A stretch of DNA of 64,000 bases from Ruminococcus hominis (GTDB lineage Bacteria; Bacillota; Clostridia; Lachnospirales; Lachnospiraceae). How positions within the stretch are numbered: the first letter of the stretch is position 1; each line of letters starts with the position of its first letter. The notes under the pieces were generated by a model. That model had not been told where the DNA came from. It saw only the letters and a program-made list of their open reading frames with translations, and did not search any database. The DNA lies in NCBI RefSeq assembly GCF_014287355.1, contig NZ_JACOPE010000001.1, positions 3,038,001-3,102,000 of the forward strand. Direction: 5' to 3'. Below, in pieces: positions 1-64,000 of this stretch. A program made the position numbers and the translations under genes.

Positions 1-672
1 CTGACTTTCCTCTGATTCTATTTCTGCTATTTCCCCTCCATACCCCCAAAGTAATGGCAAAAACGAGAAAACACTTTCTTCGCTTCGAAGTGCCGGCATA
101 GCAAAACCGTAACGATTATCTTTTGTTAATTTTAAGGCTGTTTCCTGTAATTCATCCCATGTTTTTGGAACTTGTAAACCGGCCTCCTCCAATATCTCTG
201 TATTACAAAATAAAGCAGCACAATTCATCCCAAGCGGCATCCCTTTCATCTGTCCATCCACCTTACAGGATGCTATTGCCTCCGGTAAATAATCATCCAG
301 ATTTTCAATCTGCTCTGTCACATTTACAAACGACTGCATCGCATTGAAATAATTCAAATCAGAAGAATCCACCAGTGCAAGCTCCGGCATATCTCCATCT
401 GCCATACTAAGTGCCAGATGTTTCTTAAAATCTTCATCCGGTACATACTGTATCTCTACCTGAATATTTTCCTGCGAATGATTAAATGTATCTGTAATCT
501 CTAATAATGCCTGCTTACTCGCAGAAGAATCCAAATAATGCCAAAGCGTCAAAGTTTGTACTGGCTTAACCGACGTTTCTTTCTCTTTTTGACATCCGGT
601 CAATAGTCCAACTACAAGACAGATTCCAATTAAAAAAATGTACCATTTTCTCCAAAGATTTCTTTTGTTCAT
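1..672 (-). CDS. ABC transporter solute-binding lipoprotein, sugar type (3' end outside window)
   Basis: The frame is open from an ATG at 672 to the window edge, 224 codons, so the C-terminal half is missing. The N-terminus is a lipoprotein signal: a basic start, a hydrophobic stretch and the lipobox LLTGC with the lipidated Cys near residue 27. What follows (TLTLWHY, then an FNHSQENIQVEIQYVP-like stretch, then MKGMPLGMN) is the usual start of family 1 extracellular sugar-binding proteins. It would be anchored outside the membrane and deliver a sugar or oligosaccharide to an ABC permease, which should lie to the left of the window. Substrate unknown. Confidence 0.85.
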   Translation of the reverse strand, partial: MNKRNLWRKWYIFLIGICLVVGLLTGCQKEKETSVKPVQTLTLWHYLDSSASKQALLEITDTFNHSQENIQVEIQYVPDEDFKKHLALSMADGDMPELALVDSSDLNYFNAMQSFVNVTEQIENLDDYLPEAIASCKVDGQMKGMPLGMNCAALFCNTEILEEAGLQVPKTWDELQETALKLTKDNRYGFAMPALRSEESVFSFLPLLWGYGGEIAEIESEESQ

Positions 673-694
673 GCTGCTCCCTTCGTATTCTGTA

Positions 695-1297
695 TTAGTC
701 CTGCTCCCATAACTTTCCTTCTTTATAGTGTTTTCTGCAAAGTGCTACATAACTTTCATTGGAACCCAGCATAATCTGTGCACCCGCTCGCACAATTTTC
801 CTATTTGCATATCTGGTATTACACTGTGCACGTTTTCCACACCAGCAAATTGTCGGAACCTCTTCAATTATATCCGCAATCTCCATAAGCCGCTTCGAAC
901 CTGGAAACAAATGATTTAAAAAATCTGTTCTAAGTCCATAACAGAGAACCGGAATATTATAAAAATCCACAATATCTGATAATATATCCACATCATTTTC
1001 GGAAAGGAATTGTGCTTCATCTACCAGCACTGCATCCACTATCTTTCCATGATACAAATATTTCTCATTATCTGCACTCCATGCTCCTGAAATTTCTTTC
1101 AAAAATTCATCGACATATTCTGCCGGGGCGGACAATCCTATACGTGAATGGATTTCCTCCTCTGCATCGCGGTTATCAGTTCTCGGTTTTAATAATACGG
1201 CATATTGACCTCGCTCTTCATAGTTATAGCGAACCATCAAAATATTTGCAGATTTTGAACTTCCCATCGCTCCATATCGGAAATATAATTTTGCCAT
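695..1297 (-). CDS. tdk: Thymidine kinase (type II)
   Basis: Cytosolic enzyme of pyrimidine salvage that phosphorylates thymidine to dTMP with ATP. The 200-residue length is normal for the TK1-like family. Visible motifs: P-loop GAMGSSKS at residues 9-16, the Walker B-like VDEAQF at 92-97, and zinc-site cysteines around C151/C153 (ICWCGKRAQC) with C187 and H190 near the C-terminus. The ATG at 1297 follows a GAGAGG ribosome site. It is read in the same direction as spoIIID upstream and the solute-binding gene downstream, with no clear operon link to either. Confidence 0.95.
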   Translation of the reverse strand: MAKLYFRYGAMGSSKSANILMVRYNYEERGQYAVLLKPRTDNRDAEEEIHSRIGLSAPAEYVDEFLKEISGAWSADNEKYLYHGKIVDAVLVDEAQFLSENDVDILSDIVDFYNIPVLCYGLRTDFLNHLFPGSKRLMEIADIIEEVPTICWCGKRAQCNTRYANRKIVRAGAQIMLGSNESYVALCRKHYKEGKLWEQD

Positions 1298-1371
1298 TTC
1301 GTAACCTCTCTATCTCTTTCTGTATTGATTATACCTTACTATTAAAGATAGTAGCAATAAAATTAAGTATT

Positions 1372-1626
1372 CTATACATGTAAATGTAAATATTTTTCTC
1401 GGGTAGCAAGTCCACCACGAATGTGGCGCTCTGATTTGTTTGTATCGAGGACCTTACGTGCCTCATGTGCAAGTGATGGGTTGATTTGGAACAGACGCTC
1501 GGTAACATCCTTATGTACAGTCGATTTTGACACTCCGAATTTTTTTGCTGTCTGCCGGATTGTTGCCTTCTCCTGTATAATGTAATTTGCAATCTCGATT
1601 GCCCGCTCTTCAATATAATCTCTCAT
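1372..1626 (-). CDS. spoIIID: Sporulation transcription factor SpoIIID (intact copy)
   Basis: Small DNA-binding regulator of mother-cell gene expression during sporulation; in Bacillus it modulates sigma-E genes and sigK. The 84 residues match the family length. The helix-turn-helix spans about residues 22-43 (ATIRQTAKKFGVSKSTVHKD) and is followed by the basic C-terminal tail. The first 38 codons and the upstream leader lie in a 189-bp repeat that recurs at 7583-7771. The gene has therefore been split and rebuilt: its 5' end belongs to the repeat on the accessory-block side and its 3' end is chromosomal. The start codon follows a GGGG ribosome site buried in a hairpin. Confidence 0.95.
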   Translation of the reverse strand: MRDYIEERAIEIANYIIQEKATIRQTAKKFGVSKSTVHKDVTERLFQINPSLAHEARKVLDTNKSERHIRGGLATREKYLHLHV

Positions 1627-1700
1627 AGAAAAGCCCCTGCATAGTTTGTTTTTTACAATCTATGCAAGGGTCTGTTATTGTATGTCTGATTCGAATTTCT
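1512..1700. repeat. 189-bp direct repeat, copy 1 (spoIIID 5' end plus leader)
   Basis: Aligns without gaps to 7583-7771 at a constant offset of 6,071 bp; I count 4 mismatches in 189 positions. It holds spoIIID codons 1-38, the leader hairpin, a CATACAAT box and the last codons of the truncated recombinase. The two copies bracket the accessory block, as attachment sites or recombination junctions would. Confidence 0.9.
1634..1684 (-). promoter_or_regulatory. spoIIID leader: sigma-E-like -10 box and a hairpin that hides the ribosome site
   Basis: On the minus strand CATACAAT (1677-1684) matches the sigma-E -10 consensus; no convincing -35 is seen. Just downstream CCCTTGCATAG (1660-1670) can pair with CTATGCAGGGG (1634-1644), and the GGGG in the second arm is the only Shine-Dalgarno candidate before the ATG at 1626. 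The hairpin could also act as a weak terminator for the recombinase gene. It is preserved in the second repeat copy. Confidence 0.5.
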
Positions 1701-2052
1701 TACTTGCCATTGATGATTTTTCCAGTATATATTTCATAAAAAACTGAGGTTCAATTTTCAATGATTTCAGCTTATGGACATTCTGTAAAAGATCCACCGT
1801 GTTTCTGGCAAAACGAGAGATGTCTTTTACAACGACCATATCAAACAATCCATGCTCTGCATCAGCCATCATGCGAAGAAATTCTTTACGATTTTTTATT
1901 TTTGTTCCGGAAATACCTTCATCTGCATATAATCTAACTAAAGTGTCCCCTGTGCGCTTGGTGTATCCTGAGAAAAATTCTTTTTGAGCTTCCAGACTGT
2001 TGAACTGATCAGCTTTGTCGGTGGAGACACGGCAATAGGCTGCTATGTTCAT
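1675..2052 (-). pseudogene. Truncated large serine recombinase (N-terminal catalytic domain only)
   Basis: The first roughly 105 residues are a resolvase/invertase catalytic domain: YCRVSTD with the nucleophile S10, LVRLYADEGISGT, RKEFLRMM and VVVKDISRFARN. Large serine recombinases run to 450-550 residues, with recombinase and zinc-ribbon domains; here the protein stops at 125. The last residues (KFESDIQ) are encoded by the 189-bp repeat, so the reading frame has been fused to foreign DNA. An integrase of this type could have put the block here, but this copy lacks the DNA-binding part and is probably inactive. Confidence 0.8.
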
Positions 2053-2128
2053 AGTGTTACATCTCTGTTATAGTTATATCGTTCTGTTACATCTTTTATT
2101 ATATCATAAGCATGATGGGTGTAAACAC

Positions 2129-2163
2129 CAAAAGAGGATTATTGAACTTCACTTCAACAATCC
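2129..2163 (-). terminator. Intrinsic terminator after the KAP gene
   Basis: GGATTATTGAA (2136-2146) pairs with TTCAACAATCC (2153-2163); read on the minus strand the hairpin is followed by CTCTTTT. It closes the RloA-RloB-KAP operon. Confidence 0.6.
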
Positions 2164-2216
2164 CCTATAAACTAATTGCAATCGCCTCATCAGTAACAAA
2201 CAAAATTTACGCTTAA

Positions 2217-4109
2217 TCAATGCAATGTTTTCTTTAACCGATATGTGTTATACATATCATGTATATATGTCGTTCCAATAATTTCTTGATTTTCATGACC
2301 TTGTATCAATTTACTGAAAAGGTATTCAAAAAAATTCTGGTAAATTCTCCCTTCAAATATTTGACTCATAATATCTACAATATACTGTACCTCTTCATTT
2401 CTAGTTAAATCATATTGTTTTAAGGCACAATCAACATACGTTTTATAATCCCACTCTCCTTCTTTATCATATTTATCCATACTTTGTTGGAAGTAGAAAA
2501 CATGAAGCATATTATAGTTTGTTTCGTCTACCAGTTCTTGAAAACTTATTGATATTTTTTCTTCAGTCTCATAATATTGATATTTTTTCCACTCTTCAAC
2601 AATACTATCACTTTCATCAGGTCTAGATAGATTAAAAATCCAATATCCAGAAACTTTAATATCTATCCACTTTACATCGTCAATCCTTTGTTGTGTTCGT
2701 ATTAAGGTTGGAGAACCACCGTAAAATAATTTCATGAGAAATTCTATATTCGCACCAGACGGAAAAATACTCAACTTATCAAACGCTTTATCATAAAAAG
2801 CTATATGTGCAATCATAACGCTATTAAACAACGAGTTCATAAACTCTTTCGTAAGATCTTTTTTATCAAATAAATCCGCAGTTATAATAAAAGCCTCCAG
2901 TAAATTGCCATAAAGACGCAAATTGCTAAATTGTCCTTCAAACAATATATTGTCTATATTATATTTAATATTTTCATTCAAGAAACCTTTTATTATTTTC
3001 TGTTTTTCATCATCTAATAATACTTTATTCTTAATACACTTATCTATTACAGATATTCTGACTTCCGGTAAAACAATTTTTCTATACTCAATACAATTCA
3101 ATTTACTTCTCAAGATATCATAAATAAATTTCTCTCCCAAGACTTCCGAATTGCATATAATAACTACTTTCATTTCATATTTCTCTATAATATCATTAAT
3201 GAGACCTATCGCGATATTATATTTGTCAATATCTGTTCTCTCCAAATTGTAGCTAAAGAAGTTTTCAATTTTTTGAAAGGACTCTCCCACATGCTCAAAT
3301 TCTTTTACAATTTCTTTAAATTCCGATATAGAATTTTTTCCACGTGTAGCATTCGAAAGCAAAAAAGATGTTTTTTTATATAAATGCGGAGATTTTTCTT
3401 TCACTATTGCCCTAGATGTAATTCTTTCAAAATCATCAAAAATAAAAATCGAACCACTTTTTATCGAATCATATCCATATGCTTTCTTAAAAAATTTAAA
3501 AATTGCCCCTCCGATAATAGGTACAAATTGCATTGCTTTTATCAACAGCGCATAAAAAGACTTATCATTTTGTTCGATAGTATTACTGATTTCTTTTACT
3601 AATTCCTTCCGCGAATCAAGTCCAAAGCAAGAAATTCTATATACTTTGGTTTTTGAATAACGAAAATACTTATCAAAAAACTTATCTACCTCGTATGTTT
3701 TTCCCGTCCCCCATTCACCCGTAACTAAAAAACAACGTGGGATACTTGAATCCTGCAAATACCTAAGAAGACTTGTTTCAAAACGATTAGTACCTTTCTG
3801 TTTTTTCAACCATCGCTCCCATACTAATTCTAGTAACCAATTTAGAAATTGAATCACTAAAAATGTAGCAATAATTATTCTAAATAGTTTTTCTACACAC
3901 AAATATATATTTTTAATAGTTACCAAATCAATGTCTACATACCATGTAATAAAATATATACAAATATTTTTGCACACTTTACGTAAAATATCTATCCGAT
4001 AAATTAAAATACCAAAAATACTAATAATTGCCAAAAAATCTATATTCATCTTTAATTTTAAAAATATTTTCTCTATCGTCTTTTGCATTTTCTTCTCTCT
4101 TGTCCCCAT
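2217..4109 (-). CDS. Membrane-anchored KAP-family P-loop NTPase
   Basis: The 630-residue protein has two or three hydrophobic N-terminal segments (about 22-40, 45-60 and 76-95), then a P-loop GEWGTGKT at 131-138 and a Walker B IFIFDDFER at 221-229. The DDFER/DDLER box and the membrane segments near the nucleotide fold are hallmarks of KAP NTPases, the family of the phage-exclusion protein PifA of plasmid F. The C-terminal 300 residues are unrecognised. It is the last gene of an operon, 23 bp after the RloB-type gene, and clearly more AT-rich than the flanking chromosome, which suggests transfer. Start is uncertain: ATG at 4109 has no clear ribosome site; an in-frame ATG at 4088 follows AGAGAG. 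A defence role is inferred. Confidence 0.75.
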   Translation of the reverse strand: MGTREKKMQKTIEKIFLKLKMNIDFLAIISIFGILIYRIDILRKVCKNICIYFITWYVDIDLVTIKNIYLCVEKLFRIIIATFLVIQFLNWLLELVWERWLKKQKGTNRFETSLLRYLQDSSIPRCFLVTGEWGTGKTYEVDKFFDKYFRYSKTKVYRISCFGLDSRKELVKEISNTIEQNDKSFYALLIKAMQFVPIIGGAIFKFFKKAYGYDSIKSGSIFIFDDFERITSRAIVKEKSPHLYKKTSFLLSNATRGKNSISEFKEIVKEFEHVGESFQKIENFFSYNLERTDIDKYNIAIGLINDIIEKYEMKVVIICNSEVLGEKFIYDILRSKLNCIEYRKIVLPEVRISVIDKCIKNKVLLDDEKQKIIKGFLNENIKYNIDNILFEGQFSNLRLYGNLLEAFIITADLFDKKDLTKEFMNSLFNSVMIAHIAFYDKAFDKLSIFPSGANIEFLMKLFYGGSPTLIRTQQRIDDVKWIDIKVSGYWIFNLSRPDESDSIVEEWKKYQYYETEEKISISFQELVDETNYNMLHVFYFQQSMDKYDKEGEWDYKTYVDCALKQYDLTRNEEVQYIVDIMSQIFEGRIYQNFFEYLFSKLIQGHENQEIIGTTYIHDMYNTYRLKKTLH

Positions 4110-4132
4110 AAATCATTTGAAAATATTCACTC

Positions 4133-4837
4133 TTACAAAAATGTCTTTTGCATTTTTTCCGGCAAATACTTCGCCAGTTCCTCCACCAGCTCATAAACCT
4201 TCGTTCCCGGTGCTATCTCTGCCGGTGTCTTTCCCTCTCCATTTTGTATAATTCGCTTCGCATATCGAATTGCCAGTTTGGGACTTCCGCCATTCATCAA
4301 TGTTTCAAATATGTCATCCATATTCTTCTCATACTTCCCAATTCCCAGCTCTTGAAATTTCTCATTCAAAAACTTCTTATACTCGGATCTATGATTATTT
4401 GATGTGTAATATGCAAAATGTAACATGAACCAGAATTCGATACACTCGTTACTCCACGCCGCATGATACTGAATATCCGGATTCTTTTGATTTAATACTT
4501 CTGCCCGCTGGACTACTCCATTGACATCACTGGATGGAAAGCTGTCTTTATCATAGACACACCATATCTGCCCTTTTGTGATCTTATTCTCACGCACATA
4601 CTCTTCAGCCTTTCCGATTACCCGCATCGTCTCAGCCTGGCAGCCTTCAATTTCAATCAACACCATATCCCGATAAATGGGATTATCTTCAATATACCGT
4701 TTGAATCCTTGAAAATATTTAGGTTCCGTTGCTTGTCCTTCGCAGAAAATATAGTAGCGGAATTCTTTCTTTTCCAGATATTCCTGCCGACGTTTCTTCT
4801 TCCAGTTATCTTTCTCTTTTCTGCCTCTTTTAGCCAT
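4133..4837 (-). CDS. rloB: RloB-like protein (AbiLii type), putative nuclease-like partner
   Basis: 234 residues with a very basic N-terminus, then the RloB signature: CEGQATEPKYF from residue 32 (usual form CEGxxTEPxYF), YDKDSF at 95-100 and SNECIEFWFMLH at 129-140. The acidic E and DxD pattern is Toprim-like, so metal-dependent nucleic-acid cleavage is the usual guess. RloB proteins occur next to RloA ATPases in restriction and abortive-infection loci; the pair resembles AbiL of Lactococcus. It overlaps the end of the ATPase gene by 8 bp, implying translational coupling. Confidence 0.85.
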   Translation of the reverse strand: MAKRGRKEKDNWKKKRRQEYLEKKEFRYYIFCEGQATEPKYFQGFKRYIEDNPIYRDMVLIEIEGCQAETMRVIGKAEEYVRENKITKGQIWCVYDKDSFPSSDVNGVVQRAEVLNQKNPDIQYHAAWSNECIEFWFMLHFAYYTSNNHRSEYKKFLNEKFQELGIGKYEKNMDDIFETLMNGGSPKLAIRYAKRIIQNGEGKTPAEIAPGTKVYELVEELAKYLPEKMQKTFL

Positions 4838-6056
4838 TCACCGTCCCCCAATCTATAATCTTTCTGAGGTATGGATCTGCACCATATTTTCCTTCCAGAT
4901 ACTGTTTATCGAACTTCGCATCCTTGCGTACAGACTCACCTTTCTTATTTTTAAATTCTACAAGAGAATATAATTTTGAGTTCTGACGGTTTCCTTTAGC
5001 TACAAACCATATTTCATCTCTTCTGAATACTTCACTGTTCATAGTAGACAGATCATGTGATGTAAAAATCAACTGAGCACCTTTTTTATTCTTTTCCATA
5101 TTGCTAAACGTCATAATAAGATATTTAAGCAATACCGGATGGATTTTCGCATCCAGTTCATCAATTACAAGAGTTGTTCCCCTCAATAAACTTTTTGCAA
5201 TAAATGGGAGCAGGCCAAATAATTTCTTTGTTCCACTGGATTCATCAAATAAATTCAATTCTGCTTCATATTCATCTACTACGTGTTTTGTAAACACTTC
5301 GATCCGGTCATTCTCCTTTTCTTCTACACGAAAATCTACAATATCCAAATCCATTTCCTGAATCATCTGAAGCATCAGTTTTTTTACATCCTCTGACTTG
5401 GAAATAGCCATTCGTAATTCCTGCATGGGATTTCCATAATTCAGGAAATCAATTTCTTCATCAAACCAGTCAAGCACATCCTGTACCACTTCGTTTTTGC
5501 TGTAAGTAATTCCAAGATACGATAACAATGGCAATGTATCAGATAATTCATCACTGGTTTTCAATCTTGCAAATGCACCTTTCAAAGTAATTTCATCTTC
5601 ATCTCGTTCAAAAAGTGCTGATTTTCGTCCTGTCTCCAATTTTATGCGGTCCAGTCTTTCATATTCGATTACTTCTTTTTTTACGGTTAATTCATAGCGA
5701 TACTCTGCCATTGCCGTTCTAAAAAACAGTTCAAATTCTGTTGGCTCATTTCTTGTTTCTTCATCAAAAGCAAACGGCTCTATCACAAGCTTTTTCATTT
5801 TTATTGCAATCTCTTCGTTATTACTTGTAGCATATAATGGTCTCAACACCTTCGTAACCAGACTGTGTAACGCTTCAAGAACATTAGATTTGCCTCCACC
5901 ATTTGGTCCGTATACAGCAGATACCGGTAAATATAATTCCTCATCTTTATCTTTTATAATTCTGTCTTCATGCTCAGAAATGGCGGCAGCCTGCATATCA
6001 AATGTTACCTCATCCCGTATACTCTTAAAATTTTTCACTGTAAATTGGCATAACAT
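4830..6056 (-). CDS. rloA: RloA/AbiLi-like AAA ATPase
   Basis: A 408-residue ABC/SMC-type ATPase of the AAA_15/AAA_21 group. Motifs: N-terminal FTVKNFKSIRDEVTFDM, Walker A GPNGGGKSN near residues 50-58, a signature-like ESSGTKKL, Walker B TTLVIDELD followed by KIHP, and the H-loop FTSHD. I place the start at the ATG at 6056 because GGAGG lies 8 bp upstream; the ATG at 6071 is itself part of that ribosome site. First gene of the operon, with its own promoter. By analogy with AbiL and PARIS-type pairs it should sense phage and control the RloB-type effector; this is inference. Confidence 0.85.
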   Translation of the reverse strand: MLCQFTVKNFKSIRDEVTFDMQAAAISEHEDRIIKDKDEELYLPVSAVYGPNGGGKSNVLEALHSLVTKVLRPLYATSNNEEIAIKMKKLVIEPFAFDEETRNEPTEFELFFRTAMAEYRYELTVKKEVIEYERLDRIKLETGRKSALFERDEDEITLKGAFARLKTSDELSDTLPLLSYLGITYSKNEVVQDVLDWFDEEIDFLNYGNPMQELRMAISKSEDVKKLMLQMIQEMDLDIVDFRVEEKENDRIEVFTKHVVDEYEAELNLFDESSGTKKLFGLLPFIAKSLLRGTTLVIDELDAKIHPVLLKYLIMTFSNMEKNKKGAQLIFTSHDLSTMNSEVFRRDEIWFVAKGNRQNSKLYSLVEFKNKKGESVRKDAKFDKQYLEGKYGADPYLRKIIDWGTVNG

Positions 6057-6098
6057 CTTATTTACCTCCATTAGTCCAAACTTCTTGCCTATATCCTT

Positions 6099-6126
6099 AT
6101 TATATTCCCTTTTTTTATTTTTGCAA
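6099..6126 (-). promoter_or_regulatory. Predicted sigma-A promoter of the rloA operon
   Basis: On the minus strand TTGCAA (6121-6126), a 16-bp spacer and a perfect TATAAT (6099-6104), about 45 bp ahead of the rloA start. Confidence 0.6.
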
Positions 6127-6132
6127 CAGTTT

Positions 6133-6151
6133 TATGAGATAGAATCTCATA
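6133..6151. promoter_or_regulatory. Palindrome next to the rloA promoter, possible operator
   Basis: TATGAGAT, 3 bp, ATCTCATA: perfect 8-bp arms, 6 bp upstream of the -35 box. The position suits an operator or activator site; the regulator is unknown. Confidence 0.4.
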
Positions 6152-6594
6152 TTTTATGTTGTAATTTATATTCCAGCAATTTTCGACAAAATTATACACC
6201 TTATACTTCCTATTAGTGCTTTTAAATCCGTTCCTCATCTATTCATTCAGAGGTTTCTGACCATTTACATAATATTTCCTTTCAAGGTTTTCAAAAAGCG
6301 CCCTCGTTTCCTAATGCTCTGTAAAAAATATTCAATTTTTACCTGCTTACAGTTTTAATGTAGCCAATATGATATTCCTAATTTCTAAATATTATTTTTG
6401 ATTATTACAATACAATATTACCCAAGTAGCTCTTGCTCTTCTCTTTTAACTCCAAATACATTCCCTACTTTTCGATAATCTATGACAGTGCTACAATTAA
6501 ATGATATACTGAATCTAGTTTATAAATTTGGAAGCAGATTATATCAAGCATTCAGATAACAGAAAATTGATTAGGAATACATTCTCCCAAATGA
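6152..6594. other. AT-rich intergenic stretch without recognised features
   Basis: No reading frame, tRNA or clear terminator is visible on either strand. It separates the defence operon from the convergent gene and may be decayed sequence. Confidence 0.5.
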
Positions 6595-6726
6595 TTTTAC
6601 AGCGAATCTCAGGCTTCAGAATGGATTTCATTTGCTCAAAAGACTGATGAACTCCGAGAAAACTTTATAAATCTTTTTGGCACAGAACAATTAAAATCAC
6701 TTTCCAGAAGAGACTTGAACCTATAA
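6595..6726 (+). pseudogene. Possible remnant of a gene (about 43 open codons)
   Basis: A frame without start codon encodes SEWISFAQKTDELRENF and on to LFGTEQLKSLSRRDLNL before a stop. The composition is protein-like. It faintly recalls the N-terminal region of McrB-type restriction ATPases of Clostridia, from memory only. Could be chance. Confidence 0.25.
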
Positions 6727-6792
6727 CTCACCGTTAAAACTTGTACATCAACTTACCTTATTAAACTATAGACAAAAAAGGATGGTATACTT

Positions 6793-7431
6793 ATGTTTGA
6801 TTCAAATAAAACATGGTTTTGTAAACAACTTAGAACTGAAGATGCAAAACAAATAGGCGAACAATTAAATATTGCTATAAGCGAAGCTGATCACTCAGAA
6901 GCCACAAAACTTTTTCAAAAAGTCAAAAAATATATGAAAATACGTATTAATGAAAATTATTTTTTACCACTTAAAAATATTCATACATGCTTGGCAAAAC
7001 TCGACATCCCAGAAAATACTGCTTTTATCACTATGGGAATTAATTGCATTCTTATTGAATTATTCTATGAAATGAAAAATGGATATGATGAGTCCCGCGA
7101 AGGCGGTACAGTAGGAAACGCATATAAAGAAATTTTACCATTGTTAGATCCAACTATATCAGAAGATCTTGCAATACTATTTTATAAAGGAATTAGATGT
7201 GGTATATTACATCAAGGTCAAACCAAGAACAATACTGCATTAACATATCAACTAGATACAATCATTCAACCAAACGGTCCTTACTATTTATGCAATCCGC
7301 AAACATTATTTGAAAAACTAAAAAACTTGTATAGCTTATATTGGAAAGACATTTCTGAAAAGAATTATTCTGATGAACTGGCAATAAACTTAATTCAAAA
7401 ATATAATCACATACTTACTCATATATCATAA
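6793..7431 (+). CDS. Hypothetical protein with an R-X4-H motif, possibly HEPN-like
   Basis: I do not recognise this 212-residue protein. It looks mostly helical, with no signal peptide or membrane segment. Residues 131-143 (YKGIRCGILHQGQ) contain R135-x4-H140, the spacing of the catalytic R-X4-6-H motif of HEPN ribonucleases, and the helical setting agrees. It is transcribed from the opposite strand, towards the repeat at 7583, and is AT-rich like its neighbours. The start follows AAAGGATGG. A toxin or effector role is suggested only by motif and neighbourhood. Confidence 0.6.
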   Translation: MFDSNKTWFCKQLRTEDAKQIGEQLNIAISEADHSEATKLFQKVKKYMKIRINENYFLPLKNIHTCLAKLDIPENTAFITMGINCILIELFYEMKNGYDESREGGTVGNAYKEILPLLDPTISEDLAILFYKGIRCGILHQGQTKNNTALTYQLDTIIQPNGPYYLCNPQTLFEKLKNLYSLYWKDISEKNYSDELAINLIQKYNHILTHIS

Positions 7432-7468
7432 TTTAATAATTACTCCCGCTGGATTTAAATTTTAACAA

Positions 7469-7505
7469 AAAGGAGCGGATTAATTTCCGCGTTCTCCGCT
7501 CCTTT
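7469..7505 (+). terminator. Terminator-like hairpin after the R-X4-H gene
   Basis: AAAGGAGCGGA pairs with TCCGCTCCTTT; the T tract is short, so it may be a modest or bidirectional terminator. Confidence 0.5.
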
Positions 7506-7565
7506 CATCATTCTATTGCTTTCTTTGTATTATTTATATTTATTTTATTCTCCATATATATCGTT

Positions 7566-7697
7566 CTATTTTGTTACTACCATATGCACAGTTGATTTTG
7601 ACACTCCGAATTTTTTTGCTGTCTGCCGGATTGTTGCCTTCTCTTGTATAATGTAATTTGCAATCTCGATTGCCCGCTCTTCAATATAATCTCTCAT
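7566..7697 (-). pseudogene. Truncated 5' copy of spoIIID (43 codons)
   Basis: Starts with the same 38 residues as intact SpoIIID, including most of the helix-turn-helix up to KSTVH, then runs into MVVTK and a TAG stop at 7566. The leader with CATACAAT box and hairpin is also duplicated, so it could still be transcribed in sporulation. The recognition helix is cut short and the basic C-terminal tail is absent. It is most simply the chromosomal stump left when the accessory block entered spoIIID. Confidence 0.8.
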
Positions 7698-7771
7698 AGA
7701 AAAGCCCCTGCATAGTTTGTTTTTTACAATCTATGCAAGGGTCTGTTATTGTATGTCTGATTCAAATTTCT
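7583..7771. repeat. 189-bp direct repeat, copy 2
   Basis: Gapless match to 1512-1700 with 4 mismatches, marking the right end of the 6,071-bp accessory block. To its right the sequence is ordinary chromosome; to its left similarity to spoIIID fades within about 15 bp. Confidence 0.9.
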
Positions 7772-7803
7772 GGAAGTCTTTCAGAAAAAAATTCCACATT
7801 TTT

Positions 7804-8058
7804 TTATTTATTCAATACCAATTCATTTCCCATATTCATCATTTTAAGCATTCCGCCAATCCATCCAGGAAATACTCCTGCATATCCGATGAATACGAAA
7901 AGCCATGTCATATTATCTAAAGCAACTCTGCTTACTACAAGCCAAAGTACTGCTCCGATTCCACACCAGCAAATGATATTCAAAAATAAAAATAATCTAA
8001 TTTTGCTCTCTCTTCCTAAATTTTTATCTTTACAGAAATCCCATATTTTTTTCATCAT
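7804..8058 (-). CDS. Small hypothetical membrane protein
   Basis: 84 residues with two hydrophobic segments, about 21-46 (FLFLNIICWCGIGAVLWLVV) and 52-70 (WLFVFIGYAGVFPGWIGGM), a charged N-terminus and a short tail. No family recognised. It precedes the spoIIID stump in the same direction and was probably the gene upstream of spoIIID before the insertion. Confidence 0.55.
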   Translation of the reverse strand: MMKKIWDFCKDKNLGRESKIRLFLFLNIICWCGIGAVLWLVVSRVALDNMTWLFVFIGYAGVFPGWIGGMLKMMNMGNELVLNK

Positions 8059-8164
8059 ATCATCTTCCTTCCCTTTCTACTTTGAAAGTTTAGCAAGCTG
8101 ACGTTAAATCAGATGTCTGTAAATGTTAAATCCATGTAATAGAATGTTAAATCTATTATTTGTA

Positions 8165-8243
8165 AAAAGAGCCACAAACTCCGTCCCTACCGGTTTCAAA
8201 AGAGCCACAAACTCCGTCCCTACCGGTTTATCCCTACCGGTTT
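8165..8243. repeat. GGGACGGAGTTT-type repeat, two and a half tandem copies
   Basis: A 32-bp unit containing CACAAACTCCGTCCCTACCG occurs at 8165-8196 and 8198-8229, then the last 13 bp again at 8231-8243. The block overlaps the stop codon and last codons of the alarmone synthetase gene. Its core resembles the long palindrome at 56657-56732. Confidence 0.75.
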
Positions 8244-9025
8244 ATCAAGTTCAGTAATCGTGTTGGCTTCTCCGGTTCTTTCGACTCTTGTTCCGACTGT
8301 ATAAGCATGTCTTTTACTTTCTGCATACGCTCATCCAGTGATGCACTGATTTCTGCACACTGACTCATCTCTTCTGCCAGAAATGCACTTTGTTCTTCGG
8401 AAATGTTTTTCTTATAACGGAGCTTATGCTCCAGACTTGCCCAGAAGTCCATAGCAATCGTTCGAAGCTGCACTTCTACTGTCACCATCCTTTTTCCTTC
8501 TTGAAGGAAAATCGGTGTTTGTATGATCAGGTGCAGGCTTCTATATCCGCTTGGTTTTGGATTTTTTATATAGTCTTTCTTCTCTAACAAAATAATATCA
8601 TCTTGACTCAGCAAACAATCTGCAAGCCTGTAAATATCATCTGGAAAAGAACAAATTACGCGAACCCCTGCGATATCCTGAATATTTTCCTCAATCGATG
8701 TCATTGTAAGCGGAATATTTTTTCTGCGGATTTTCTTTAGTAAACTGTCAAACGATTTTACTCTGGACTTAATATTTTCAATCGGATTTCGATCATACTC
8801 CAGTGAATATTCTTCGCTCAAAACCTTAAATTTTGTCTCAACCTCCATGATTGCACATTGATAATAAGACATTAATGTATCAAATGGTTTTTTATTTTTC
8901 TGAACAAACTCAATAAATTCGTCTGACAACAAATTGTTTCGTACAAAGTCTTCTTTTCTTTTTTCCAATTTGCTTTCGAGATTCCGTCTGTTTTCTGTTT
9001 TATTTTCAAAATTAAGTCTACCCAT
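8234..9025 (-). CDS. Small alarmone synthetase, RelA/SpoT-domain (p)ppGpp synthetase
   Basis: Cytosolic GTP pyrophosphokinase making (p)ppGpp. About 263 residues: a single RelA/SpoT synthetase domain with no HD hydrolase, TGS or ACT parts. Visible are DIAGVRVIC, the substrate loop KNPKPSGYRSLHL, and the EVQLRTIAMDFWASLEHKL motif. The type is RelQ/YjbM-like, probably a homotetramer. Start at the ATG at 9025 after AAGGTGAG; a GTG at 9034 is possible. The stop codon lies inside the GGGACGG repeat, which has shaped the last few codons. It follows a conserved hypothetical gene by about 20 bp. Confidence 0.9.
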   Translation of the reverse strand: MGRLNFENKTENRRNLESKLEKRKEDFVRNNLLSDEFIEFVQKNKKPFDTLMSYYQCAIMEVETKFKVLSEEYSLEYDRNPIENIKSRVKSFDSLLKKIRRKNIPLTMTSIEENIQDIAGVRVICSFPDDIYRLADCLLSQDDIILLEKKDYIKNPKPSGYRSLHLIIQTPIFLQEGKRMVTVEVQLRTIAMDFWASLEHKLRYKKNISEEQSAFLAEEMSQCAEISASLDERMQKVKDMLIQSEQESKEPEKPTRLLNLINR

Positions 9026-9043
9026 CAGACTCACCTTTTCCTT

Positions 9044-9445
9044 TTATTTCAGATACTGATCTAGGATTTTTCTCAACCCTTCCGGTGTATCTTTAACCCA
9101 AGTATCGAATGTCTTGCCCGTTCCTCGGATTGTTGTTCCTAATTCTATAAAAAATGTCGGAATGTCTGATTCTTTCATCACTCCCTGTGAATCACCGAAC
9201 ATGTTCTCTCCCGGCTGCTCACATCCATTTACATGGATTGTAAACACCGGTTCTACATTATTATCATTCTTTCTTGATTCCTCCGAACAATCTACTATCC
9301 CGAGCTGATATGTTCCGCAAGATGGAGTATCATCGTAAATAAGAATTCCCGGTAACACACCGTCTGCAAAGTTGTATGGTTTTACTGCCTCGTCAATCTC
9401 TGAAAGTACTTTCTGAAAACCACTTTTTTCTATCTCTTTCCCCAT
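9044..9445 (-). CDS. Conserved hypothetical protein
   Basis: 133 residues, soluble and acidic, no signal peptide. It contains two cysteines in motif-like settings (DTPSCGTYQLG and HVNGCEQPGENMFG) and ends in a helical, charged region. No family recognised. It is translated just ahead of the alarmone synthetase, with 18 bp between stop and start, so the two are probably co-expressed. Confidence 0.6.
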   Translation of the reverse strand: MGKEIEKSGFQKVLSEIDEAVKPYNFADGVLPGILIYDDTPSCGTYQLGIVDCSEESRKNDNNVEPVFTIHVNGCEQPGENMFGDSQGVMKESDIPTFFIELGTTIRGTGKTFDTWVKDTPEGLRKILDQYLK

Positions 9446-9498
9446 TTTTTCCTCCCGCTGCCTCTTCCTGTTTCTTAATTACTGCACAGAAACCATTA

Positions 9499-9669
9499 CT
9501 ATTCACTCCCGTGTCAATCACTACGCTGATTGACACGGAGGATGCACGTTTTATCTTGAACGGCATCTCGCCCATCGCCAAAGGCGATTTAAAATGGCGA
9601 GATGCGTTGCTGGTCACAGGTACTGTGAACAGTAACCAGAAATTAACTCTATCTTCCCCTATTCACTCC
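9499..9669. repeat. Three-hairpin block flanked by an 11-bp direct repeat (MITE-like)
   Basis: CTATTCACTCC occurs at 9499-9509 and 9659-9669. Between them are a hairpin with 12-bp arms (CCGTGTCAATCA, 9509-9538), a compound hairpin (GCATCTCGCC 9563-9572 with GGCGAGATGC 9596-9605 around ATCGCC-AAA-GGCGAT), and a small one (CACAG-GTA-CTGTG, 9615-9627). It could be a small non-autonomous insertion with a target duplication or a structured RNA. Confidence 0.5.
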
Positions 9670-9690
9670 TGGCAGTTTGACTTACAAGAA

Positions 9691-10566
9691 TTATGCAACT
9701 ACGATTGTATAATCTTTTATAAATTTTTCTCCTGCTTCCACTTTATTTACATTTGGTTTCTCGGATAACTCTGCATTAAATCCAACATTATCGCATCGTC
9801 CCATCCAAGGTTCCAAACATACAAATGGAGCTCCTTCTACTGACCAAATACCATAGTTCGGAAAGCCTGCGCTTCGAACTCCAACATATGGTGTTCCGTC
9901 CTTGTGGCACAGCCATGCTTCTTCAATCTGTCCATTGTCCACTACAAGTGCATCCTTTGCAAACAGCTTATCACTTAACGGATATGTTTCTTCACTCAAC
10001 TGCAACGTATGAACCTCATCTACATTTGCACATCCACAGCTTATATCGATTAAAACATACTCCAGCTTCTCTTTTCCCGGAACCTTTAATACATAGTCTG
10101 CTTTTGTTTCTTCTGGCTTTGCAAATCGAAATGCCGGATGTCCGCCAATTGTAAAATACATTGTTTCATCCCCGCAATTCTTAACCTGCCACTCTACTGT
10201 AAGTTCTTTCTTGTTCAGTTTGTAGTTAATATGCAATTCAAAATCAAACGGATAAACTTCTTTTGTCTCTTCTGAAGAACGTAACATAAAAGAAGCCTTT
10301 TCATTTGCAGCTTCAATACATGTAAATACATTGTCTCTTGCAAATCCATGCTGGGAAGTTGGATACTGAGTTCCGTTAATCAGTACTCTATTTTTATATG
10401 TCTTACCTACATTTGGAAATAAAACCGGTGAATGACGTTTCCAATAAACCGGATTCCCTTCCCACAAAATCTCATTGTCTTCTGTCTTGTCGTAAATTCG
10501 TGTTACTTCTGCCCCCATCTCTGCAATCTCTACACATAGAAATTCATTTTCCAACTTAACCGCCAT
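9691..10566 (-). CDS. Aldose 1-epimerase family protein (LacX-like)
   Basis: Cytosolic sugar mutarotase-like enzyme, 291 residues, of the LacX branch of the galactose mutarotase superfamily. Indicators are the N-terminal LENEFLCVEIAEMGAEV, HSPVLFPNVGK, the conserved SQHGFARD and GGHPAFRF histidine motifs and a late CLEPWMGRCD. These proteins interconvert anomers of hexoses or hexose phosphates; the substrate here is unknown. It stands alone between the hairpin block and the trigger-factor-like lipoprotein gene. The start follows AGGAGG. Confidence 0.88.
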   Translation of the reverse strand: MAVKLENEFLCVEIAEMGAEVTRIYDKTEDNEILWEGNPVYWKRHSPVLFPNVGKTYKNRVLINGTQYPTSQHGFARDNVFTCIEAANEKASFMLRSSEETKEVYPFDFELHINYKLNKKELTVEWQVKNCGDETMYFTIGGHPAFRFAKPEETKADYVLKVPGKEKLEYVLIDISCGCANVDEVHTLQLSEETYPLSDKLFAKDALVVDNGQIEEAWLCHKDGTPYVGVRSAGFPNYGIWSVEGAPFVCLEPWMGRCDNVGFNAELSEKPNVNKVEAGEKFIKDYTIVVA

Positions 10567-10619
10567 TCGTAATTCCTCCTAACTCTTTACCCTATCTACA
10601 TTTTTATTTTTCCGATAAA

Positions 10620-11723
10620 CTACTTATCACTTGAAGAGCCATCTGTTGAATTATCTGTACTTGCTGCCTCTACCTGCACACTGCTTTCCAACAAATAATT
10701 CGCTACAGCCTCCTGAAGGATTGTTGCACGGATTGTATCTTCATCATATGCTTTTCTAAATGCATCTACATCTTCATATCCGGCTTTTTCTGCATATTCT
10801 TCTACTTTCTTTTCATATTCTTTATCAGAAGGCTCCAGTTTCTTTTTCTTTGCAAGTAATTCACATGCCAGTTTTTTCTTTACTGACTCCTCTGCAACTT
10901 CTTTTGCTTTCTTTTTAAAATCATCCTCTGTCATATTCATATACGTCTCAAGGAAATCCGCAAGCTCCATACCATACTGCTGTGCATATGCCGTATAATA
11001 GTCTTCCACTGCCTGATATTCTTTGTCTATATCTCCATCTGGATATTTCTTCACCTCAACCTGTTCGCTCAATGCTTCTAAAACCTCTGACTGAAGCTGA
11101 CTCTGTCTCGTAGACTCATTGTTCTCTTTCATCTTCGTACGGATTTCTTCTTTGAATTCTTCTACAGTCTCTGCTGTATCACTATTCTGTTTTACCCACT
11201 CGTCTGTAATCTCTGTATCATCACTTACTTCATAAATTCCATTTAACGTAATACTAAATGTCGCAACCTTACCTGCCAGAGTACTTTCAGAATAATCATC
11301 CGGGAACTTCACTTCGATATCAAACTTGTCCCCTTTCTTATGACCGATGATCTGCTCTTCAAATCCTTTGTAATCTCCATTTGCCCCAATGTATGTTCCA
11401 GATCCGATTTTTAAAGATGCACCGGATGCTGTTCCTCCGTCAAATGCTTTTCCATCAACTTTACCAACAAAATCAATGTCTACTGTATCCCCATCCTGTG
11501 CGGCACGATCTGTTATCTCTGTTTTTAACGGTGCTGCAGTAAGATAGCTCTTTACTGTATTCTCTACAGTTTCATCTGTCACCTCTGTTTTCTCAACCTC
11601 TGTTATCTCCAACCCTTTATATTTATTAATCGTAACGTACTCATCGGACATTGTATTTCCACATCCAGCCATAGATATTGTCATCACTGCCGCTAAAGTA
11701 AGTGCTACTAATTTTTTCTTCAT
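10620..11723 (-). CDS. Trigger-factor-like lipoprotein with FKBP-type PPIase domain
   Basis: 367 residues. Signal peptide with lipobox SMAGC (Cys about residue 21) predicts a lipoprotein on the outer face of the membrane. Residues about 65-165 form an FKBP-type peptidyl-prolyl isomerase domain (DGDTVDIDFVGKVDG, GFEEQIIGHKKGD, AGKVATFSITL), followed by a long charged helical region like the trigger factor C-terminal chaperone arms. The ribosome-binding N-terminal domain is replaced by the signal peptide, so the likely job is folding of exported proteins. Ser/Thr-rich tail. Confidence 0.85.
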   Translation of the reverse strand: MKKKLVALTLAAVMTISMAGCGNTMSDEYVTINKYKGLEITEVEKTEVTDETVENTVKSYLTAAPLKTEITDRAAQDGDTVDIDFVGKVDGKAFDGGTASGASLKIGSGTYIGANGDYKGFEEQIIGHKKGDKFDIEVKFPDDYSESTLAGKVATFSITLNGIYEVSDDTEITDEWVKQNSDTAETVEEFKEEIRTKMKENNESTRQSQLQSEVLEALSEQVEVKKYPDGDIDKEYQAVEDYYTAYAQQYGMELADFLETYMNMTEDDFKKKAKEVAEESVKKKLACELLAKKKKLEPSDKEYEKKVEEYAEKAGYEDVDAFRKAYDEDTIRATILQEAVANYLLESSVQVEAASTDNSTDGSSSDK

Positions 11724-11969
11724 TTTAAATTCACCTCATGATTTATTTATATGACCCATACAAGCCAAAACATATGCTTACATTGTACCATACTTTATTT
11801 TAGAATAAAAGTTGGAACACTGTTTAAACACACCTTTTTCCTTTATCTTTTACCCGATTTCTGCACTTGTTTTACTTGCGCTTCACTCTAAACAATGATA
11901 CAATACTAAATGCATAATTGCGGATTTCTTGATATCCGCTCTACATTTAATTTAATAGGAGGGTTTGTC

Positions 11970-12443
11970 GTGAGTACAGGAATGATTGTAATGCTGGTAA
12001 TTCTTGCCGTACTGATCATTGCATTAGTTGCACTGTATTTTTTTGGAAAGAAAGCTGAGAAAAAACAGGCTGAACAGAAAGCACAGATGGATGCGATGGC
12101 TCAGACCATGAATATGTTGATTATCGATAAGGGAAAGATGAAATTAAAAGATGCAGGTTTTCCTTCTGTCGTTATTGAAAATACACCAAAGTATCTTCGT
12201 CGTTCAAAGGTGCCTGTTGTAAAAGCAAAGGTTGGACCTAAGATTATGACTTTCATGTGCGATGCACAGGTATTTCCACTGGTTCCAGTAAAGAAAGAAG
12301 TCAAAGCTGTTGTCAGCGGAATCTACATTACAAGCGTAAGAGGTGTTCGTGGTCCTTTGGAAACACCACCTAAAAAGAAGAAATTCATGGATCGCTTTAA
12401 GAAAGACAATAAGACTAACACAAAAAGTAAAAACAAAAAATAA
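11970..12443 (+). CDS. Conserved single-pass membrane protein
   Basis: 157 residues from a GTG at 11970, chosen because AGGAGG sits 7 bp upstream; an in-frame ATG at 11910 has no ribosome site. One N-terminal membrane segment (residues about 5-26), a basic helical linker (KKAEKKQAEQKAQ), a compact middle domain and a strongly basic lysine-rich tail. No family recognised. Single gene with its own terminator. Confidence 0.65.
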   Translation: MSTGMIVMLVILAVLIIALVALYFFGKKAEKKQAEQKAQMDAMAQTMNMLIIDKGKMKLKDAGFPSVVIENTPKYLRRSKVPVVKAKVGPKIMTFMCDAQVFPLVPVKKEVKAVVSGIYITSVRGVRGPLETPPKKKKFMDRFKKDNKTNTKSKNKK

Positions 12444-12449
12444 AACACT

Positions 12450-12487
12450 GGACAAGGATGATTCACATTTCACCCTTGTCCATTTTT
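12450..12487 (+). terminator. Intrinsic terminator
   Basis: GGACAAGG (12450-12457) pairs with CCTTGTCC (12474-12481) followed by ATTTTTATT. Confidence 0.75.
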
Positions 12488-12509
12488 ATTACTTTAACAT
12501 ATGCATTTC

Positions 12510-12986
12510 TTATATTTCTGTCGCTCCTGCGATGTTTGCCCTATAATCTGACTTAGAAATAATATTCATTTTAATTCTGCTGTCTGCTACGGCCTCATGA
12601 TTCACATGAAGTTCATAATCAATCAGAATATCTATTCTGTTCTCTTTTATATCAACCTTCATCTCTTTTGTATTCACTCCGACAAGCATCTGTCCATATG
12701 GAGTAGAATAATAGGTCTGGTTCTTTTTATTTTTTTCAAAGATCATGTGTGCATTGGAAACACCAGATTTCATAATTTCCACAACTTGATCTTCTGTAAT
12801 TTTTAATTTATTTTTTATGGTGCCTGACACTCCTTCTACCGGCTCATCATATACTATATAATGTTTTCCGTTACGGAAATAATAGTTGGCAGGATTCACC
12901 ACTTCAATGGCTTCGTTTTCCTCTTCTGCCTCCTGCATAACATCGGTATGAAGTCCTGAAATGCTCACCAATACATCTTTTGTCAT
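12510..12986 (-). CDS. DUF1934 domain protein (YwiB-like)
   Basis: 158 residues matching the DUF1934 family of small calycin-like beta-barrel proteins: an N-terminal VLVSISGLH, YYFRNGKHYIVYDEP, and the middle TYYSTPYGQMLVGVNT typical of the family. Function unknown. It starts 3 bp after the murI stop and is probably co-transcribed with it, a common Firmicute arrangement. Confidence 0.8.
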   Translation of the reverse strand: MTKDVLVSISGLHTDVMQEAEEENEAIEVVNPANYYFRNGKHYIVYDEPVEGVSGTIKNKLKITEDQVVEIMKSGVSNAHMIFEKNKKNQTYYSTPYGQMLVGVNTKEMKVDIKENRIDILIDYELHVNHEAVADSRIKMNIISKSDYRANIAGATEI

Positions 12987-12989
12987 CTT

Positions 12990-13814
12990 TTAATACTCCT
13001 CTATATTGACTACATTAGTCTCTGGCACATCAAATGGCATCACCGTATTTGCAAATTGTCTAAACTTCTCTGCCGTATCACTTACGTAAAATTCGTAATG
13101 ACTATGCATCTTTGAACGATCATTTGCCATATTTCCTTCTTTTAACAATTGTTTCAGATCCATCGCAGTCTCGTATGCCGGATTTACAATCTGAATACGC
13201 TCTCCCATATAACTGCGTATCTTTGAACGAAGTAATGGATAATGTGTACACCCTAGAATCATCGCATCAATATCTGATTCTTTCATGGATTGTAAATAAT
13301 ACTCGATAATTTCTTCTGTCACGACATGTTCTTTAAATCCTTCTTCTACAAGTGGCACAAATAATGGACATGCCTTTTCAATCACTTGAATATCAGGGTT
13401 CATTCCTTGTATGATTTTTGTGTACATACCGCTCTGAACTGTAGCGTCAGTCCCGATAACTCCTACTTTGTTATCTTGTGTCGCCTCCACCGCTGCTCTT
13501 GCTCCCGGAATTACCACTCCGATAATCGGCACATCAAACTCATGTCTTACTGCATCTAATGCAAGTGCACTTGCTGTATTACAGGCAATCACAATCGCCT
13601 TAACATCTTTTGTTTTTAAAAAGCGAATAATCTGCTCTGAAAATCGAATGATCGTATTTTTCGACTTGCTTCCGTATGGTACACGAGCCGTATCCCCAAA
13701 ATATACGATATTTTCATCCGGCAATTGTCTGACGATCTCTCTTACTACTGTAAGCCCGCCAACCCCGGAATCAAACACTCCAATCGGTGCTGAATTTTTA
13801 CACTTATCATTCAC
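12990..13814 (-). CDS. murI: Glutamate racemase
   Basis: Cytosolic cofactor-independent enzyme converting L- to D-glutamate for peptidoglycan. 274 residues, normal length. The two catalytic cysteines are in ACNTAS (about residue 77) and GCTHYP (about residue 190); the N-terminal IGVFDSGVGGLTV and YFGDTARVPYG are diagnostic. Tight with the downstream DUF1934 gene. Confidence 0.96.
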   Translation of the reverse strand: MNDKCKNSAPIGVFDSGVGGLTVVREIVRQLPDENIVYFGDTARVPYGSKSKNTIIRFSEQIIRFLKTKDVKAIVIACNTASALALDAVRHEFDVPIIGVVIPGARAAVEATQDNKVGVIGTDATVQSGMYTKIIQGMNPDIQVIEKACPLFVPLVEEGFKEHVVTEEIIEYYLQSMKESDIDAMILGCTHYPLLRSKIRSYMGERIQIVNPAYETAMDLKQLLKEGNMANDRSKMHSHYEFYVSDTAEKFRQFANTVMPFDVPETNVVNIEEY

Positions 13815-13939
13815 TATATCTATCTCCCACTCTAATCGTTTTATGGTTTACTATATTCGTTCTGCTATATTCGTGTAATCTGAAACAGAACTGTTCTTAT
13901 ATATTATACCATTCATCACATCTCCGCAAGTATTGTAAT

Positions 13940-13986
13940 GAAAAAGAGGATGACAAGCCTCTCAATGCTTCATCATCCTCTTTTTT
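13940..13986 (-). terminator. Terminator downstream of pfkA
   Basis: AAAAAGAGGATGA and TCATCCTCTTTTTT form a strong hairpin with T/A flanks on both sides. Confidence 0.75.
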
Positions 13987-14002
13987 ATCATGTTCACTTT
14001 TC

Positions 14003-15013
14003 TTACAGTGCAAGAGTTTTAGAAATCTCATACTGATGTGCCGGGATTTCTTTTTTCATAGACAATGCTTCATTGATATCAAAATCAATAAACTCACCAT
14101 GTCTGTATCCAACAACACGATTTGACTTACCTTCCATAAGAAGCTCTACTGCCTTTGCTCCCATTACAGATGCATATACACGGTCTTTACATGTCGGGCT
14201 TCCACCACGCTGCATGTGTCCAAGAATTGTTGCTCTTGTCTCAATTCCTGTTGCCTCTTCAATTCTCTTAGCCATATTGATAGAATCTCCAACACCTTCT
14301 GCATTGATAATGATGTAGTTCTTCTTACCGCGTTTCTTACATTCCATAATATCATCGATCATAGACTGCTCATCATAATCATGTTCTTCTGGAAGTAAAA
14401 TTTTCTCTGCACCGTTGGCAATACCACACCACAATGCAAGGTAACCTGCACCACGACCCATAACCTCAATGATACTGCAACGCTCATGAGATGTGGATGT
14501 ATCACGTACTTTATCAATTGCTTCCATAGCTGTGTTAACAGCTGTATCAAATCCGATTGTATAATCTGTACATGCAATATCCAAATCAATTGTTCCCGGA
14601 AGACCGATTGTTCTAACACCTAAGTTAGCCAGCTTCTGTGCTCCTGCAAATGATCCGTCTCCACCGATTACAACAAGACCATCAATACCATATTTTTTAC
14701 AGATTGCTGCTGCTTTCTGCTGTCCTTCTTCTGTACGCATTGTCTGACAACGAGCTGTCTGAAGAATTGTACCACCACGCTGAATTGTATCAGCTACATC
14801 ACGTGCTGTTAATTCAATGATCTCTTCTTTTAATAATCCATGATATCCTCTGCGGATTCCACATACTCGGATTCCATTTGCTATAGCTGTTCTTACTACA
14901 GCACGAATTGCTGCATTCATTCCCGGTGCATCTCCGCCACTTGTCAGTACACCAATTGTACGCACGCGGTCTTCAATCTGTTCTAATTCTTCTTTTCTGT
15001 TTTTTTCTGCCAT
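14003..15013 (-). CDS. pfkA: 6-phosphofructokinase, ATP-type
   Basis: Glycolytic kinase converting fructose 6-phosphate to the 1,6-bisphosphate. Start set at the ATG at 15013 (MAEKNRKEE) behind AGGTGG rather than the upstream ATG at 15070. Motifs: TSGGDAPGMNAAIR at the N-terminus, GGDGSFAGA (Gly of the ATP type), the catalytic loop PGTIDLDI with both aspartates, and IEVMGRGAGYLAL. The usual TIDND is TIDLD here. The N-terminus carries about 20 extra residues before the core. It follows dnaE in the same direction, the common dnaE-pfkA order of Clostridia. Confidence 0.94.
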   Translation of the reverse strand: MAEKNRKEELEQIEDRVRTIGVLTSGGDAPGMNAAIRAVVRTAIANGIRVCGIRRGYHGLLKEEIIELTARDVADTIQRGGTILQTARCQTMRTEEGQQKAAAICKKYGIDGLVVIGGDGSFAGAQKLANLGVRTIGLPGTIDLDIACTDYTIGFDTAVNTAMEAIDKVRDTSTSHERCSIIEVMGRGAGYLALWCGIANGAEKILLPEEHDYDEQSMIDDIMECKKRGKKNYIIINAEGVGDSINMAKRIEEATGIETRATILGHMQRGGSPTCKDRVYASVMGAKAVELLMEGKSNRVVGYRHGEFIDFDINEALSMKKEIPAHQYEISKTLAL

Positions 15014-15091
15014 TTTGATTGTCCACCTTTCAAAATAATAATCCCTTAAAGTTTGCTTATTTTTTAACACTCTAGAGTTATTCTAAACTAT

Positions 15092-18000
15092 TTATATCTT
15101 GTTTTCAATAGTCTTTTCGACCACTTTTACACGTTTTTCGCCATAATGATTCATCAATTTGCTAAGTACCTGCGGTGCAATCTGTATATTCCTATTCTTT
15201 GGAAGGCGTTTTACAGCCCGTTCTGCCTGACAATAAATAATAACTTCGTCTTCCCCTTCGGAATCTGCAAGATATCCATATACGATCTGTTCGTTTTTTA
15301 AATAATCCGCTTTATCCGGAAATTGAATCCATAACTCCCTCTTTATCTGATTGAAAGGAACTACTTTCTCACATATCAATTTACTTGGTTTATCATCTTC
15401 TTCTGACACGCGCCCTTTGATAAACACTTTCCTGTCTACTTCTAAGAGATTCCTGTTTTTTTCGTAATCGCGCGGAAACACAACAACCTCAACCGTTCCA
15501 AGCAAATCCTCCAATGTTACGAATGCCATCATCTGATTTGTCTTTGTAGCCTTCATCGTTTTTTCTGTAATGAAACCACCAATGATTTCTCTTGCTCCAT
15601 CGTGTACTTTAGAATGATTGCTTTCTTCGTCTAACTGGAAATCCAATGTCGTTGCTGAGATAGCCTTCTGCCACTGCTCTTCATATTCTTCCAACGGATG
15701 TCCGCTAATATACACACCTAAGACTTCTTTTTCAAAGGCAAGCTTTGTTTCTTTCGCATATTCTCCCACTTTCGGAAGCTGGATCTGAAAATCACTCTTT
15801 TCTTCTTCACTGACCAGATCAAATAAACTCATCTGCCCTGTCATAGAGTATTTCTTTTCCTGATTGACATGATCTACTATCTGAATGTAAATGCTCATGA
15901 ACTGTTTTCTCGTTCCGCCAAGACAATCCAGTGCACCTGCCTTGATAAAATTCTCAATCGCACGTTTATTTAATGCTTCTCTGGTCGACATACGACTGAT
16001 AAAATCTTCCAGATTCTTAAACTCACCATATTCTTTACGTTCTTCTACAATTGTCTGAATAATCGGTTTTCCAATACTTTTAATTGCAGCCAGACCATAA
16101 CGGATATTTCCTTCATCAACTGAGAAGTCCGCATACCCACGATTTATATCCGGTGGCAGAATCTTAATATTCATTTGACGGCATGCATAGATATAAGCTG
16201 CAACCTTGGAAGGATTTTCAATCACAGATGTCATAAGTGCAGCCATATATTCTACCGGATAATAGTATTTTAAAAATGCTGTCTGATATGAGACAACCGC
16301 ATAAGCTGCCGCATGGGATTTGTTAAATGCGTATTTTGCAAAATCAATCATTTCATCATAGATTTTATTTGCTGTTTTCTCGTCAATTCCATTCTTGATA
16401 CATCCAGGTACACCTGTTTCTTCATCTCCATACACAAAGATCTGTCGTTCTTTCTGCATGACATCGCCTTTTTTCTTTGACATTGCCCTTCGCAGTAAAT
16501 CACTTCGCCCCAGTGTATATCCTGCCAGTGCCTGTACAATCTGCATAACCTGTTCCTGATATACGATACAACCATATGTCGGTGCAAGGATTGGTTCCAG
16601 TTGTGGACAATCATAAGTGATGGAAGATGCATCATTTTTACCCTTGATATACTGTGGAATGAAATCCATCGGACCCGGACGATATAGTGAGATTCCTGCA
16701 ATGATATCTTCCAGGCTATGTGGTTTCAATTCCTTCATAAATCCCTTCATCCCGGCACTTTCTAACTGGAATATACCATCTGTCTTACCTGTTCCGATAT
16801 AATCTAAAACCGCCTGATCATTGTAATCTATCTTATCAATCTGAAAATCCGGATTCTTTTGCTTTGCCAGATTCACCGCATTCTGAATTACCGTTAATGT
16901 ACGAAGTCCCAGGAAATCCATTTTCAAAAGCCCAAGTTCTTCCAGTGTTGTCATTGTAAACTGTGTCACGATCGTTCCATCTGATGCTCTTGACAATGGT
17001 ACATATTCATCCACCGACTTCTGACTGATCACAACACCTGCCGCATGCATTGAACTGTGTCTCGGCAAGCCCTCCAGTCTCTTACACATATCTATCAGAT
17101 ATTTTACCTGTTCATCTGATTCATATGTACTTCTAAGCTCCGAATTCATTTTTAAAGCCTTATCAATCGTAATATTTAACTCCTGCGGTATCATCTTTGC
17201 AATATTGTCAACAAATGCGTATGGAAGATCCATAACACGACCCACATCACGAATTACTCCTCTTGCTGCCAGTGTACCAAATGTAACGATTTGTACCACA
17301 CGGTCTTTTCCATATTTACGCATAACATAATCAATTACCTCCGGACGACGTTCAAAACAAAAGTCCACGTCAATATCGGGCATGGATACACGCTCTGGGT
17401 TTAGGAATCGCTCAAACAGAAGTTGATAGCGCATCGGATCAATATTCGTAATTTCAAGACAGTATGACACAATACTTCCGGCTGCTGACCCACGTCCCGG
17501 TCCTACCGCAATATCATGTCTTTTCGCATAATTAATGAAATCCCACACAATCAGGAAATAGTCCACATATCCCATATGCTGAATCGTATCCAGCTCATAT
17601 TTCAATCGCTCCCTCAATTCTTCCGGTGGGTTCTCATATCGTCTCTCCAGACCTTCATAACACAGCTTATTGAGATATTCCCACGATGTCATGCCATCCG
17701 GCACATCGTATTTCGGCAGTTTTGTCACACCAAATTCAATCTCTACATCACAGCGGTCTGCTATTTTCTGAGTATTCTCCAGTGCCTGCAATGCATATGG
17801 GAACAGATTTGCCATCTCTTCCGGTGATTTCACATAATACTGCCCGCCTTCGTAACGCATACGATTTTCATCCTGTAATTTCTTGCCGGTCTGTATACAT
17901 AACAAAATATCGTGTGGTTTCTCATCTTCCGCATAAGTGTAATGCACATCATTCGTCGCCACAAGCTCAATGCCAAGCTCTTCTGACATCTGTAACAATC

Positions 18001-18565
18001 TCTGGTTTACAATTCCCTGCTCCGGAATCCCATGGTCCTGTAATTCCAAAAAGAAGTTATCCTTGCCAAATATCTCCTGATACTCTAATGCCGCTTTTTT
18101 TGCATTGTCATATAGTCCTTTTGAAATATAACGCGGAACTTCCCCTGCCAGACATGCACTCAATGCAATGATACCTTCATGATATTCTCTCAACAACGAT
18201 TTATCTACTCGAGGTTTATAATAATACCCATCCACGAATCCTTTTGAAACAATCTTCATCAAATTTGAATATCCTGTATTATTCTCTGCCAAAAGTACAA
18301 GATGATAATACCTGTCCTCACCACCTGTAATCTCCCGGTCGAAACGGGAATTGGGTGCAACATAAACCTCACAGCCAAGAATCGGCTTGATTCCGTTCTT
18401 TTTTGCTTCCCGATAAAAATCAATCACACCATACATAACTCCATGATCTGTGATTGCGGCACTGTTCATCCCAAGTTCTTTGACCCGGGCTACATATTCT
18501 TTTATTTTATTAGAACCATCCAGCAGACTATACTCCGTATGGACATGTAAATGTGAAAAATTCAT
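15092..18565 (-). CDS. dnaE: DNA polymerase III alpha subunit, DnaE type
   Basis: Replicative C-family polymerase, 1157 residues. Order: PHP domain (LHVHTEYSLLDGS from residue 5, with EVYVAP), palm with GPGRGSAAGS and the catalytic PDIDVDF near residues 390-400, thumb and fingers (YRPGPMDFIPQYI, RRAMSKKKGD, NKSHAAAYAVVSYQTA), a helix-hairpin-helix region (KAGALDCLGGTR), and a C-terminal OB fold (EIIGGFITEK to VEVVVFPRDY). Without the exonuclease seen in PolC, it is the error-tolerant or primer-extending polymerase of a two-polymerase Firmicute. Confidence 0.96.
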   Translation of the reverse strand: MNFSHLHVHTEYSLLDGSNKIKEYVARVKELGMNSAAITDHGVMYGVIDFYREAKKNGIKPILGCEVYVAPNSRFDREITGGEDRYYHLVLLAENNTGYSNLMKIVSKGFVDGYYYKPRVDKSLLREYHEGIIALSACLAGEVPRYISKGLYDNAKKAALEYQEIFGKDNFFLELQDHGIPEQGIVNQRLLQMSEELGIELVATNDVHYTYAEDEKPHDILLCIQTGKKLQDENRMRYEGGQYYVKSPEEMANLFPYALQALENTQKIADRCDVEIEFGVTKLPKYDVPDGMTSWEYLNKLCYEGLERRYENPPEELRERLKYELDTIQHMGYVDYFLIVWDFINYAKRHDIAVGPGRGSAAGSIVSYCLEITNIDPMRYQLLFERFLNPERVSMPDIDVDFCFERRPEVIDYVMRKYGKDRVVQIVTFGTLAARGVIRDVGRVMDLPYAFVDNIAKMIPQELNITIDKALKMNSELRSTYESDEQVKYLIDMCKRLEGLPRHSSMHAAGVVISQKSVDEYVPLSRASDGTIVTQFTMTTLEELGLLKMDFLGLRTLTVIQNAVNLAKQKNPDFQIDKIDYNDQAVLDYIGTGKTDGIFQLESAGMKGFMKELKPHSLEDIIAGISLYRPGPMDFIPQYIKGKNDASSITYDCPQLEPILAPTYGCIVYQEQVMQIVQALAGYTLGRSDLLRRAMSKKKGDVMQKERQIFVYGDEETGVPGCIKNGIDEKTANKIYDEMIDFAKYAFNKSHAAAYAVVSYQTAFLKYYYPVEYMAALMTSVIENPSKVAAYIYACRQMNIKILPPDINRGYADFSVDEGNIRYGLAAIKSIGKPIIQTIVEERKEYGEFKNLEDFISRMSTREALNKRAIENFIKAGALDCLGGTRKQFMSIYIQIVDHVNQEKKYSMTGQMSLFDLVSEEEKSDFQIQLPKVGEYAKETKLAFEKEVLGVYISGHPLEEYEEQWQKAISATTLDFQLDEESNHSKVHDGAREIIGGFITEKTMKATKTNQMMAFVTLEDLLGTVEVVVFPRDYEKNRNLLEVDRKVFIKGRVSEEDDKPSKLICEKVVPFNQIKRELWIQFPDKADYLKNEQIVYGYLADSEGEDEVIIYCQAERAVKRLPKNRNIQIAPQVLSKLMNHYGEKRVKVVEKTIENKI

Positions 18566-18586
18566 ATTCTACCTCTTTTATGATTC

Positions 18587-18621
18587 AAAAAGGGTGGTTC
18601 CCATATGGAAACTACCCTTTT
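18587..18621 (-). terminator. Terminator between the 78-residue protein gene and dnaE
   Basis: AAAAGGGTGGTTCC pairs imperfectly with GGAAACTACCCTTTT around ATAT; T and A tracts on both sides. Confidence 0.65.
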
Positions 18622-18661
18622 CATCACTTCTCAATATCAACATTCTTAATTCAGAAAAATC

Positions 18662-18898
18662 TTATTCTCCATCAAGCATGAATTTAATCAGTCTATCTGT
18701 ATCTTCTTTTTCGTAAGCAATAATCTCTAACTCTGGAATCTCTCCATTTGAGAAAATGTTTGCCATAGATACATACTGAGAAAGTTTTGATTTCAGGTTC
18801 AGTCTGTCTCCTTCACCTGTTACTAACTCAACCTTTCCAACACAATCGTCTACTACTTTAAAAAATGCATCAACATTTGTAATATTCTGTACTTTCAT
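18662..18898 (-). CDS. Small conserved protein, faintly HPr-like
   Basis: 78 residues, soluble and acidic. The layout (N-terminal short segment, FKVVDDCVGKVELVTGEGDRLNLKSKLSQYV, then an ELEIIAYEKED strand and a final helix) recalls HPr-fold proteins, but no active-site His is in the HPr position. Function unknown. It has its own terminator before dnaE. Confidence 0.6.
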   Translation of the reverse strand: MKVQNITNVDAFFKVVDDCVGKVELVTGEGDRLNLKSKLSQYVSMANIFSNGEIPELEIIAYEKEDTDRLIKFMLDGE

Positions 18899-18987
18899 CT
18901 CTATGTTCTCCTTTCGCTTCTCTACCTTTATGATTCCTTTATGTCTTCTTTTTTATTATAATCAATTTTATTTGGATTGCAATAGTT

Positions 18988-19809
18988 TTAACGCATCCGA
19001 ATTCCATTTTCAAGAATTTCTATCTTCTTTTGTTTTAAAAGACGTCCTACTGCACGCTTAAATGCAGCTTTGCTCATACCAAACTCTTCCTTGATAACTT
19101 CTGGATCTGCCTTATCCGTAAACGGAAGCTTGCCGCCATGATTTTTGATTTCCTGCAAAATCTGCTCTGCATCTTTATCCATCTGCTCCGGAATTTTATC
19201 TCTGACACTTAAATCCAGTTTTCCATCTTCTTTTACCGCTGTAACTCGTGCATCAATCATATCTCCGACACGGAGTCTTCCATTGCATTCTTTCTTTGGA
19301 ATTCTTGCGGAAAACTGATTGTCAACTGCTACAAACATACCAAATTCATCGCTTCTGTCATAAATGATTCCACTTACCTTATCATCTTTTTTATATGGAG
19401 AATCTGTACGCAGCTGATGATATACTTTCATTGTTGCACACAAACGATCACTCTTATCAATATACAATGTTACAAGACAATGATCGCCTTTTTCTACCTT
19501 TGCAGTCTGCTGCTTAAATGGAAGAAAAAGATCTTTTTCCAATCCCCAGTTCAAAAAGGCACCCATACGGCTTGTATCTGCAACCTCTAAAACTGCAAGC
19601 TGACCAATCGTAAGTTTTGGTTCGTTTGTTGTTGCAATCAGACGATCTGAAGAATCCTTATATAAGAATACTTCAATCGGATCCCCCACTTCAATTCCAG
19701 AAGGAACCTGTTTTTTCGGAAGTAATACTCGTTCCTCATCACTTCCAAGATATACTCCAAAGTCCACTATCTTCACAACAGTTAGAACCTGCTTTTCTCC
19801 TAATTTCAT
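18988..19809 (-). CDS. cvfB: CvfB-like RNA-binding protein with S1 domains
   Basis: 273 residues. Three S1-type barrels are visible (starting near residues 1, 65 and 145: VVKIVDFGVYLG, VADTSRMGAFLNWG, YDRSDEFGMFVA), followed by a C-terminal winged helix (MSKAAFKRAVGRLLKQKKI). This domain order is that of CvfB/YitL, an RNA-binding regulator of virulence genes in Staphylococcus. Only 12 bp separate it from the SseB-like gene upstream, so they form an operon. Confidence 0.88.
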   Translation of the reverse strand: MKLGEKQVLTVVKIVDFGVYLGSDEERVLLPKKQVPSGIEVGDPIEVFLYKDSSDRLIATTNEPKLTIGQLAVLEVADTSRMGAFLNWGLEKDLFLPFKQQTAKVEKGDHCLVTLYIDKSDRLCATMKVYHQLRTDSPYKKDDKVSGIIYDRSDEFGMFVAVDNQFSARIPKKECNGRLRVGDMIDARVTAVKEDGKLDLSVRDKIPEQMDKDAEQILQEIKNHGGKLPFTDKADPEVIKEEFGMSKAAFKRAVGRLLKQKKIEILENGIRMR

Positions 19810-19821
19810 ATTTATCTCCTA

Positions 19822-20574
19822 TTATTTCTCTTCGTTTTTTCTATTAACCTGCAGCTGCAGATTAATACTGTAAGGATTTACTACAACACCTGTTGTCTCT
19901 TTTGCCAGAATCTTTGAAAGATCTTTTGCTTCGATAACAGCTGTCTTAAATTTCACATCTTTCTGCGAATTTTGGAACTTCAAATATTCCTGGATATCTG
20001 TAAATAATGGCTGTAATACCTTTCCATCCTTCTGTCTTAAAATTGCAACACCTTGCTCTTCCTGATATGCAACAATATATGTACCTTTTACATAATGTGC
20101 CAACATTTCTTCCTGTATCTCTTTAAGCTCCTCTGTCATTTGAAGATCTTCTGTCTTACGAAGCTGTTGCATAAAATATAATGCTGTAAGCTGAAGTTCC
20201 GGATTCTCTACAATCGGTCTTCCCTGAGCATCTTCGCTGCCATTCTTTCTTGTGATCAAAGAGGACAACTGAATAATCATCTCCTGCTCTGTCCCTTTTT
20301 CTACTACAATTGCATTAATTCCCATCGGCAACAGACTGGAATAAAAGGAAAGCAAAAATTTATGATCTAATTTAATAATATGAAGAGGATTTTTCTGCTC
20401 CATCAATTTTTTACATTCTTCCTTTGCATGTTCCTCATCAAAGAAAACTAAAATTTCATCATCAAATGTTTCCTCATCACATAGTACAAATGGCATCTTT
20501 GTACATTCTGACATCGGCACATAAATTGCTTCTGAATTTCTTAATTTTCCTAACACTTCTTTTTCGTTGTCCAT
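19822..20574 (-). CDS. SseB-like N-terminal domain protein
   Basis: 250 soluble residues. An N-terminal region resembling SseB (EAIYVPMSE, CDEETFDDEILVFFDEEHA) is followed by a helical middle and a C-terminal beta-rich part. Function in Firmicutes unknown. It lies between an FAD-dependent oxidoreductase gene (21 bp upstream) and cvfB (12 bp downstream), probably one transcript. Confidence 0.65.
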   Translation of the reverse strand: MDNEKEVLGKLRNSEAIYVPMSECTKMPFVLCDEETFDDEILVFFDEEHAKEECKKLMEQKNPLHIIKLDHKFLLSFYSSLLPMGINAIVVEKGTEQEMIIQLSSLITRKNGSEDAQGRPIVENPELQLTALYFMQQLRKTEDLQMTEELKEIQEEMLAHYVKGTYIVAYQEEQGVAILRQKDGKVLQPLFTDIQEYLKFQNSQKDVKFKTAVIEAKDLSKILAKETTGVVVNPYSINLQLQVNRKNEEK

Positions 20575-20595
20575 CTTCGTTATTTCCTTCCCGTC

Positions 20596-21966
20596 TTACA
20601 TATTTTCAGTTATATGTCTTGCTACATAAACACCACTTGCAGATGCATGAGAAAGAGAGTGTGTTACTCCACTTCCGTCTCCGATTACATATAAGCCTTT
20701 ATACAATGTTTCAAGATTCTCATCGATCTCTACTTCCATGTTATAGAATTTTACTTCTACGCCATAGAGCAGTGTATCATCATTTGCTGTTCCCGGTGCG
20801 ATTTTATCCAACGCATAGATCATCTCAATAATTCCATCTAAAATTCGTTTTGGAAGTACAAGACTCAAATCTCCCGGTGTCGCAGCCAATGTCGGACGAA
20901 CAAGTCCTTCTTCGATACGTTTCTCATTGCTTCGTCTTCCACGGATCAAATCACCAAACCGCTGTACAATAACTCCTCCGCCAAGCATATTAGATAAACG
21001 TGCGATACTTTCACCATATCCATTACTGTCCTTGAATGGCTCTGAAAAATGCTTTGATACAAGAAGTGCAAAGTTTGTATTCTCTGTCTGTTTATCTTTG
21101 TCTTCGTAACTGTGTCCGTTTACTGTCACGATACCCTTTGTATTTTCATTTACAACAATTCCATTCGGATTCATACAGAATGTACGCACATTATCTTCGA
21201 ACTTCTCTGTACGATATACAATCTTACTTTCATATAATTCATCTGTCAGATGTGAGAAAATCTGTGACGGAATTTCCACACGCACTCCAAGGTCTACTCT
21301 GTTAGACATTGTCGGAATCTTCATATCTTCACATACTTTTGACATCCACTTACTTCCGCTTCGTCCTACAGATACGATACATTTCTCACAATCATCAAAA
21401 TCATCCCCACAGAATACTCGATATCCACCTTCGATTGCTTCCAGATGATCTACCGGATACTCAAAACGGAATTCCACTTTATCTTTCAATTCTGCATAAA
21501 TATTTTCCAATACAACGTAGTTGATATCTGTTCCAAGATGTCTTACTGATGCATCTAACAGCTGAAGCTTATTCTGCATACATAATTTTTTGAATTTTGT
21601 TCCGGCTGTAGAGTACATTTTAGTTCCCTCTCCACCATACTCCACATTGATATCATCTACATACTTCATCAAATCAATGGCTGTATCTCTTCCGATATGC
21701 TCGTACAATGTTCCACCAAATGCATTTGTAATATTGTATTTTCCATCTGAAAATGCTCCGGCCCCACCGAATCCACTCATAATCGCACACGTTTTACATT
21801 TGATACAGCTCTTTACTTTTTTACCATCGATCGGACAACGACGTTTCTCCAATGGATTCCCCAACTCAAAGACTGCTATTTTTAATTCTGGCTTTCTTTT
21901 TACTAATTCATATGCTGAAAAAATACCTCCCGGTCCGGCTCCTATAATAATTACATCATATTTCAT
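20596..21966 (-). CDS. FAD-dependent dehydrogenase (COG2509 type)
   Basis: 456 residues. A dinucleotide-binding motif GAGPGGIFSAYEL at residues 8-20, then a cysteine cluster CPIDGKKVKSCIKCKTCAIMSG near residues 43-65, and a second FAD motif near the C-terminus (LYVIGDGSGVTHSLSHAS). The cysteine spacing is characteristic of this uncharacterised dehydrogenase group. Substrate unknown. Confidence 0.85.
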   Translation of the reverse strand: MKYDVIIIGAGPGGIFSAYELVKRKPELKIAVFELGNPLEKRRCPIDGKKVKSCIKCKTCAIMSGFGGAGAFSDGKYNITNAFGGTLYEHIGRDTAIDLMKYVDDINVEYGGEGTKMYSTAGTKFKKLCMQNKLQLLDASVRHLGTDINYVVLENIYAELKDKVEFRFEYPVDHLEAIEGGYRVFCGDDFDDCEKCIVSVGRSGSKWMSKVCEDMKIPTMSNRVDLGVRVEIPSQIFSHLTDELYESKIVYRTEKFEDNVRTFCMNPNGIVVNENTKGIVTVNGHSYEDKDKQTENTNFALLVSKHFSEPFKDSNGYGESIARLSNMLGGGVIVQRFGDLIRGRRSNEKRIEEGLVRPTLAATPGDLSLVLPKRILDGIIEMIYALDKIAPGTANDDTLLYGVEVKFYNMEVEIDENLETLYKGLYVIGDGSGVTHSLSHASASGVYVARHITENM

Positions 21967-22031
21967 ACTTTTCCTCCTGATTTGTTAACTTCATCTCTTA
22001 CTATACACTATTTTTTTGAAAATATATATAC

Positions 22032-22733
22032 CTATTTCACTTCAACAGTCGCATAAGATACCCCATTTTCATCGCATAACTCAATTACTGTACGATCCGT
22101 TTCTTTTGCATACTTTGGGTAAATAACATCACCTAAAACTGCTGACTTCTTATAACCTACACGAACCTGATGTATGACCTGATCTTTGGGAAGCAATTCC
22201 ATTGCGAATTGTACATACTGACAATTATTTACATGTTCATTCGTATCAATATGATATTTTCTTACCGGAAAAGCTTCTCTGTCCTCATATTCTGCTGCCG
22301 GTCTGATTTTTCTGCCTTCATAATCCATATCCAGTTTCGGTTCTGTTCCATACGCTTCGATTTCTTCTTTGTCCGGCAAAATCGGGCGTCCTTTCTCCAT
22401 ATCCATATAAACCCAGAGTGAATTGGCACATGAAAGTCTGTTGTTCTCTTTATCCAGCATCACAAAATTACGTTCTCCAAACAAGCCCTTAAAATCACTG
22501 GCAAATGTTCCCACTGTGATTTCTTCTCCTAACTCTGGATATCGTTCTACAACAACCTGCCAGTAAGAAAGAATCCATGCTTTTTTCTTCTCTTTTGCAG
22601 CCTTCACTCCAAAGCCTAAAGACTCTGATTGAAATGTACTGCAATCCTGAAAATAATTGATTAACGCCGGTAATGTCATTGTTCCTCGATGATCGATTTC
22701 ACTGTATCTTACTTTACTATCGAATGTATACAT
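22032..22733 (-). CDS. Acyl-ACP thioesterase
   Basis: 233 residues with two hotdog folds. It hydrolyses acyl-ACP to free fatty acid, ending or diverting fatty-acid synthesis. The FatA-like signature is clear: YSEIDHRGTMTLPALINYFQDC near the N-terminus, WILSYWQVVVERYP, and in the second half HIDTNEHVNNCQYVQFA with the Asn/His catalytic residues. Single gene. Confidence 0.9.
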   Translation of the reverse strand: MYTFDSKVRYSEIDHRGTMTLPALINYFQDCSTFQSESLGFGVKAAKEKKKAWILSYWQVVVERYPELGEEITVGTFASDFKGLFGERNFVMLDKENNRLSCANSLWVYMDMEKGRPILPDKEEIEAYGTEPKLDMDYEGRKIRPAAEYEDREAFPVRKYHIDTNEHVNNCQYVQFAMELLPKDQVIHQVRVGYKKSAVLGDVIYPKYAKETDRTVIELCDENGVSYATVEVK

Positions 22734-22783
22734 CTGTATTTCCTTTCTAAAATGTCTGTCGTAATTATTATATTTTATCTTTT

Positions 22784-23503
22784 TTATTTATTCAAGCTTG
22801 GCAACAGCTTCCATCTGATATGAAATTCTGTTGTTGACGTAATCTGTTCATATTCTTCTTCCGTCAAAACAGACTTTAACTTTTGCTTTCCCTCCTCCGG
22901 AACAACAGCATTTGTTGTATTCAAAAAACAAAGTCCCGGGTATAAAACACACCACCAGTTATGCCCCTTTGCCTCTCCTATCTCAATTCTCAAAGCTTCA
23001 TAGTTTCCGGCTGGAAATCTTACATCACCATATGTCTTTTCTGGAAAATAACAGGTTGTAACTGCTGCACTTATTGGATAATCATACCCGTTTTTAAGCA
23101 CAACCTGCTGTGCACAGTCTCTCAGTTTATCCGTATTTCTTCTCATCCAGTCTGCTGTCTCAGTCACATTCATCCCTTCTGGGATTTCCTCTTCCAGCAA
23201 TTCAATAACCTTTTCTTTCACCTGCATTTTCAATGCCTGGTCTTCTTCGCTATCGCTGTTTGCCAGCACATGAAAGCGCAATACCTCTTGTGCAAGATGT
23301 TGCTGCATGCGCGCCTCTGATATCATCATACTTTGCCATCCGACAACAATTATGACCAGTACCACCAGCAAAGCTGCGCACAACAACAGACCAATCCTTG
23401 TCCACCTGAGTTCCCGCCTCGCAAATTTATTTTCACATTGTAATTCATCTTCGTATCGATAAGCAGATGTCCTTATCAGTTTTTGCTTCTTCCCGGATAA
23501 CAT
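22784..23503 (-). CDS. spoIIR: Stage II sporulation protein R
   Basis: Forespore-made secreted signal that triggers SpoIIGA processing of pro-sigma-E in the mother cell. 239 residues: basic N-terminus, one membrane or signal segment (about 37-60), then the SpoIIR core VLRFHVLANSDSEEDQALK, AVTTCYFPEKTYGD and WWCVLYPGLCF. The match over the whole core is strong. Confidence 0.93.
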   Translation of the reverse strand: MLSGKKQKLIRTSAYRYEDELQCENKFARRELRWTRIGLLLCAALLVVLVIIVVGWQSMMISEARMQQHLAQEVLRFHVLANSDSEEDQALKMQVKEKVIELLEEEIPEGMNVTETADWMRRNTDKLRDCAQQVVLKNGYDYPISAAVTTCYFPEKTYGDVRFPAGNYEALRIEIGEAKGHNWWCVLYPGLCFLNTTNAVVPEEGKQKLKSVLTEEEYEQITSTTEFHIRWKLLPSLNK

Positions 23504-23626
23504 ATTTAACTCCCTCCATCTTTTCTGATGCAGGGAGTATTGCCATTTCTGATTCTACTTATTCGAAATCAAATTTATCCGCCATCCAGCTTCTTGTTAT
23601 TGTTCTATCTACCCATAAAAAACAGC

Positions 23627-24304
23627 TTACTCAATATGTTTCAATGTATCACTTACAGTTTGTACCTGGTTATCAATATGTGTGCAAGTTACTTTTGTTG
23701 CCCGCTCCTTCTCACCCTTTTCAATTGACTCGACAATATCATTATGTTCCTGTATGATCTGTGGATGCCGCTCTTTTAATTTCAGATATTCCACACGATA
23801 TCGATACATCTGTTCTCTAAAATTATTCAACAAGGAAATCAATTTTTGATTGTCCGTTGCAAGATAAATTAAATCATGAAATGCTACATCAGCTTCTGCA
23901 ACTGCTGTGATATCGCTTGCACTTCCAAGCAGTGCTTCGAATTCTTTTGCCGCCTGCTTTAACTCCTGCATTCCTTCTTTTGTCATTCTGTCACATGCAA
24001 GCTGCACTGCAAGTTCCTCGAGTGCTCTTCGCACTTCAAGAACATCTCTCAAACTCTTTTCTGTAATCTGGGCAACCTCCGCACCTTTTCTTGGAATCAT
24101 CAAAACAAGACCTTCCAACTCCAACTTGCGGATTGCCTCTCTTATCGGAGTTCTGCTGACACCTAATTTATTTGCCAGTTGAATCTCCATCAGTCTCTCC
24201 CCCGGTTTCAATTCTCCTCTCAAAATTGCCTGTCGTAATGTATTGAACACAACATCACGGAGTGGCAGATATTCATTCATATTCACTTCAAAGTTCATCT
24301 CCAT
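23627..24304 (-). CDS. GntR-family regulator (FCD/FadR type)
   Basis: 225 residues. N-terminal winged helix-turn-helix (PLRDVVFNTLRQAILRGELK, LGVSRTPIREAIRKLELEGL) and a helical C-terminal FCD ligand domain (EVRRALEELAVQLACDRM; VAFHDLIYLATDN with metal-binding Asp/His). Ligand and targets unknown. It starts 3 bp after ispE stops, so it is probably co-transcribed with it. Confidence 0.9.
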   Translation of the reverse strand: MEMNFEVNMNEYLPLRDVVFNTLRQAILRGELKPGERLMEIQLANKLGVSRTPIREAIRKLELEGLVLMIPRKGAEVAQITEKSLRDVLEVRRALEELAVQLACDRMTKEGMQELKQAAKEFEALLGSASDITAVAEADVAFHDLIYLATDNQKLISLLNNFREQMYRYRVEYLKLKERHPQIIQEHNDIVESIEKGEKERATKVTCTHIDNQVQTVSDTLKHIE

Positions 24305-24307
24305 CTG

Positions 24308-25183
24308 TCAGTTCCTCCCTGCACCATGTACATTTGTTACGTAAACTTGTTTTGCCAGTGCCCTTCTCCTAATTCTGTCCTGTGCTTTTCTTGCTGCTGC
24401 CTTTGTCTCAAATAACCCAAACACCGTAGGTCCGCTTCCACTCATCATCGCATTTAATGCACCCGCATTTTTCATCTCCTGTTTTATCTCCTCGATGACC
24501 GGATGCATTGGAATCGTTACATCTTCGAGAACATTTCCCATACATGAAGCGATTGTTTTAAGATCTCGTTTCTCTAATCCTTCAATTAGCCCATCAATAT
24601 CCGGATGCTCTACAAGTTCTTTTGAATCCAACGCTTCATAGACAACTTTCGTAGACACACTGATTGGTGGTTTTGCGATCAACACAAAACATTTCGGCAT
24701 AGGAGTGAGTGTGGTCAATTCTTCTCCAATACCCTCTGCCAAAACTGTCCCTCGCATAATACAGTACGGAACATCTGCACCAAGCTTTACTCCTCGCTCC
24801 ATCAGTTCTGTCTGTGTCAGCTTCAGATCAAACATCTTATTCATACCATACAGAACTGCCGCTGCATTCGAACTTCCTCCTGCCATCCCGGCTGCAACCG
24901 GAATGTGTTTGTTCAATGTAATATGAACACCTTCCTCAATATGGAATTCTTCTATTAACATCTCTGCCGCTTTGTATGCAATATTCTCTTTTCCTGTTGG
25001 TAGAAAATACAAATTTGTCTTTATTTCAATCCCCGGATTTTTCGTTCGCTTAATCTTTACTTCATCATACAGATAAATGGACTGCATAATCATCCGCACG
25101 TCATGATATCCATTCTCTCTTCTTCCAAGAACGTCCAATCCTAGATTGATTTTTGCCAGTGACTTTAGCTCAATCTGCTTCAT
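24308..25183 (-). CDS. ispE: 4-diphosphocytidyl-2-C-methyl-D-erythritol kinase
   Basis: GHMP kinase of the MEP isoprenoid pathway. Start set at the ATG at 25183 (MKQIELKS) with GGAGGA upstream; the ATG at 25198 overlaps that ribosome site. Motifs: AKINLGLDVLGRRENGYHDV at the N-terminus, the ATP loop PVAAGMAGGSSNAAA near residues 95-109, and MMSGSGPTVFGLF near the C-terminus. Length of 291 is normal. Confidence 0.94.
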   Translation of the reverse strand: MKQIELKSLAKINLGLDVLGRRENGYHDVRMIMQSIYLYDEVKIKRTKNPGIEIKTNLYFLPTGKENIAYKAAEMLIEEFHIEEGVHITLNKHIPVAAGMAGGSSNAAAVLYGMNKMFDLKLTQTELMERGVKLGADVPYCIMRGTVLAEGIGEELTTLTPMPKCFVLIAKPPISVSTKVVYEALDSKELVEHPDIDGLIEGLEKRDLKTIASCMGNVLEDVTIPMHPVIEEIKQEMKNAGALNAMMSGSGPTVFGLFETKAAARKAQDRIRRRALAKQVYVTNVHGAGRN

Positions 25184-25228
25184 CGGTGTGTCCTCCATGT
25201 TCTCGTTTGTATCTTGTATACAATATAG

Positions 25229-26788
25229 TTATAGTATACTCAAATTTTCCTTGAAAATCAAGATTTTATCCCCTTCTTTTATTGTAGTTTGTTCTAAATT
25301 ATTGACTTCCATAATTCCCTCTTCCGTCGTCATAAATTTCTTCGCTAAATCCCATAATTTATCCTCTTTTTTCACTACATACCCTACAATTCCCGGTCGC
25401 TTTTCTATTTCTTCTACCGACAATGGGGCAAATGCTACTGATGTGATTACCTGTGCAGTCACCGATTTTCGTATAAATGTATCGAATGATAAGACTGCCT
25501 TGATTTCTACTTCCTCATTTCCGGCAAGATTTACAGATAGCTGTTCCACATGCTCTGCTATATTATATTTCACATTCTCCGGCATATTATTGCACTCCAG
25601 AAGCCAGGTAAATGGTATCATTCCCTGCCAGTTTCCAAAAGGCTGTTCATCATTCGCCCGCAAATACAAAAAGGATAAATGCAGAATTCCATCAAGCTGA
25701 AGTCCTTGTTTGGACGGTTCCACATGTTCTAACTGAATTTCACCATCACTATGACATATCTGCAAAACGTCTTCCTTCAATTCCGGAAGATTTAAATGTT
25801 CTGATATTTTGCATTTTGAATGATTTTGAATCATCAATTCCTCATAATCTGCTTCTCTCACCTCAAATTCACATTTTTTCTGAAGCGAATACATATCCGC
25901 CAGCACATCTATACTTTCTTCTTTGTAAATGTTCATCCGCAAATGTATCGTTCCTTCAATTCCAATCACACGCATTTCTCCATCTTCGTCAAGCCGAACA
26001 TCTGCAAGTGTATCTTCCAATGCGTAGCTTATATAGTCATACATTCCCTCTTCAATCCCGCTGCACTCTAATTTCCCTTCAAACAGAACTGTCTGTTCCA
26101 GCCAATCCATCTTCTGTTCTTCTGACAAGTAAATTATAAAAACCAGAAATTCGCCTTGTAACCGAAGTTCATCCTGCATTAAACGTATTTCCAGCTTACG
26201 CAGGCTGATATCACTAAGTAATAATTGACCTATACTTTCTTTTGTTCCCGGAAGTGTGATTTCCTCTTTAACACGATATGTATCGTTTTTATTCATCTGG
26301 ATTTCAAGCAGGTTGATTCTGTTCACTTTCTTATAGACCGGCACATCACTTTCCATATCTATTGTTGTTTCTTCCTCCTGCATTTGTTCTCTTCCGATTT
26401 CAAGTTCAATCATTGCATGCAAACCGATTTTACGTGAATGAATCAAAGTTGTCTGAAACTCCGTTCTCACATGTTTGATAAAAAACTCATCCTTTCCCAT
26501 ATCTGTAACATAAACCATCTCCTCAAACGGAATTTTTCCTTCTAGTGAAGCCAGTCTGTTTTCTTCTGAATCCACAATATATAAAATTTGAAAGCAAAGC
26601 TTTCCTGATACTCTCAGATAATTTTCTACTAAATTTATATCTTCGATTTTTACTGTTTCTTTACTTCTTACAATCTGCTTTACATCATCTTTTGTATCCG
26701 GAACATTATAATCCTCATCCATTTGAAATTGATCTGTTATAGATGGTTTTTCCTGCATATAACGCACTTGTTTTTGTACTAATTCCAT
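25229..26788 (-). CDS. SPOCS (DUF3794) protein with C-terminal LysM
   Basis: 519 residues: repeated SPOCS/DUF3794 modules (PDTKDDVKQIVRSKETVKIED in the first 50 residues, a second near 175-210, a third near 320-350) followed by a LysM domain at the end (YVVKKEDKLWDLAKKFMTT). This architecture is typical of spore-coat or cortex-associated proteins of Clostridia that bind peptidoglycan through LysM. No signal peptide, as usual for proteins made in the mother cell. Confidence 0.85.
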   Translation of the reverse strand: MELVQKQVRYMQEKPSITDQFQMDEDYNVPDTKDDVKQIVRSKETVKIEDINLVENYLRVSGKLCFQILYIVDSEENRLASLEGKIPFEEMVYVTDMGKDEFFIKHVRTEFQTTLIHSRKIGLHAMIELEIGREQMQEEETTIDMESDVPVYKKVNRINLLEIQMNKNDTYRVKEEITLPGTKESIGQLLLSDISLRKLEIRLMQDELRLQGEFLVFIIYLSEEQKMDWLEQTVLFEGKLECSGIEEGMYDYISYALEDTLADVRLDEDGEMRVIGIEGTIHLRMNIYKEESIDVLADMYSLQKKCEFEVREADYEELMIQNHSKCKISEHLNLPELKEDVLQICHSDGEIQLEHVEPSKQGLQLDGILHLSFLYLRANDEQPFGNWQGMIPFTWLLECNNMPENVKYNIAEHVEQLSVNLAGNEEVEIKAVLSFDTFIRKSVTAQVITSVAFAPLSVEEIEKRPGIVGYVVKKEDKLWDLAKKFMTTEEGIMEVNNLEQTTIKEGDKILIFKENLSIL

Positions 26789-26828
26789 AAGCCCCTCCTT
26801 GCATGTAAACGCTATTTCCGACTTTGCG

Positions 26829-27275
26829 TCAATTATGAAACTGAACCGGTTTCCCGATTTCTTTCGTTTTAACTGCTATATATGGATATGTTACAATTTC
26901 TTTTGTTTTTTCATCTCTGGGCGGTCCATCTAATTCTGTATGGATATAAATCGCTTCTGCAGTTTCATAAAATTCCGTCACTTTTACACTATACCCGCTC
27001 TGTGGTTTTTCTCCATATCCTTCCACAATATACAATTCTCCTTGATCCGAATATGTCAAATGAAATGCCTTTTCTTTATTTTTTGATATTTTTTCTTTCA
27101 GTTCATTCGGCAGCTCTGCTTTTTCAAGAACAGTAAACTTTAGATCCCGTATTTTTTCTGTTACCTCTACCTTGGTTATACATCCGACAGCTGTTATTAC
27201 CACGCTCAAAATCACGACGACGCCTGTACTCAAGCGTTTTATTTTTTTCAAAACCATGTCCAACATGCACTTCAC
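26829..27275 (-). CDS. PrcB C-terminal domain lipoprotein-like protein
   Basis: 148 residues. N-terminal hydrophobic segment with a lipobox-like ITAVGC (Cys about 32), then a PrcB_C-type domain: KAFHLTYSDQGELYIVEGYGEKPQSGYSV is the family's characteristic stretch. Probably an extracytoplasmic protein of unknown role. The ORF begins at a GTG with a weak ribosome site; ATGs 9 and 18 bp downstream are alternatives. Confidence 0.7.
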   Translation of the reverse strand: MKCMLDMVLKKIKRLSTGVVVILSVVITAVGCITKVEVTEKIRDLKFTVLEKAELPNELKEKISKNKEKAFHLTYSDQGELYIVEGYGEKPQSGYSVKVTEFYETAEAIYIHTELDGPPRDEKTKEIVTYPYIAVKTKEIGKPVQFHN

Positions 27276-27322
27276 ATATCCATTTCTCTAGTATCTTATT
27301 ACTTGAAATGTTGATTTATGCG

Positions 27323-27351
27323 TTGTGTTTTTAACACAAGTTTAGTATACT
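27323..27351 (+). promoter_or_regulatory. Predicted promoter of the plsC operon with overlapping inverted repeat
   Basis: TTGTGT (27323-27328), 17 bp, TATACT (27346-27351). The -35 is part of TTGTGTT-TTT-AACACAA, a possible operator. Confidence 0.5.
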
Positions 27352-27416
27352 TTGAATAGTAGTTTTGAACGTAACAGTTCAATTACAAGTCATAAACAAA
27401 AGAGAGGTTTATATCT

Positions 27417-28148
27417 ATGATACGTTTAATCATTGTCGCAGTATTTCTTATACTGTTTTTGATTTTGTCAATTCCGATTTTTTTCGTTGAATGGCTGATT
27501 GGCAAGGTAAACAAAGATGCAAAAGATATCAGTTCTCTTCGCATTGTCCAGTGGGCGTTTAAAGTCATCACCAGATTATCCGGTGTGTCTGTCACTGTGA
27601 TCGGAGAAGAGAATATTCCGGATGAGGCTGTTTTATTTATCGGTAATCACCGCAGTTATTTCGATATTGTCCTGACATATTCACGCTGCAAACGTCTCAC
27701 CGGTTATATAGCTAAAAAAGAGGTTCAGAAAGTTCCTTTTCTCTCTGTCTGGATGCAATATCTCTACTGTCTTTTCTTAGATCGTGAGAATGCAAAAGAA
27801 GGATTAAAGACAATTTTAAAAGCCATTGAATATGTTAAGAATGGTATTTCTATCTTTATCTTTCCGGAGGGTACAAGAAATAAAGGAGAAGAATTAAGTT
27901 TACTTCCTTTTAAAGATGGTGCATTTAGGATTGCCACAAAAACAGGATGTCCTATTGTCCCGGTCTCTCTGAATAATACTGCTGATATTTTAGAAAATCA
28001 TTTTCCGCATATTAAAAAGACACATGTTGTCATCGAATATGGCAAACCAATTTATCCAAATGAACTGGATGCTGAGACAAAAAAACATATCGGTGCTTAT
28101 GTACAGAATATTGTTCAGGAAACAATTAATAAGAATGCGGAAATTTAA
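27417..28148 (+). CDS. plsC: 1-acyl-sn-glycerol-3-phosphate acyltransferase
   Basis: Membrane-bound enzyme forming phosphatidic acid. 243 residues; N-terminal membrane segment (1-25), the acyltransferase box NHRSYFD at 77-83, and FPEGTRNKGEEL about 70 residues later. First gene of a four-gene run plsC-pncB-ddl-murF with 20-25-bp gaps. AGAGAGG ribosome site. Confidence 0.92.
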   Translation: MIRLIIVAVFLILFLILSIPIFFVEWLIGKVNKDAKDISSLRIVQWAFKVITRLSGVSVTVIGEENIPDEAVLFIGNHRSYFDIVLTYSRCKRLTGYIAKKEVQKVPFLSVWMQYLYCLFLDRENAKEGLKTILKAIEYVKNGISIFIFPEGTRNKGEELSLLPFKDGAFRIATKTGCPIVPVSLNNTADILENHFPHIKKTHVVIEYGKPIYPNELDAETKKHIGAYVQNIVQETINKNAEI

Positions 28149-28168
28149 CGTAACACAAGGAGACTAAA

Positions 28169-29617
28169 ATGAATACACGAAATCTTACGTTACTAACTGA
28201 TTTATATGAATTGACTATGATGCAGGGCTATTTCGAAACACAAGAAAATGAAACCGTTATTTTCGATGTGTTTTTCCGTAACAATCCTAACAATGGCGGT
28301 TATTCTATTATGGCTGGTCTGGATCAAGTCATTGATTATATAAAAAATCTGAATTTTTCTTATGAAGATGTAGATTATCTTCGAGGTCTTGGCATCTTCA
28401 GCGAAGATTTTCTTCACTACTTAAGCGGTTTCCACTTCAGCGGTGATATTTACGCAATTCCTGAAGGAAGTGTAATCTTCCCAAAAGAGCCATTATTAAA
28501 GATCGTTGCTCCTATTATGGAAGCCCAGCTTGTAGAAACAGCTATTTTGAACATCATCAACCATCAATGCCTGATTGCAACAAAAGCATCACGTGTAGTT
28601 TATGCAGCTCAGGGAGATGGAATCATGGAATTCGGTCTGCGCCGTGCGCAGGGGCCTGATGCCGGTCTGTATGGTGCCAGAGCTGCTATGATCGGTGGCT
28701 GTGTAGGAACATCCAATGTTCTCGCCGGTCAGATGTTTGATGTTCCGGTTATGGGTACTCATGCACACAGCTGGATCATGAGTTTCAAAGATGAGTATAC
28801 TGCATTTAAAGAATATGCACGTTTATACCCGAATGCCTGCACTTTACTTGTCGACACATACGACACATTAAAGTCCGGTGTTCCAAATGCAATCCGCGTC
28901 TTCACAGAGATGCGAGATGCAGGAATCCATCCAAAATCTTACGGAATCCGTCTGGACAGCGGAGACCTCGCATATCTTTCTAAAAAAGCAAGAAAGATGC
29001 TGGATGAAGCAGGTTTCACGGATGCTGTTATTGCTGCATCCAATGATTTGGATGAATTCTTGATCAATGACCTGAAAATTCAAGGTGCTAAGATTGGTTC
29101 CTGGGGTGTCGGAACAAACCTGATTACCTCTAAGGATTGTCCTTCTTTTGGAGGTGTTTATAAACTTTCTGCCATTCAGAACAGTGACGGAGAATTTATT
29201 CCTAAGATTAAAATTTCAGAAAATGTTGAAAAAATCACAAATCCCGGAGATAAAACTATTTATCGTGTTTACGACAAAGAAACAGGTAAGATTCGGGCCG
29301 ACCTCATTTGCTTTGCTGACGAAACCTGGAACGAAGAAGATGAACTACTTCTCTTCGATCCAAATGCCACATGGAAGAAAACACGTCTTCCGGGTGGAAG
29401 CTACACTATGAAAGAAATCCTGCTTCCAATCTTCAAGCATGGCGAATGTATCTATGAATCACCTTCTGTTATGGAGATTGCACAGTTCTGCAAGAAAGAA
29501 AAAGAAACTCTCTGGGATGAAACAAAACGACTTTTCAATCCACATGGAGTATATGTTGATCTTTCCAGAAGTTTGTATGATACAAAGACCAGACTGCTGG
29601 ATGAAATGAGCAAATAA
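28169..29617 (+). CDS. pncB: Nicotinate phosphoribosyltransferase
   Basis: NAD salvage enzyme joining nicotinate to PRPP. 482 residues. Motifs: LTDLYELTMMQGYF at the N-terminus, EFGLRRAQGPDAG near residue 153, GTHAHSW with the catalytic His near 195, and RLDSGDLAYLSKKAR. Strong AAGGAG ribosome site. Confidence 0.95.
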   Translation: MNTRNLTLLTDLYELTMMQGYFETQENETVIFDVFFRNNPNNGGYSIMAGLDQVIDYIKNLNFSYEDVDYLRGLGIFSEDFLHYLSGFHFSGDIYAIPEGSVIFPKEPLLKIVAPIMEAQLVETAILNIINHQCLIATKASRVVYAAQGDGIMEFGLRRAQGPDAGLYGARAAMIGGCVGTSNVLAGQMFDVPVMGTHAHSWIMSFKDEYTAFKEYARLYPNACTLLVDTYDTLKSGVPNAIRVFTEMRDAGIHPKSYGIRLDSGDLAYLSKKARKMLDEAGFTDAVIAASNDLDEFLINDLKIQGAKIGSWGVGTNLITSKDCPSFGGVYKLSAIQNSDGEFIPKIKISENVEKITNPGDKTIYRVYDKETGKIRADLICFADETWNEEDELLLFDPNATWKKTRLPGGSYTMKEILLPIFKHGECIYESPSVMEIAQFCKKEKETLWDETKRLFNPHGVYVDLSRSLYDTKTRLLDEMSK

Positions 29618-29636
29618 GATAAAAGGAGTATAAATC

Positions 29637-30692
29637 ATGAAAATTATCGTATTAGCCGGAGGCTTAAGTACAGAACGTGACGTATCACTTTCTTCTGCTG
29701 CCGGTATCTGCCGCACATTAATTGAGAAAGGACATGATGCATTTCTTCTGGATGTATTTATGGGTCTTCCTTATGACTCTGACAAACTAGAGGAAGTATT
29801 TACACTTCCTGGACATGGTCTTGAGATTGCTAAGAACATTGCTACTGAAGAACCTGACCTCGCAGCTATCAAGGCGTCCCGTCCTGATCAGTCTGACTGC
29901 TTCTTAGGACCAAATGTAATCGAACTTTGCCGCATGGCTGATATTACATTCATCGGTCTTCATGGCGGTGAAGGCGAAAACGGAAAATTACAGGCTACAT
30001 TTGATCTGTTGGGAATTAAATATACAGGACCAAATTCACTTGGATGTGCAGCTGCAATGCATAAAGGAATTGCAAAACAGATTTTCTTAGAATCCGGCAT
30101 TCCTACACCAAATGGTGTCTGCATCCACAAAAATAAAAATAAAAAAGATTTGGCAAGCCTTGGGCTCTCTCTTCCAGTCGTTGTAAAACCTTGCTCCGGC
30201 GGTTCAAGCATCGGTGTTTACATTGTAAATACTGAGGAAGAATATAATGAAGCTCTTGAAAAATCTTTCCGCTATGAAGATGAGCTTGTTATTGAAGAAT
30301 ATGTAAAAGGCCGCGAATTTGCATGTGGTATTATCGATGATAAAGCATTACCACCTATCGAAATCATTCCAAAAACAGGATTTTTTGATTATGCAAACAA
30401 ATATCAGGCTGGTGCCACTGAAGAAGTCTGCCCGGCAAATATCAGCGAAGAAATTTCTGCAAAAATGCAGGATTACACAGTCCGTGCATTCCATGCCCTG
30501 AAGCTGGATGTATACAGCCGCGCTGATTTCCTGTTAGATGCAGATAATAATCTGTACTGCCTGGAAATGAACACACTTCCTGGTATGACAGCTGCAAGCC
30601 TCCTTCCAAAAGAAGCTGCTGTTACAGGAATTGAATATGGTGATCTTTGTGAACTGATCATCAAAAAATCTTTAGAAGCACGATATAACTAA
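29637..30692 (+). CDS. ddl: D-alanine-D-alanine ligase
   Basis: ATP-grasp ligase for the D-Ala-D-Ala dipeptide of peptidoglycan. 351 residues. Visible are LAGGLSTERDVSLSSA, GLHGGEGENG, KPCSGGSSIGVY, EEYVKGREFACG and CLEMNTLPGMTAASL. It is followed 22 bp later by murF, which attaches the dipeptide. Confidence 0.95.
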   Translation: MKIIVLAGGLSTERDVSLSSAAGICRTLIEKGHDAFLLDVFMGLPYDSDKLEEVFTLPGHGLEIAKNIATEEPDLAAIKASRPDQSDCFLGPNVIELCRMADITFIGLHGGEGENGKLQATFDLLGIKYTGPNSLGCAAAMHKGIAKQIFLESGIPTPNGVCIHKNKNKKDLASLGLSLPVVVKPCSGGSSIGVYIVNTEEEYNEALEKSFRYEDELVIEEYVKGREFACGIIDDKALPPIEIIPKTGFFDYANKYQAGATEEVCPANISEEISAKMQDYTVRAFHALKLDVYSRADFLLDADNNLYCLEMNTLPGMTAASLLPKEAAVTGIEYGDLCELIIKKSLEARYN

Positions 30693-30714
30693 GAAAGATG
30701 AGGGTTCTGTTGCT

Positions 30715-32085
30715 ATGAAGCATATGACATTAAAAGAAATCTCCAAAGCATGTCAGGGTACATATTTTGGACCCGAAGAAAATCTGGAAAAATCTGTTTC
30801 CAGTGTTGTAATTGACAGTCGTAAAGTTCAAAAAGACAGCTTGTTTATCGCAATTCGTGGTGCTCGCGTAGACGGACATACATTTATCACAAAAACGATA
30901 GAAGCCGGTGCTTTATGTGCCCTCTCAGAAGAAAATTTAGGAGATGTTGACTTTTCCTATATCCTTGTGGATTCCTGCGAACAGGCAATGAAAGCAATTG
31001 CTGAACACTATCGCCGTTCCCTGGATATCAAAGTTGTTGGTATTTCCGGCAGCGTTGGTAAAACCAGCACGAAAGAAATGATTGCTTCTGTTTTAAGCCA
31101 GAAGTTCAATGTACTGAAAACAGAAGGAAACTTTAATAACGAGATTGGACTTCCATTGACAATCTTCAACATTCGCGAAGAACATGAAGTAGCTGTTCTT
31201 GAAATGGGAATCAGTCATTTTGGTGAGATGACTCGACTTGCAAAAATGGCTCGTCCGGATATCTGTGTACTCACTAACATCGGATGTGCTCATCTTGAAC
31301 ATTTACAGTCTCGCGATGGTATTTTAAAAGCGAAAACAGAGATGTTCCAGTATATGAATCCAAACGGAACAATCATTTTCAACGGAGACGATGATAAACT
31401 CATCTCTTTCGTTCCGGAAAACAAAATCAAACCAATTTATTTCGGCTTCGATGACAGTTTAAATTATCATGCTGATGATATTGAAGATATGGGAATGCAC
31501 GGAACAACCGCCAAATTTATCACCCCATCTTCAGAATTCACAGCACACATTACAATTCCAGGCGAACATATGGTATACAATGCGCTTGCCGGAATTGCAG
31601 TTGGATATGCTCTCGGTATGACAGATGATGAAATCAAGAAGGGAATTGAGTCATTAGTTCCTCTTGCAGGACGCAATCATCTGATTGAAACAGCGAATCT
31701 GACAATCATTGATGACTGCTACAATGCAAATCCTGCTTCTATGAAAGCTTCGCTGGATGTTCTCGCTAAAGCAGATACAAGAACTGTTGCTATTCTCGGA
31801 GATATGTTTGAGCTTGGTGATGATGCTGATGCGATGCATTATGAAGTTGGTGCTCACGCTGCACAGATTGGCATTAATGTCGTAATTTCCATCGGAGAAT
31901 ACACACGCTTTCTCTCTTCAGGAGCAAAAAACCAGAATAAGGGGACAGAAGTGCATCACTATGCAACAAAAGCAGATTTCTTTAAAGAAATGAAAAACGT
32001 GATCAAACCTCACGATACAATTCTTATCAAAGCTTCTCACGGAATGGAATTTCCTGAGATTGTAGAAAAATGTGAAGCGTTTTAG
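30715..32085 (+). CDS. murF: UDP-N-acetylmuramoyl-tripeptide-D-alanyl-D-alanine ligase
   Basis: Mur ligase adding D-Ala-D-Ala to the muramoyl tripeptide, 456 residues. Domains: N-terminal substrate domain (SVVIDSRKVQKDSLF), central ATPase with GISGSVGKTSTKEM near residues 107-120 and TEGNFNNEIGLP, and C-terminal Rossmann domain (DDCYNANPASMKASLD; AILGDMFELG). Last gene of the run; terminator 36 bp downstream. Confidence 0.95.
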   Translation: MKHMTLKEISKACQGTYFGPEENLEKSVSSVVIDSRKVQKDSLFIAIRGARVDGHTFITKTIEAGALCALSEENLGDVDFSYILVDSCEQAMKAIAEHYRRSLDIKVVGISGSVGKTSTKEMIASVLSQKFNVLKTEGNFNNEIGLPLTIFNIREEHEVAVLEMGISHFGEMTRLAKMARPDICVLTNIGCAHLEHLQSRDGILKAKTEMFQYMNPNGTIIFNGDDDKLISFVPENKIKPIYFGFDDSLNYHADDIEDMGMHGTTAKFITPSSEFTAHITIPGEHMVYNALAGIAVGYALGMTDDEIKKGIESLVPLAGRNHLIETANLTIIDDCYNANPASMKASLDVLAKADTRTVAILGDMFELGDDADAMHYEVGAHAAQIGINVVISIGEYTRFLSSGAKNQNKGTEVHHYATKADFFKEMKNVIKPHDTILIKASHGMEFPEIVEKCEAF

Positions 32086-32121
32086 ATTTAATAACTTCCA
32101 AACATATATTTTTAAAATAAC

Positions 32122-32163
32122 AAAAAACTGGCAAACAGAAAGGTTCTGTTATGTCAGTTTTTT
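32122..32163 (+). terminator. Terminator after murF
   Basis: AAAAAACTG pairs with CAGTTTTTT, with an inner ACAGAA/TTCTGT stem. Confidence 0.8.
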
Positions 32164-32347
32164 GTTATTCTTACTTGCCCTAAAGAACAAATCAGATACT
32201 GTTTTCGTCACACCCAATGAAAACTCACCAATAAGTCAGCATAAATTAGCAACTCAACATATTATTGTTTCTCTGTCCGCATTGTCATTTTGACAGTTCA
32301 GATCAGATGCAGCACCTCACGGCAAACCGTGAATTTCACGAATTGTC

Positions 32348-32478
32348 TTGAATCCTGCTACCAGATATGTTATATTTAAGACACAAAAAGAGAACAACCG
32401 CCCACAAGGTGGGTTGACCTCAATGTATGATTCTGAAAAATCCACTCCATCGCTCGCCAAAGTTCCGGGGTGGTTTTT
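32348..32478 (+). ncRNA. Probable antisense RNA (antitoxin) of a type I toxin locus
   Basis: Promoter TTGAAT (32348-32353), 17-bp spacer, TATATT (32371-32376); transcript from about 32383 to the hairpin CCACTCC/GGGGTGG with TTTTT at 32474-32478. The hairpin also has A/T flanks on the other strand, so it can end the converging toxin mRNA, which would overlap this RNA. No reading frame of note. The layout follows the TxpA/RatA pattern. Confidence 0.55.
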
Positions 32479-32493
32479 CTATGCCTTAAAACA

Positions 32494-32586
32494 TTATCTG
32501 ATAAACGTAAAAACGAATGTCAGCAATGCAAGAATGAACATGCCAAAAGCCATAAGGTCTTTAAAATCAAAATGATTATTGTTCAT
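32494..32586 (-). CDS. Holin-like type I toxin, 30 residues
   Basis: A 30-residue peptide: a polar N-terminus (MNNNHFDFKDLM), one membrane helix (about residues 11-28) and a final Arg. It has the look of the Hol_Tox family of short membrane toxins found with antisense RNAs in Firmicutes. Start at 32586, 8 bp after GGGGG; an ATG at 32592 lies too close to that site. The toxin mRNA and the plus-strand RNA overlap at their 3' ends. Confidence 0.65.
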   Translation of the reverse strand: MNNNHFDFKDLMAFGMFILALLTFVFTFIR

Positions 32587-32652
32587 CAGCATCACCCCCA
32601 TTCTATGTAAGAATAGAGGTCTGCCACCCTGTAACACGATTGTTCCACCCAA

Positions 32653-32681
32653 AGTATAACATGGCAATAATTGACATGCAA
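32653..32681 (-). promoter_or_regulatory. Predicted promoter of the toxin gene
   Basis: On the minus strand TTGCAT (32676-32681), 17 bp, TATACT (32653-32658); leader of about 60 nt. Confidence 0.6.
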
Positions 32682-32716
32682 TCATTTTCCCATTTGGTAC
32701 TTTTTTGATACTTTTC

Positions 32717-32745
32717 TTGCTTTTCTTGTCTTTTCATGCTATACT
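32717..32745 (+). promoter_or_regulatory. Predicted promoter of queT
   Basis: TTGCTT (32717-32722), 17 bp, TATACT (32740-32745). Confidence 0.6.
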
Positions 32746-32751
32746 ATCACC

Positions 32752-32867
32752 CGTTACAAAACCCGAAAAAACAAGGTCTTACAAGGGTTTCGCCGATTTC
32801 CGGCGTAAAATGAATCGTGTGTTCGTGACCTTCCACACGTAAAACAAAACTAAAGGAGAACAGAATA
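32752..32867 (+). promoter_or_regulatory. Structured queT leader, candidate preQ1 riboswitch
   Basis: About 115 nt with three helices: AAACCC/GGGTTT (32759-32790), CGCCG/CGGCG (32791-32805) and CGTGTG/CACACG (32816-32839). The first loop has AAGGTC (32773-32778), fully complementary to GACCTT (32827-32832) in the third loop; CCTT can alternatively pair with AAGG of the ribosome site at 32853. queT genes are commonly under preQ1 riboswitches; the class could not be assigned by eye. Confidence 0.55.
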
Positions 32868-33365
32868 ATGAAAAACTCAAACTCAAAAGTGCTTTATTTG
32901 GCACAGGCAGCTATGATTGCTGCGATTTATGTTGTATTGACAGTACTTGGTGCATCTCTTGCATTTGGAGAAGTGCAGATTCGCTTTGCCGAAGCTCTCA
33001 CTATTCTTCCTGCATTTACACCAGCTGCAATCCCAGGACTTTTTATCGGATGTCTGCTCGGCAACATCCTTGGCGGTGCAATCGTTCCGGATATCATATT
33101 CGGAAGCCTTGCTACATTGATCGGAGCTTTCTTTACCTGGCAGCTCAGAAACAAGAGTAAATATCTTGCTCCAGTTCCACCGATCGTAGCAAACATTATC
33201 GTTGTACCATTCGTATTAAAATACGGATATCAAGTACCTCTTCCGATACCATTTATGATGTTAACAGTCGGTGTCGGCGAAGTTATTTCCGCCGGTGTAC
33301 TCGGTCTTATCGTATATGGAGCACTTAACAAATATAAGGGTATTATCTTTAAGAAAGCTTTATAG
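32868..33365 (+). CDS. queT: QueT-type queuosine precursor transporter (ECF S component)
   Basis: 165 residues, six hydrophobic segments, matching QueT S components of energy-coupling factor transporters: AAMIAAIYVVLTVLGASLAF, VQIRFAEALTILPAFTPAAI and GCLLGNILGGAIVPDI. Imports a queuosine precursor such as preQ1; needs the shared ECF module, which is not in the window. Confidence 0.9.
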   Translation: MKNSNSKVLYLAQAAMIAAIYVVLTVLGASLAFGEVQIRFAEALTILPAFTPAAIPGLFIGCLLGNILGGAIVPDIIFGSLATLIGAFFTWQLRNKSKYLAPVPPIVANIIVVPFVLKYGYQVPLPIPFMMLTVGVGEVISAGVLGLIVYGALNKYKGIIFKKAL

Positions 33366-33388
33366 ATTAGGAAAACACTTTCCTAATC
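33365..33388. promoter_or_regulatory. AGGAAAACACTTTCCT motif, copy 1
   Basis: GATTAGGAAA-ACAC-TTTCCTAATC just after queT. The inner 16 bp (33369-33384) recur exactly at 52886-52901 with similar flanks. Here it may simply be a 3' hairpin. Confidence 0.45.
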
Positions 33389-33398
33389 TATAAAAATA

Positions 33399-33448
33399 AC
33401 GGATTGGATATGTGAAACGAAATGCTTCACGTATCCAATCCGTTTTAT
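33399..33448. terminator. Bidirectional terminator between queT and the TPM gene
   Basis: ACGGATTGGATA and TATCCAATCCGT with an inner GTGAA/TTCAC stem, T-rich on both strands. Confidence 0.8.
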
Positions 33449-33473
33449 CTTTTATGCTGAAAATTTTCAGTTA

Positions 33474-34292
33474 TTAAAAACTTCCGCCACATCCACCATG
33501 ACTTGATCCAGACGAACTTGTATGTGTAGAACTTCCTGAAGAGCTGCTAGAATCCTCTTTTGGAAGAGCACGCTGAGTTACATATGTTCTTACCATCTGA
33601 TCATGACTGTTATATACATTCAAGCTTCCTGCCACTGCATAGTCGGATGCTGTCTGACTTTCACGAACTGTAATAAGTTTTCCTTTTTCAATACTACCCC
33701 ATATAAATGCTAGTAAAAATGCCGCTGCAACTGCTCCTATATACCATAGGATTGATAATGGTTCTTTTGGAAGATTTCCAGTATCATATGGCTCTCCAAT
33801 TTCAGCCTGAGCCATAAAATCATCACACAAATCTGCAAATGTATTGAAAGCCTCTGCATAGTCGCCTTCGCTCAATGACGGCTTGAACTGTTCTTGCATG
33901 TAATTAAGACCTGCATCTGTGAATATGCTTATACATTCTCCACCGGTTGACATATGCCATTTACGGTCATCCATTGCAACCAACAGAAGAATTCCGCCAT
34001 TCCTTCCACTTACTCCATATCCGTTCATGTCATAATAATCATCGGCGTATGCTTCTGCTGTTTTTCCCTCCAGTGAATTAACGGTGAGTACAACAACATC
34101 TTCACCCCAATAATCACTTATCGTACTTAATTTTGTTTCCAGTTCTTTCTGCTCTTCTTCACTCATCAAGTTTGCTTCGTCTTTTACATAATACATGTCA
34201 TCTGTCGATTCTGCCTTTACTGCAATCGGCATCAGAAGCAGGAGCAGAGACAGAAATGACAGTAATATTCTTTTTGTTCTTATTTTCATCAT
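33474..34292 (-). CDS. TPM domain (TLP18.3/Psb32/MOLO-1) membrane protein
   Basis: 272 residues: signal peptide (1-27), an extracytoplasmic TPM domain (YYVKDEANLMSEEEQKELE, VVVLTVNSLEGKTAEAYADD, GGILLLVAMDDRKWHM), one membrane helix (about 185-200), and a Gly/Ser/His-rich tail ending SSHGGCGGSF. Role unknown; some family members show phosphatase activity. It is 17 bp after the zinc-ribbon gene, so the two probably act together at the membrane. Confidence 0.85.
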   Translation of the reverse strand: MMKIRTKRILLSFLSLLLLLMPIAVKAESTDDMYYVKDEANLMSEEEQKELETKLSTISDYWGEDVVVLTVNSLEGKTAEAYADDYYDMNGYGVSGRNGGILLLVAMDDRKWHMSTGGECISIFTDAGLNYMQEQFKPSLSEGDYAEAFNTFADLCDDFMAQAEIGEPYDTGNLPKEPLSILWYIGAVAAAFLLAFIWGSIEKGKLITVRESQTASDYAVAGSLNVYNSHDQMVRTYVTQRALPKEDSSSSSGSSTHTSSSGSSHGGCGGSF

Positions 34293-34309
34293 TCATCTCT
34301 CCCCTTCCC

Positions 34310-35404
34310 TTAGAATAAAAGCCATAAAATTGCAAGGAAAACTACTGAAAAAATTCCGCCTCGCATCAACAATGTCAGTCGAAACGCTTTTTTATCTAAC
34401 GGAAGATTTCCTGTCAGCTTACCCGTCTGTCCATTCATAGCAAATACAAATTTTTCATTATGCCAAGTTGTATTCAATATCCAAACCGGATACAATGCAT
34501 ACTGATAACTTGCTTCCGGAAATTGGAAATTCCCGCCCAACTGCTTCACACTTGCGTATCCTGTCACTGTTTTTCGTAAATTGTTTGATATTGCCTGTTT
34601 CATACGTTCTTCTGCACGCTGCATACGTTCTTCTTTATCTACGTCATAACGATCTGCAACATATCCTGCCAGATAAGCTGACTGAAATGGCACAGCATCT
34701 TGATAGTTAAATGGCTCTATAGATTCCATCAAGACGTCATCCATCTTTTTGGACGCATCTGCGGGAACATGGCTAAATGTCTCTGTTCCTCCACGTACAG
34801 CATTATATATTTCATGTTCCGTATATTCAGTATCACCATCATCCCAGATTTTGATATTCTCTGCTTCATATGTGATATCCGCCTGTACAGATGCATCAAA
34901 GAGCCAGAATGGAACATAAACACCTTTAATTTCGTCGATATGATTTTCGTCCTTAAATACTTTAGGCAAATATTTTTTACCTTTCAGATGTTTTATGTAT
35001 GCTTCCTTTGCCGCCTTCTTATCTAATTTGAACGGGATTACGCAATCTGGTTTCAAATCCCCTGCGAAATTTCCTTTCATGACAATTTTATTATCACAGA
35101 ATGGGCAAGTTGTTGCTCCTGTTGTTTTATCAGCAATTATCTCACCACCACAAGACTCACATACATAGACTGCCATGTTATCTGTCTCTCCATCCTGCCA
35201 CTGATTATTTCCTCCCGATGACCACTGTGCATTTTCACTCTGCTCTACATTGTCAGTATTATCTTCATCCTTTTTCTGCATTGCTTCAAACTCTTCCACC
35301 GTCATTGTCGTATCACAATACGGACAATTCATTTTTTGAAGGGTACTGTCAAATTCCATTGCGCCTCCACATGCCGGACATTTATATTCTACAATACCTG
35401 ACAT
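34310..35404 (-). CDS. Zinc-ribbon protein with C-terminal membrane helix
   Basis: 364 residues. Two zinc ribbons: CPAC/CPYC at about residues 9-30 and CESC/CPFC near 82-102, separated by an acidic Gln/Asn-rich linker. A large middle domain contains VYVPFWLFDASVQADITYEAE, and a single membrane helix ends the protein (GGIFSVVFLAILWLLF). This layout is common in Firmicutes beside TPM proteins. No enzymatic motif. Confidence 0.8.
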   Translation of the reverse strand: MSGIVEYKCPACGGAMEFDSTLQKMNCPYCDTTMTVEEFEAMQKKDEDNTDNVEQSENAQWSSGGNNQWQDGETDNMAVYVCESCGGEIIADKTTGATTCPFCDNKIVMKGNFAGDLKPDCVIPFKLDKKAAKEAYIKHLKGKKYLPKVFKDENHIDEIKGVYVPFWLFDASVQADITYEAENIKIWDDGDTEYTEHEIYNAVRGGTETFSHVPADASKKMDDVLMESIEPFNYQDAVPFQSAYLAGYVADRYDVDKEERMQRAEERMKQAISNNLRKTVTGYASVKQLGGNFQFPEASYQYALYPVWILNTTWHNEKFVFAMNGQTGKLTGNLPLDKKAFRLTLLMRGGIFSVVFLAILWLLF

Positions 35405-35607
35405 CTAACCTCATCTCCTCTCTTATTTCTTTATCTTTTAAAATGTTTTTCTTCACTGCTATCCTGCTTTACTTCCTTCTCCTTCCCTTTTGTTATAGCA
35501 TCTCTGTTATAATTATTATCACACCAACAAAGTTTTCTGACACTAGCACTTATGATAGGTATTTTCCAAAAAAAATAAAGCAATGCAGAAAATCTGCAAT
35601 GCTCTCA

Positions 35608-36237
35608 TTATTTCAAAGTTGTAACTAGCAATTTACTTTCCAATGCCGCTGCAATCAAATCTTCTTTACAGGAATATCCTGCTTTTGAGATCATTTCCTG
35701 AAAGTTCCATCTTACCCCTGCCGTAGAACACCCCATCTTTTTCGCAATTTCCGAATATGACATACCTTTTATGTACAAACGCAGCATCTCTAACTGTCTT
35801 GGACTGATTTCATCACTCTGGATGCAATTTAACTGCACATCCGGAGAGATATCCGGAAACACTCTTTGTCCTTCTAATGTTCGTCGGATAACATCAAGAA
35901 TTTCCTCGTCCCCATGATCTTTATACCAGAGACTGTCTGCACTCCCCGACTTTGCTCTTGCCAAAACTTCTGGGTCAATAAGTGAGGTAACGATCAATAC
36001 TTTGATTTTCGGATGTGCTTCTTTAATTTCTTTACCGGCTTTAAGTCCATCATGGTTATGAAATGTCTGTACATCCATCAACACAAGATCTACTCTTGTT
36101 TTACTGCATATTTTTATTGCCTCATATGCATCTGCAATCGTCTGTACATGCTGAAATTCTTCTTTATTGTTCTCTATAAGATATTCAAAATATTTCTGCA
36201 TGATTTTCTGATCTTCTACTATTAATACACGTATCAT
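35608..36237 (-). CDS. NarL/FixJ-type response regulator
   Basis: 209 residues: receiver domain with D55 in LVLMDVQTF and the acidic VED at 7-9, then a LuxR-type helix-turn-helix (SPRQLEMLRLYIKGMSYSEIAKKMGCS). Cognate kinase is the gene 31 bp upstream in the same direction. Targets likely include the symporter that heads this gene run. Confidence 0.92.
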   Translation of the reverse strand: MIRVLIVEDQKIMQKYFEYLIENNKEEFQHVQTIADAYEAIKICSKTRVDLVLMDVQTFHNHDGLKAGKEIKEAHPKIKVLIVTSLIDPEVLARAKSGSADSLWYKDHGDEEILDVIRRTLEGQRVFPDISPDVQLNCIQSDEISPRQLEMLRLYIKGMSYSEIAKKMGCSTAGVRWNFQEMISKAGYSCKEDLIAAALESKLLVTTLK

Positions 36238-36268
36238 CTTTGCTTACCTCCTCTTCCCAGTCTATGTC

Positions 36269-37555
36269 TTATTCTTCTGTTTCCGAAAACGGTAGTTTTA
36301 AAACCAACAAAAACTCCGGCTCAAATTTTGTTGTCATTTCTCCTCCGTCTCTCTCAACAACTTCTCGCAAAGCAGAAAGACCACCGCCTTCTCTGCTTCC
36401 TTCTTTCGGTCTTTCTCCGTCATTTGTAATGCAAACCTTCCACCCTTCATGGGTTTTATGACTTTGTACATACACTCTTCTTCCATGTGCATGCCGTATA
36501 CAATTTGTAACACATTCACGAATTGCTTTATCCGTTATCAATGCGACTTGATGTTCATCGCAAAGCTCACCTTCAATCTCCACAGAAACCCCTAGTTTTT
36601 CCGCATGTTTTATTGATTCCTCATACTGTTTCTCTGTATCATCCTGCGTAATCCCGGACAATATATATACTGATTGTTTTAAGATTTCCAACTGATTTTT
36701 CATATAATCAGGTTCTTTATTACCTTCCAGCATACGTCGAATTGTAAGAAGACAACACCCCAAACTGTCATGCACCTGCATTTTCATTTTAAGAGTCTCC
36801 TGTTCACGAATACTTTCATCAATTTGCTCATACATTTTTTTCAATTTTTGATTTAATAATTCCAGCTTTTCATTCTTCATCCGAATTTTTTCACTGTTAA
36901 AATATATTTCGGTAATATCAAATGCCACTGTCTGAAGATACCCCTCAACTTCTTCCGCTAACATGTAGTTTTGAAACATCCACACTGTGCCATTTGGTAA
37001 ATAAAGCACACCTTTTTCCGGACTGAGTCTGGTCACTCCTTGAACTGATTTATTTCCATCTAATACCTGCTTCAAATCTTCATAGTTCTGCAGTGGTGCC
37101 CCAGTCAGCATCCTGCTTAATTCTCTCATTTTTTTATTAGATAATACGACATGTCCACAGGAATCTGAAACACAGACCCCGCATGGAACATCATCCATTG
37201 TCTCTTTAACCGACCAGGCTGAAATATTTTTCCGACATGCGAGTATTTCATTTCTGACCAGCAGACACAGGTAGATAATCAACAAAGACATTCCTGTTAA
37301 AAATATCCATATTGGGATTTTCAACAAAAACGAAGGATGATTATTTTCACCAAGCTGATATCTATGGTCATTTAAGAAAAAACACATCAGCACAAAGGAC
37401 ATCAAAAACAGAATTCCTATTCTCATTATTTTTTTTAATCCAGCCGAACGTGTTAATCTTGAGAAAAAAATCCACAGCTCCAAAACCAGACCTATTTCCA
37501 TCAAAACCATCAATATATTATGTAGTTTTACACTATATGTCACATAACTATACAT
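36269..37555 (-). CDS. Sensor histidine kinase (HisKA_3 type)
   Basis: 428 residues. Two or three N-terminal membrane segments (about 12-32, 43-60 and 80-100), a PAS-like region with paired cysteines (VPCGVCVSDSCG, 123-134), a coiled coil (220-258), the phospho-acceptor H262 in VHDSLG, N box at N351 (CVTNCIRHAHG) and a short G box SREGGGLSALRE. Autophosphorylates and passes phosphate to the response regulator below. Signal unknown; the cysteines could report redox or metal state. Confidence 0.88.
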   Translation of the reverse strand: MYSYVTYSVKLHNILMVLMEIGLVLELWIFFSRLTRSAGLKKIMRIGILFLMSFVLMCFFLNDHRYQLGENNHPSFLLKIPIWIFLTGMSLLIIYLCLLVRNEILACRKNISAWSVKETMDDVPCGVCVSDSCGHVVLSNKKMRELSRMLTGAPLQNYEDLKQVLDGNKSVQGVTRLSPEKGVLYLPNGTVWMFQNYMLAEEVEGYLQTVAFDITEIYFNSEKIRMKNEKLELLNQKLKKMYEQIDESIREQETLKMKMQVHDSLGCCLLTIRRMLEGNKEPDYMKNQLEILKQSVYILSGITQDDTEKQYEESIKHAEKLGVSVEIEGELCDEHQVALITDKAIRECVTNCIRHAHGRRVYVQSHKTHEGWKVCITNDGERPKEGSREGGGLSALREVVERDGGEMTTKFEPEFLLVLKLPFSETEE

Positions 37556-37577
37556 CCTGTTTTCTCCTATTATTTGC

Positions 37578-39221
37578 TCAGACTTTCACTGCTGCAAACC
37601 ATTCATTCTCTGCTTCCTGCTCAATATAAAGCCCTGGATTCTTTTTCAACAATACTGATAAATCGCTCGGTCCTTTCACTGTCACCGCGATTTTAAGCTG
37701 TCCGTCAATCTCCGCAATACGTAGAAAAACGGATTGAAGTTCATCTATTAATTCTTCTATCACCCATTCAAAAAAATCATAACATTTTAAAATACTGTCA
37801 TCCCCAAGCGATTTTATCGTTGGATCAATATAAAAGGTTCCTTTGATATCGCAAAGCTTTAAACTATCACACGACTCTGTCAGACTTCTTTTTAAATCTT
37901 CCGCCGTTAACTTTGCCTGTTTTTCTTTCTGCGACAAAATCAAATTCTTTCGACGCTTCATATATGTTCCGACTACCACAATTTTTCTGAGAAGCTTATC
38001 ATAAATCTCTTCTGAATCTGTCTTCTGAAGCTCATCCAGATAATAATCTAATAAATAAATCTGATGCTTTGTCTGATTCTGTATTAAATTAAATAAACGA
38101 TTCTTCTCTTCAATTGCTTTTTTCTTCGCTTTCTTTTCATATGCAATCTGTAATAACCGGTTTCTTTCAGTCAATTCCACTTGGAGCTCTTCTAATTCTT
38201 TATACTGATCCAATACCGGTGATATATCTTCCGCCCAAAATGCATGACCTCCCCGCAAAGAAATATGCTTAATCTGAATGCCGTGTTCCAGCATCAATGG
38301 TGCATATTTTGCGTCATGTCTCATCTGATCTGTAATATTAGGAAATTCTCCTGAACGATACCATACCTTCCATCTGTCATCTGTAATCTCTGCTGAAATT
38401 CCTCCTGCCGCCTGAAATAATTCCGTATACCTGATATTTGTCTCAATTAATCCGCAGTAAATACAGCTTTGATAAATTGCTGACATCAACAGGCAGCAAA
38501 CCACTGTCATGTCACCGAAATAATTCCTTATAACAGATATTCCAATAACATTACCAAAACTCCAGATAAGAAGCAAAGCTTCTGGAAAAAACGGAAGCCA
38601 GATTCTTCTTTTATTTGGAATTTTACTTTTTTTAATCAAAATCACTTCCATTGCAATCAGACAGGAAATTACCCAAATTTGGACAGCAAAGAAAACCGGG
38701 CCCTGCTGATACTTTGCATCTGAGAATGGCTTTTCGCCTGCAAAAGAAAATACAAGCTGATGAAAATCATTTGTAATAACTAAAAGAGCTAATAAAATTG
38801 CTGTAAGCACAAGAGCTAATGTGCGCACCCTTGTATTCTTCTCCTCCTCTTCTCCCATCAATATTGCTGCATTGAGTCCTAGCGTCGGAATCATCGTACA
38901 TGGAATATAATACAAATACCAACACATTCTCCTACTAAATACTTCCATTAAAATATGATATTTTATACTTCGCAAAAAAATCCAAAAAACCATCAGGCAG
39001 GCAATCTCAACAAGACATCTTCTGATTTTGTAATTTACTACCCTCTTTTGCAAATAAATCCCCCATGCTATATATATACCCAGATACAGACAGGTACAGC
39101 TCTGATCTAATATTATATTTTCGATATCCGATGTCTTTTTCACATAGCGGCAAAACAATGCTGCCACCACACATACGAAAACCGCTATGTAGGATACTCT
39201 TCTCTTTTTTGAATATGACAT
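37578..39221 (-). CDS. 7TM sensor-like protein without a complete kinase core
   Basis: 547 residues. About seven N-terminal hydrophobic segments up to residue 255 (a 7TM receptor-type histidine-kinase N-terminus), a soluble middle (EITDDRWKVWYRSGEFP), a coiled coil (340-385) and a degenerate dimerisation-like helix NQTKHQIYLLDYYLDEL. The ATP-binding N and G boxes are not recognisable. It probably senses a ligand and works with the complete kinase, whose gene starts 22 bp after it. 53 bp after the AGCS symporter gene. Confidence 0.7.
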   Translation of the reverse strand: MSYSKKRRVSYIAVFVCVVAALFCRYVKKTSDIENIILDQSCTCLYLGIYIAWGIYLQKRVVNYKIRRCLVEIACLMVFWIFLRSIKYHILMEVFSRRMCWYLYYIPCTMIPTLGLNAAILMGEEEEKNTRVRTLALVLTAILLALLVITNDFHQLVFSFAGEKPFSDAKYQQGPVFFAVQIWVISCLIAMEVILIKKSKIPNKRRIWLPFFPEALLLIWSFGNVIGISVIRNYFGDMTVVCCLLMSAIYQSCIYCGLIETNIRYTELFQAAGGISAEITDDRWKVWYRSGEFPNITDQMRHDAKYAPLMLEHGIQIKHISLRGGHAFWAEDISPVLDQYKELEELQVELTERNRLLQIAYEKKAKKKAIEEKNRLFNLIQNQTKHQIYLLDYYLDELQKTDSEEIYDKLLRKIVVVGTYMKRRKNLILSQKEKQAKLTAEDLKRSLTESCDSLKLCDIKGTFYIDPTIKSLGDDSILKCYDFFEWVIEELIDELQSVFLRIAEIDGQLKIAVTVKGPSDLSVLLKKNPGLYIEQEAENEWFAAVKV

Positions 39222-39274
39222 TCTATCACTTTCCCCAAATATATCACATTTCCAACTAATTTTTATAATGAACC

Positions 39275-40669
39275 TTATTTTTTCAGTTTTTTACTTTTTT
39301 CATAATCTTTTAGTTCATCTATCGCTTCATCTGCCAGTAAATATAAGAATACTACATTGAATATTGTCATTAACCCAATTCCGACATCCCCAAGATCCCA
39401 TACAAATGTATATGCTGCAATACCTCCGATGAACAACATGATAAGTGCGAGTACTTTATAGGCTGTCTGCCAGCACCATTTGTCTCCAAATAAATAGGCG
39501 ACATTACTGCGGGCATAAAATAAAATTCCAAGAAATGTTGAAAAGCTAAATAAAAATAATGTAACTGCGATAAATATAACACCGAATCTTCCCAGGTGAT
39601 ATCCCATTGCTGTCTGTAGCAATTCCATACCGGTCAAGCCTTCTGTCAATTCCTGTGGAGCCAGAAGCATAATCATTGCTGTACATGTACAAATGATAAT
39701 GGTATCCACAAATACACCAAGTGCCTGAACTAATCCTGCCTGTGCCGGTCTGTGACAATCTGCTGCTGCAGCTGCACATGGAGCTGAACCGGAACCGGCT
39801 TCATTTGAGAACAATCCTCTTTTCACACCGTTCATAATAACTGCACCGAGCCCTCCTGCTGCTGCCTGACGAAGTCCAAATGCTTCTTCAAATATTCTTG
39901 CAAATACTGCCGGAACATGTCCTATATTTGTTATGATAATAAATAATGTGATTGCAAAATAGCATACCGCCATAACCGGGACCATAAAATCCAATACCTT
40001 AACCGTAGCATTTTTTCGTAATACAATTACTGCTGCTACCGCAACAAGAATAATTGTTGTATATAACGGCGGAATATCAAATGCATTCTGGAACGAAGAA
40101 GCTACTGAATTACTGATTACCTGACTGATTCCACACCAGCAGACCAGACCTGAAATAGCAAACAATACTGCCCAGATTACTTTTTTATGTTTCTTCCCTG
40201 TTTTTGCTTCTACACAATCATGGATATAATATGCCGGTCCTCCACGAAATCCGCCATACAATGGATCTTTCTGCTTATGAAGCTGTGCCAGCGTTGCCTC
40301 TGCAAATGCTGTACACGAACCGATCAAAGCCATAAGCCACATCCAGAAGACGGATCCGGCTCCTCCGACCGATATTGCCGCTACAACACCGACAAGATTT
40401 CCCATTCCTACTCTGGTTGCTGTAGATACCAGCAATGTCTGAAATGTCGATAAACTTGATTTTTCTTCTTTTTTCTCTACAAGAGCTCTCACCATATCCG
40501 GCATCAGTCGGATTGATAAAAATTTTGTGCGGATTGTAAAGTAAATTCCTGTTGGAATCAACAATATAATAAGTAATGAAATTCCAATACTGCTTCCTCC
40601 GGGCAATGGAATGTGAAGCAAATCTCCCCACAAAAAACTATAGATTTTTTCAATTAAAGCAACTATCAT
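39275..40669 (-). CDS. Alanine/glycine:cation symporter (AGCS), copy 1
   Basis: 464 residues, about ten membrane helices. Family signatures: GIYFTIRTKFLSIRLMPDM, GMGNLVGVVAAISVGGAGSV, MNGVKRGLFSNEAGSGSAP. Imports alanine or glycine with Na+ or H+. It heads the run symporter, 7TM protein, kinase, regulator, suggesting that transport and sensing are linked. A divergent paralogue starts 265 bp away. Confidence 0.92.
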   Translation of the reverse strand: MIVALIEKIYSFLWGDLLHIPLPGGSSIGISLLIILLIPTGIYFTIRTKFLSIRLMPDMVRALVEKKEEKSSLSTFQTLLVSTATRVGMGNLVGVVAAISVGGAGSVFWMWLMALIGSCTAFAEATLAQLHKQKDPLYGGFRGGPAYYIHDCVEAKTGKKHKKVIWAVLFAISGLVCWCGISQVISNSVASSFQNAFDIPPLYTTIILVAVAAVIVLRKNATVKVLDFMVPVMAVCYFAITLFIIITNIGHVPAVFARIFEEAFGLRQAAAGGLGAVIMNGVKRGLFSNEAGSGSAPCAAAAADCHRPAQAGLVQALGVFVDTIIICTCTAMIMLLAPQELTEGLTGMELLQTAMGYHLGRFGVIFIAVTLFLFSFSTFLGILFYARSNVAYLFGDKWCWQTAYKVLALIMLFIGGIAAYTFVWDLGDVGIGLMTIFNVVFLYLLADEAIDELKDYEKSKKLKK

Positions 40670-40798
40670 TTTATTCTCCTCTGCTATGTTTTGCCAATTA
40701 TTTTGACATTCATACCTTTCTTCACCGTTTCCCCTACGGATTCTTATTCATTATACCAACTTAACACATTAAACCGGTAAAATCAATCCATCCTTTTA

Positions 40799-40886
40799 TT
40801 GATTTTTCTTATATTTTCTGATATTATATTTTTTGTATGTTTCGCTGGTGAATTTTTACAAATCACAGCGATTTTTTATTTTTTTA
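40799..40886 (+). promoter_or_regulatory. Promoter and attenuator-like hairpin ahead of AGCS copy 2
   Basis: TTGATT (40799-40804), 17 bp, TATTAT (40822-40827). The leader then forms TCGCTGGTGA (40842-40851) with TCACAGCGA (40863-40871), one bulge, followed by TTTTTTATTTTTTT: a terminator between promoter and gene. No glycine-riboswitch aptamer was recognised. Confidence 0.55.
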
Positions 40887-40934
40887 ACTTTGCTTAGCAG
40901 AATTTTGTTTCTATTTAGGAAGAGAGGATTTTTT

Positions 40935-42320
40935 ATGTTACATACTATTGAAACTGTCAACTCTGCCGTAAACAACTTTATCTGGGGTGTTCCGGCTATG
41001 ATCTGCATTATCGGTGTGGGTCTTTATCTAAGTATCCGAACCCGCTTTTTGCAGATTCGCAAATTTCCATATGCCATTAAAACAACAATTGGTCGTATTT
41101 TCCGGAAAAGAGATGCCAGTGATGGTGCGATCACGCCATTCCAGGCTGTCTGTACCGCACTTGCCGCCACTGTCGGAACCGGTAATATTGCCGGTGTCGC
41201 AGGAGCTATTGCAATCGGAGGTCCCGGAGCAGTCTTCTGGATGTGGATTTCTGCGATTCTCGGAATGTGTACAAAATTCACCGAAGTAACACTGGCGGTC
41301 CATTTCCGCGAAACAAATGAAAACGGAGAACTTGTCGGCGGTCCTATGTACTATATCAAAAATGGTCTTGGCAAAAACTGGCAGTGGCTTGCCGTTTTGT
41401 TTTCAGCATTTGGAGTCCTTACCGTATTTGGAACCGGTAATGCGACGCAGGTCAACACAATTACGACTGCCATCGATTCTGCTCTGCTGAATTATCACAT
41501 CATTTCACAGGATATGATTTCACAGGCAAACCTCATTCAGGGTATCATTCTTACACTTTTAGTCGGAATGGTTCTTCTCGGCGGTGTAAAACGAATTGGA
41601 AAAGTAACCGAAAAACTTGTGCCATTTATGGCATTATTCTATATTCTCCTCGCCCTCGGCGTTATTTTCCTGAATATAGAAAATGTCCCTGCTGTATTTG
41701 CTTCCATCTTTGAGGGGGCATTTAACCCACGCTCCGTAACAGGAGGAATCGTTGGAAGTGCATTTATGACATTGAAAAAAGGGGTTTCCCGCGGAATCTT
41801 CTCAAACGAAGCCGGACTTGGTACAGGTTCCATCGCACACGCTTGTGCAGACACTCAGAAACCTGTCAAACAAGGTTTCTTCGGAGTATTTGAAGTATTT
41901 ACCGACACCATTGTCATTTGCACACTGACAGCACTTGTAATCCTTTGCAGCGGCGTACCGATTGCATATGGCGAGGCTGCCGGAGCAGAGCTTACAATCC
42001 TTGGTTTCACGTCCACATACGGAAACTGGGTATCTATATTTACGGCTGTTTCCATGTGCTGTTTTGCATTTTCTACAATTATCGGATGGGGATTATATGG
42101 AGCTCGCTGCATTGAATTTATTTTCTCTGCAAAGGTCATCAAACCTTTTATGATCGTATATTCTCTTGTTGCAATGATTGGTGCTACTATGGATCTTGGA
42201 CTTGTATGGAATATCGCAGATACCTTCAATGGTCTGATGGCAATTCCAAACTTAATCGCACTGTTCTTGTTATCCGGAACGGTCTTCAAGCTTGTAAATG
42301 AATATAAAGAATTTGACTAA
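40935..42320 (+). CDS. Alanine/glycine:cation symporter (AGCS), copy 2
   Basis: 461 residues from the ATG at 40935 (MLHTIETV), chosen for GAGAGGA 8 bp upstream; the frame is open further upstream but that part covers the leader hairpin. Signatures: VGLYLSIRTRFLQIRKFP, GTGNIAGVAGAIAIGGPGAV, GVSRGIFSNEAGLGTGS. Clearly diverged from copy 1, so substrate or affinity may differ. Terminator follows. Confidence 0.92.
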   Translation: MLHTIETVNSAVNNFIWGVPAMICIIGVGLYLSIRTRFLQIRKFPYAIKTTIGRIFRKRDASDGAITPFQAVCTALAATVGTGNIAGVAGAIAIGGPGAVFWMWISAILGMCTKFTEVTLAVHFRETNENGELVGGPMYYIKNGLGKNWQWLAVLFSAFGVLTVFGTGNATQVNTITTAIDSALLNYHIISQDMISQANLIQGIILTLLVGMVLLGGVKRIGKVTEKLVPFMALFYILLALGVIFLNIENVPAVFASIFEGAFNPRSVTGGIVGSAFMTLKKGVSRGIFSNEAGLGTGSIAHACADTQKPVKQGFFGVFEVFTDTIVICTLTALVILCSGVPIAYGEAAGAELTILGFTSTYGNWVSIFTAVSMCCFAFSTIIGWGLYGARCIEFIFSAKVIKPFMIVYSLVAMIGATMDLGLVWNIADTFNGLMAIPNLIALFLLSGTVFKLVNEYKEFD

Positions 42321-42328
42321 ACATCACG

Positions 42329-42364
42329 AAAAGCCCTGTTAACATCCGTTAACGAGGGCTTTTC
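42329..42364 (+). terminator. Terminator after AGCS copy 2
   Basis: AAAAGCCCT pairs with GAGGGCTTTT, inner GTTAAC palindromes; it also overlaps the end of the thrE-C gene and can serve it. Confidence 0.8.
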
Positions 42365-42804
42365 TCTTGTATTTTTTTACTTTTTCGAATCACATTTACA
42401 ATCGTTCCAACTAAAAAGATTGCCAGGGCGATCATCCCTGCAATTTCCAATGTCTGCGCAAAGTAAAATGCACATTTTGCCTGATTTCCTGCCACCAGAT
42501 AATAAACGATCCGATACATTCCCGCTCCCGGTACTGTCGGAAGTATTCCCGGAATAAGAAATATTGTAACCGGTGCGCGAAATCCTTTCGCAAAAATATG
42601 TGACAATATTGTAATTGCTAATGCGGAAAAAAATGCTGCAAGTACTGCATCTGTCTTGACAATATTAAGACAGAACAAATAAACAGTTCCTCCCACCGCT
42701 CCGATCACACCGGCTAAAGGAAGATATTTTTTCGGACATTCAATAATGATTGCGAAGCATACAATTGCAATAAATGATCCAATTGCACCACCTAAAAGTC
42801 TCAT
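42349..42804 (-). CDS. Threonine/serine exporter, C-terminal half (ThrE_2/DUF3815)
   Basis: 151 residues, about five membrane helices, from the ATG at 42804. The start overlaps the stop of the N-terminal half (TGATG), so translation is coupled. Family marks: GAIGSFIAIVCFA, VPGAGMYRIVYYLVAG. Works with the adjacent ThrE_1 protein as a split ThrE exporter of threonine or serine. Confidence 0.85.
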   Translation of the reverse strand: MRLLGGAIGSFIAIVCFAIIIECPKKYLPLAGVIGAVGGTVYLFCLNIVKTDAVLAAFFSALAITILSHIFAKGFRAPVTIFLIPGILPTVPGAGMYRIVYYLVAGNQAKCAFYFAQTLEIAGMIALAIFLVGTIVNVIRKSKKIQEKSPR

Positions 42805-43577
42805 CACAGAACAACACCTCCTGTCCCCATAATTCCGGTTGCCGCCATTGCCAGTGCAACTCCTAATGCCACAGATACCGCACACAGAAATGCTTCCAGA
42901 ATCCTTGCACAACCTGACAAATAGTCCCCCTGAAGGGTGTCACGTATTGCAGTTGTGATCGCAACTCCCGGAACAAGTGGCATAATACCACTGATGATTA
43001 CCGTATCCATATTCATAGCCGGAAACTGCCTCTTCAAAAAAATAGCCATCAGTGCCAATCCAAAAGATGACAAAACATCTTGTATAAACCCTTGTATCTT
43101 TAATTTCTTTCCTATTGTCACAATTAGTGCAAGCACTGCCCCTGCCGCGGACGCACCGGCCACCTCCAGCCATCCTCCGTTAAATAATGGAGCAAATCCT
43201 CCGCAGATACAGACTGTCGCAATATTATATATAGCTCTTCGATACTGTTTTGTTTCAATCTGTTGCAATTCCTTGTAAGCTTCTTCCAGTGAGATTTTTC
43301 CCTCACAAAATCGTCTGGAAATATCATTTGCGATAGCGATCCGATTCAAATTATTTCCTCTGGATTCCACTCTCCGAATTACTGTGATCGTTTCCATATC
43401 CGGATTATCTATCGTTGCCACAATTCCAGTCATCAACACGATCGTATCTACATTTTCCACATGAGCCATATTCAGGATATGGCGGATCGTATCCTCTACA
43501 CGATACGCTTCCGCTCCACTTTTCAACATAATCTCCCCTGCAAGAATTGCTGTATTCATCAACAACTTATAATCCAT
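42804..43577 (-). CDS. Threonine/serine exporter, N-terminal half (ThrE_1/DUF1212)
   Basis: 257 residues: a soluble N-terminal part (LMNTAILAGEIMLKSGAEAYRVEDTI, the family signature) and five membrane helices from about residue 120, ending with PLVPGVAITTAIRDTLQGDYLSG. Supplies the N-terminal half of a two-gene ThrE exporter. Confidence 0.88.
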   Translation of the reverse strand: MDYKLLMNTAILAGEIMLKSGAEAYRVEDTIRHILNMAHVENVDTIVLMTGIVATIDNPDMETITVIRRVESRGNNLNRIAIANDISRRFCEGKISLEEAYKELQQIETKQYRRAIYNIATVCICGGFAPLFNGGWLEVAGASAAGAVLALIVTIGKKLKIQGFIQDVLSSFGLALMAIFLKRQFPAMNMDTVIISGIMPLVPGVAITTAIRDTLQGDYLSGCARILEAFLCAVSVALGVALAMAATGIMGTGGVVL

Positions 43578-43640
43578 TTTCGTTCCTCATCTTATATTTT
43601 ACGGAGTGAATGTCCCACACTCACTCCGTCTTTTACTTTC

Positions 43641-45110
43641 TTATTCTGTTCTGTCCTTCTCCACAGACGTTGCACAGTATATTACCCATGCAAGAAATAC
43701 AATTGCAAATATCATCCAGCCAACAAAAATTCCTGTTCCCATATCTTTAAATTTATCATAATACCCCTTCAGATAAATAACAATGATAATTGCCGGAATT
43801 CCGTAGTTTACATAACCACGAAGTGTTTTTGGAAACTTCATACCACTTCCTGTATTAACCTCTTTAATAAATGCATCCCATCCCCAGCCGTTCTTTCTTG
43901 TACAGAATAATACATAGCCAAGACTTCCCAGTGGAAGCAGATTATTAGATACAATAAAATCTTCCAGGTCCATGATTGTGCTTCCCTCACCAAGAAGCTG
44001 CACACCTGACCAGACATTAAATCCAAGCACACATGGAATACTTAAAATGATAATCAACGCTGCACATACAAGCACGCTCTTCTTTCTTCTCCAGCCAAGC
44101 AGTTCCATATTGAACATAACCAGATTTTCAAACACAGCAATGATTGTTGACAATGCTGCAAATGTCAGGAATAAGAAGAATAAGAATGCCCAGATTCTTC
44201 CGCCACTCATCTGTGCAAAAATATTTGGCAATGTTATAAAGATAAGACTCGGACCTGCTCCCGGCTCGATTCCGTATGCAAAACATGCCGGAATGATAAT
44301 AAATCCTGCTGTCAGGGCAACAAATGTATCAAGAAACATAATATTTACTGCCTCGCCGGTCAGACTTCTGGACTGATCTAGATAGCTTCCAAAAATCAAC
44401 ATCGCACCAATACCGATCGACAATGTGAAAAACGCCTGGCTCAATGCTGCAAATACCACATTACCGATTCCACTTTCCACCATCTTATGGAAATCAGGGA
44501 TTAAATAAAAACGGATTCCCTCTCCGGCACCTGCCATTGTCACAGAACGAATGGCAAGAACTACCATAATCAGAATCAACGCCGTCATCATCACTTTTGT
44601 AACACGCTCAATACCATTATTTAACCCAAACATACATACTGCAAAGCCAATCACACAAATCAGAATTGTCCAAAACAACATCGTCGGTACATCTGTAAGC
44701 ATCTGAGAAAATTGTGTTGAAATATTATCAGAAGATGCATTCACAAAACTGCCTCGAATCCCCTTGTAACAATAATACATCAACCATCCACCAACAGTTG
44801 TATAGAACATCATCAACATATAACATCCGATGATTCCAATAAATTTTAATGGGGTCCATTTCCCATTTTTCGACTGTAGTTCATCAAAACTAAGTGCAAC
44901 ACTCTTTCGACTGCCTCTTCCGACCGCAAATTCACATACCAGTACCGGAATTCCCAAAATAATTAAAAACAACAAATATATTAAAATAAATGCCGCCCCT
45001 CCATATGCACCGCAAATGTAAGGGAATTTCCAGACATTACCGATTCCGATAGCACATCCGGCAGACACCAGAATAAATCCCAATCGGGAACCAAATGACT
45101 CTCTTTTCAT
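43641..45110 (-). CDS. Sodium-dependent neurotransmitter-type (NSS/SNF) transporter
   Basis: 489 residues, about twelve membrane helices. Start at the ATG at 45110 after GGAGG. The N-terminal GFILVSAGCAIGIGNVWKFP is the NSS Na+/substrate site; GGAAFILIYLLFLIILGIPV follows. Likely imports an amino acid. Close to two AGCS symporters and a ThrE exporter, making this a cluster of amino-acid transport genes. Confidence 0.93.
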   Translation of the reverse strand: MKRESFGSRLGFILVSAGCAIGIGNVWKFPYICGAYGGAAFILIYLLFLIILGIPVLVCEFAVGRGSRKSVALSFDELQSKNGKWTPLKFIGIIGCYMLMMFYTTVGGWLMYYCYKGIRGSFVNASSDNISTQFSQMLTDVPTMLFWTILICVIGFAVCMFGLNNGIERVTKVMMTALILIMVVLAIRSVTMAGAGEGIRFYLIPDFHKMVESGIGNVVFAALSQAFFTLSIGIGAMLIFGSYLDQSRSLTGEAVNIMFLDTFVALTAGFIIIPACFAYGIEPGAGPSLIFITLPNIFAQMSGGRIWAFLFFLFLTFAALSTIIAVFENLVMFNMELLGWRRKKSVLVCAALIIILSIPCVLGFNVWSGVQLLGEGSTIMDLEDFIVSNNLLPLGSLGYVLFCTRKNGWGWDAFIKEVNTGSGMKFPKTLRGYVNYGIPAIIIVIYLKGYYDKFKDMGTGIFVGWMIFAIVFLAWVIYCATSVEKDRTE

Positions 45111-45159
45111 ATATACCTCCAAAAACTCTCAAATGTTTTCATGCTTTACCAGTTTAACA

Positions 45160-45228
45160 CAAAAACAGCAGAAATTTCAATGCTATGCTGTTTTTATACC
45201 GCATATCTTTGAAATCTCTGCTGTTTTT
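45160..45228 (-). terminator. Terminator after the xylulokinase-type gene
   Basis: Two near-complementary arms, AAAAACAGCAGAAATTTCAA and TTTGAAATCTCTGCTGTTTT, with T tracts. Confidence 0.75.
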
Positions 45229-46697
45229 TAATTCAATTCTTGAAACAAACCTTTTAATGTCGGGTAAATCTGTCTGAATTTCTGATAACGCTCTTCATAT
45301 TTTGCTACCAGTTCTGCATCCGGTTCCACCGTATCTACAATTTTCACAAGCTTCTCTGTTGCTTCTTCAACGCTTGCAAATTCTTTGCAGCCTACCGCTG
45401 CCAAAATCGCTCCGCCATATCCAGGACCTTCTTCGCTTTCAATGACATCCACCTTCAAATTCATTACATTTGCAACAATCTTTTTCCAAAGCGGACTCTT
45501 TGCTCCGCCTCCGCAAATTTTTGTACGCTCAATCTGGATTCCAAGACTTCTCGCCACTTCCAAAGAATCACGTAACCCAAATGCAACACCTTCCAGAACT
45601 GCCTGTGTCATATCCTCTCTTGTTGTATCCATTGTCATTCCGATAAATGTTGCTCTTGCCTTTGGATCATTGTGCGGTGAACGCTCTCCCATCAAATATG
45701 GAAGATAAAACACCTTGTTTTCTCCAAGTTTACGAATCTGTTCCTGCTCTTTTGCATATTCTTTTGTCTTCAGAATCTCATCCATCCACCATTTATTACA
45801 AGATGCCGCACTTAGCATACATCCCATCAAATGATAGTAACCATCTGCATGGTCGAATGAATGTAAGGCGTTATGTTCATCTACCCCGAATTTCTTGCTG
45901 GAAATAAAAATGGTTCCTGATGTTCCAAGAGAAATATTACATCTTCCTTCTCCAACCGTTCCTGTTCCAACCGCCGCTGCTGCATTATCTCCTGCTCCTG
46001 CAATCACTTTCACACTCGACGGGATTCCAAGCTCTTCTGCAATCTCTGGTTTCACATTTCCGACCACTTCATAACTCTCATATAGTGTCGGAAGCTGTTC
46101 CTCTTTTACATTACAGATTTCCAACATCTCTTTTGACCAGCATTTGTGCTCTACATCAAGTAACAACATACCGGATGCATCTGAATAGTCTGTGCAGTGA
46201 ACACCGCTTAACACATATGCAAGATAATCTTTTGGTAACATAATCTTGTTGATCTTTGCAAAATTCTCCGGTTCCTGTTCTTTCAGCCAAAGAATCTTCG
46301 GTGCTGTAAATCCTGCAAATGCAATGTTTGCCGTATATTTTGAAAGCTTATCCTTTCCGATCACTTCGTTCAGATAATCTGTCTCTTTTGTTGTTCTTCC
46401 ATCATTCCATAAAATTGCCGGACGGATCACTTCATCATTCTCATCTAACACAACCAGTCCGTGCATCTGTCCGCCAAAGCTGATTCCTGCAATCTGGCTC
46501 TTGTCCGCGTCTGCGATCAATTCTTTGATCCCTGCCAGTGACTGCTCTTTCCAGTCCTGCGGATTCTGTTCCGACCAGCCCGGATGTGGAAAACTAAGCG
46601 GATATTCTTTTGAAACAATATTATGAATTTTTCCCTTTTCATCCATCAACAATAACTTTACTGCCGATGTTCCAAGATCTACTCCTATATATAACAT
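45228..46697 (-). CDS. xylB: Xylulokinase-type FGGY sugar kinase
   Basis: 489 residues. DLGTSAVKLLLMDEKG at residues 6-21 (phosphate 1 motif), PGWSEQNPQDW, GISFGGQMHGLV with the catalytic Asp region after ILWNDGR, and the ATP motif ICGGGAKSPLWKKI near residue 390. Matches xylulokinase, but with no xylA nearby and a FucI-like isomerase upstream the true substrate could be another ketose. Last gene of the isomerase/kinase cluster. Confidence 0.88.
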   Translation of the reverse strand: MLYIGVDLGTSAVKLLLMDEKGKIHNIVSKEYPLSFPHPGWSEQNPQDWKEQSLAGIKELIADADKSQIAGISFGGQMHGLVVLDENDEVIRPAILWNDGRTTKETDYLNEVIGKDKLSKYTANIAFAGFTAPKILWLKEQEPENFAKINKIMLPKDYLAYVLSGVHCTDYSDASGMLLLDVEHKCWSKEMLEICNVKEEQLPTLYESYEVVGNVKPEIAEELGIPSSVKVIAGAGDNAAAAVGTGTVGEGRCNISLGTSGTIFISSKKFGVDEHNALHSFDHADGYYHLMGCMLSAASCNKWWMDEILKTKEYAKEQEQIRKLGENKVFYLPYLMGERSPHNDPKARATFIGMTMDTTREDMTQAVLEGVAFGLRDSLEVARSLGIQIERTKICGGGAKSPLWKKIVANVMNLKVDVIESEEGPGYGGAILAAVGCKEFASVEEATEKLVKIVDTVEPDAELVAKYEERYQKFRQIYPTLKGLFQELN

Positions 46698-46718
46698 AAT
46701 CTAAAAATCCTTTCTTTA

Positions 46719-46812
46719 CCTAAACGCTTAGCAAGGTCTTTTCGAGCTTAGCGTTTAGGTATACCTCGGCATCAGACGAGGGCTTTTCGAGTCGATGTCC
46801 AAGCGTGTTTCC
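46719..46812. repeat. 94-bp hairpin repeat, single copy
   Basis: Same family as the tandem array at 49076-49382. It begins CCTAAACGCT and holds AGCGTTTAGG as a perfect 10-bp-arm hairpin, then a CATCAGACGAG/CGAGTCGATG part. It fills the gap between the isomerase and kinase genes. Confidence 0.85.
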
Positions 46813-46826
46813 GCACCATTTATATC

Positions 46827-48311
46827 CTATGCCCAAGGATTCTCTGTTGGGTAGCGTACTCCTGCCGGCTGATTATATCCGATTTCTTCTACCGGCACAC
46901 CAATATATTTGAATACTTCAAATAATGCTTTTCCGTAGTTACCGAATGCAACTGCTCCGTGATGTGGGAAATTCTTCTCAATCAGTACATGACGATAAAA
47001 TCTTCCCATTTCCGGAATCGCAAATACACCGATTGCTCCAAATGAACGGCTTGCTACAGGAAGTACTTCACCCTGAGCTATGTATGCACGAAGTTTGTTA
47101 TCTGATGTACTCTGCAGGCGATAGAATGTAATATTTCCAGGCACAATATCTCCTTCCAATGTTCCCTGTGTCACTTCTTCCGGCAATGCTCTCGCCATAA
47201 TAAGCTGATATCTCATTTCACAGAACGATAATTTACTTGATGCTGTGTTTCCACAATGGAATCCCATAAATGTATCTTTGTGCGTGTAAGGGAATTTTCC
47301 TTCAATATCTTCTTTGTACATATCTGCAGGCACGTTGTTGTTAATATCAAGCAATGTAACTGTGTCCTGACTTACAACGGTTCCTATGAATTCACTCAAT
47401 GCTCCGTAAATATCAACCTCGCAGGATACAGGGATTCCCTGTGCTGTCAGACGGCTGTTTACATAACATGGTACAAAACCAAACTGTGTCTGGAATGCAG
47501 GCCAGCATTTTCCTGCAATCGCAACATATTTACGATATCCTCTGTGTTCCTTAATCCAGTCTTTTAATGTCAATTCATACTGTGCAAGCTTTGGAAGAAC
47601 TTCCGGTTTTTTATTACCTTCTCCAAGCTCTTCTTCCATCTCTTTTACGATTGCAGGGATTCTCTCGTCTCCTTCATGTTTGTTGAATGCCTCAAACAAA
47701 TCAAGTTCTGAATTTTCTTCAATCTCAACACCAAGATTATATAACTGCTGGATTGGAGCATTACATGCAAGGAAATTCAGCGGACGTGGTCCAAAGCTGA
47801 TAATCTTCAAATCATTTAATCCGATGATCGCACGTGCGATTGGACGGAACTCAGCAATCATGTCAGCACACTCTTCTGCTGTTCCGATTGGATACTCCGG
47901 AATATATGCTTTGATATTTCTCAATTTCAAATTATAACTTGCATTGAGCATTCCACAGTAAGCATCTCCTCTTCCCTGAATCAGATTGTCTCCTGTCTCC
48001 TCTGCTGCTGCAACAAACATCTTTGGTCCTTCAAAATGTTTTGCAAGTAATGTCTCTGCAATCTCCGGTCCAAAGTTTCCAAGATATACAACCAACGCAT
48101 TACATCCTTGGGCTTTAATATCTTCCAATGCCTGTACCATATGGATTTCACTCTCTACGATGCAGATTGGACATTCGTAAATGTCAGCCTCTCCATATTT
48201 TGCTTTATACGCATTCATAAGTGCTGCTCTTCTATTTACAGATAAGCTCTCCGGGAAACAATCTCTACTTACTGCTACAACTCCGATTTTCAATTCTGGC
48301 ATATTACTCAT
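46827..48311 (-). CDS. L-fucose/L-arabinose isomerase family protein
   Basis: 494 residues. N-terminal half is the Rossmann-like region of fucose-isomerase-type enzymes (KIGVVAVSRDCFPESLSV, GCNALVVYLGNFGPE), C-terminal half the metal-binding isomerase core with SCEVDIYGALSEFIG (Glu/Asp ligands) and TFMGFHCGNTASSKL. It should interconvert an aldose and a ketose with a divalent metal. Together with the kinase and DUF4867 protein it suggests use of fucose, D-arabinose or a related sugar. Confidence 0.85.
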   Translation of the reverse strand: MSNMPELKIGVVAVSRDCFPESLSVNRRAALMNAYKAKYGEADIYECPICIVESEIHMVQALEDIKAQGCNALVVYLGNFGPEIAETLLAKHFEGPKMFVAAAEETGDNLIQGRGDAYCGMLNASYNLKLRNIKAYIPEYPIGTAEECADMIAEFRPIARAIIGLNDLKIISFGPRPLNFLACNAPIQQLYNLGVEIEENSELDLFEAFNKHEGDERIPAIVKEMEEELGEGNKKPEVLPKLAQYELTLKDWIKEHRGYRKYVAIAGKCWPAFQTQFGFVPCYVNSRLTAQGIPVSCEVDIYGALSEFIGTVVSQDTVTLLDINNNVPADMYKEDIEGKFPYTHKDTFMGFHCGNTASSKLSFCEMRYQLIMARALPEEVTQGTLEGDIVPGNITFYRLQSTSDNKLRAYIAQGEVLPVASRSFGAIGVFAIPEMGRFYRHVLIEKNFPHHGAVAFGNYGKALFEVFKYIGVPVEEIGYNQPAGVRYPTENPWA

Positions 48312-48442
48312 CTTTTATACCAACCTTTCTTTTTGTTTTATATCTGTTATATTTTCTCATTATTTTCGTTCCTGGTTTCATTCGCCATACAAATAGCCGG
48401 CGGTTTTCCACACACTCCGTGAATCTCAAACAAGTTATTCAC

Positions 48443-49057
48443 TTACAATGTGATATTTTCACCTTGTAATCCACAAAATGCACCTTCGATTCCTGCTTCT
48501 TCATGTGCGATCAGCCATTTATTCTTTGCTGTAATCAGCTTATCTTCCCCATTCTCTCCAATAGGAAATGTAAGCTCTGTATTCGTTCCAGCTGGAAGAA
48601 CTACAACACAACGGAATCCGCCTTCTACTGCCGTACATGGTGCATAATGCAATGTTGTTGCATACATTTCCACTACTGTCCCAGCCGGAACATAAAATGC
48701 TTCTACAAGAGAAGTATCATATGTAAAATCCTCTTTTACATCCTGCTGTGAACCAAGCAATAAAATCATATCTGTAACTGCAATATTAATCTCTGATGAG
48801 CGGTGATACTCCAATGCATTTAACTTGTTATTATCGCCGTTGCAATACCCTATCTGAATCGGCAATCCACCATAAGCACGATTCTGGAATGCTTCTGCTT
48901 CCGGAAGTGCTTCCATCTCTTCTACAGATGGCACATATATGACCTCTTTCGGAAGTGGGGTATGCTCCATTTCTTTTAAGATTCTGTCGATTGAATACCC
49001 TTCCAGAACCCGTCCATATTTTCCAAATGACGCATCTGTAATTTTCTGTATCTCCAT
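48443..49057 (-). CDS. DUF4867 cupin-like protein
   Basis: 204 residues; beta-rich C-terminal half with LNALEYHRSSEINIAVTDM and AFYVPAGTVVEMYATTLHYAPC, which place His and Glu residues as in cupin metal sites. DUF4867 genes typically accompany sugar isomerase/kinase genes; a sugar-binding or epimerase role is possible. The ribosome site GGAGG is directly next to the 97-bp repeat array, so the array forms the mRNA leader if transcription starts upstream. Confidence 0.75.
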   Translation of the reverse strand: MEIQKITDASFGKYGRVLEGYSIDRILKEMEHTPLPKEVIYVPSVEEMEALPEAEAFQNRAYGGLPIQIGYCNGDNNKLNALEYHRSSEINIAVTDMILLLGSQQDVKEDFTYDTSLVEAFYVPAGTVVEMYATTLHYAPCTAVEGGFRCVVVLPAGTNTELTFPIGENGEDKLITAKNKWLIAHEEAGIEGAFCGLQGENITL

Positions 49058-49075
49058 GATTTTGGTTCCTCCTTA

Positions 49076-49382
49076 CCTAAACGCTTTGCGAGGTCTTTTC
49101 GAGCTTAGCGTTTAGGTACACTTCGGCATCAGACGAGGTCTTTTCGAGTCGATGTCCGAATGTGTTTCCTTACCTAAACGCTTCGCGAAGTCTTTTTGAG
49201 CTTAGCGTTTAGGTACACTTCGGCATCAGACGAGGTCTTTTCGAGTCGATGTCCGAATGTGTTTCCTTACCTAAACGCTTCGCGAAGTCTTTTTGAGCTT
49301 AGCGTTTAGGTACACTTCGGCATCAGACGAGGTCTTTTCGAGTCGATGTCCGAAAGTGTTTCCTTACCTAAACGCTTTGCGA
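49076..49382. repeat. 97-bp tandem hairpin array, three full copies and a stub
   Basis: Copies at 49076-49172, 49173-49269 and 49270-49366 (exactly 97 bp each), then 16 bp of a fourth. Every copy opens with CCTAAACGCT, closes that hairpin with AGCGTTTAGG, and carries CGGCATCAGACGAGGTCTTT. The two right-hand copies are nearly identical; the leftmost shows the most differences. Confidence 0.92.
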
Positions 49383-49651
49383 TCTCCTGTACTTTCAATA
49401 TAACAAGATTTTGCAGCTTCTTCGACCAAATACTTATCCAATGTATGGCACTTTTTTGTCTTTTTTGTGTTTTAGTCACGATATTGTCCATGCGTAAAAT
49501 TGTTATTTAGTTCACGACAATTCCAAGCAAGAAAAAGACTATGCACTCCTGCTCAGCTTCGTCGGGCAAGCCCGACTCCAATTCGCTAGATTGCATAGTC
49601 TTTTTCTTACTTTGTGTCGTATCGTAATTAAGGATTTACTTTTCTGGGATC

Positions 49652-49970
49652 TGATGCATCTATATCCTGGGTTTATTTGCTGTTGCAGATGCTTTTTTGA
49701 CAACTGATGTATCTGCAAGACCTGATATTCACTGTTGCAGATGCTTTTTTTGAGATTGATGTATCTGCAACTTGCTTTTCTTCGAACTTGCAGATACTTT
49801 TAAGCCTGCCTATCATGTACAATTGTATCTACATCTTGCCTTTTCTGGGATTTAAAGATACTCCCTTCGCAAATTTTGCATCTACATCCCACGTTTTTGA
49901 TAACGTGCAGATGCTCTCCATCAAAATTTTGCATCTTCAATGCTCTAAAATCCACTATCGCAGATATTGT
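49652..49970. repeat. Degenerate tandem repeat of about 53 bp, six units
   Basis: TTGCAGAT or close variants at 49683, 49735, 49788, 49852, 49905 and 49958, alternating with GATGTATCTGCAA-like segments at 49652, 49706, 49758, 49874 and 49927. Neighbouring halves (ATCTGCAA, TTGCAGAT) can pair. Confidence 0.65.
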
Positions 49971-49986
49971 CGCTCAATATCCTTTG

Positions 49987-50275
49987 TTGCTATTTACTTC
50001 ACAACTTGAGTCAATACATTACTTGCAAAAAATTGATATAAGAAATTCGAGCGAATATGAAATGGGCGCTGGTGACACTTAGAGCGTAAATTTTTGCGTT
50101 AATGAATTTGAACGAACGTGTTTGAAGCTGCGTAGCAGCAAATTTGAGTTCAAATTCATTTGCTTTTAGCAAAAATTTACGCTCTTATGTGTCTCCCGCT
50201 CATAGAATCTGAGCAAGAATTCTTATATCAATTTTTTGTAAGGAACGTATTGCCACTTAGTGAACTAAATAGCAA
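49987..50275. repeat. Long imperfect palindrome (289 bp)
   Basis: Nested arms from outside in: TTGCTATTTACTTCAC/GTGAACTAAATAGCAA, CAAAAAATTGATATAAGAA (50026-50044)/complement (50220-50238), GGTGACAC/GTGTCTCC, AGAGCGTAAATTTTTGC (50081-50097)/complement (50169-50185), GAATTTGAAC/GTTCAAATTC, and a GCTGC-GTA-GCAGC tip. Confidence 0.85.
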
Positions 50276-50305
50276 TTTCACACAAGGCCCCTATATCCTC
50301 ATCAC

Positions 50306-51151
50306 TCACGAATCCTCTCGAAATCCTGCCCTGCGATACTCACTCGGCAGCACTCCATACTTCTTCCGAAACGCCTTCGCCAGTGCTTTACTGTTCGGAA
50401 ACCCATTGTTCAACGCAATCTCACTAATCGTATGCTCCGTGTTCGTCAGCTCCTGATATGCATACTGCACCCGGATACTCTGCAGATAACTCTTATAATT
50501 GATTCCTGCATATTTCTGGAACATTCTTGACAAATAAGTCGGCGAATAACCAAAGATTTCGGCCAGTGTTTCCAATGAAAGTTCTTCTGTATAATGATCT
50601 TTTATGTATGCAGTGATGGTTGATAATCGTGTCAGTTTCTTGTTTCGCTTTAACATGTCCTGGTCGACATCCAGCTCACGATATTTTGTAACTAACAAAT
50701 AGAGAAGCATGTAATAATAGCTTTTCACCTTCATCTCATATCCACTTTGTTTGCCAAGATATGCGTCGTACATTTTCCAGATCAACTCCATGACCTTCTC
50801 ATCTTGCACGGTAGAATCATGTGTAAAGCGAATGAACTGCTCGCCTGTAAAATAATCTTCAAAAGTTTTTAATGGCATTTGAAGAACAACTGTCTGATTC
50901 TTCTCTTGCGCATCAATAGAATGTATCTCATTAGAATTGACAAGCATGAATTCTCCAGCCTCAAGCGGATGTTTCTCTTCATTGATATAAAAAGTTAATC
51001 CACCCTCATATACTGCAAATATCTCAATCGAGCGATGCCAATGTTTATCTCTGAAATAATTTCCCTGACTTCCTTCAAACAAAAACATTTTAAATGGTAA
51101 ATCTTCATTTGGTACAATCAATTCATGGCTATACTTTTCCGTATTATTCAA
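50306..51151 (-). CDS. AraC-family transcriptional regulator
   Basis: 281 residues: N-terminal cupin sensing domain (HWHRSIEIFAVYEGGLTFYI, EAGEFMLVNSNEIHSI) and C-terminal double helix-turn-helix (LSLETLAEIFGYSPTYLSRMF; ISEIALNNGFPNSKALAKAF). Likely regulates the adjacent DUF4867-isomerase-kinase cluster in response to the sugar, although the palindromic block separates them. Confidence 0.9.
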   Translation of the reverse strand: MNNTEKYSHELIVPNEDLPFKMFLFEGSQGNYFRDKHWHRSIEIFAVYEGGLTFYINEEKHPLEAGEFMLVNSNEIHSIDAQEKNQTVVLQMPLKTFEDYFTGEQFIRFTHDSTVQDEKVMELIWKMYDAYLGKQSGYEMKVKSYYYMLLYLLVTKYRELDVDQDMLKRNKKLTRLSTITAYIKDHYTEELSLETLAEIFGYSPTYLSRMFQKYAGINYKSYLQSIRVQYAYQELTNTEHTISEIALNNGFPNSKALAKAFRKKYGVLPSEYRRAGFREDS

Positions 51152-51193
51152 CCTTATCTACCTTCTTTTTCTGCCATATCATTTCCTGTGTTT

Positions 51194-52120
51194 CTAATTT
51201 AAGAAGTTCTGTATAATAACATTTTCAGCCTCTTCTTCTGTCAGACCAAGTGTACGCAATTTTAACAGCTGCTCATCGTTAATTCGACCGATTGCCGCTT
51301 CATGGATAATCGCTGCATTCAAATTACGTGCTCTGATTTCTGGAATTGAGCCGACTTCTGCATCATCCATAATAATAGAATCGCACTGAATATGTGCCTG
51401 ACATTTATTATTTCCAACAGCCTTTGGATGAAATGTCTGGACAGATCTGCCTTTTCCAACTGAACGGGAAATAATCTGTGCGGAACTGTCTTCTCCGTTT
51501 AATCTCACTTCTATATTCGATTCTGCTGTCTGCTCTCCTTCTGTCATAAGACGTTCTGTCACATACAACTTTGCGTCTTTTTCCATTTCCACCATTGTCT
51601 CGCGGACTGTCGAATCAACGCCTTTTATCTGGGCTGTATCCAATGTAAATACAGAATTTTCTCCTATATAAATATTAGTAACAGGATTTAAAACTTTTCC
51701 TCCCGTACCATTTCCCTCACCATAATGCTTTTCCTCATATCGTACATTTGCATTCTTTCCAACATGGAATGTATGGATTCCGTCATGGCGGCTCTCATTA
51801 CATCCGCTATTGTGGATTCCGCATCCTGCTACGATCGACACATCTGCACCGTCTTCGATATAAAAATCATTATAAACAAGATCTGTCATTCCAGATACAC
51901 TGACAACAACAGGAATATAAACTACCTCGCCTTTTGTTTCTCCATCGATATAAATGTTTATTCCCGGTTTATCCTCTTTCTTTTTTATCTTAATATGTTC
52001 GCTGTCTCCATGACATATTGATGTTCCGTTTTGACGCAGATTGAAAGCTCCGCTTTGACTAAACTTGTTATCGTTAATAACATTCAATACTTCTTCTGTA
52101 ACCTGATCTAACTTTACCAT
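51194..52120 (-). CDS. SufB/SufD-like scaffold protein of a minimal SUF system
   Basis: 308 residues of right-handed beta-helix type (SufBD core): IPVVVSVSGMTDLVYNDFYIEDGADVSIV in part, HNSGCNESRHDGIHTFHVG, and the conserved C-terminal RARNLNAAIIHEAAIGRINDEQLLKL. With only a SufC partner, this is the two-gene SmsCB-like layout known from anaerobes. Assembles Fe-S clusters in the cytosol. Confidence 0.88.
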   Translation of the reverse strand: MVKLDQVTEEVLNVINDNKFSQSGAFNLRQNGTSICHGDSEHIKIKKKEDKPGINIYIDGETKGEVVYIPVVVSVSGMTDLVYNDFYIEDGADVSIVAGCGIHNSGCNESRHDGIHTFHVGKNANVRYEEKHYGEGNGTGGKVLNPVTNIYIGENSVFTLDTAQIKGVDSTVRETMVEMEKDAKLYVTERLMTEGEQTAESNIEVRLNGEDSSAQIISRSVGKGRSVQTFHPKAVGNNKCQAHIQCDSIIMDDAEVGSIPEIRARNLNAAIIHEAAIGRINDEQLLKLRTLGLTEEEAENVIIQNFLN

Positions 52121-52124
52121 CCGT

Positions 52125-52868
52125 CTATGCTCTCCTTTCTCTGTTTTCTGCGCAGTTATGACACTTTTGAACTCCGTTTAGATACGGAAGAACATCTTCT
52201 CTTTTGCCTATTTTTTTAATCTCTCCATCGTCGATGATCATAATACGGTCTGCCATATCAATGATTTTTTCCTGATGTGAGATTACGATCAGACTCTGCT
52301 TCTTTTCTTTATGCATCTCTTCGAATTTCTGTATTAACATTGAAAAGCTCCACAAATCTATTCCTGCTTCCGGCTCATCGAAAATACATAATTCATGGTC
52401 TTTTGCCAGCACCGATGCAATCTCGATTCGCTTCATCTCTCCACCAGAAAGAGTCCCGTCTATCTGACGCTCTACATACTCTTCTGCGCATAATCCTACT
52501 GCAGTAAGCAAATCACAGCATTCATCAATTGACAGACTTCTTCCTGCTGCCAATGTAAGAAGCTTGGAAACAGGCATTCCTTTGAATCTTGGTGGCTGCT
52601 GGAATGCATATCCGATTCCTGCATTTGCCCGATGATTAATATCATAATCTGTAATATCCTGCTCATTCAGCATGATTTTTCCACTATCTGCCTTTTCAAT
52701 TCCTATCAATGTTTTCGCCAACGTAGATTTTCCACCACCATTTGGTCCGGTAATCACTAACATCTCCCCATCATCTACATGAAATGAAATATCATTGAGA
52801 AGACATTTTCGACTCCCATTATCATTTACATATAATGTTAAATTTTCTGCTTTTAACACTTTCCTCAC
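52125..52868 (-). CDS. SufC-like Fe-S assembly ATPase
   Basis: 247 residues, ABC ATPase: Walker A GPNGGGKST, Q-loop YAFQQPPRFKG, signature LSGGEMKR, Walker B CIFDEPEAGID, H-loop ISHQE. Starts the two-gene operon and is 4 bp ahead of the SufB-like gene. No sufS, sufU or sufE is present in the window. Confidence 0.9.
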   Translation of the reverse strand: MRKVLKAENLTLYVNDNGSRKCLLNDISFHVDDGEMLVITGPNGGGKSTLAKTLIGIEKADSGKIMLNEQDITDYDINHRANAGIGYAFQQPPRFKGMPVSKLLTLAAGRSLSIDECCDLLTAVGLCAEEYVERQIDGTLSGGEMKRIEIASVLAKDHELCIFDEPEAGIDLWSFSMLIQKFEEMHKEKKQSLIVISHQEKIIDMADRIMIIDDGEIKKIGKREDVLPYLNGVQKCHNCAENRERRA

Positions 52869-52885
52869 CTCGTATAATTTTATTT

Positions 52886-52901
52886 AGGAAAACACTTTCC
52901 T
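52886..52901. promoter_or_regulatory. AGGAAAACACTTTCCT motif, copy 2, upstream of sufC-like gene
   Basis: Identical to 33369-33384; both are followed by AT-N-TATAAAAA. It is 17 bp upstream of the sufC start, so it may be a leader hairpin or operator of the Fe-S operon. Confidence 0.4.
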
Positions 52902-52912
52902 GATATATAAAA

Positions 52913-52944
52913 AAAGCCTGAGAAACTTAGCATTTCCAGGCTTT
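52913..52944 (-). terminator. Terminator after tRNA-Cys
   Basis: AAAGCCTG pairs with CAGGCTTT, and on the minus strand a run of seven T follows. Confidence 0.75.
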
Positions 52945-52952
52945 ATAGATAA

Positions 52953-53024
52953 AAGGCACAGATCGGATTTGAACCGATGAATCAGGGTGTTGCAGACCCA
53001 CGCCTTACCACTTGGCTACTGCGC
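52953..53024 (-). tRNA. tRNA-Cys (GCA)
   Basis: Acceptor GGCGCAG/CTGTGCC, D arm with AGCCAAGTGGTAAGGC, anticodon loop CTGCAAC giving GCA, T arm GGTTCAAATCC, discriminator T; CCA not encoded. The flanking genes make Fe-S clusters and cysteine. Confidence 0.95.
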
Positions 53025-53169
53025 CTCACTATATAGATATGGTATCCATAACTGTTTTATATTATACCAAGTATTTTTAGTGGAGTCAAATAAATTTTTG
53101 TTTTATTTTGCAGGAGATTTTCTCTTTTGCACAAAATCTTCTCAGAAAGAAGAAAAAATGCCGCTCTTT

Positions 53170-54207
53170 TTACAGAACAGCATCTCCTCTTTCATTTACC
53201 AGTTGATAACCTACAGATTCTATCCTCTTATCCAGACACTCTCTGCATTCTGCTGCCTCTTCTCCGGTGCAGATCTTGTTATCATATAAATCATATTGTT
53301 TTCTTGTCTTTAGGGGCGACAAATTTGGCATTACAACATTTGCTCCTGCCAAGAGTCCCTTTTCTCTTCCTTGCGGATCCATTGTTCCAAGAGCTGTCGT
53401 TGCCGGAAGCAATACTGTCGGCAGTAAAATACGAATTACAGACAGTAAAAATAATGTTTTCTCCACACTTCCCGCTGATTTTTCAGCAAAACAGGTGTCA
53501 TGATGCGGAATAAACGGACCGATGCCTACCATCTGTGGCTGTAACTCCTGCAAAAATAATAAATCTTCTGCCAAAGTTTCCACGCTCTGTCCCGGAGAGC
53601 CTACCATAAATCCTGCTCCCACCTGGTATCCTAATTTCTTCAAATCATACAAACATTGTTTTCTATTTGCAAGACTCATCTCTGCCGGATGCAATACTCC
53701 ATAATGTTGTTCATCCGCAGTCTCATGACGAAGCAGGTAGCGGTCCGCCCCTGCTTCTTTATAAGCTTTATAACTTTCATAAGATTTTTCTCCTACTGAA
53801 AGTGTTACTGCACATTCCGGATATAAGGTCTTGATTCTGCGAATAATCTCCACCAGTTTTGCATCCGTGTACCAGACATCTTCCCCGCCTTGCAGAACAA
53901 ATGTCCGAAAGCCTAATTCATAACCATTCTCACAGCATGCCAGGATATCCTCCTGCGATAAACGAAATCGTTTTGCATTTTTATTACTTCTTCGAATCCC
54001 ACAATAGTAACAATCGTTTTTACAATGGTTTGTAAATTCAATCAGCCCTCTTGTAAATACCTTCGTTCCATAATAGTGTTTTCTTAACCTGATGGCCTCT
54101 TCTTTTAGAAGCTCTCGGATATCCGGATCATCCTGCTGTTTTAAAATTTCTATAAACTCTTCTTTTGTTAATTTTTGACGCTGGATTAATTTATCTACCG
54201 CCTTCAT
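53170..54207 (-). CDS. hydE: [FeFe]-hydrogenase H-cluster radical SAM maturase HydE
   Basis: 345 residues. Radical SAM CX3CX2C with C62, C66 and C69 in HCKNDCYYCGIRRSN, preceded by GLIEFTN, which is typical of HydE. TFVLQGGEDVWYT and GAGFMVGSPGQSVETLAEDL follow. Helps build the diiron subcluster of [FeFe] hydrogenase. HydF, HydG and the hydrogenase are elsewhere. Biotin synthase was considered but the motif context fits HydE. Confidence 0.88.
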   Translation of the reverse strand: MKAVDKLIQRQKLTKEEFIEILKQQDDPDIRELLKEEAIRLRKHYYGTKVFTRGLIEFTNHCKNDCYYCGIRRSNKNAKRFRLSQEDILACCENGYELGFRTFVLQGGEDVWYTDAKLVEIIRRIKTLYPECAVTLSVGEKSYESYKAYKEAGADRYLLRHETADEQHYGVLHPAEMSLANRKQCLYDLKKLGYQVGAGFMVGSPGQSVETLAEDLLFLQELQPQMVGIGPFIPHHDTCFAEKSAGSVEKTLFLLSVIRILLPTVLLPATTALGTMDPQGREKGLLAGANVVMPNLSPLKTRKQYDLYDNKICTGEEAAECRECLDKRIESVGYQLVNERGDAVL

Positions 54208-54232
54208 ATTTCCCCCAAATTTTTATCTATTC

Positions 54233-55540
54233 TTATTGAACTGCTTTAAATGCCTCATCCAAATCCTGAAGAATATCATCAATATTTTCTGTACCGATTG
54301 AAAGACGAATTGTGTTTGGTTTGATTCCCTGATCAAGCAGTTCTTCTTCTGTGCACTGGCTGTGTGTTGTTGTTGCAGGATGAATAACAAGTGATTTCAC
54401 ATCTGCCACATTTGCCAGCAATGAGAACAATTCCAGATTATCAATAAATTCCTGAGCTTTTGCTGCATCTCCTTTAATTTCAAATGTGAAGATAGAACCT
54501 CCTCCATTTGGGAAATATTTCTTATAAAGCTCCTGCTGTTTTGGATCTGAATCTACAGATGGATGATGTACTTTCTCTACCTGTGGATGGTTATTCAGAT
54601 ACTCTACAACTTTCAGTGCATTTTCTACGTGACGTTCAACACGAAGTGAAAGTGTCTCAAGTCCCTGCAGGAAAATAAATGAACTGATTGGAGAAATTGT
54701 AGCTCCTGTATCTCTTAAAAGGATTGCTCTGATCTTTGTTACAAATGCTGCAGCTCCACAAGCTTTTGTGAAACTGATACCATGATAGCTTGGATTTGGA
54801 TCTGTCAGTGAAGGGAATTTTCCTGAAGCCTCCCAGTCAAATTTACCACCTTCAATGATAACTCCACCGATTGTTGTTCCATGTCCACCGATAAATTTTG
54901 TTGCTGAATGAACTACGATATCTGCGCCGTACTCAATTGGTCTTACAAGGTAAGGTGTTGCAAAAGTATTGTCTACAACAAGTGGAATTTTATGTTTATG
55001 TGCAATATTTGCAACTGCTTCAATATCAACTACATCTGAATTTGGATTTCCAAGAGTCTCAATGTAAATTGCTTTTGTATTCTCCTGAATCGCATTTTCA
55101 ACCTCTTCCAAGTTGAAAATGTCAACGAATGTTGTCGTAATTCCATAATTTGGAAGTGTATGCTCAAGAAGGTTAAATGAACCTCCGTAGATATTTTTAG
55201 CAGATACGATATGATCTCCCTGCTGAGCAAGATTTTCAATTGTATATGTAATCGCTGCTGCTCCTGATGCTACTGCAAGGGCTGCTGTACCACCTTCCAA
55301 TGCTGCAATTCTCTTCTCAAATACATCTTCTGTAGGATTTGTCAGACGTCCGTAAATATTTCCGGCATCTTTTAACCCAAAACGATCTGCTGCATGCTGG
55401 CTGTTACGAAATACATATGATGATGTCTGATAAATCGGTACTGCTCTTGCATCTGTAACCGGATCTGGAGTTTCCTGTCCTACGTGTAACTGTAATGTTT
55501 CGAATTTAAAATTTCTCTGATCTCTTGTAATTTTTGCCAT
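54233..55540 (-). CDS. metY: O-acetylhomoserine/O-acetylserine sulfhydrylase
   Basis: PLP enzyme making homocysteine from O-acetylhomoserine and sulfide. 435 residues, typical of MetY. ETLQLHVGQ at the start, YGRLTNPTEDVFEKRIAALE, the PLP lysine in HSATKFIGGHGTT, and PSYHGISFTK. Upstream in the same direction lies cysK, 48 bp apart, so sulfide assimilation is clustered. Confidence 0.93.
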   Translation of the reverse strand: MAKITRDQRNFKFETLQLHVGQETPDPVTDARAVPIYQTSSYVFRNSQHAADRFGLKDAGNIYGRLTNPTEDVFEKRIAALEGGTAALAVASGAAAITYTIENLAQQGDHIVSAKNIYGGSFNLLEHTLPNYGITTTFVDIFNLEEVENAIQENTKAIYIETLGNPNSDVVDIEAVANIAHKHKIPLVVDNTFATPYLVRPIEYGADIVVHSATKFIGGHGTTIGGVIIEGGKFDWEASGKFPSLTDPNPSYHGISFTKACGAAAFVTKIRAILLRDTGATISPISSFIFLQGLETLSLRVERHVENALKVVEYLNNHPQVEKVHHPSVDSDPKQQELYKKYFPNGGGSIFTFEIKGDAAKAQEFIDNLELFSLLANVADVKSLVIHPATTTHSQCTEEELLDQGIKPNTIRLSIGTENIDDILQDLDEAFKAVQ

Positions 55541-55588
55541 GGTTCCATATCTCCTTTGCCTGTGCTGTTTTTTGGGTTCAAGTTTTTA

Positions 55589-56521
55589 TTAGTCTATAAA
55601 TAACGGAGTTGAATAATATCTGTCTCCACTATCCGGCAACAATGCTACGATTGTTTTCCCTTTATTTTCCGGACGTTTTGCAAGTTCAATCGCTCCTTTA
55701 AGAGCTGCTCCCGAAGAAATACCTACCAGAATTCCCTCTAATTTTCCAAACTGTTTTGATGTTGCAAATGCATCATCATTTTCAATTGTGATAATCTCAT
55801 CATACACTTTTGTATTTAACACATCCGGTACAAATCCTGCTCCGATTCCCTGAATCTTATGAGCTCCTGCTTTTCCTTCTGAAAGAACCGGTGATGTTGC
55901 CGGCTCAATTGCTACAACTTTCACATCTGCTTTCTGAGACTTCAAATATTCACCAACACCTGTCAGTGTTCCGCCTGTACCAACACCTGCCACAAAAATG
56001 TCTACTTCACCGTCTGTGTCGTTCCAAATCTCTGGTCCTGTAGTAGCTCTATGTGCTGCCGGATTGGCTGCATTTACAAACTGTCCCGGAATAAAGCTGT
56101 TCGGAATTTCTTTTGCAAGCTCATTTGCTTTCGCGATTGCACCTTTCATTCCCTGTGAGCCTTCTGTCAGAACCACCTCTGCTCCATATGCTTTCAAAAT
56201 ATTGCGTCGTTCCACACTCATTGTCTCTGGCATAGTAAGAATCATTCGATATCCTTTTACTGCTGCGATAGATGCAAGTCCGATTCCTGTGTTTCCTGAA
56301 GTTGGCTCAATAATAACAGAACCTTCTTTTAAAATTCCTTTTTTCTCTGCATCCTCGATCATCGCTTTCGCAATTCTGTCCTTTACACTTCCTGCCGGGT
56401 TCAGGTATTCAAGCTTTACAAGAACTCTTGCTTCCAACCCTAACTCTTTTTCAATATTCGTTACCTCTACAAGAGGTGTATTTCCTATCAATTCCAATGT
56501 ATTTTTATAAATATTTGCCAT
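55589..56521 (-). CDS. cysK: Cysteine synthase A (O-acetylserine thiol-lyase)
   Basis: PLP enzyme forming cysteine. Start at the ATG at 56521 (MANIYKN) behind AGGTAGGA; the frame extends to 56548. PLP lysine K47 in GSVKDRI, TSGNTGIGLA, GTGGTLTGVGEYLK and SSGAALKGA. 310 residues, normal. It has a near-perfect promoter with an operator-like palindrome. Confidence 0.95.
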   Translation of the reverse strand: MANIYKNTLELIGNTPLVEVTNIEKELGLEARVLVKLEYLNPAGSVKDRIAKAMIEDAEKKGILKEGSVIIEPTSGNTGIGLASIAAVKGYRMILTMPETMSVERRNILKAYGAEVVLTEGSQGMKGAIAKANELAKEIPNSFIPGQFVNAANPAAHRATTGPEIWNDTDGEVDIFVAGVGTGGTLTGVGEYLKSQKADVKVVAIEPATSPVLSEGKAGAHKIQGIGAGFVPDVLNTKVYDEIITIENDDAFATSKQFGKLEGILVGISSGAALKGAIELAKRPENKGKTIVALLPDSGDRYYSTPLFID

Positions 56522-56556
56522 TTTACGATTCCTACCTTTCCTATACAATTAGTATG

Positions 56557-56602
56557 TTTAACGCGTTAAAGTTATTATATTCCTGTTTTACCTATTTGTC
56601 AA
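56557..56602 (-). promoter_or_regulatory. Consensus promoter of cysK with palindromic operator candidate
   Basis: On the minus strand TTGACA (56597-56602), 17 bp, TATAAT (56574-56579). The perfect 14-bp palindrome TTTAACGCGTTAAA (56557-56570) covers the expected start of transcription, where a repressor would block initiation. Confidence 0.75.
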
Positions 56603-56656
56603 GTAGGTTTTTATGTTTTTTGTTTTTGCTAAGGGAGCCAATTAGGGAGGGGAGTT

Positions 56657-56732
56657 AGTGCCATTCGGGGACGGAGTTTAGTGGCTTTTTTACGAGTAAA
56701 AAAGCCACTAAACTCCGTCCCCGAATGGCACT
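56657..56732. repeat. Perfect inverted repeat, 37-bp arms and 2-bp loop
   Basis: Left arm 56657-56693, right arm 56696-56732, exact complement. Arms carry GGGGACGGAGTTTAGTGGC, a T6 run at the tip side and AGTGCCATTC at the foot. Related to the tandem copies at 8165-8243. It may also terminate the gene that ends at 56747. Confidence 0.92.
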
Positions 56733-56746
56733 GGTCCCCGCTTTCC

Positions 56747-57274
56747 CTATTTCGAGAACAATACTCCTAGCAGGCTTCTCTTCTTAATCGCCTGTATCTC
56801 ACTGGAACTGCGAATCACCTGTGCAGACATCCCCATATTACGTAATTCCTGTTTCAATGCAACAGCCTGCTTCTCCGACAATCCATCTTTCACAAAAAAT
56901 GGAGTTTTCCTTAAATTCCCATTGATCTTAAAATCATATTTTCTTGCTATATTAGCATAATCTGTTCCCTGTCCGATATAATCTACCATCAATCCAAGGG
57001 CAATTACTTGTTTCGAAGGATATTCCGGTATATCATACCATTCGTCTACCGGCTCCATCTTATATTTAATTCCATAAAAATCAAATGCTTCTTCTATATA
57101 AGAACATACTTCGCCATCCAGACTTTCAAAAAGAATAATTGGCAGGTTCGATACAATTTTTCGGGCTTCATGTTCTTCCATCCCGGTTATTATATGTAGA
57201 TATCTTGCTATCTCCAACTCTTTACCTTTACAATTATTCAGTATCACCCGGTAATTTTGTTCTTGCTGTATCAT
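56747..57274 (-). CDS. Conserved hypothetical protein with two similar halves
   Basis: 175 soluble residues. Both halves end in a short helix-strand unit (EEHEARKIVSNLPIILFES; SEKQAVALKQELRNMGMSAQV) similar to the L7/L12 C-terminal or ClpS-type fold, so a protein-binding role is possible. No catalytic motif. It is 10 bp after nrdG, probably the same transcript. Confidence 0.55.
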   Translation of the reverse strand: MIQQEQNYRVILNNCKGKELEIARYLHIITGMEEHEARKIVSNLPIILFESLDGEVCSYIEEAFDFYGIKYKMEPVDEWYDIPEYPSKQVIALGLMVDYIGQGTDYANIARKYDFKINGNLRKTPFFVKDGLSEKQAVALKQELRNMGMSAQVIRSSSEIQAIKKRSLLGVLFSK

Positions 57275-57284
57275 ACTGCCTCTC

Positions 57285-57812
57285 CTATTTATTCAAATCA
57301 GACAGCACAAGCTGTCCTTTTTCTTTGCTTTTCTTCATATCTATAATTCTCTGGTTTCTGGAGCCTCTGAACTTAAGTGAAATATCTTTCAAGTCTTCCT
57401 CAAATTTACCATCCACAAGAATGTCAATATTTCCAAGTATTTCATCTGTTACTTCTGTATATTTTCTTCCGCCCGGAATTAAATCCTCATTCACAATGAA
57501 TCCCGAATACACCCAAATATCCTTGTCCGGACATTCTTTTCTCATTCTCCGGATTAGTTTTACAAGTTCCCTTTGATTCTCCGGCTCCATCGGTTCGCCT
57601 CCGAGTATTGTCAACCCTTGATAATATGGTTTAGATACTTCACTGATAATAAAATCTTCTGTTTCCTGTGTATATTCCATTCCATAATTAAAATCCCATG
57701 TCTGAGGCTGAAAACAACCCTTGCAATGATTTGTACAACCGGATACAAATAAACTCACCCTGATTCCAACTCCGTTTGCACAATCTGCGATTAATATTTC
57801 ACCATAATGCAT
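57285..57812 (-). CDS. nrdG: Anaerobic ribonucleotide reductase activating protein
   Basis: Radical SAM activase that installs the glycyl radical on NrdD. Start at the ATG at 57812 (MHYGEIL) after GGAGGA; the frame extends to 57845. CX3CX2C with C26, C30 and C33 (SGCTNHCKGCFQPQ), then LTILGGEPMEPEN. 175 residues. Its partner nrdD is about 2.7 kb upstream, separated by two other genes. Confidence 0.94.
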   Translation of the reverse strand: MHYGEILIADCANGVGIRVSLFVSGCTNHCKGCFQPQTWDFNYGMEYTQETEDFIISEVSKPYYQGLTILGGEPMEPENQRELVKLIRRMRKECPDKDIWVYSGFIVNEDLIPGGRKYTEVTDEILGNIDILVDGKFEEDLKDISLKFRGSRNQRIIDMKKSKEKGQLVLSDLNK

Positions 57813-57852
57813 TGTTAGTCCTCCATCTGCTTTCTCTATTCTCAAAGCTTTA

Positions 57853-58911
57853 TTATTCCTCTGCTTTCACAGCCCAACGCATCTTCGTCGATCTTGCCCT
57901 TCCATTCTGTGCACATTCCTGTGCCGACGGACGAATCACATCCTTAGCATAATCCGAATAAATACCGGCCCTATACCCATCCTTCAGCGCACGTTTCACA
58001 AGCCTGTCCTCTCCCGAATGAAATGTTAAAATTGCCACTCGGCCACCCGGACGAAGTGCCAACGGCAGCTTTTCCATAAACTCATACAACACTTCAAATT
58101 CTCGATTCACATCTATACGCAACGCCTGAAATGTTCTCTGGCACGTTTTTTTAACTGCATCTTTCTTCTCTTTTTCCGGAAGAAAATCCAATGTCTTTTC
58201 AATTACTTGTCGGAGTTTTGTAGTAGTATCGATTCGATTGCCCTTTCGAACTTCATCTGTAATTGCTTTTGCAAGTTCCTCACAATATGGCTCGTCCGAA
58301 TTTTCATATAACATTCCTGCAAGCTCTTCTCTTGAAATTGTATCGAGACGCTCTGCTGCACTGATTCCTTTCTCCTGATTCAAACGCAAATCTAATGGCC
58401 CGTCTACCTTAAACGAAAATCCTCTCTTTGGATTATCAATCTGCATTGATGATACTCCCAGATCTGCCAAAATAAAATCAAATCCGCCTACTTCTTTGGC
58501 TATCTCATCTATTGTACAGAAATTTTGCAAACGAATTGTCAAAATGTCTTCGCCAAATCCCTGATCTGCCAGACGTTTTCTTGTTTTTGCTGATTCCTCC
58601 GGATCCACGTCTGTCGCATAAATGTGTCCCTTCCCATCCAGGCACTGAAGCATCGCTTTCGTGTGTCCGCCATACCCCAGCGTCGCATCAAATCCAATCT
58701 CTCCCGGCTGAATCTTCAAGAACTCCAGAATCTCCTGCACCATAATGGAAATATGCATCCCTGCCGGAGTGTTTCCCTTCTGGATAACATGCTGAATTGT
58801 ATCCTGATATTTTTCCGGTTGTAACTCTTTATACTTTTCCTCAAACTTCTTTGGGTATTTTCCTTTGTAGCGCACACGTCTCTTGTGCGGTGTCTGTGTT
58901 TCCTTTTCCAT
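57853..58911 (-). CDS. rsmH: RsmH-type 16S rRNA methyltransferase with N-terminal extension (second-type paralogue)
   Basis: 352 residues. SAM-binding GYGGHTKAML and YATDVDPEES, ADLGVSSMQIDNPKRGFSF, and FHSGEDRLVKRALKDG identify the MraW/RsmH family, which methylates N4 of C1402. A basic 40-residue extension precedes the core (KRRVRYKGKYPKKFEEKY). It is outside the dcw cluster, so probably a second paralogue whose target could differ. Confidence 0.85.
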   Translation of the reverse strand: MEKETQTPHKRRVRYKGKYPKKFEEKYKELQPEKYQDTIQHVIQKGNTPAGMHISIMVQEILEFLKIQPGEIGFDATLGYGGHTKAMLQCLDGKGHIYATDVDPEESAKTRKRLADQGFGEDILTIRLQNFCTIDEIAKEVGGFDFILADLGVSSMQIDNPKRGFSFKVDGPLDLRLNQEKGISAAERLDTISREELAGMLYENSDEPYCEELAKAITDEVRKGNRIDTTTKLRQVIEKTLDFLPEKEKKDAVKKTCQRTFQALRIDVNREFEVLYEFMEKLPLALRPGGRVAILTFHSGEDRLVKRALKDGYRAGIYSDYAKDVIRPSAQECAQNGRARSTKMRWAVKAEE

Positions 58912-58953
58912 ATTGATTTCCTTTCCTCTACAAACTATAAGTAATAGTATATC

Positions 58954-60288
58954 TCAATCTCTTTCTGCAAGATAGCGTTTCAGCAAAAATGTACAAAAAT
59001 ATGGAAATGTACAAATATTATTTTCAATTCCCAAATTACTATCTGCCAGTTTAATTCCCCAATGAATATCACTGTAATTTTTGTTTTCAATTAATTGCCT
59101 CAAAGATTTTGATCGATTTCGATTTGCTTTTACTTCAACTGGAACAAGTTCTGTTTTTGTACGCACAAAAAAATCTTCTTCTAATGTAGAATTTTCTTTT
59201 TTATAATAATACAGCCCAAGCCCCTGTTTTAAAAATGCTTCTGCTACAAAATTCTCATATAAAGCCCCTTTATATACTCCAAGATTTCTATTCGCACGTA
59301 AATCTTCCTGTGCTTCCTCATCTAACGTAGAAATCAGCAGTCCTGTATCTGGATAATATAATTTAAATTTTGTGTCATCATAATTGCCTTTTAAAGGTAG
59401 TTCCGGAAAATACAGGCAATTACACACAGAAACTACACCTGCATCTCTTAACCAGTCAATGCACCCGGTATACTCACGACTTCTGGAGTTTTTCGTCACT
59501 TTACTTAACTGAAACTTTTTATTCTCCTTCGCCAACTGTACCGGTACACTCCTATATACACTTGCAATCTTTGCCTGATCCAGTCCCTCTGCATATTTAC
59601 GTATATCTTCCTCGTAATCCATCCGTATCTGATTCTGAATTTCCAAAGTATCTGTAAATGTATTCGTCTCTATATACTGTTTTACTACTGCCGGCATTCC
59701 ACCTAATACACAGTACTCAAGAAATAATTTTTTATATACATTCAACTCCGTTTCATTAAATGCAGTTCCTGTTCTCATATGTTCTAATATTTCCAGAATA
59801 TGAACCTTTGAATAACCTTTTGCCCACAAGAACTCTTCAAAATCCATAGAAAACATTTCATAATCTGTTTTATATCCCACACTGTTGCTATGAATCTTTT
59901 TGTAATTAACACCTAGTAGAGAGCCACTGCAAATAATATCAAATCTTCCATCTACCTTAAATGCTTTTAAAGATGTCGCTATATCCGGAAATTCCTGCAA
60001 TTCATCAAAAACAATCAATGTTTTTCCCGGTTCAAACCGCTTTGTCGGATCTAATAGAGAAATATTTTTTATAATATTTTCCACTTCATATCCATCACTT
60101 AAAATCGTCTTATACTTTTGCTCAAAAACAAAGTTGATATACACAATATTATCATAATTGATTTCCGCAAAATGATTTATTGATTCCGTCTTTCCTATTT
60201 GCCTTGCACCTTTTATAATTAACGGATTTTTATCTGGTTTCTGTTTCCACTCCAACAAATACTCATCGATTTTTCTTTTCAAATACAT
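58954..60288 (-). CDS. ATP-binding protein, AAA_14 with DUF4143
   Basis: 444 residues. Walker A KGARQIGKTES at about 26-36, Walker B TLIVFDELQE near 93-102, CSGSLLGV sensor motif, then a DUF4143 C-terminal domain with LKLYYPDTGLLISTL-type and VPVEVKANRNRSKSL motifs; the latter (VEVK) resembles a PD-(D/E)XK nuclease core. Such genes are numerous in gut anaerobes and horizontally mobile; function unknown. An array of 32-bp repeats lies directly upstream. Confidence 0.88.
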   Translation of the reverse strand: MYLKRKIDEYLLEWKQKPDKNPLIIKGARQIGKTESINHFAEINYDNIVYINFVFEQKYKTILSDGYEVENIIKNISLLDPTKRFEPGKTLIVFDELQEFPDIATSLKAFKVDGRFDIICSGSLLGVNYKKIHSNSVGYKTDYEMFSMDFEEFLWAKGYSKVHILEILEHMRTGTAFNETELNVYKKLFLEYCVLGGMPAVVKQYIETNTFTDTLEIQNQIRMDYEEDIRKYAEGLDQAKIASVYRSVPVQLAKENKKFQLSKVTKNSRSREYTGCIDWLRDAGVVSVCNCLYFPELPLKGNYDDTKFKLYYPDTGLLISTLDEEAQEDLRANRNLGVYKGALYENFVAEAFLKQGLGLYYYKKENSTLEEDFFVRTKTELVPVEVKANRNRSKSLRQLIENKNYSDIHWGIKLADSNLGIENNICTFPYFCTFLLKRYLAERD

Positions 60289-60339
60289 ATCAATGCCTCC
60301 ATGTTGTATCTTACCTACTTTATAATATATTCATATTAT

Positions 60340-60483
60340 CACATTTTATGAAGATATTCCAATCATATTTCACATTTCATGAGCGTATTTTTCACTTTTT
60401 ATCACATTTCATGAGCGTATTTTTCGCTTTTTATCACATTTTATGAGTGTATTTTTCTATTTTTATCACATTTCATGAGCGTA
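60340..60483. repeat. Iteron-like array, 32-bp period, five copies of a 17-bp core
   Basis: Core CACATTTCATGAGCGTA at 60371, 60403, 60435 (two changes) and 60467; a weaker copy at 60340. Exact 32-bp steps between the four good copies. The weak one is next to the predicted promoter area of the AAA_14 gene. Confidence 0.9.
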
Positions 60484-60505
60484 ATTTCTCAGTCCAGTAA
60501 TAAAT

Positions 60506-60534
60506 AAAGGGTGGCTTTTCATTCGCCACCCTTT
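60506..60534 (-). terminator. Terminator after nrdD
   Basis: AAAGGGTGGC pairs with GCCACCCTTT; T-rich on both strands. Confidence 0.8.
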
Positions 60535-60548
60535 TAAAAAACTAGATT

Positions 60549-62765
60549 TTATTTGTACTCCGGATTTGTATGATTAGATAAATGCAATACTCTGTCTTTA
60601 ATCTCCTGTGTACGCCCCTGATTCCAGAACTGTGTTCCGATATATCCACATGTTCTGCGGGCTACCGACATCTTTGACTGGTCACGATTTCCACAGTTTG
60701 GGCATTCCCACACCAGTTTACCGGAATCTTCCTCTATAATCTTAATCTCTCCGTCATATCCGCAACATTCACAATAATCACTCTTTGTATTCAACTCTGC
60801 ATACATGATGTTTTCATAAATAAACTTCATAACAGCTAATACTGCCGGAATGTTGTTCTGCATATTCGGAACTTCCACATAGCTGATTGCACCACCCGGT
60901 GAAAGCTTCTGGAATTCAGCTTCAAATTTCAATTTACTAAATGCATCAATCTCTTCTGAAACATGCACATGATAGCTATTTGTAATATAATTCTTATCTG
61001 TAACTCCCGGAATAATTCCAAAACGCTTCTGCAAGCATTTTGAGAATTTATAAGTTGTAGACTCCATCGGAGTTCCGTAAATAGAATAACTAATATGCTC
61101 AGCCGCTTTCCATTCATTACATTTATCATTCAAATGCTGCATAACTTTAAGTGCAAATGGTTTTGCTTCCGGATCTGTATGTGATTTACCATACATTCTC
61201 ATACACATCTCATAAAGTCCTGCGTATCCAAGAGAAATCGTTGAATATCCATCATATAATAATTTATCGATTGTCTCTCCTTTTTTCAATCGTGCGAGTG
61301 CACCATTCTGCCACAAGATCGGAGCGACATCAGAAATTGTTCCCTTCAAACGCTCATGTCTGCAGCGAAGTGCTCTATGACATAATTCAAGACGTTCGTC
61401 CAGAATCTTCCAGAATTCATCCATATCTCCGTTTGAAGAACATGCTACATCTACAAGGTTGATGGTAACAACTCCCTGATTAAATCGTCCATAAAACTTA
61501 TGCGAACCGTCTGCATTGAGCTGGTTATCTTCAACCGTAAGGAATGAACGGCATCCCATACATGGATAAACTTCACCTTTTTTCAGTTCCTTCATAATCT
61601 TTGCGGAAATATAATCCGGAACCATTCTCTTTGCTGTACACTGTGCAGCTAACTCCGTTAAGTGCCAGTATTTTGAATCTTCTGTAATATTATCTTCATC
61701 CAGCACGTAAATCAGTTTTGGGAACGCCGGTGTAATCCATACACCTTTCTCGTTCTTTACGCCTTGCATTCTCTGGATCAATACCTCTTCAATAATAGTA
61801 GCCAGATCATCTCTTGTCTTACCTTCCGGTACTTCATCCAGATACATAAACATCGTTACAAATGGTGCCTGGCCATTACATGTCATCAATGTAATAAGCT
61901 GATACTGGATTGTCTGAATACCGCTTCTTACTTCATCACGAAGTCGGCGCTCTGTCACTTTATCAATAATTGTCTCATCTAATACTTCGCCACATTCTTT
62001 ACGCTCTGCAATAACATTTGCACGTATTTTCTTTCGGCTAATGTCAACAAACGGTGCCAAATGTGCCAGTGTGAATGACTGTCCGCCATACTGGTTACTT
62101 GCAACCTGTGCAACAATCTGTGTTGTCACGTTACAAGCTGTAAAAAAGCTGTGTGGTTTCTCAATCATAGTTTCACTGATCACTGTACCATTCTGAAGCA
62201 TATCTTCCAGGTTAATCAAATCGCAGTTGTGTTCTCTCTGCGCAAAATAATCTGTATCATGGAAATGGATAATCCCCTGCTCATGTGCCTGCACGATTTC
62301 TTCCGGCAGTAATACACGTCTTGAAAGATCCTTGCTGACCTCTCCTGCCATATAATCTCTCTGTGTTGAGTTGATTACCGGATTCTTGTTAGAATTTTCC
62401 TGTTTAACTTCTTCGTTGATATGATCCAACAATGCAAGAATGCCGTTATCTGTTGTGTTGGACTTTCTCTTCATCTCACGTTTATAACGATAGCGCACAT
62501 ACTTCTGTGCCACTTCATATCCTCGCATCTCCATGATGCCGGTCTCAACGAGATCTTGAATATCCTCTACATTCACTGCATGTGTAGATTCTTCTACTTC
62601 TTTTGCAATCTTATCTGCAATTGCTGAAATCTGGAAGATGTTAATCTGATGGAGATTATCAACTTCTTCATTCGCCTTTTCAATTGCATGTGTAATCTTG
62701 GAAATGTCGAAAGATACCTCTTTTCCATTCCTTTTTATTACTTTTGTCTTTACTTCCGGGCTCAT
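60549..62765 (-). CDS. nrdD: Anaerobic ribonucleoside-triphosphate reductase
   Basis: Glycyl-radical enzyme that makes dNTPs without oxygen. 738 residues from the ATG at 62765, 8 bp after AGGAGG. N-terminal ATP-cone (VIKRNGKEVSFDISKI), catalytic core, a zinc site near the end (CECCGYDG and CPNCGNRD) and the radical loop RRTCGYIGT with the radical Gly. Full length. Confidence 0.96.
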   Translation of the reverse strand: MSPEVKTKVIKRNGKEVSFDISKITHAIEKANEEVDNLHQINIFQISAIADKIAKEVEESTHAVNVEDIQDLVETGIMEMRGYEVAQKYVRYRYKREMKRKSNTTDNGILALLDHINEEVKQENSNKNPVINSTQRDYMAGEVSKDLSRRVLLPEEIVQAHEQGIIHFHDTDYFAQREHNCDLINLEDMLQNGTVISETMIEKPHSFFTACNVTTQIVAQVASNQYGGQSFTLAHLAPFVDISRKKIRANVIAERKECGEVLDETIIDKVTERRLRDEVRSGIQTIQYQLITLMTCNGQAPFVTMFMYLDEVPEGKTRDDLATIIEEVLIQRMQGVKNEKGVWITPAFPKLIYVLDEDNITEDSKYWHLTELAAQCTAKRMVPDYISAKIMKELKKGEVYPCMGCRSFLTVEDNQLNADGSHKFYGRFNQGVVTINLVDVACSSNGDMDEFWKILDERLELCHRALRCRHERLKGTISDVAPILWQNGALARLKKGETIDKLLYDGYSTISLGYAGLYEMCMRMYGKSHTDPEAKPFALKVMQHLNDKCNEWKAAEHISYSIYGTPMESTTYKFSKCLQKRFGIIPGVTDKNYITNSYHVHVSEEIDAFSKLKFEAEFQKLSPGGAISYVEVPNMQNNIPAVLAVMKFIYENIMYAELNTKSDYCECCGYDGEIKIIEEDSGKLVWECPNCGNRDQSKMSVARRTCGYIGTQFWNQGRTQEIKDRVLHLSNHTNPEYK

Positions 62766-62902
62766 CACAATCTCCTCCTGTTACTATATATTCCGTTCTA
62801 TACTTTTTCATACACTATATCTTGTGTGAAGTGTCTGAATCTATCATACATCATCTTGCACAGAAAAGGAAGTACAAATTTAAGCCTTTTCTTCTCTTGT
62901 TT

Positions 62903-63193
62903 TCAGACAATTTCATTTTTTGGCTCAACCAGTAGGGTTTGAGCTACTTTATTTTTACCAGATATCAATTGTATTTTTTTTATACGTGATAATTGCTTGA
63001 CAGCATATTCTCGTCGCATCGCTTCTTCTTTTGTAGCAAAAGTCTCATAATATACCAGCTCTACAGGGCATCTGCTTTTTGTATACTTTGCCCCTTTTCC
63101 CGCATTATGATCCTTTATCCTTTTTTCCAGATTATTCGTCCATCCGGTATAAAAACTGCCGTCTTTACATTTCAAAATATAAGTATAGTTCAT
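62903..63193 (-). CDS. GIY-YIG nuclease family protein (YhbQ-like)
   Basis: 96 residues, a lone GIY-YIG domain: [19 protein letters not shown] with the two Tyr, [19 protein letters not shown] with the catalytic Arg, and a Glu in [12 protein letters not shown]. Family members act in DNA repair or have no known role. A longer C-terminal tail than usual. Confidence 0.88.
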
Positions 63194-63362
63194 ATTTCTT
63201 TTTTCCCTTTAAATGCCGGGAACAGTTTCTGCTCCCGGCATTCTTTCTTTGCGCACTAAATAGTATTCTACACCATGCATTGTTTATAATGCAAGCCCAA
63301 GTCTGCGTTTTATTAAATCTGCACAAAAAGACGCAGACATTACTGTCTGCGTCTCATCTCAA

Positions 63363-63434
63363 CTCCCCGAGTTGGGTTCGAACCAACGACCCTTCGGTTA
63401 ACAGCCGAATGCTCTGCCGCTGAGCTATCGAGGA
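63363..63434 (-). tRNA. tRNA-Asn (GTT)
   Basis: Acceptor TCCTCGA/TCGGGGA, D arm AGCTCAGCGGCAGAGC, anticodon loop CTGTTAA giving GTT, T arm GGTTCGAACCC, discriminator G. Confidence 0.96.
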
Positions 63435-63480
63435 ATACCTATATTCAATTTATCCCAGTATCAATTGATACTGGGATAAG

Positions 63481-63553
63481 TGGAGAATACGAGATTCGAA
63501 CTCGTGACCTCCTGCTTGCAAGGCAGGCGCTCTCCCAACTGAGCTAATCCCCC
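63481..63553 (-). tRNA. tRNA-Ala (TGC)
   Basis: Acceptor GGGGGAT/ATTCTCC, D arm AGCTCAGTTGGGAGAGC, anticodon loop CTTGCAA giving TGC, T arm AGTTCGAATCT, discriminator A. 46 bp from tRNA-Asn, same strand. Confidence 0.96.
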
Positions 63554-63622
63554 ATAACATTGTTTTGTCTTACAACTTTTATAGGATAACATAATCCCAT
63601 AAAAGTTGTCAAGACAATTTTT

Positions 63623-64000
63623 TTAAAATGACAGCAATTTTGTCAACAGCGGATTCATTTGATACAATCCCGTGAGAACCGGGCTTTTCTCTATCAGTTC
63701 AAAACATTGTTTACCCACATCTGTTGAATAGATTAGTGTCAGCACAAGAAACAGAAGCCAGACAATCACCAGAGCGACACCCAGTCCCAGCACTCCGCCT
63801 CCGCAATGATTCAGAAAGCCCAGCATCGGCAGCTCGCCTATAATGTCCACCGCCACCATCAGTGCCCGCACGATCACAAATGTCAATACAAATGTAACCA
63901 AGAATGATAGTATCTTTATCACCATTCTTGAGATATACTCTGCAACATAATTTGGGAATTTAGACACGCCCAGTTCATCATAAATTTCCGAATTATTATT
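63623..64000 (-). CDS. CvpA-like membrane protein (5' end outside window)
   Basis: The frame is open to the right edge, so the start lies outside; 125 residues are seen. It has two or three hydrophobic helices (about MVIKILSFLVTFVLTFVIV and LGLGVALVIVWLLFLVL) with a GFLNHCGGGVLG turn typical of the C-terminal half of CvpA/colicin V production proteins. A GTG at 63967 should not be taken as the start. Confidence 0.7.
   Translation of the reverse strand, partial: NNNSEIYDELGVSKFPNYVAEYISRMVIKILSFLVTFVLTFVIVRALMVAVDIIGELPMLGFLNHCGGGVLGLGVALVIVWLLFLVLTLIYSTDVGKQCFELIEKSPVLTGLYQMNPLLTKLLSF

Follow-up and report, generated by a model that had tools for sequence, protein, structure and literature searches.

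It was concluded that the RloA-RloB-KAP operon of Ruminococcus hominis is likely a cargo operon of a fossil element that had been inserted into the sporulation gene spoIIID. The analysed window was a stretch of 64,000 nucleotides, and the conclusion was drawn from its sequence and from related loci. The three genes were probably passengers of an element that once split spoIIID, so that their closeness probably owes more to shared transport than to membership in one three-part machine.

Operon layout and encoded proteins

Three genes, all on the minus strand, were read from the window (Table 1), encoding an RloA-like protein of 413 aa, an RloB-like protein of 234 aa and a KAP protein of 630 aa. 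This ORF reading confirmed the co-directional layout given in the original prediction, with an overlap of 8 bp between the RloA-like and RloB-like frames and a gap of 23 bp from the RloB stop to the first KAP ATG. Better-supported starts were read from the sequence at position 6056 for RloA (GGAGGT upstream) and at 4088 for KAP (GAGAGAAG upstream), therefore the spacing between RloB and KAP is probably 44 bp. The 100% cluster of KAP (P0001) had a length of 623 aa, which was counted toward the start at 4088. A single promoter and a single terminator had also been predicted. Such sites were present at the expected places, but neither pattern was clearly more frequent than in shuffled sequence (34 promoter matches against 26.1 ± 4.7, and 3 terminator matches against 2.0 ± 1.3). 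A scan of the gap between RloB and KAP revealed no promoter-like sites.

Table 1. Features of the operon and of the probable element remains in the window.
Feature	Positions	Strand	Basis
Intact spoIIID, the gene targeted by this family of elements	1372..1626	-	Pfam SpoIIID 6.9e-43
Second 188-bp direct repeat copy: upstream region and codons 1-38 of intact spoIIID	1513..1700	-	
Broken serine recombinase	1675..2052	-	N-terminal part of ~117 residues and small internal piece 1697-1737; Pfam Resolvase
Terminator-like hairpin 3' of KAP	2133..2166	-	MFE -17.8 kcal/mol; count not above shuffles
Membrane-anchored KAP/AAA+ NTPase, PDC-S49-like	2217..4109	-	Pfam KAP_NTPase; AAA+ core; hydrophobic peaks
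RloB/AbiLii TOPRIM-type protein	4133..4837	-	Pfam RloB 2.7e-40; PADLOC AbiLii 9.5e-31
RloA/AbiLi-like ABC-type ATPase	4830..6071	-	PADLOC AbiLi 2.8e-85; Pfam AAA_21 3.5e-30
Putative operon promoter, sigma-70-like	6099..6126	-	Pattern match only; not clearly above shuffles
Relic of McrB-like gene start	6541..6717	+	59 aa, 71% to L078 protein
ORF of 212 aa within the element	6793..7431	+	ORF list
Left arm of element attachment site, adjoining the CAT core	7545..7583	-	Fit to element consensus
Left junction: spoIIID upstream region and codons 1-38, orphan 5' fragment	7584..7771	-	One 188-bp direct repeat copy

The reading of the third protein as a membrane-anchored KAP/AAA+ NTPase was supported by its profile match, hydrophobic segments and AAA+ core. 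The Pfam KAP_NTPase score was 23.9 bits at a cut-off of 20, and the Walker motif residues G131, G134, G136 and K137 as well as D226 and E228 were invariant in 35 sequences. Two N-terminal hydrophobic segments peaked near residues 23 and 78, and the homologues P0052 and P0057 had only one segment each above the threshold. Classical KAP proteins contain membrane segments inside the P-loop domain, whereas those of the window protein were N-terminal and outside this domain. All 35 aligned KAP homologues matched the profile of the PADLOC candidate PDC-S49, a label which we take to denote a single-gene defence candidate. The match of the window protein was partial, its best stretch covering positions 26-144 of 624 in the profile.

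The assignment of RloA and RloB to the AbiL type was upheld by the Pfam and PADLOC profiles and by the genes being encoded together. The residues E33, G34, T37, E38, D96 and D98 of RloB were invariant in 13 aligned sequences; E33, E38, D96 and D98 (E..TE, DxD) are presumably the TOPRIM acidic residues. RloA matched the PADLOC AriA profile at 1.9e-34 and AbiLi far better. RloB was also considered as a DUF4435-type AriB of PARIS, and this was rejected, as no DUF4435 or AriB match was obtained up to E 1. According to PMC10440598, RloB was related to OLD_TOPRIM by HHPred, and a Clostridium pair of an RloB-type TOPRIM and an AAA protein acted as toxin and antitoxin.

Linkage of KAP to the RloAB pair

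It had been suggested that the three genes form a composite defence system. In a system of this kind, infection would be sensed by RloA and nucleic acid cut by RloB, the KAP protein in the membrane would serve as an effector, immunity or sensor component, and all three would be needed. The tight co-directional spacing and the gap free of promoter-like sites agree with such a system, and the window shares its RloB-KAP block with a Blautia MAG (locus L001) at 88% nucleotide identity over 2742 nt, an alignment that starts at rloB, spans KAP and reaches the recombinase. Since RloB and KAP were kept together there, a working link between the two is possible. However, when 397 family genomes were searched for close RloAB and KAP, full-length KAP was found in none of the nine genomes with intact close RloAB (RloB 71-78% identical), nor did it occur in any of the 20 fetched RloB neighbourhoods, 18 of which showed at least 1 kb past RloB. 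The KAP linkage counts, for which the contexts of few of 188 KAP homologues were read, gave four loci, three of them in genomes without RloB, and the RloB-KAP order occurred at one other locus only, L001. The gene after RloB varied among genomes: L058 has an AriAB fusion there, L063 has SIR2-HerA, and other genomes have different genes. The filing of KAP relatives by PADLOC under PDC-S49, by its label a single-gene candidate, also speaks against a composite system. The GC3 values of KAP, RloB and RloA (0.241, 0.438 and 0.309, respectively) were undecisive for KAP versus RloB, because RloA also differed from its sure partner RloB. With full-length KAP missing from these genomes and neighbourhoods, the genomic part of the refutation named in the original prediction came true; the three-component system was not sustained, and we consider it unlikely.

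Remains and relatives of a probable spoIIID-intervening element

The operon was located between a 5' fragment of spoIIID and an intact spoIIID, adjoining a recombinase remnant. The 5' fragment (7697-7569, minus strand; tblastn aa 1-43, 93%) ended at the CAT of codon 38, inside the conserved left arm of the element. Of the 38 positions that the consensus of 10 related elements defines for this left end together with its core, 33 agreed with the window sequence, against 17 for intact spoIIID at the same place. The copies of the 188-bp direct repeat were equal at 184 of 188 positions. The recombinase remnant matched its closest intact recombinases, which abut spoIIID elsewhere, at 75-85% and more distant ones at 46-69%. 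With the recombinase broken and spoIIID whole again, the window copy looks sealed, as judged from its sequence. An ordinary defence island lying near spoIIID by chance, accompanied by a random resolvase fragment, might be supposed, given that defence genes cluster in general and that the window keeps only a recombinase fragment. It is contradicted by the attachment arm carried on the spoIIID fragment, by the 188-bp repeat and by the similarity of the remnant to recombinases abutting spoIIID, and was judged highly improbable.

The 212-aa ORF gave no match in Pfam and NCBIfam profile searches. The relative of the McrB-like relic was a 705-aa AAA_5 protein adjoining McrC in element L078. The spoIIID fragment, the recombinase remnant and the element were absent from the original prediction.

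Further, spoIIID was split at the same codon in 14 bounded relatives that had both spoIIID halves and a recombinase. Their halves were co-directional and the full-length recombinase was next to the 3' half, whereas the window had a 5' fragment with an intact gene and a broken remnant only. The element arms were inverted repeats above shuffles in 12 of the 14 relatives; those of L077 and L083 scored no better than shuffles. A 5' relic beside an intact spoIIID was recorded at six loci besides the window, as expected if the loss of spoIIID is costly. Of 241 genomes with a match, 29 had spoIIID only in pieces, which suggests that its splitting is no rarity within a single bacterial family, although assembly breaks can also yield pieces. 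At 6 of 16 loci with an RloB piece 67-90% identical to RloB of the window, the contig also bore a piece of spoIIID. Among the papers listed by literature searches, none dealt with spoIIID-intervening elements.

In the relatives, an integrating element could also have simply inactivated spoIIID in bacteria that had given up sporulation, with no developmental excision, a view that is compatible with the cargo reading. Many gut Lachnospiraceae are not known as ready sporulators, which was counted in its favor. Against it, in silico joining of the halves restored an open SpoIIID frame in all 14 relatives, and third-position differences dominated both halves (1993 versus 798 and 380, and 2269 versus 1022 and 499), although a recent insertion would look alike. 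The intact spoIIID genes beside 5' relics likewise argue against inactivation, and it was considered rather unlikely.

Known defence systems were carried by at least 4 of the 14 bounded elements. The cargo differed among the elements (AbiL/KAP, PARIS, SIR2-HerA and others) and consisted partly of defence genes; in several elements it seems to be of an ordinary kind. L001 and L077 had the recombinase and spoIIID end in common (93% over 1807 nt), and the visible cargo of L001 (2.3 kb: RloB end, KAP) had no match in L077.

Proposed course and relation to known systems

We proposed that the window copy once interrupted spoIIID and was sealed upon recombinase breakage and the regain of an intact spoIIID. 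In active-type relatives excision would restore spoIIID, by analogy with skin for sigK and gin for gerE. The RloA ATPase would restrain RloB, a putative TOPRIM nuclease toxin, and free it upon infection; freed RloB may then halt translation, resulting in abortive infection similar to that of AbiL and PARIS. KAP would be a separate membrane-tethered AAA+/STAND-like defence NTPase caught behind rloB, co-transcribed with RloAB yet not an obligate partner.

More tentatively, the compared sequences raise the possibility that in Lachnospiraceae-type bacteria spoIIID is the standing address for a family of carriers which are excised during development and many of which bring defence genes along. Such cargo would stay in the vegetative and spore line, and the mother cell would cut it out for SpoIIID. 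The recombinase would remain constant as the cargo behind it is exchanged. Where the recombinase decays, regaining an intact spoIIID would rescue the carrier and fix its defence genes, as in the window. The unit of explanation would shift to neighbouring defence genes as joint passengers of a sporulation-gene element, and spoIIID, a mother-cell regulator, would be one more sporulation gene that is known to be interrupted. The CAT core and arms may serve as a marker for locating such cargo, and sealed copies may explain how it turns permanent.

The window KAP shares with PDC-S49 and KAP P-loop NTPases the profile match of its homologues and a KAP_NTPase score above the cut-off, and differs in lying directly behind RloAB. 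The Lactococcus lactis AbiL, as cited in PMC10440598, and the window pair both consist of two genes, for an ATPase and a TOPRIM_OLD-related RloB protein; the window operon, a candidate for defence, adds KAP after RloB. In PMC4191935 and PMC10747680, skin (sigK), vfbin (spoVFB), SPbeta (spsM) and yin (yabG) are likewise recombinase elements interrupting a sporulation gene; excision can restore the gene there and is predicted to do so for spoIIID. They are described as prophages or prophage-like with other target genes, whereas the copy in the window looks sealed and adjoins an intact spoIIID. The gerE-intervening gin of Bacillus cereus ATCC10987 (28.6 kb, three recombinases, excision shown), as presented in PMC5595907, is also non-phage, splits a small sporulation regulator gene, uses serine recombinases and a short overlapping core, of 9 bp in gin, and carries a restriction-modification system. 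The spoIIID elements carry AbiL/KAP, PARIS, SIR2-HerA and others; their target is spoIIID instead of gerE, one recombinase of this clade was seen per element, and their excision is predicted only.

Gene trio between two spoIIID starts

The family of spoIIID-intervening elements, which carries RloA-RloB-KAP, was more interesting than the gene trio itself. The co-directional RloA-type, RloB-type and KAP genes of the original prediction were confirmed by profile searches, and their identities are right: RloA matched PADLOC AbiLi (2.8e-85), RloB matched both Pfam RloB (2.7e-40) and AbiLii (9.5e-31), and the KAP gene scored slightly above the cut-off of KAP_NTPase. Based on the ribosome-binding-site positions, the likelier starts were 6056 for RloA and 4088 for KAP. 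Patterns of the proposed promoter and terminator were present at the predicted places; however, such patterns did not clearly exceed those of shuffled sequence. By analogy, RloAB probably acts as AbiL. In PMC10440598, a Clostridium RloB-type TOPRIM and the AAA protein paired with it were validated as a toxin-antitoxin pair, with RloB linked to OLD_TOPRIM.

Features of the window
Feature	Position	Orientation or location	Basis or detail
RloA-RloB-KAP genes	2217-6071	minus, co-directional	gene calls and profile matches
McrB-like gene relic	6541-6717		
spoIIID 5' fragment	7697-7569	upstream of RloA	aa 1-43, 93% to window SpoIIID
Intact spoIIID	1626-1372	downstream of KAP and broken recombinase	search with window SpoIIID
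Hairpin	1635-1675	just before spoIIID start	strong, MFE -22 kcal/mol
Sigma-70-like site	2098-2125	before recombinase remnant	11/12, extended TG

Both spoIIID starts were copies of a 188-bp direct repeat (184/188 equal), which took in 74 bp of upstream sequence and contained CATACAAT, which resembles the sigma-E -10 box. The left end in the window agreed with the consensus of 10 related elements at 33/38 positions, compared with 17 at the same place of the intact spoIIID, and the recombinase remnant shared 75-85% identity with the nearest intact recombinases from relatives. At the locus of genome G397, a serine recombinase ran into the 3' part of spoIIID. The hairpin lay within the 188-bp repeat, hence in both copies, and may affect spoIIID translation. 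The sigma-70-like site would fit a steady expression of the recombinase, with timing set by another factor.

The element family and its cargo

SpoIIID was found in 241 of the 397 family genomes. In a count over 47 genomes, 29 held spoIIID as pieces only, both halves being present in 21, and 11 further borderline genomes had it whole or nearly whole; some of the 29 may be assembly breaks. At 14 loci, a single contig carried both halves and, between the two, a recombinase 44-98% identical to that of the Blautia locus L001. Codon 38 was CAT on both sides in all of these bounded elements except L091 (CAC), and the arms formed inverted repeats exceeding shuffles in 12 of the 14 (not in L077 and L083). 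The elements ranged from ~3.6 kb (G059) to 75 kb (G110). Scripted joining of the halves gave an open SpoIIID frame (84-93 aa) in 14/14, with differences mainly at third codon positions in both halves; this would be predicted by selection for a rebuilt spoIIID, although a recent insertion would leave much the same picture. In G136, G080 and G175 (L111, L113 and L116), spoIIID was the site of another kind of element: three serine recombinases in a row ended at the spoIIID 3' part with a different junction, and in the latter two the spoIIID match began at codon 40.

Among the 14 bounded elements, at least four carried defence systems. L058 had RloAB together with a type II restriction pair and an AriAB fusion (PARIS; 2.7e-153), L078 had McrBC, L080 had AbiH with an FRG protein, and G110 had three RloAB pairs, HerA and SIR2 (split into two frames). 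The contig-split locus L101 held LmuB-like and restriction genes. A PADLOC scan of two proteins each from L081, L082 and L083 gave no match, and, judged by ORFs alone, L079 (resembling an antiporter operon) and L105 (transporters) looked ordinary. L001 and L077 shared the recombinase and right end (93% over 1807 nt), whereas the visible 2.3 kb of L001 cargo had no match in L077; therefore, the cargo seems to be swapped behind a constant recombinase. In L058, the AriAB gene was followed by a duplicated rloB 3' end (11773-11925; 137 bp, 78% to window rloB), which may record the addition of cargo behind rloB. Just before the recombinase, L058 (12105-13802) and L082 (11618-13342) encoded ~570-aa proteins, 53% identical, which had no PADLOC match, nor a Pfam match for the L058 copy.

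RloB pieces with 67-90% identity to window RloB were located at 16 loci, of which six had a spoIIID piece on the same contig, always within 10 kb; G251 and G343 had no listed spoIIID place and G008 no spoIIID match. Under random placement, at least five loci within 10 kb of spoIIID would have a chance of ~5.5e-8, a post hoc figure.

KAP and its association with RloAB

It had been proposed that RloA, RloB and KAP form one three-component system. In favor of this, the rloB-KAP-recombinase block was common to the window and L001 (88% identical over 2742 nt), and the pair therefore moved or stayed together at least once; the L001 KAP was 87% identical to that of the window, with an rloB end directly upstream at the contig edge. 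However, among 397 genomes of the family to which the closest KAP relative belongs, RloB matched in 72 and full-length KAP occurred in one (G001), 12 further genomes showing partial, weak matches. Intact RloB 71-78% identical to that of the window occurred in nine genomes, always with RloA and never with full-length KAP. No KAP was detected by tblastn in 20 RloB neighbourhoods including these nine genomes; 18 of them (not L060 and L070) showed at least 1 kb after RloB, and L066 and L067 held RloB pieces without RloA. No additional full-length KAP was found in 392 genomes of the order, partly overlapping the 397. Besides L001, a pattern scan of genomes from 84,980 species yielded three KAP loci (32-34%), all in genomes without RloB. 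Within the few KAP homologues whose genomic context was in view, a single three-gene system is thus unlikely. GC3 (KAP 0.241, RloB 0.438, RloA 0.309; 16 long window ORFs 0.325 +/- 0.034) was discarded as a sign of separate origin because RloA and RloB differed as well.

Scoring of the 7995 best word-sharing candidates gave at least 188 KAP homologues, the best 120 of 188 being listed. In an alignment of 35, G131, G134, G136 and K137 of the Walker A region and DFER were invariant, and all 35 matched PDC-S49, a PADLOC candidate defence family. The window KAP had two hydrophobic segments, around residues 23 and 78, and most homologues likewise had two. The AlphaFold model (mean pLDDT 80, pTM 0.60) predicted an AAA+ core at ~106-442 resembling TnsC, ORC and Cdc6. 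Searches of phages, plasmids and viral contigs gave no KAP. We infer that KAP is most likely a membrane-anchored NTPase switch working on its own.

Putative sealed copies and comparison with known elements

In six other genomes (G026, G115, G225, G304, G312 and G377), a spoIIID 5' fragment lay upstream of an intact copy, both on the same contig and strand. The left ends agreed with the consensus at 25-30/38 positions in five of them; that of G026 (11/38) did not match, and a 25-residue recombinase relic remained there. In G225, an AbiL-type pair adjoined the intact spoIIID. We proposed that the recombinase was lost first and an intact spoIIID was then regained from related DNA. In L106 (G011) and L067 (G356), a broken rloB lay directly upstream of an intact spoIIID; such elements may have left these relics too, although the stretches fetched showed no 5' fragment of spoIIID.

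No description of a spoIIID-intervening element was found in the parts of the literature searched. By comparison with gin (PMC5595907) and with skin, SPbeta and yin (PMC4191935, PMC10747680), the active-type elements would be expected to excise.
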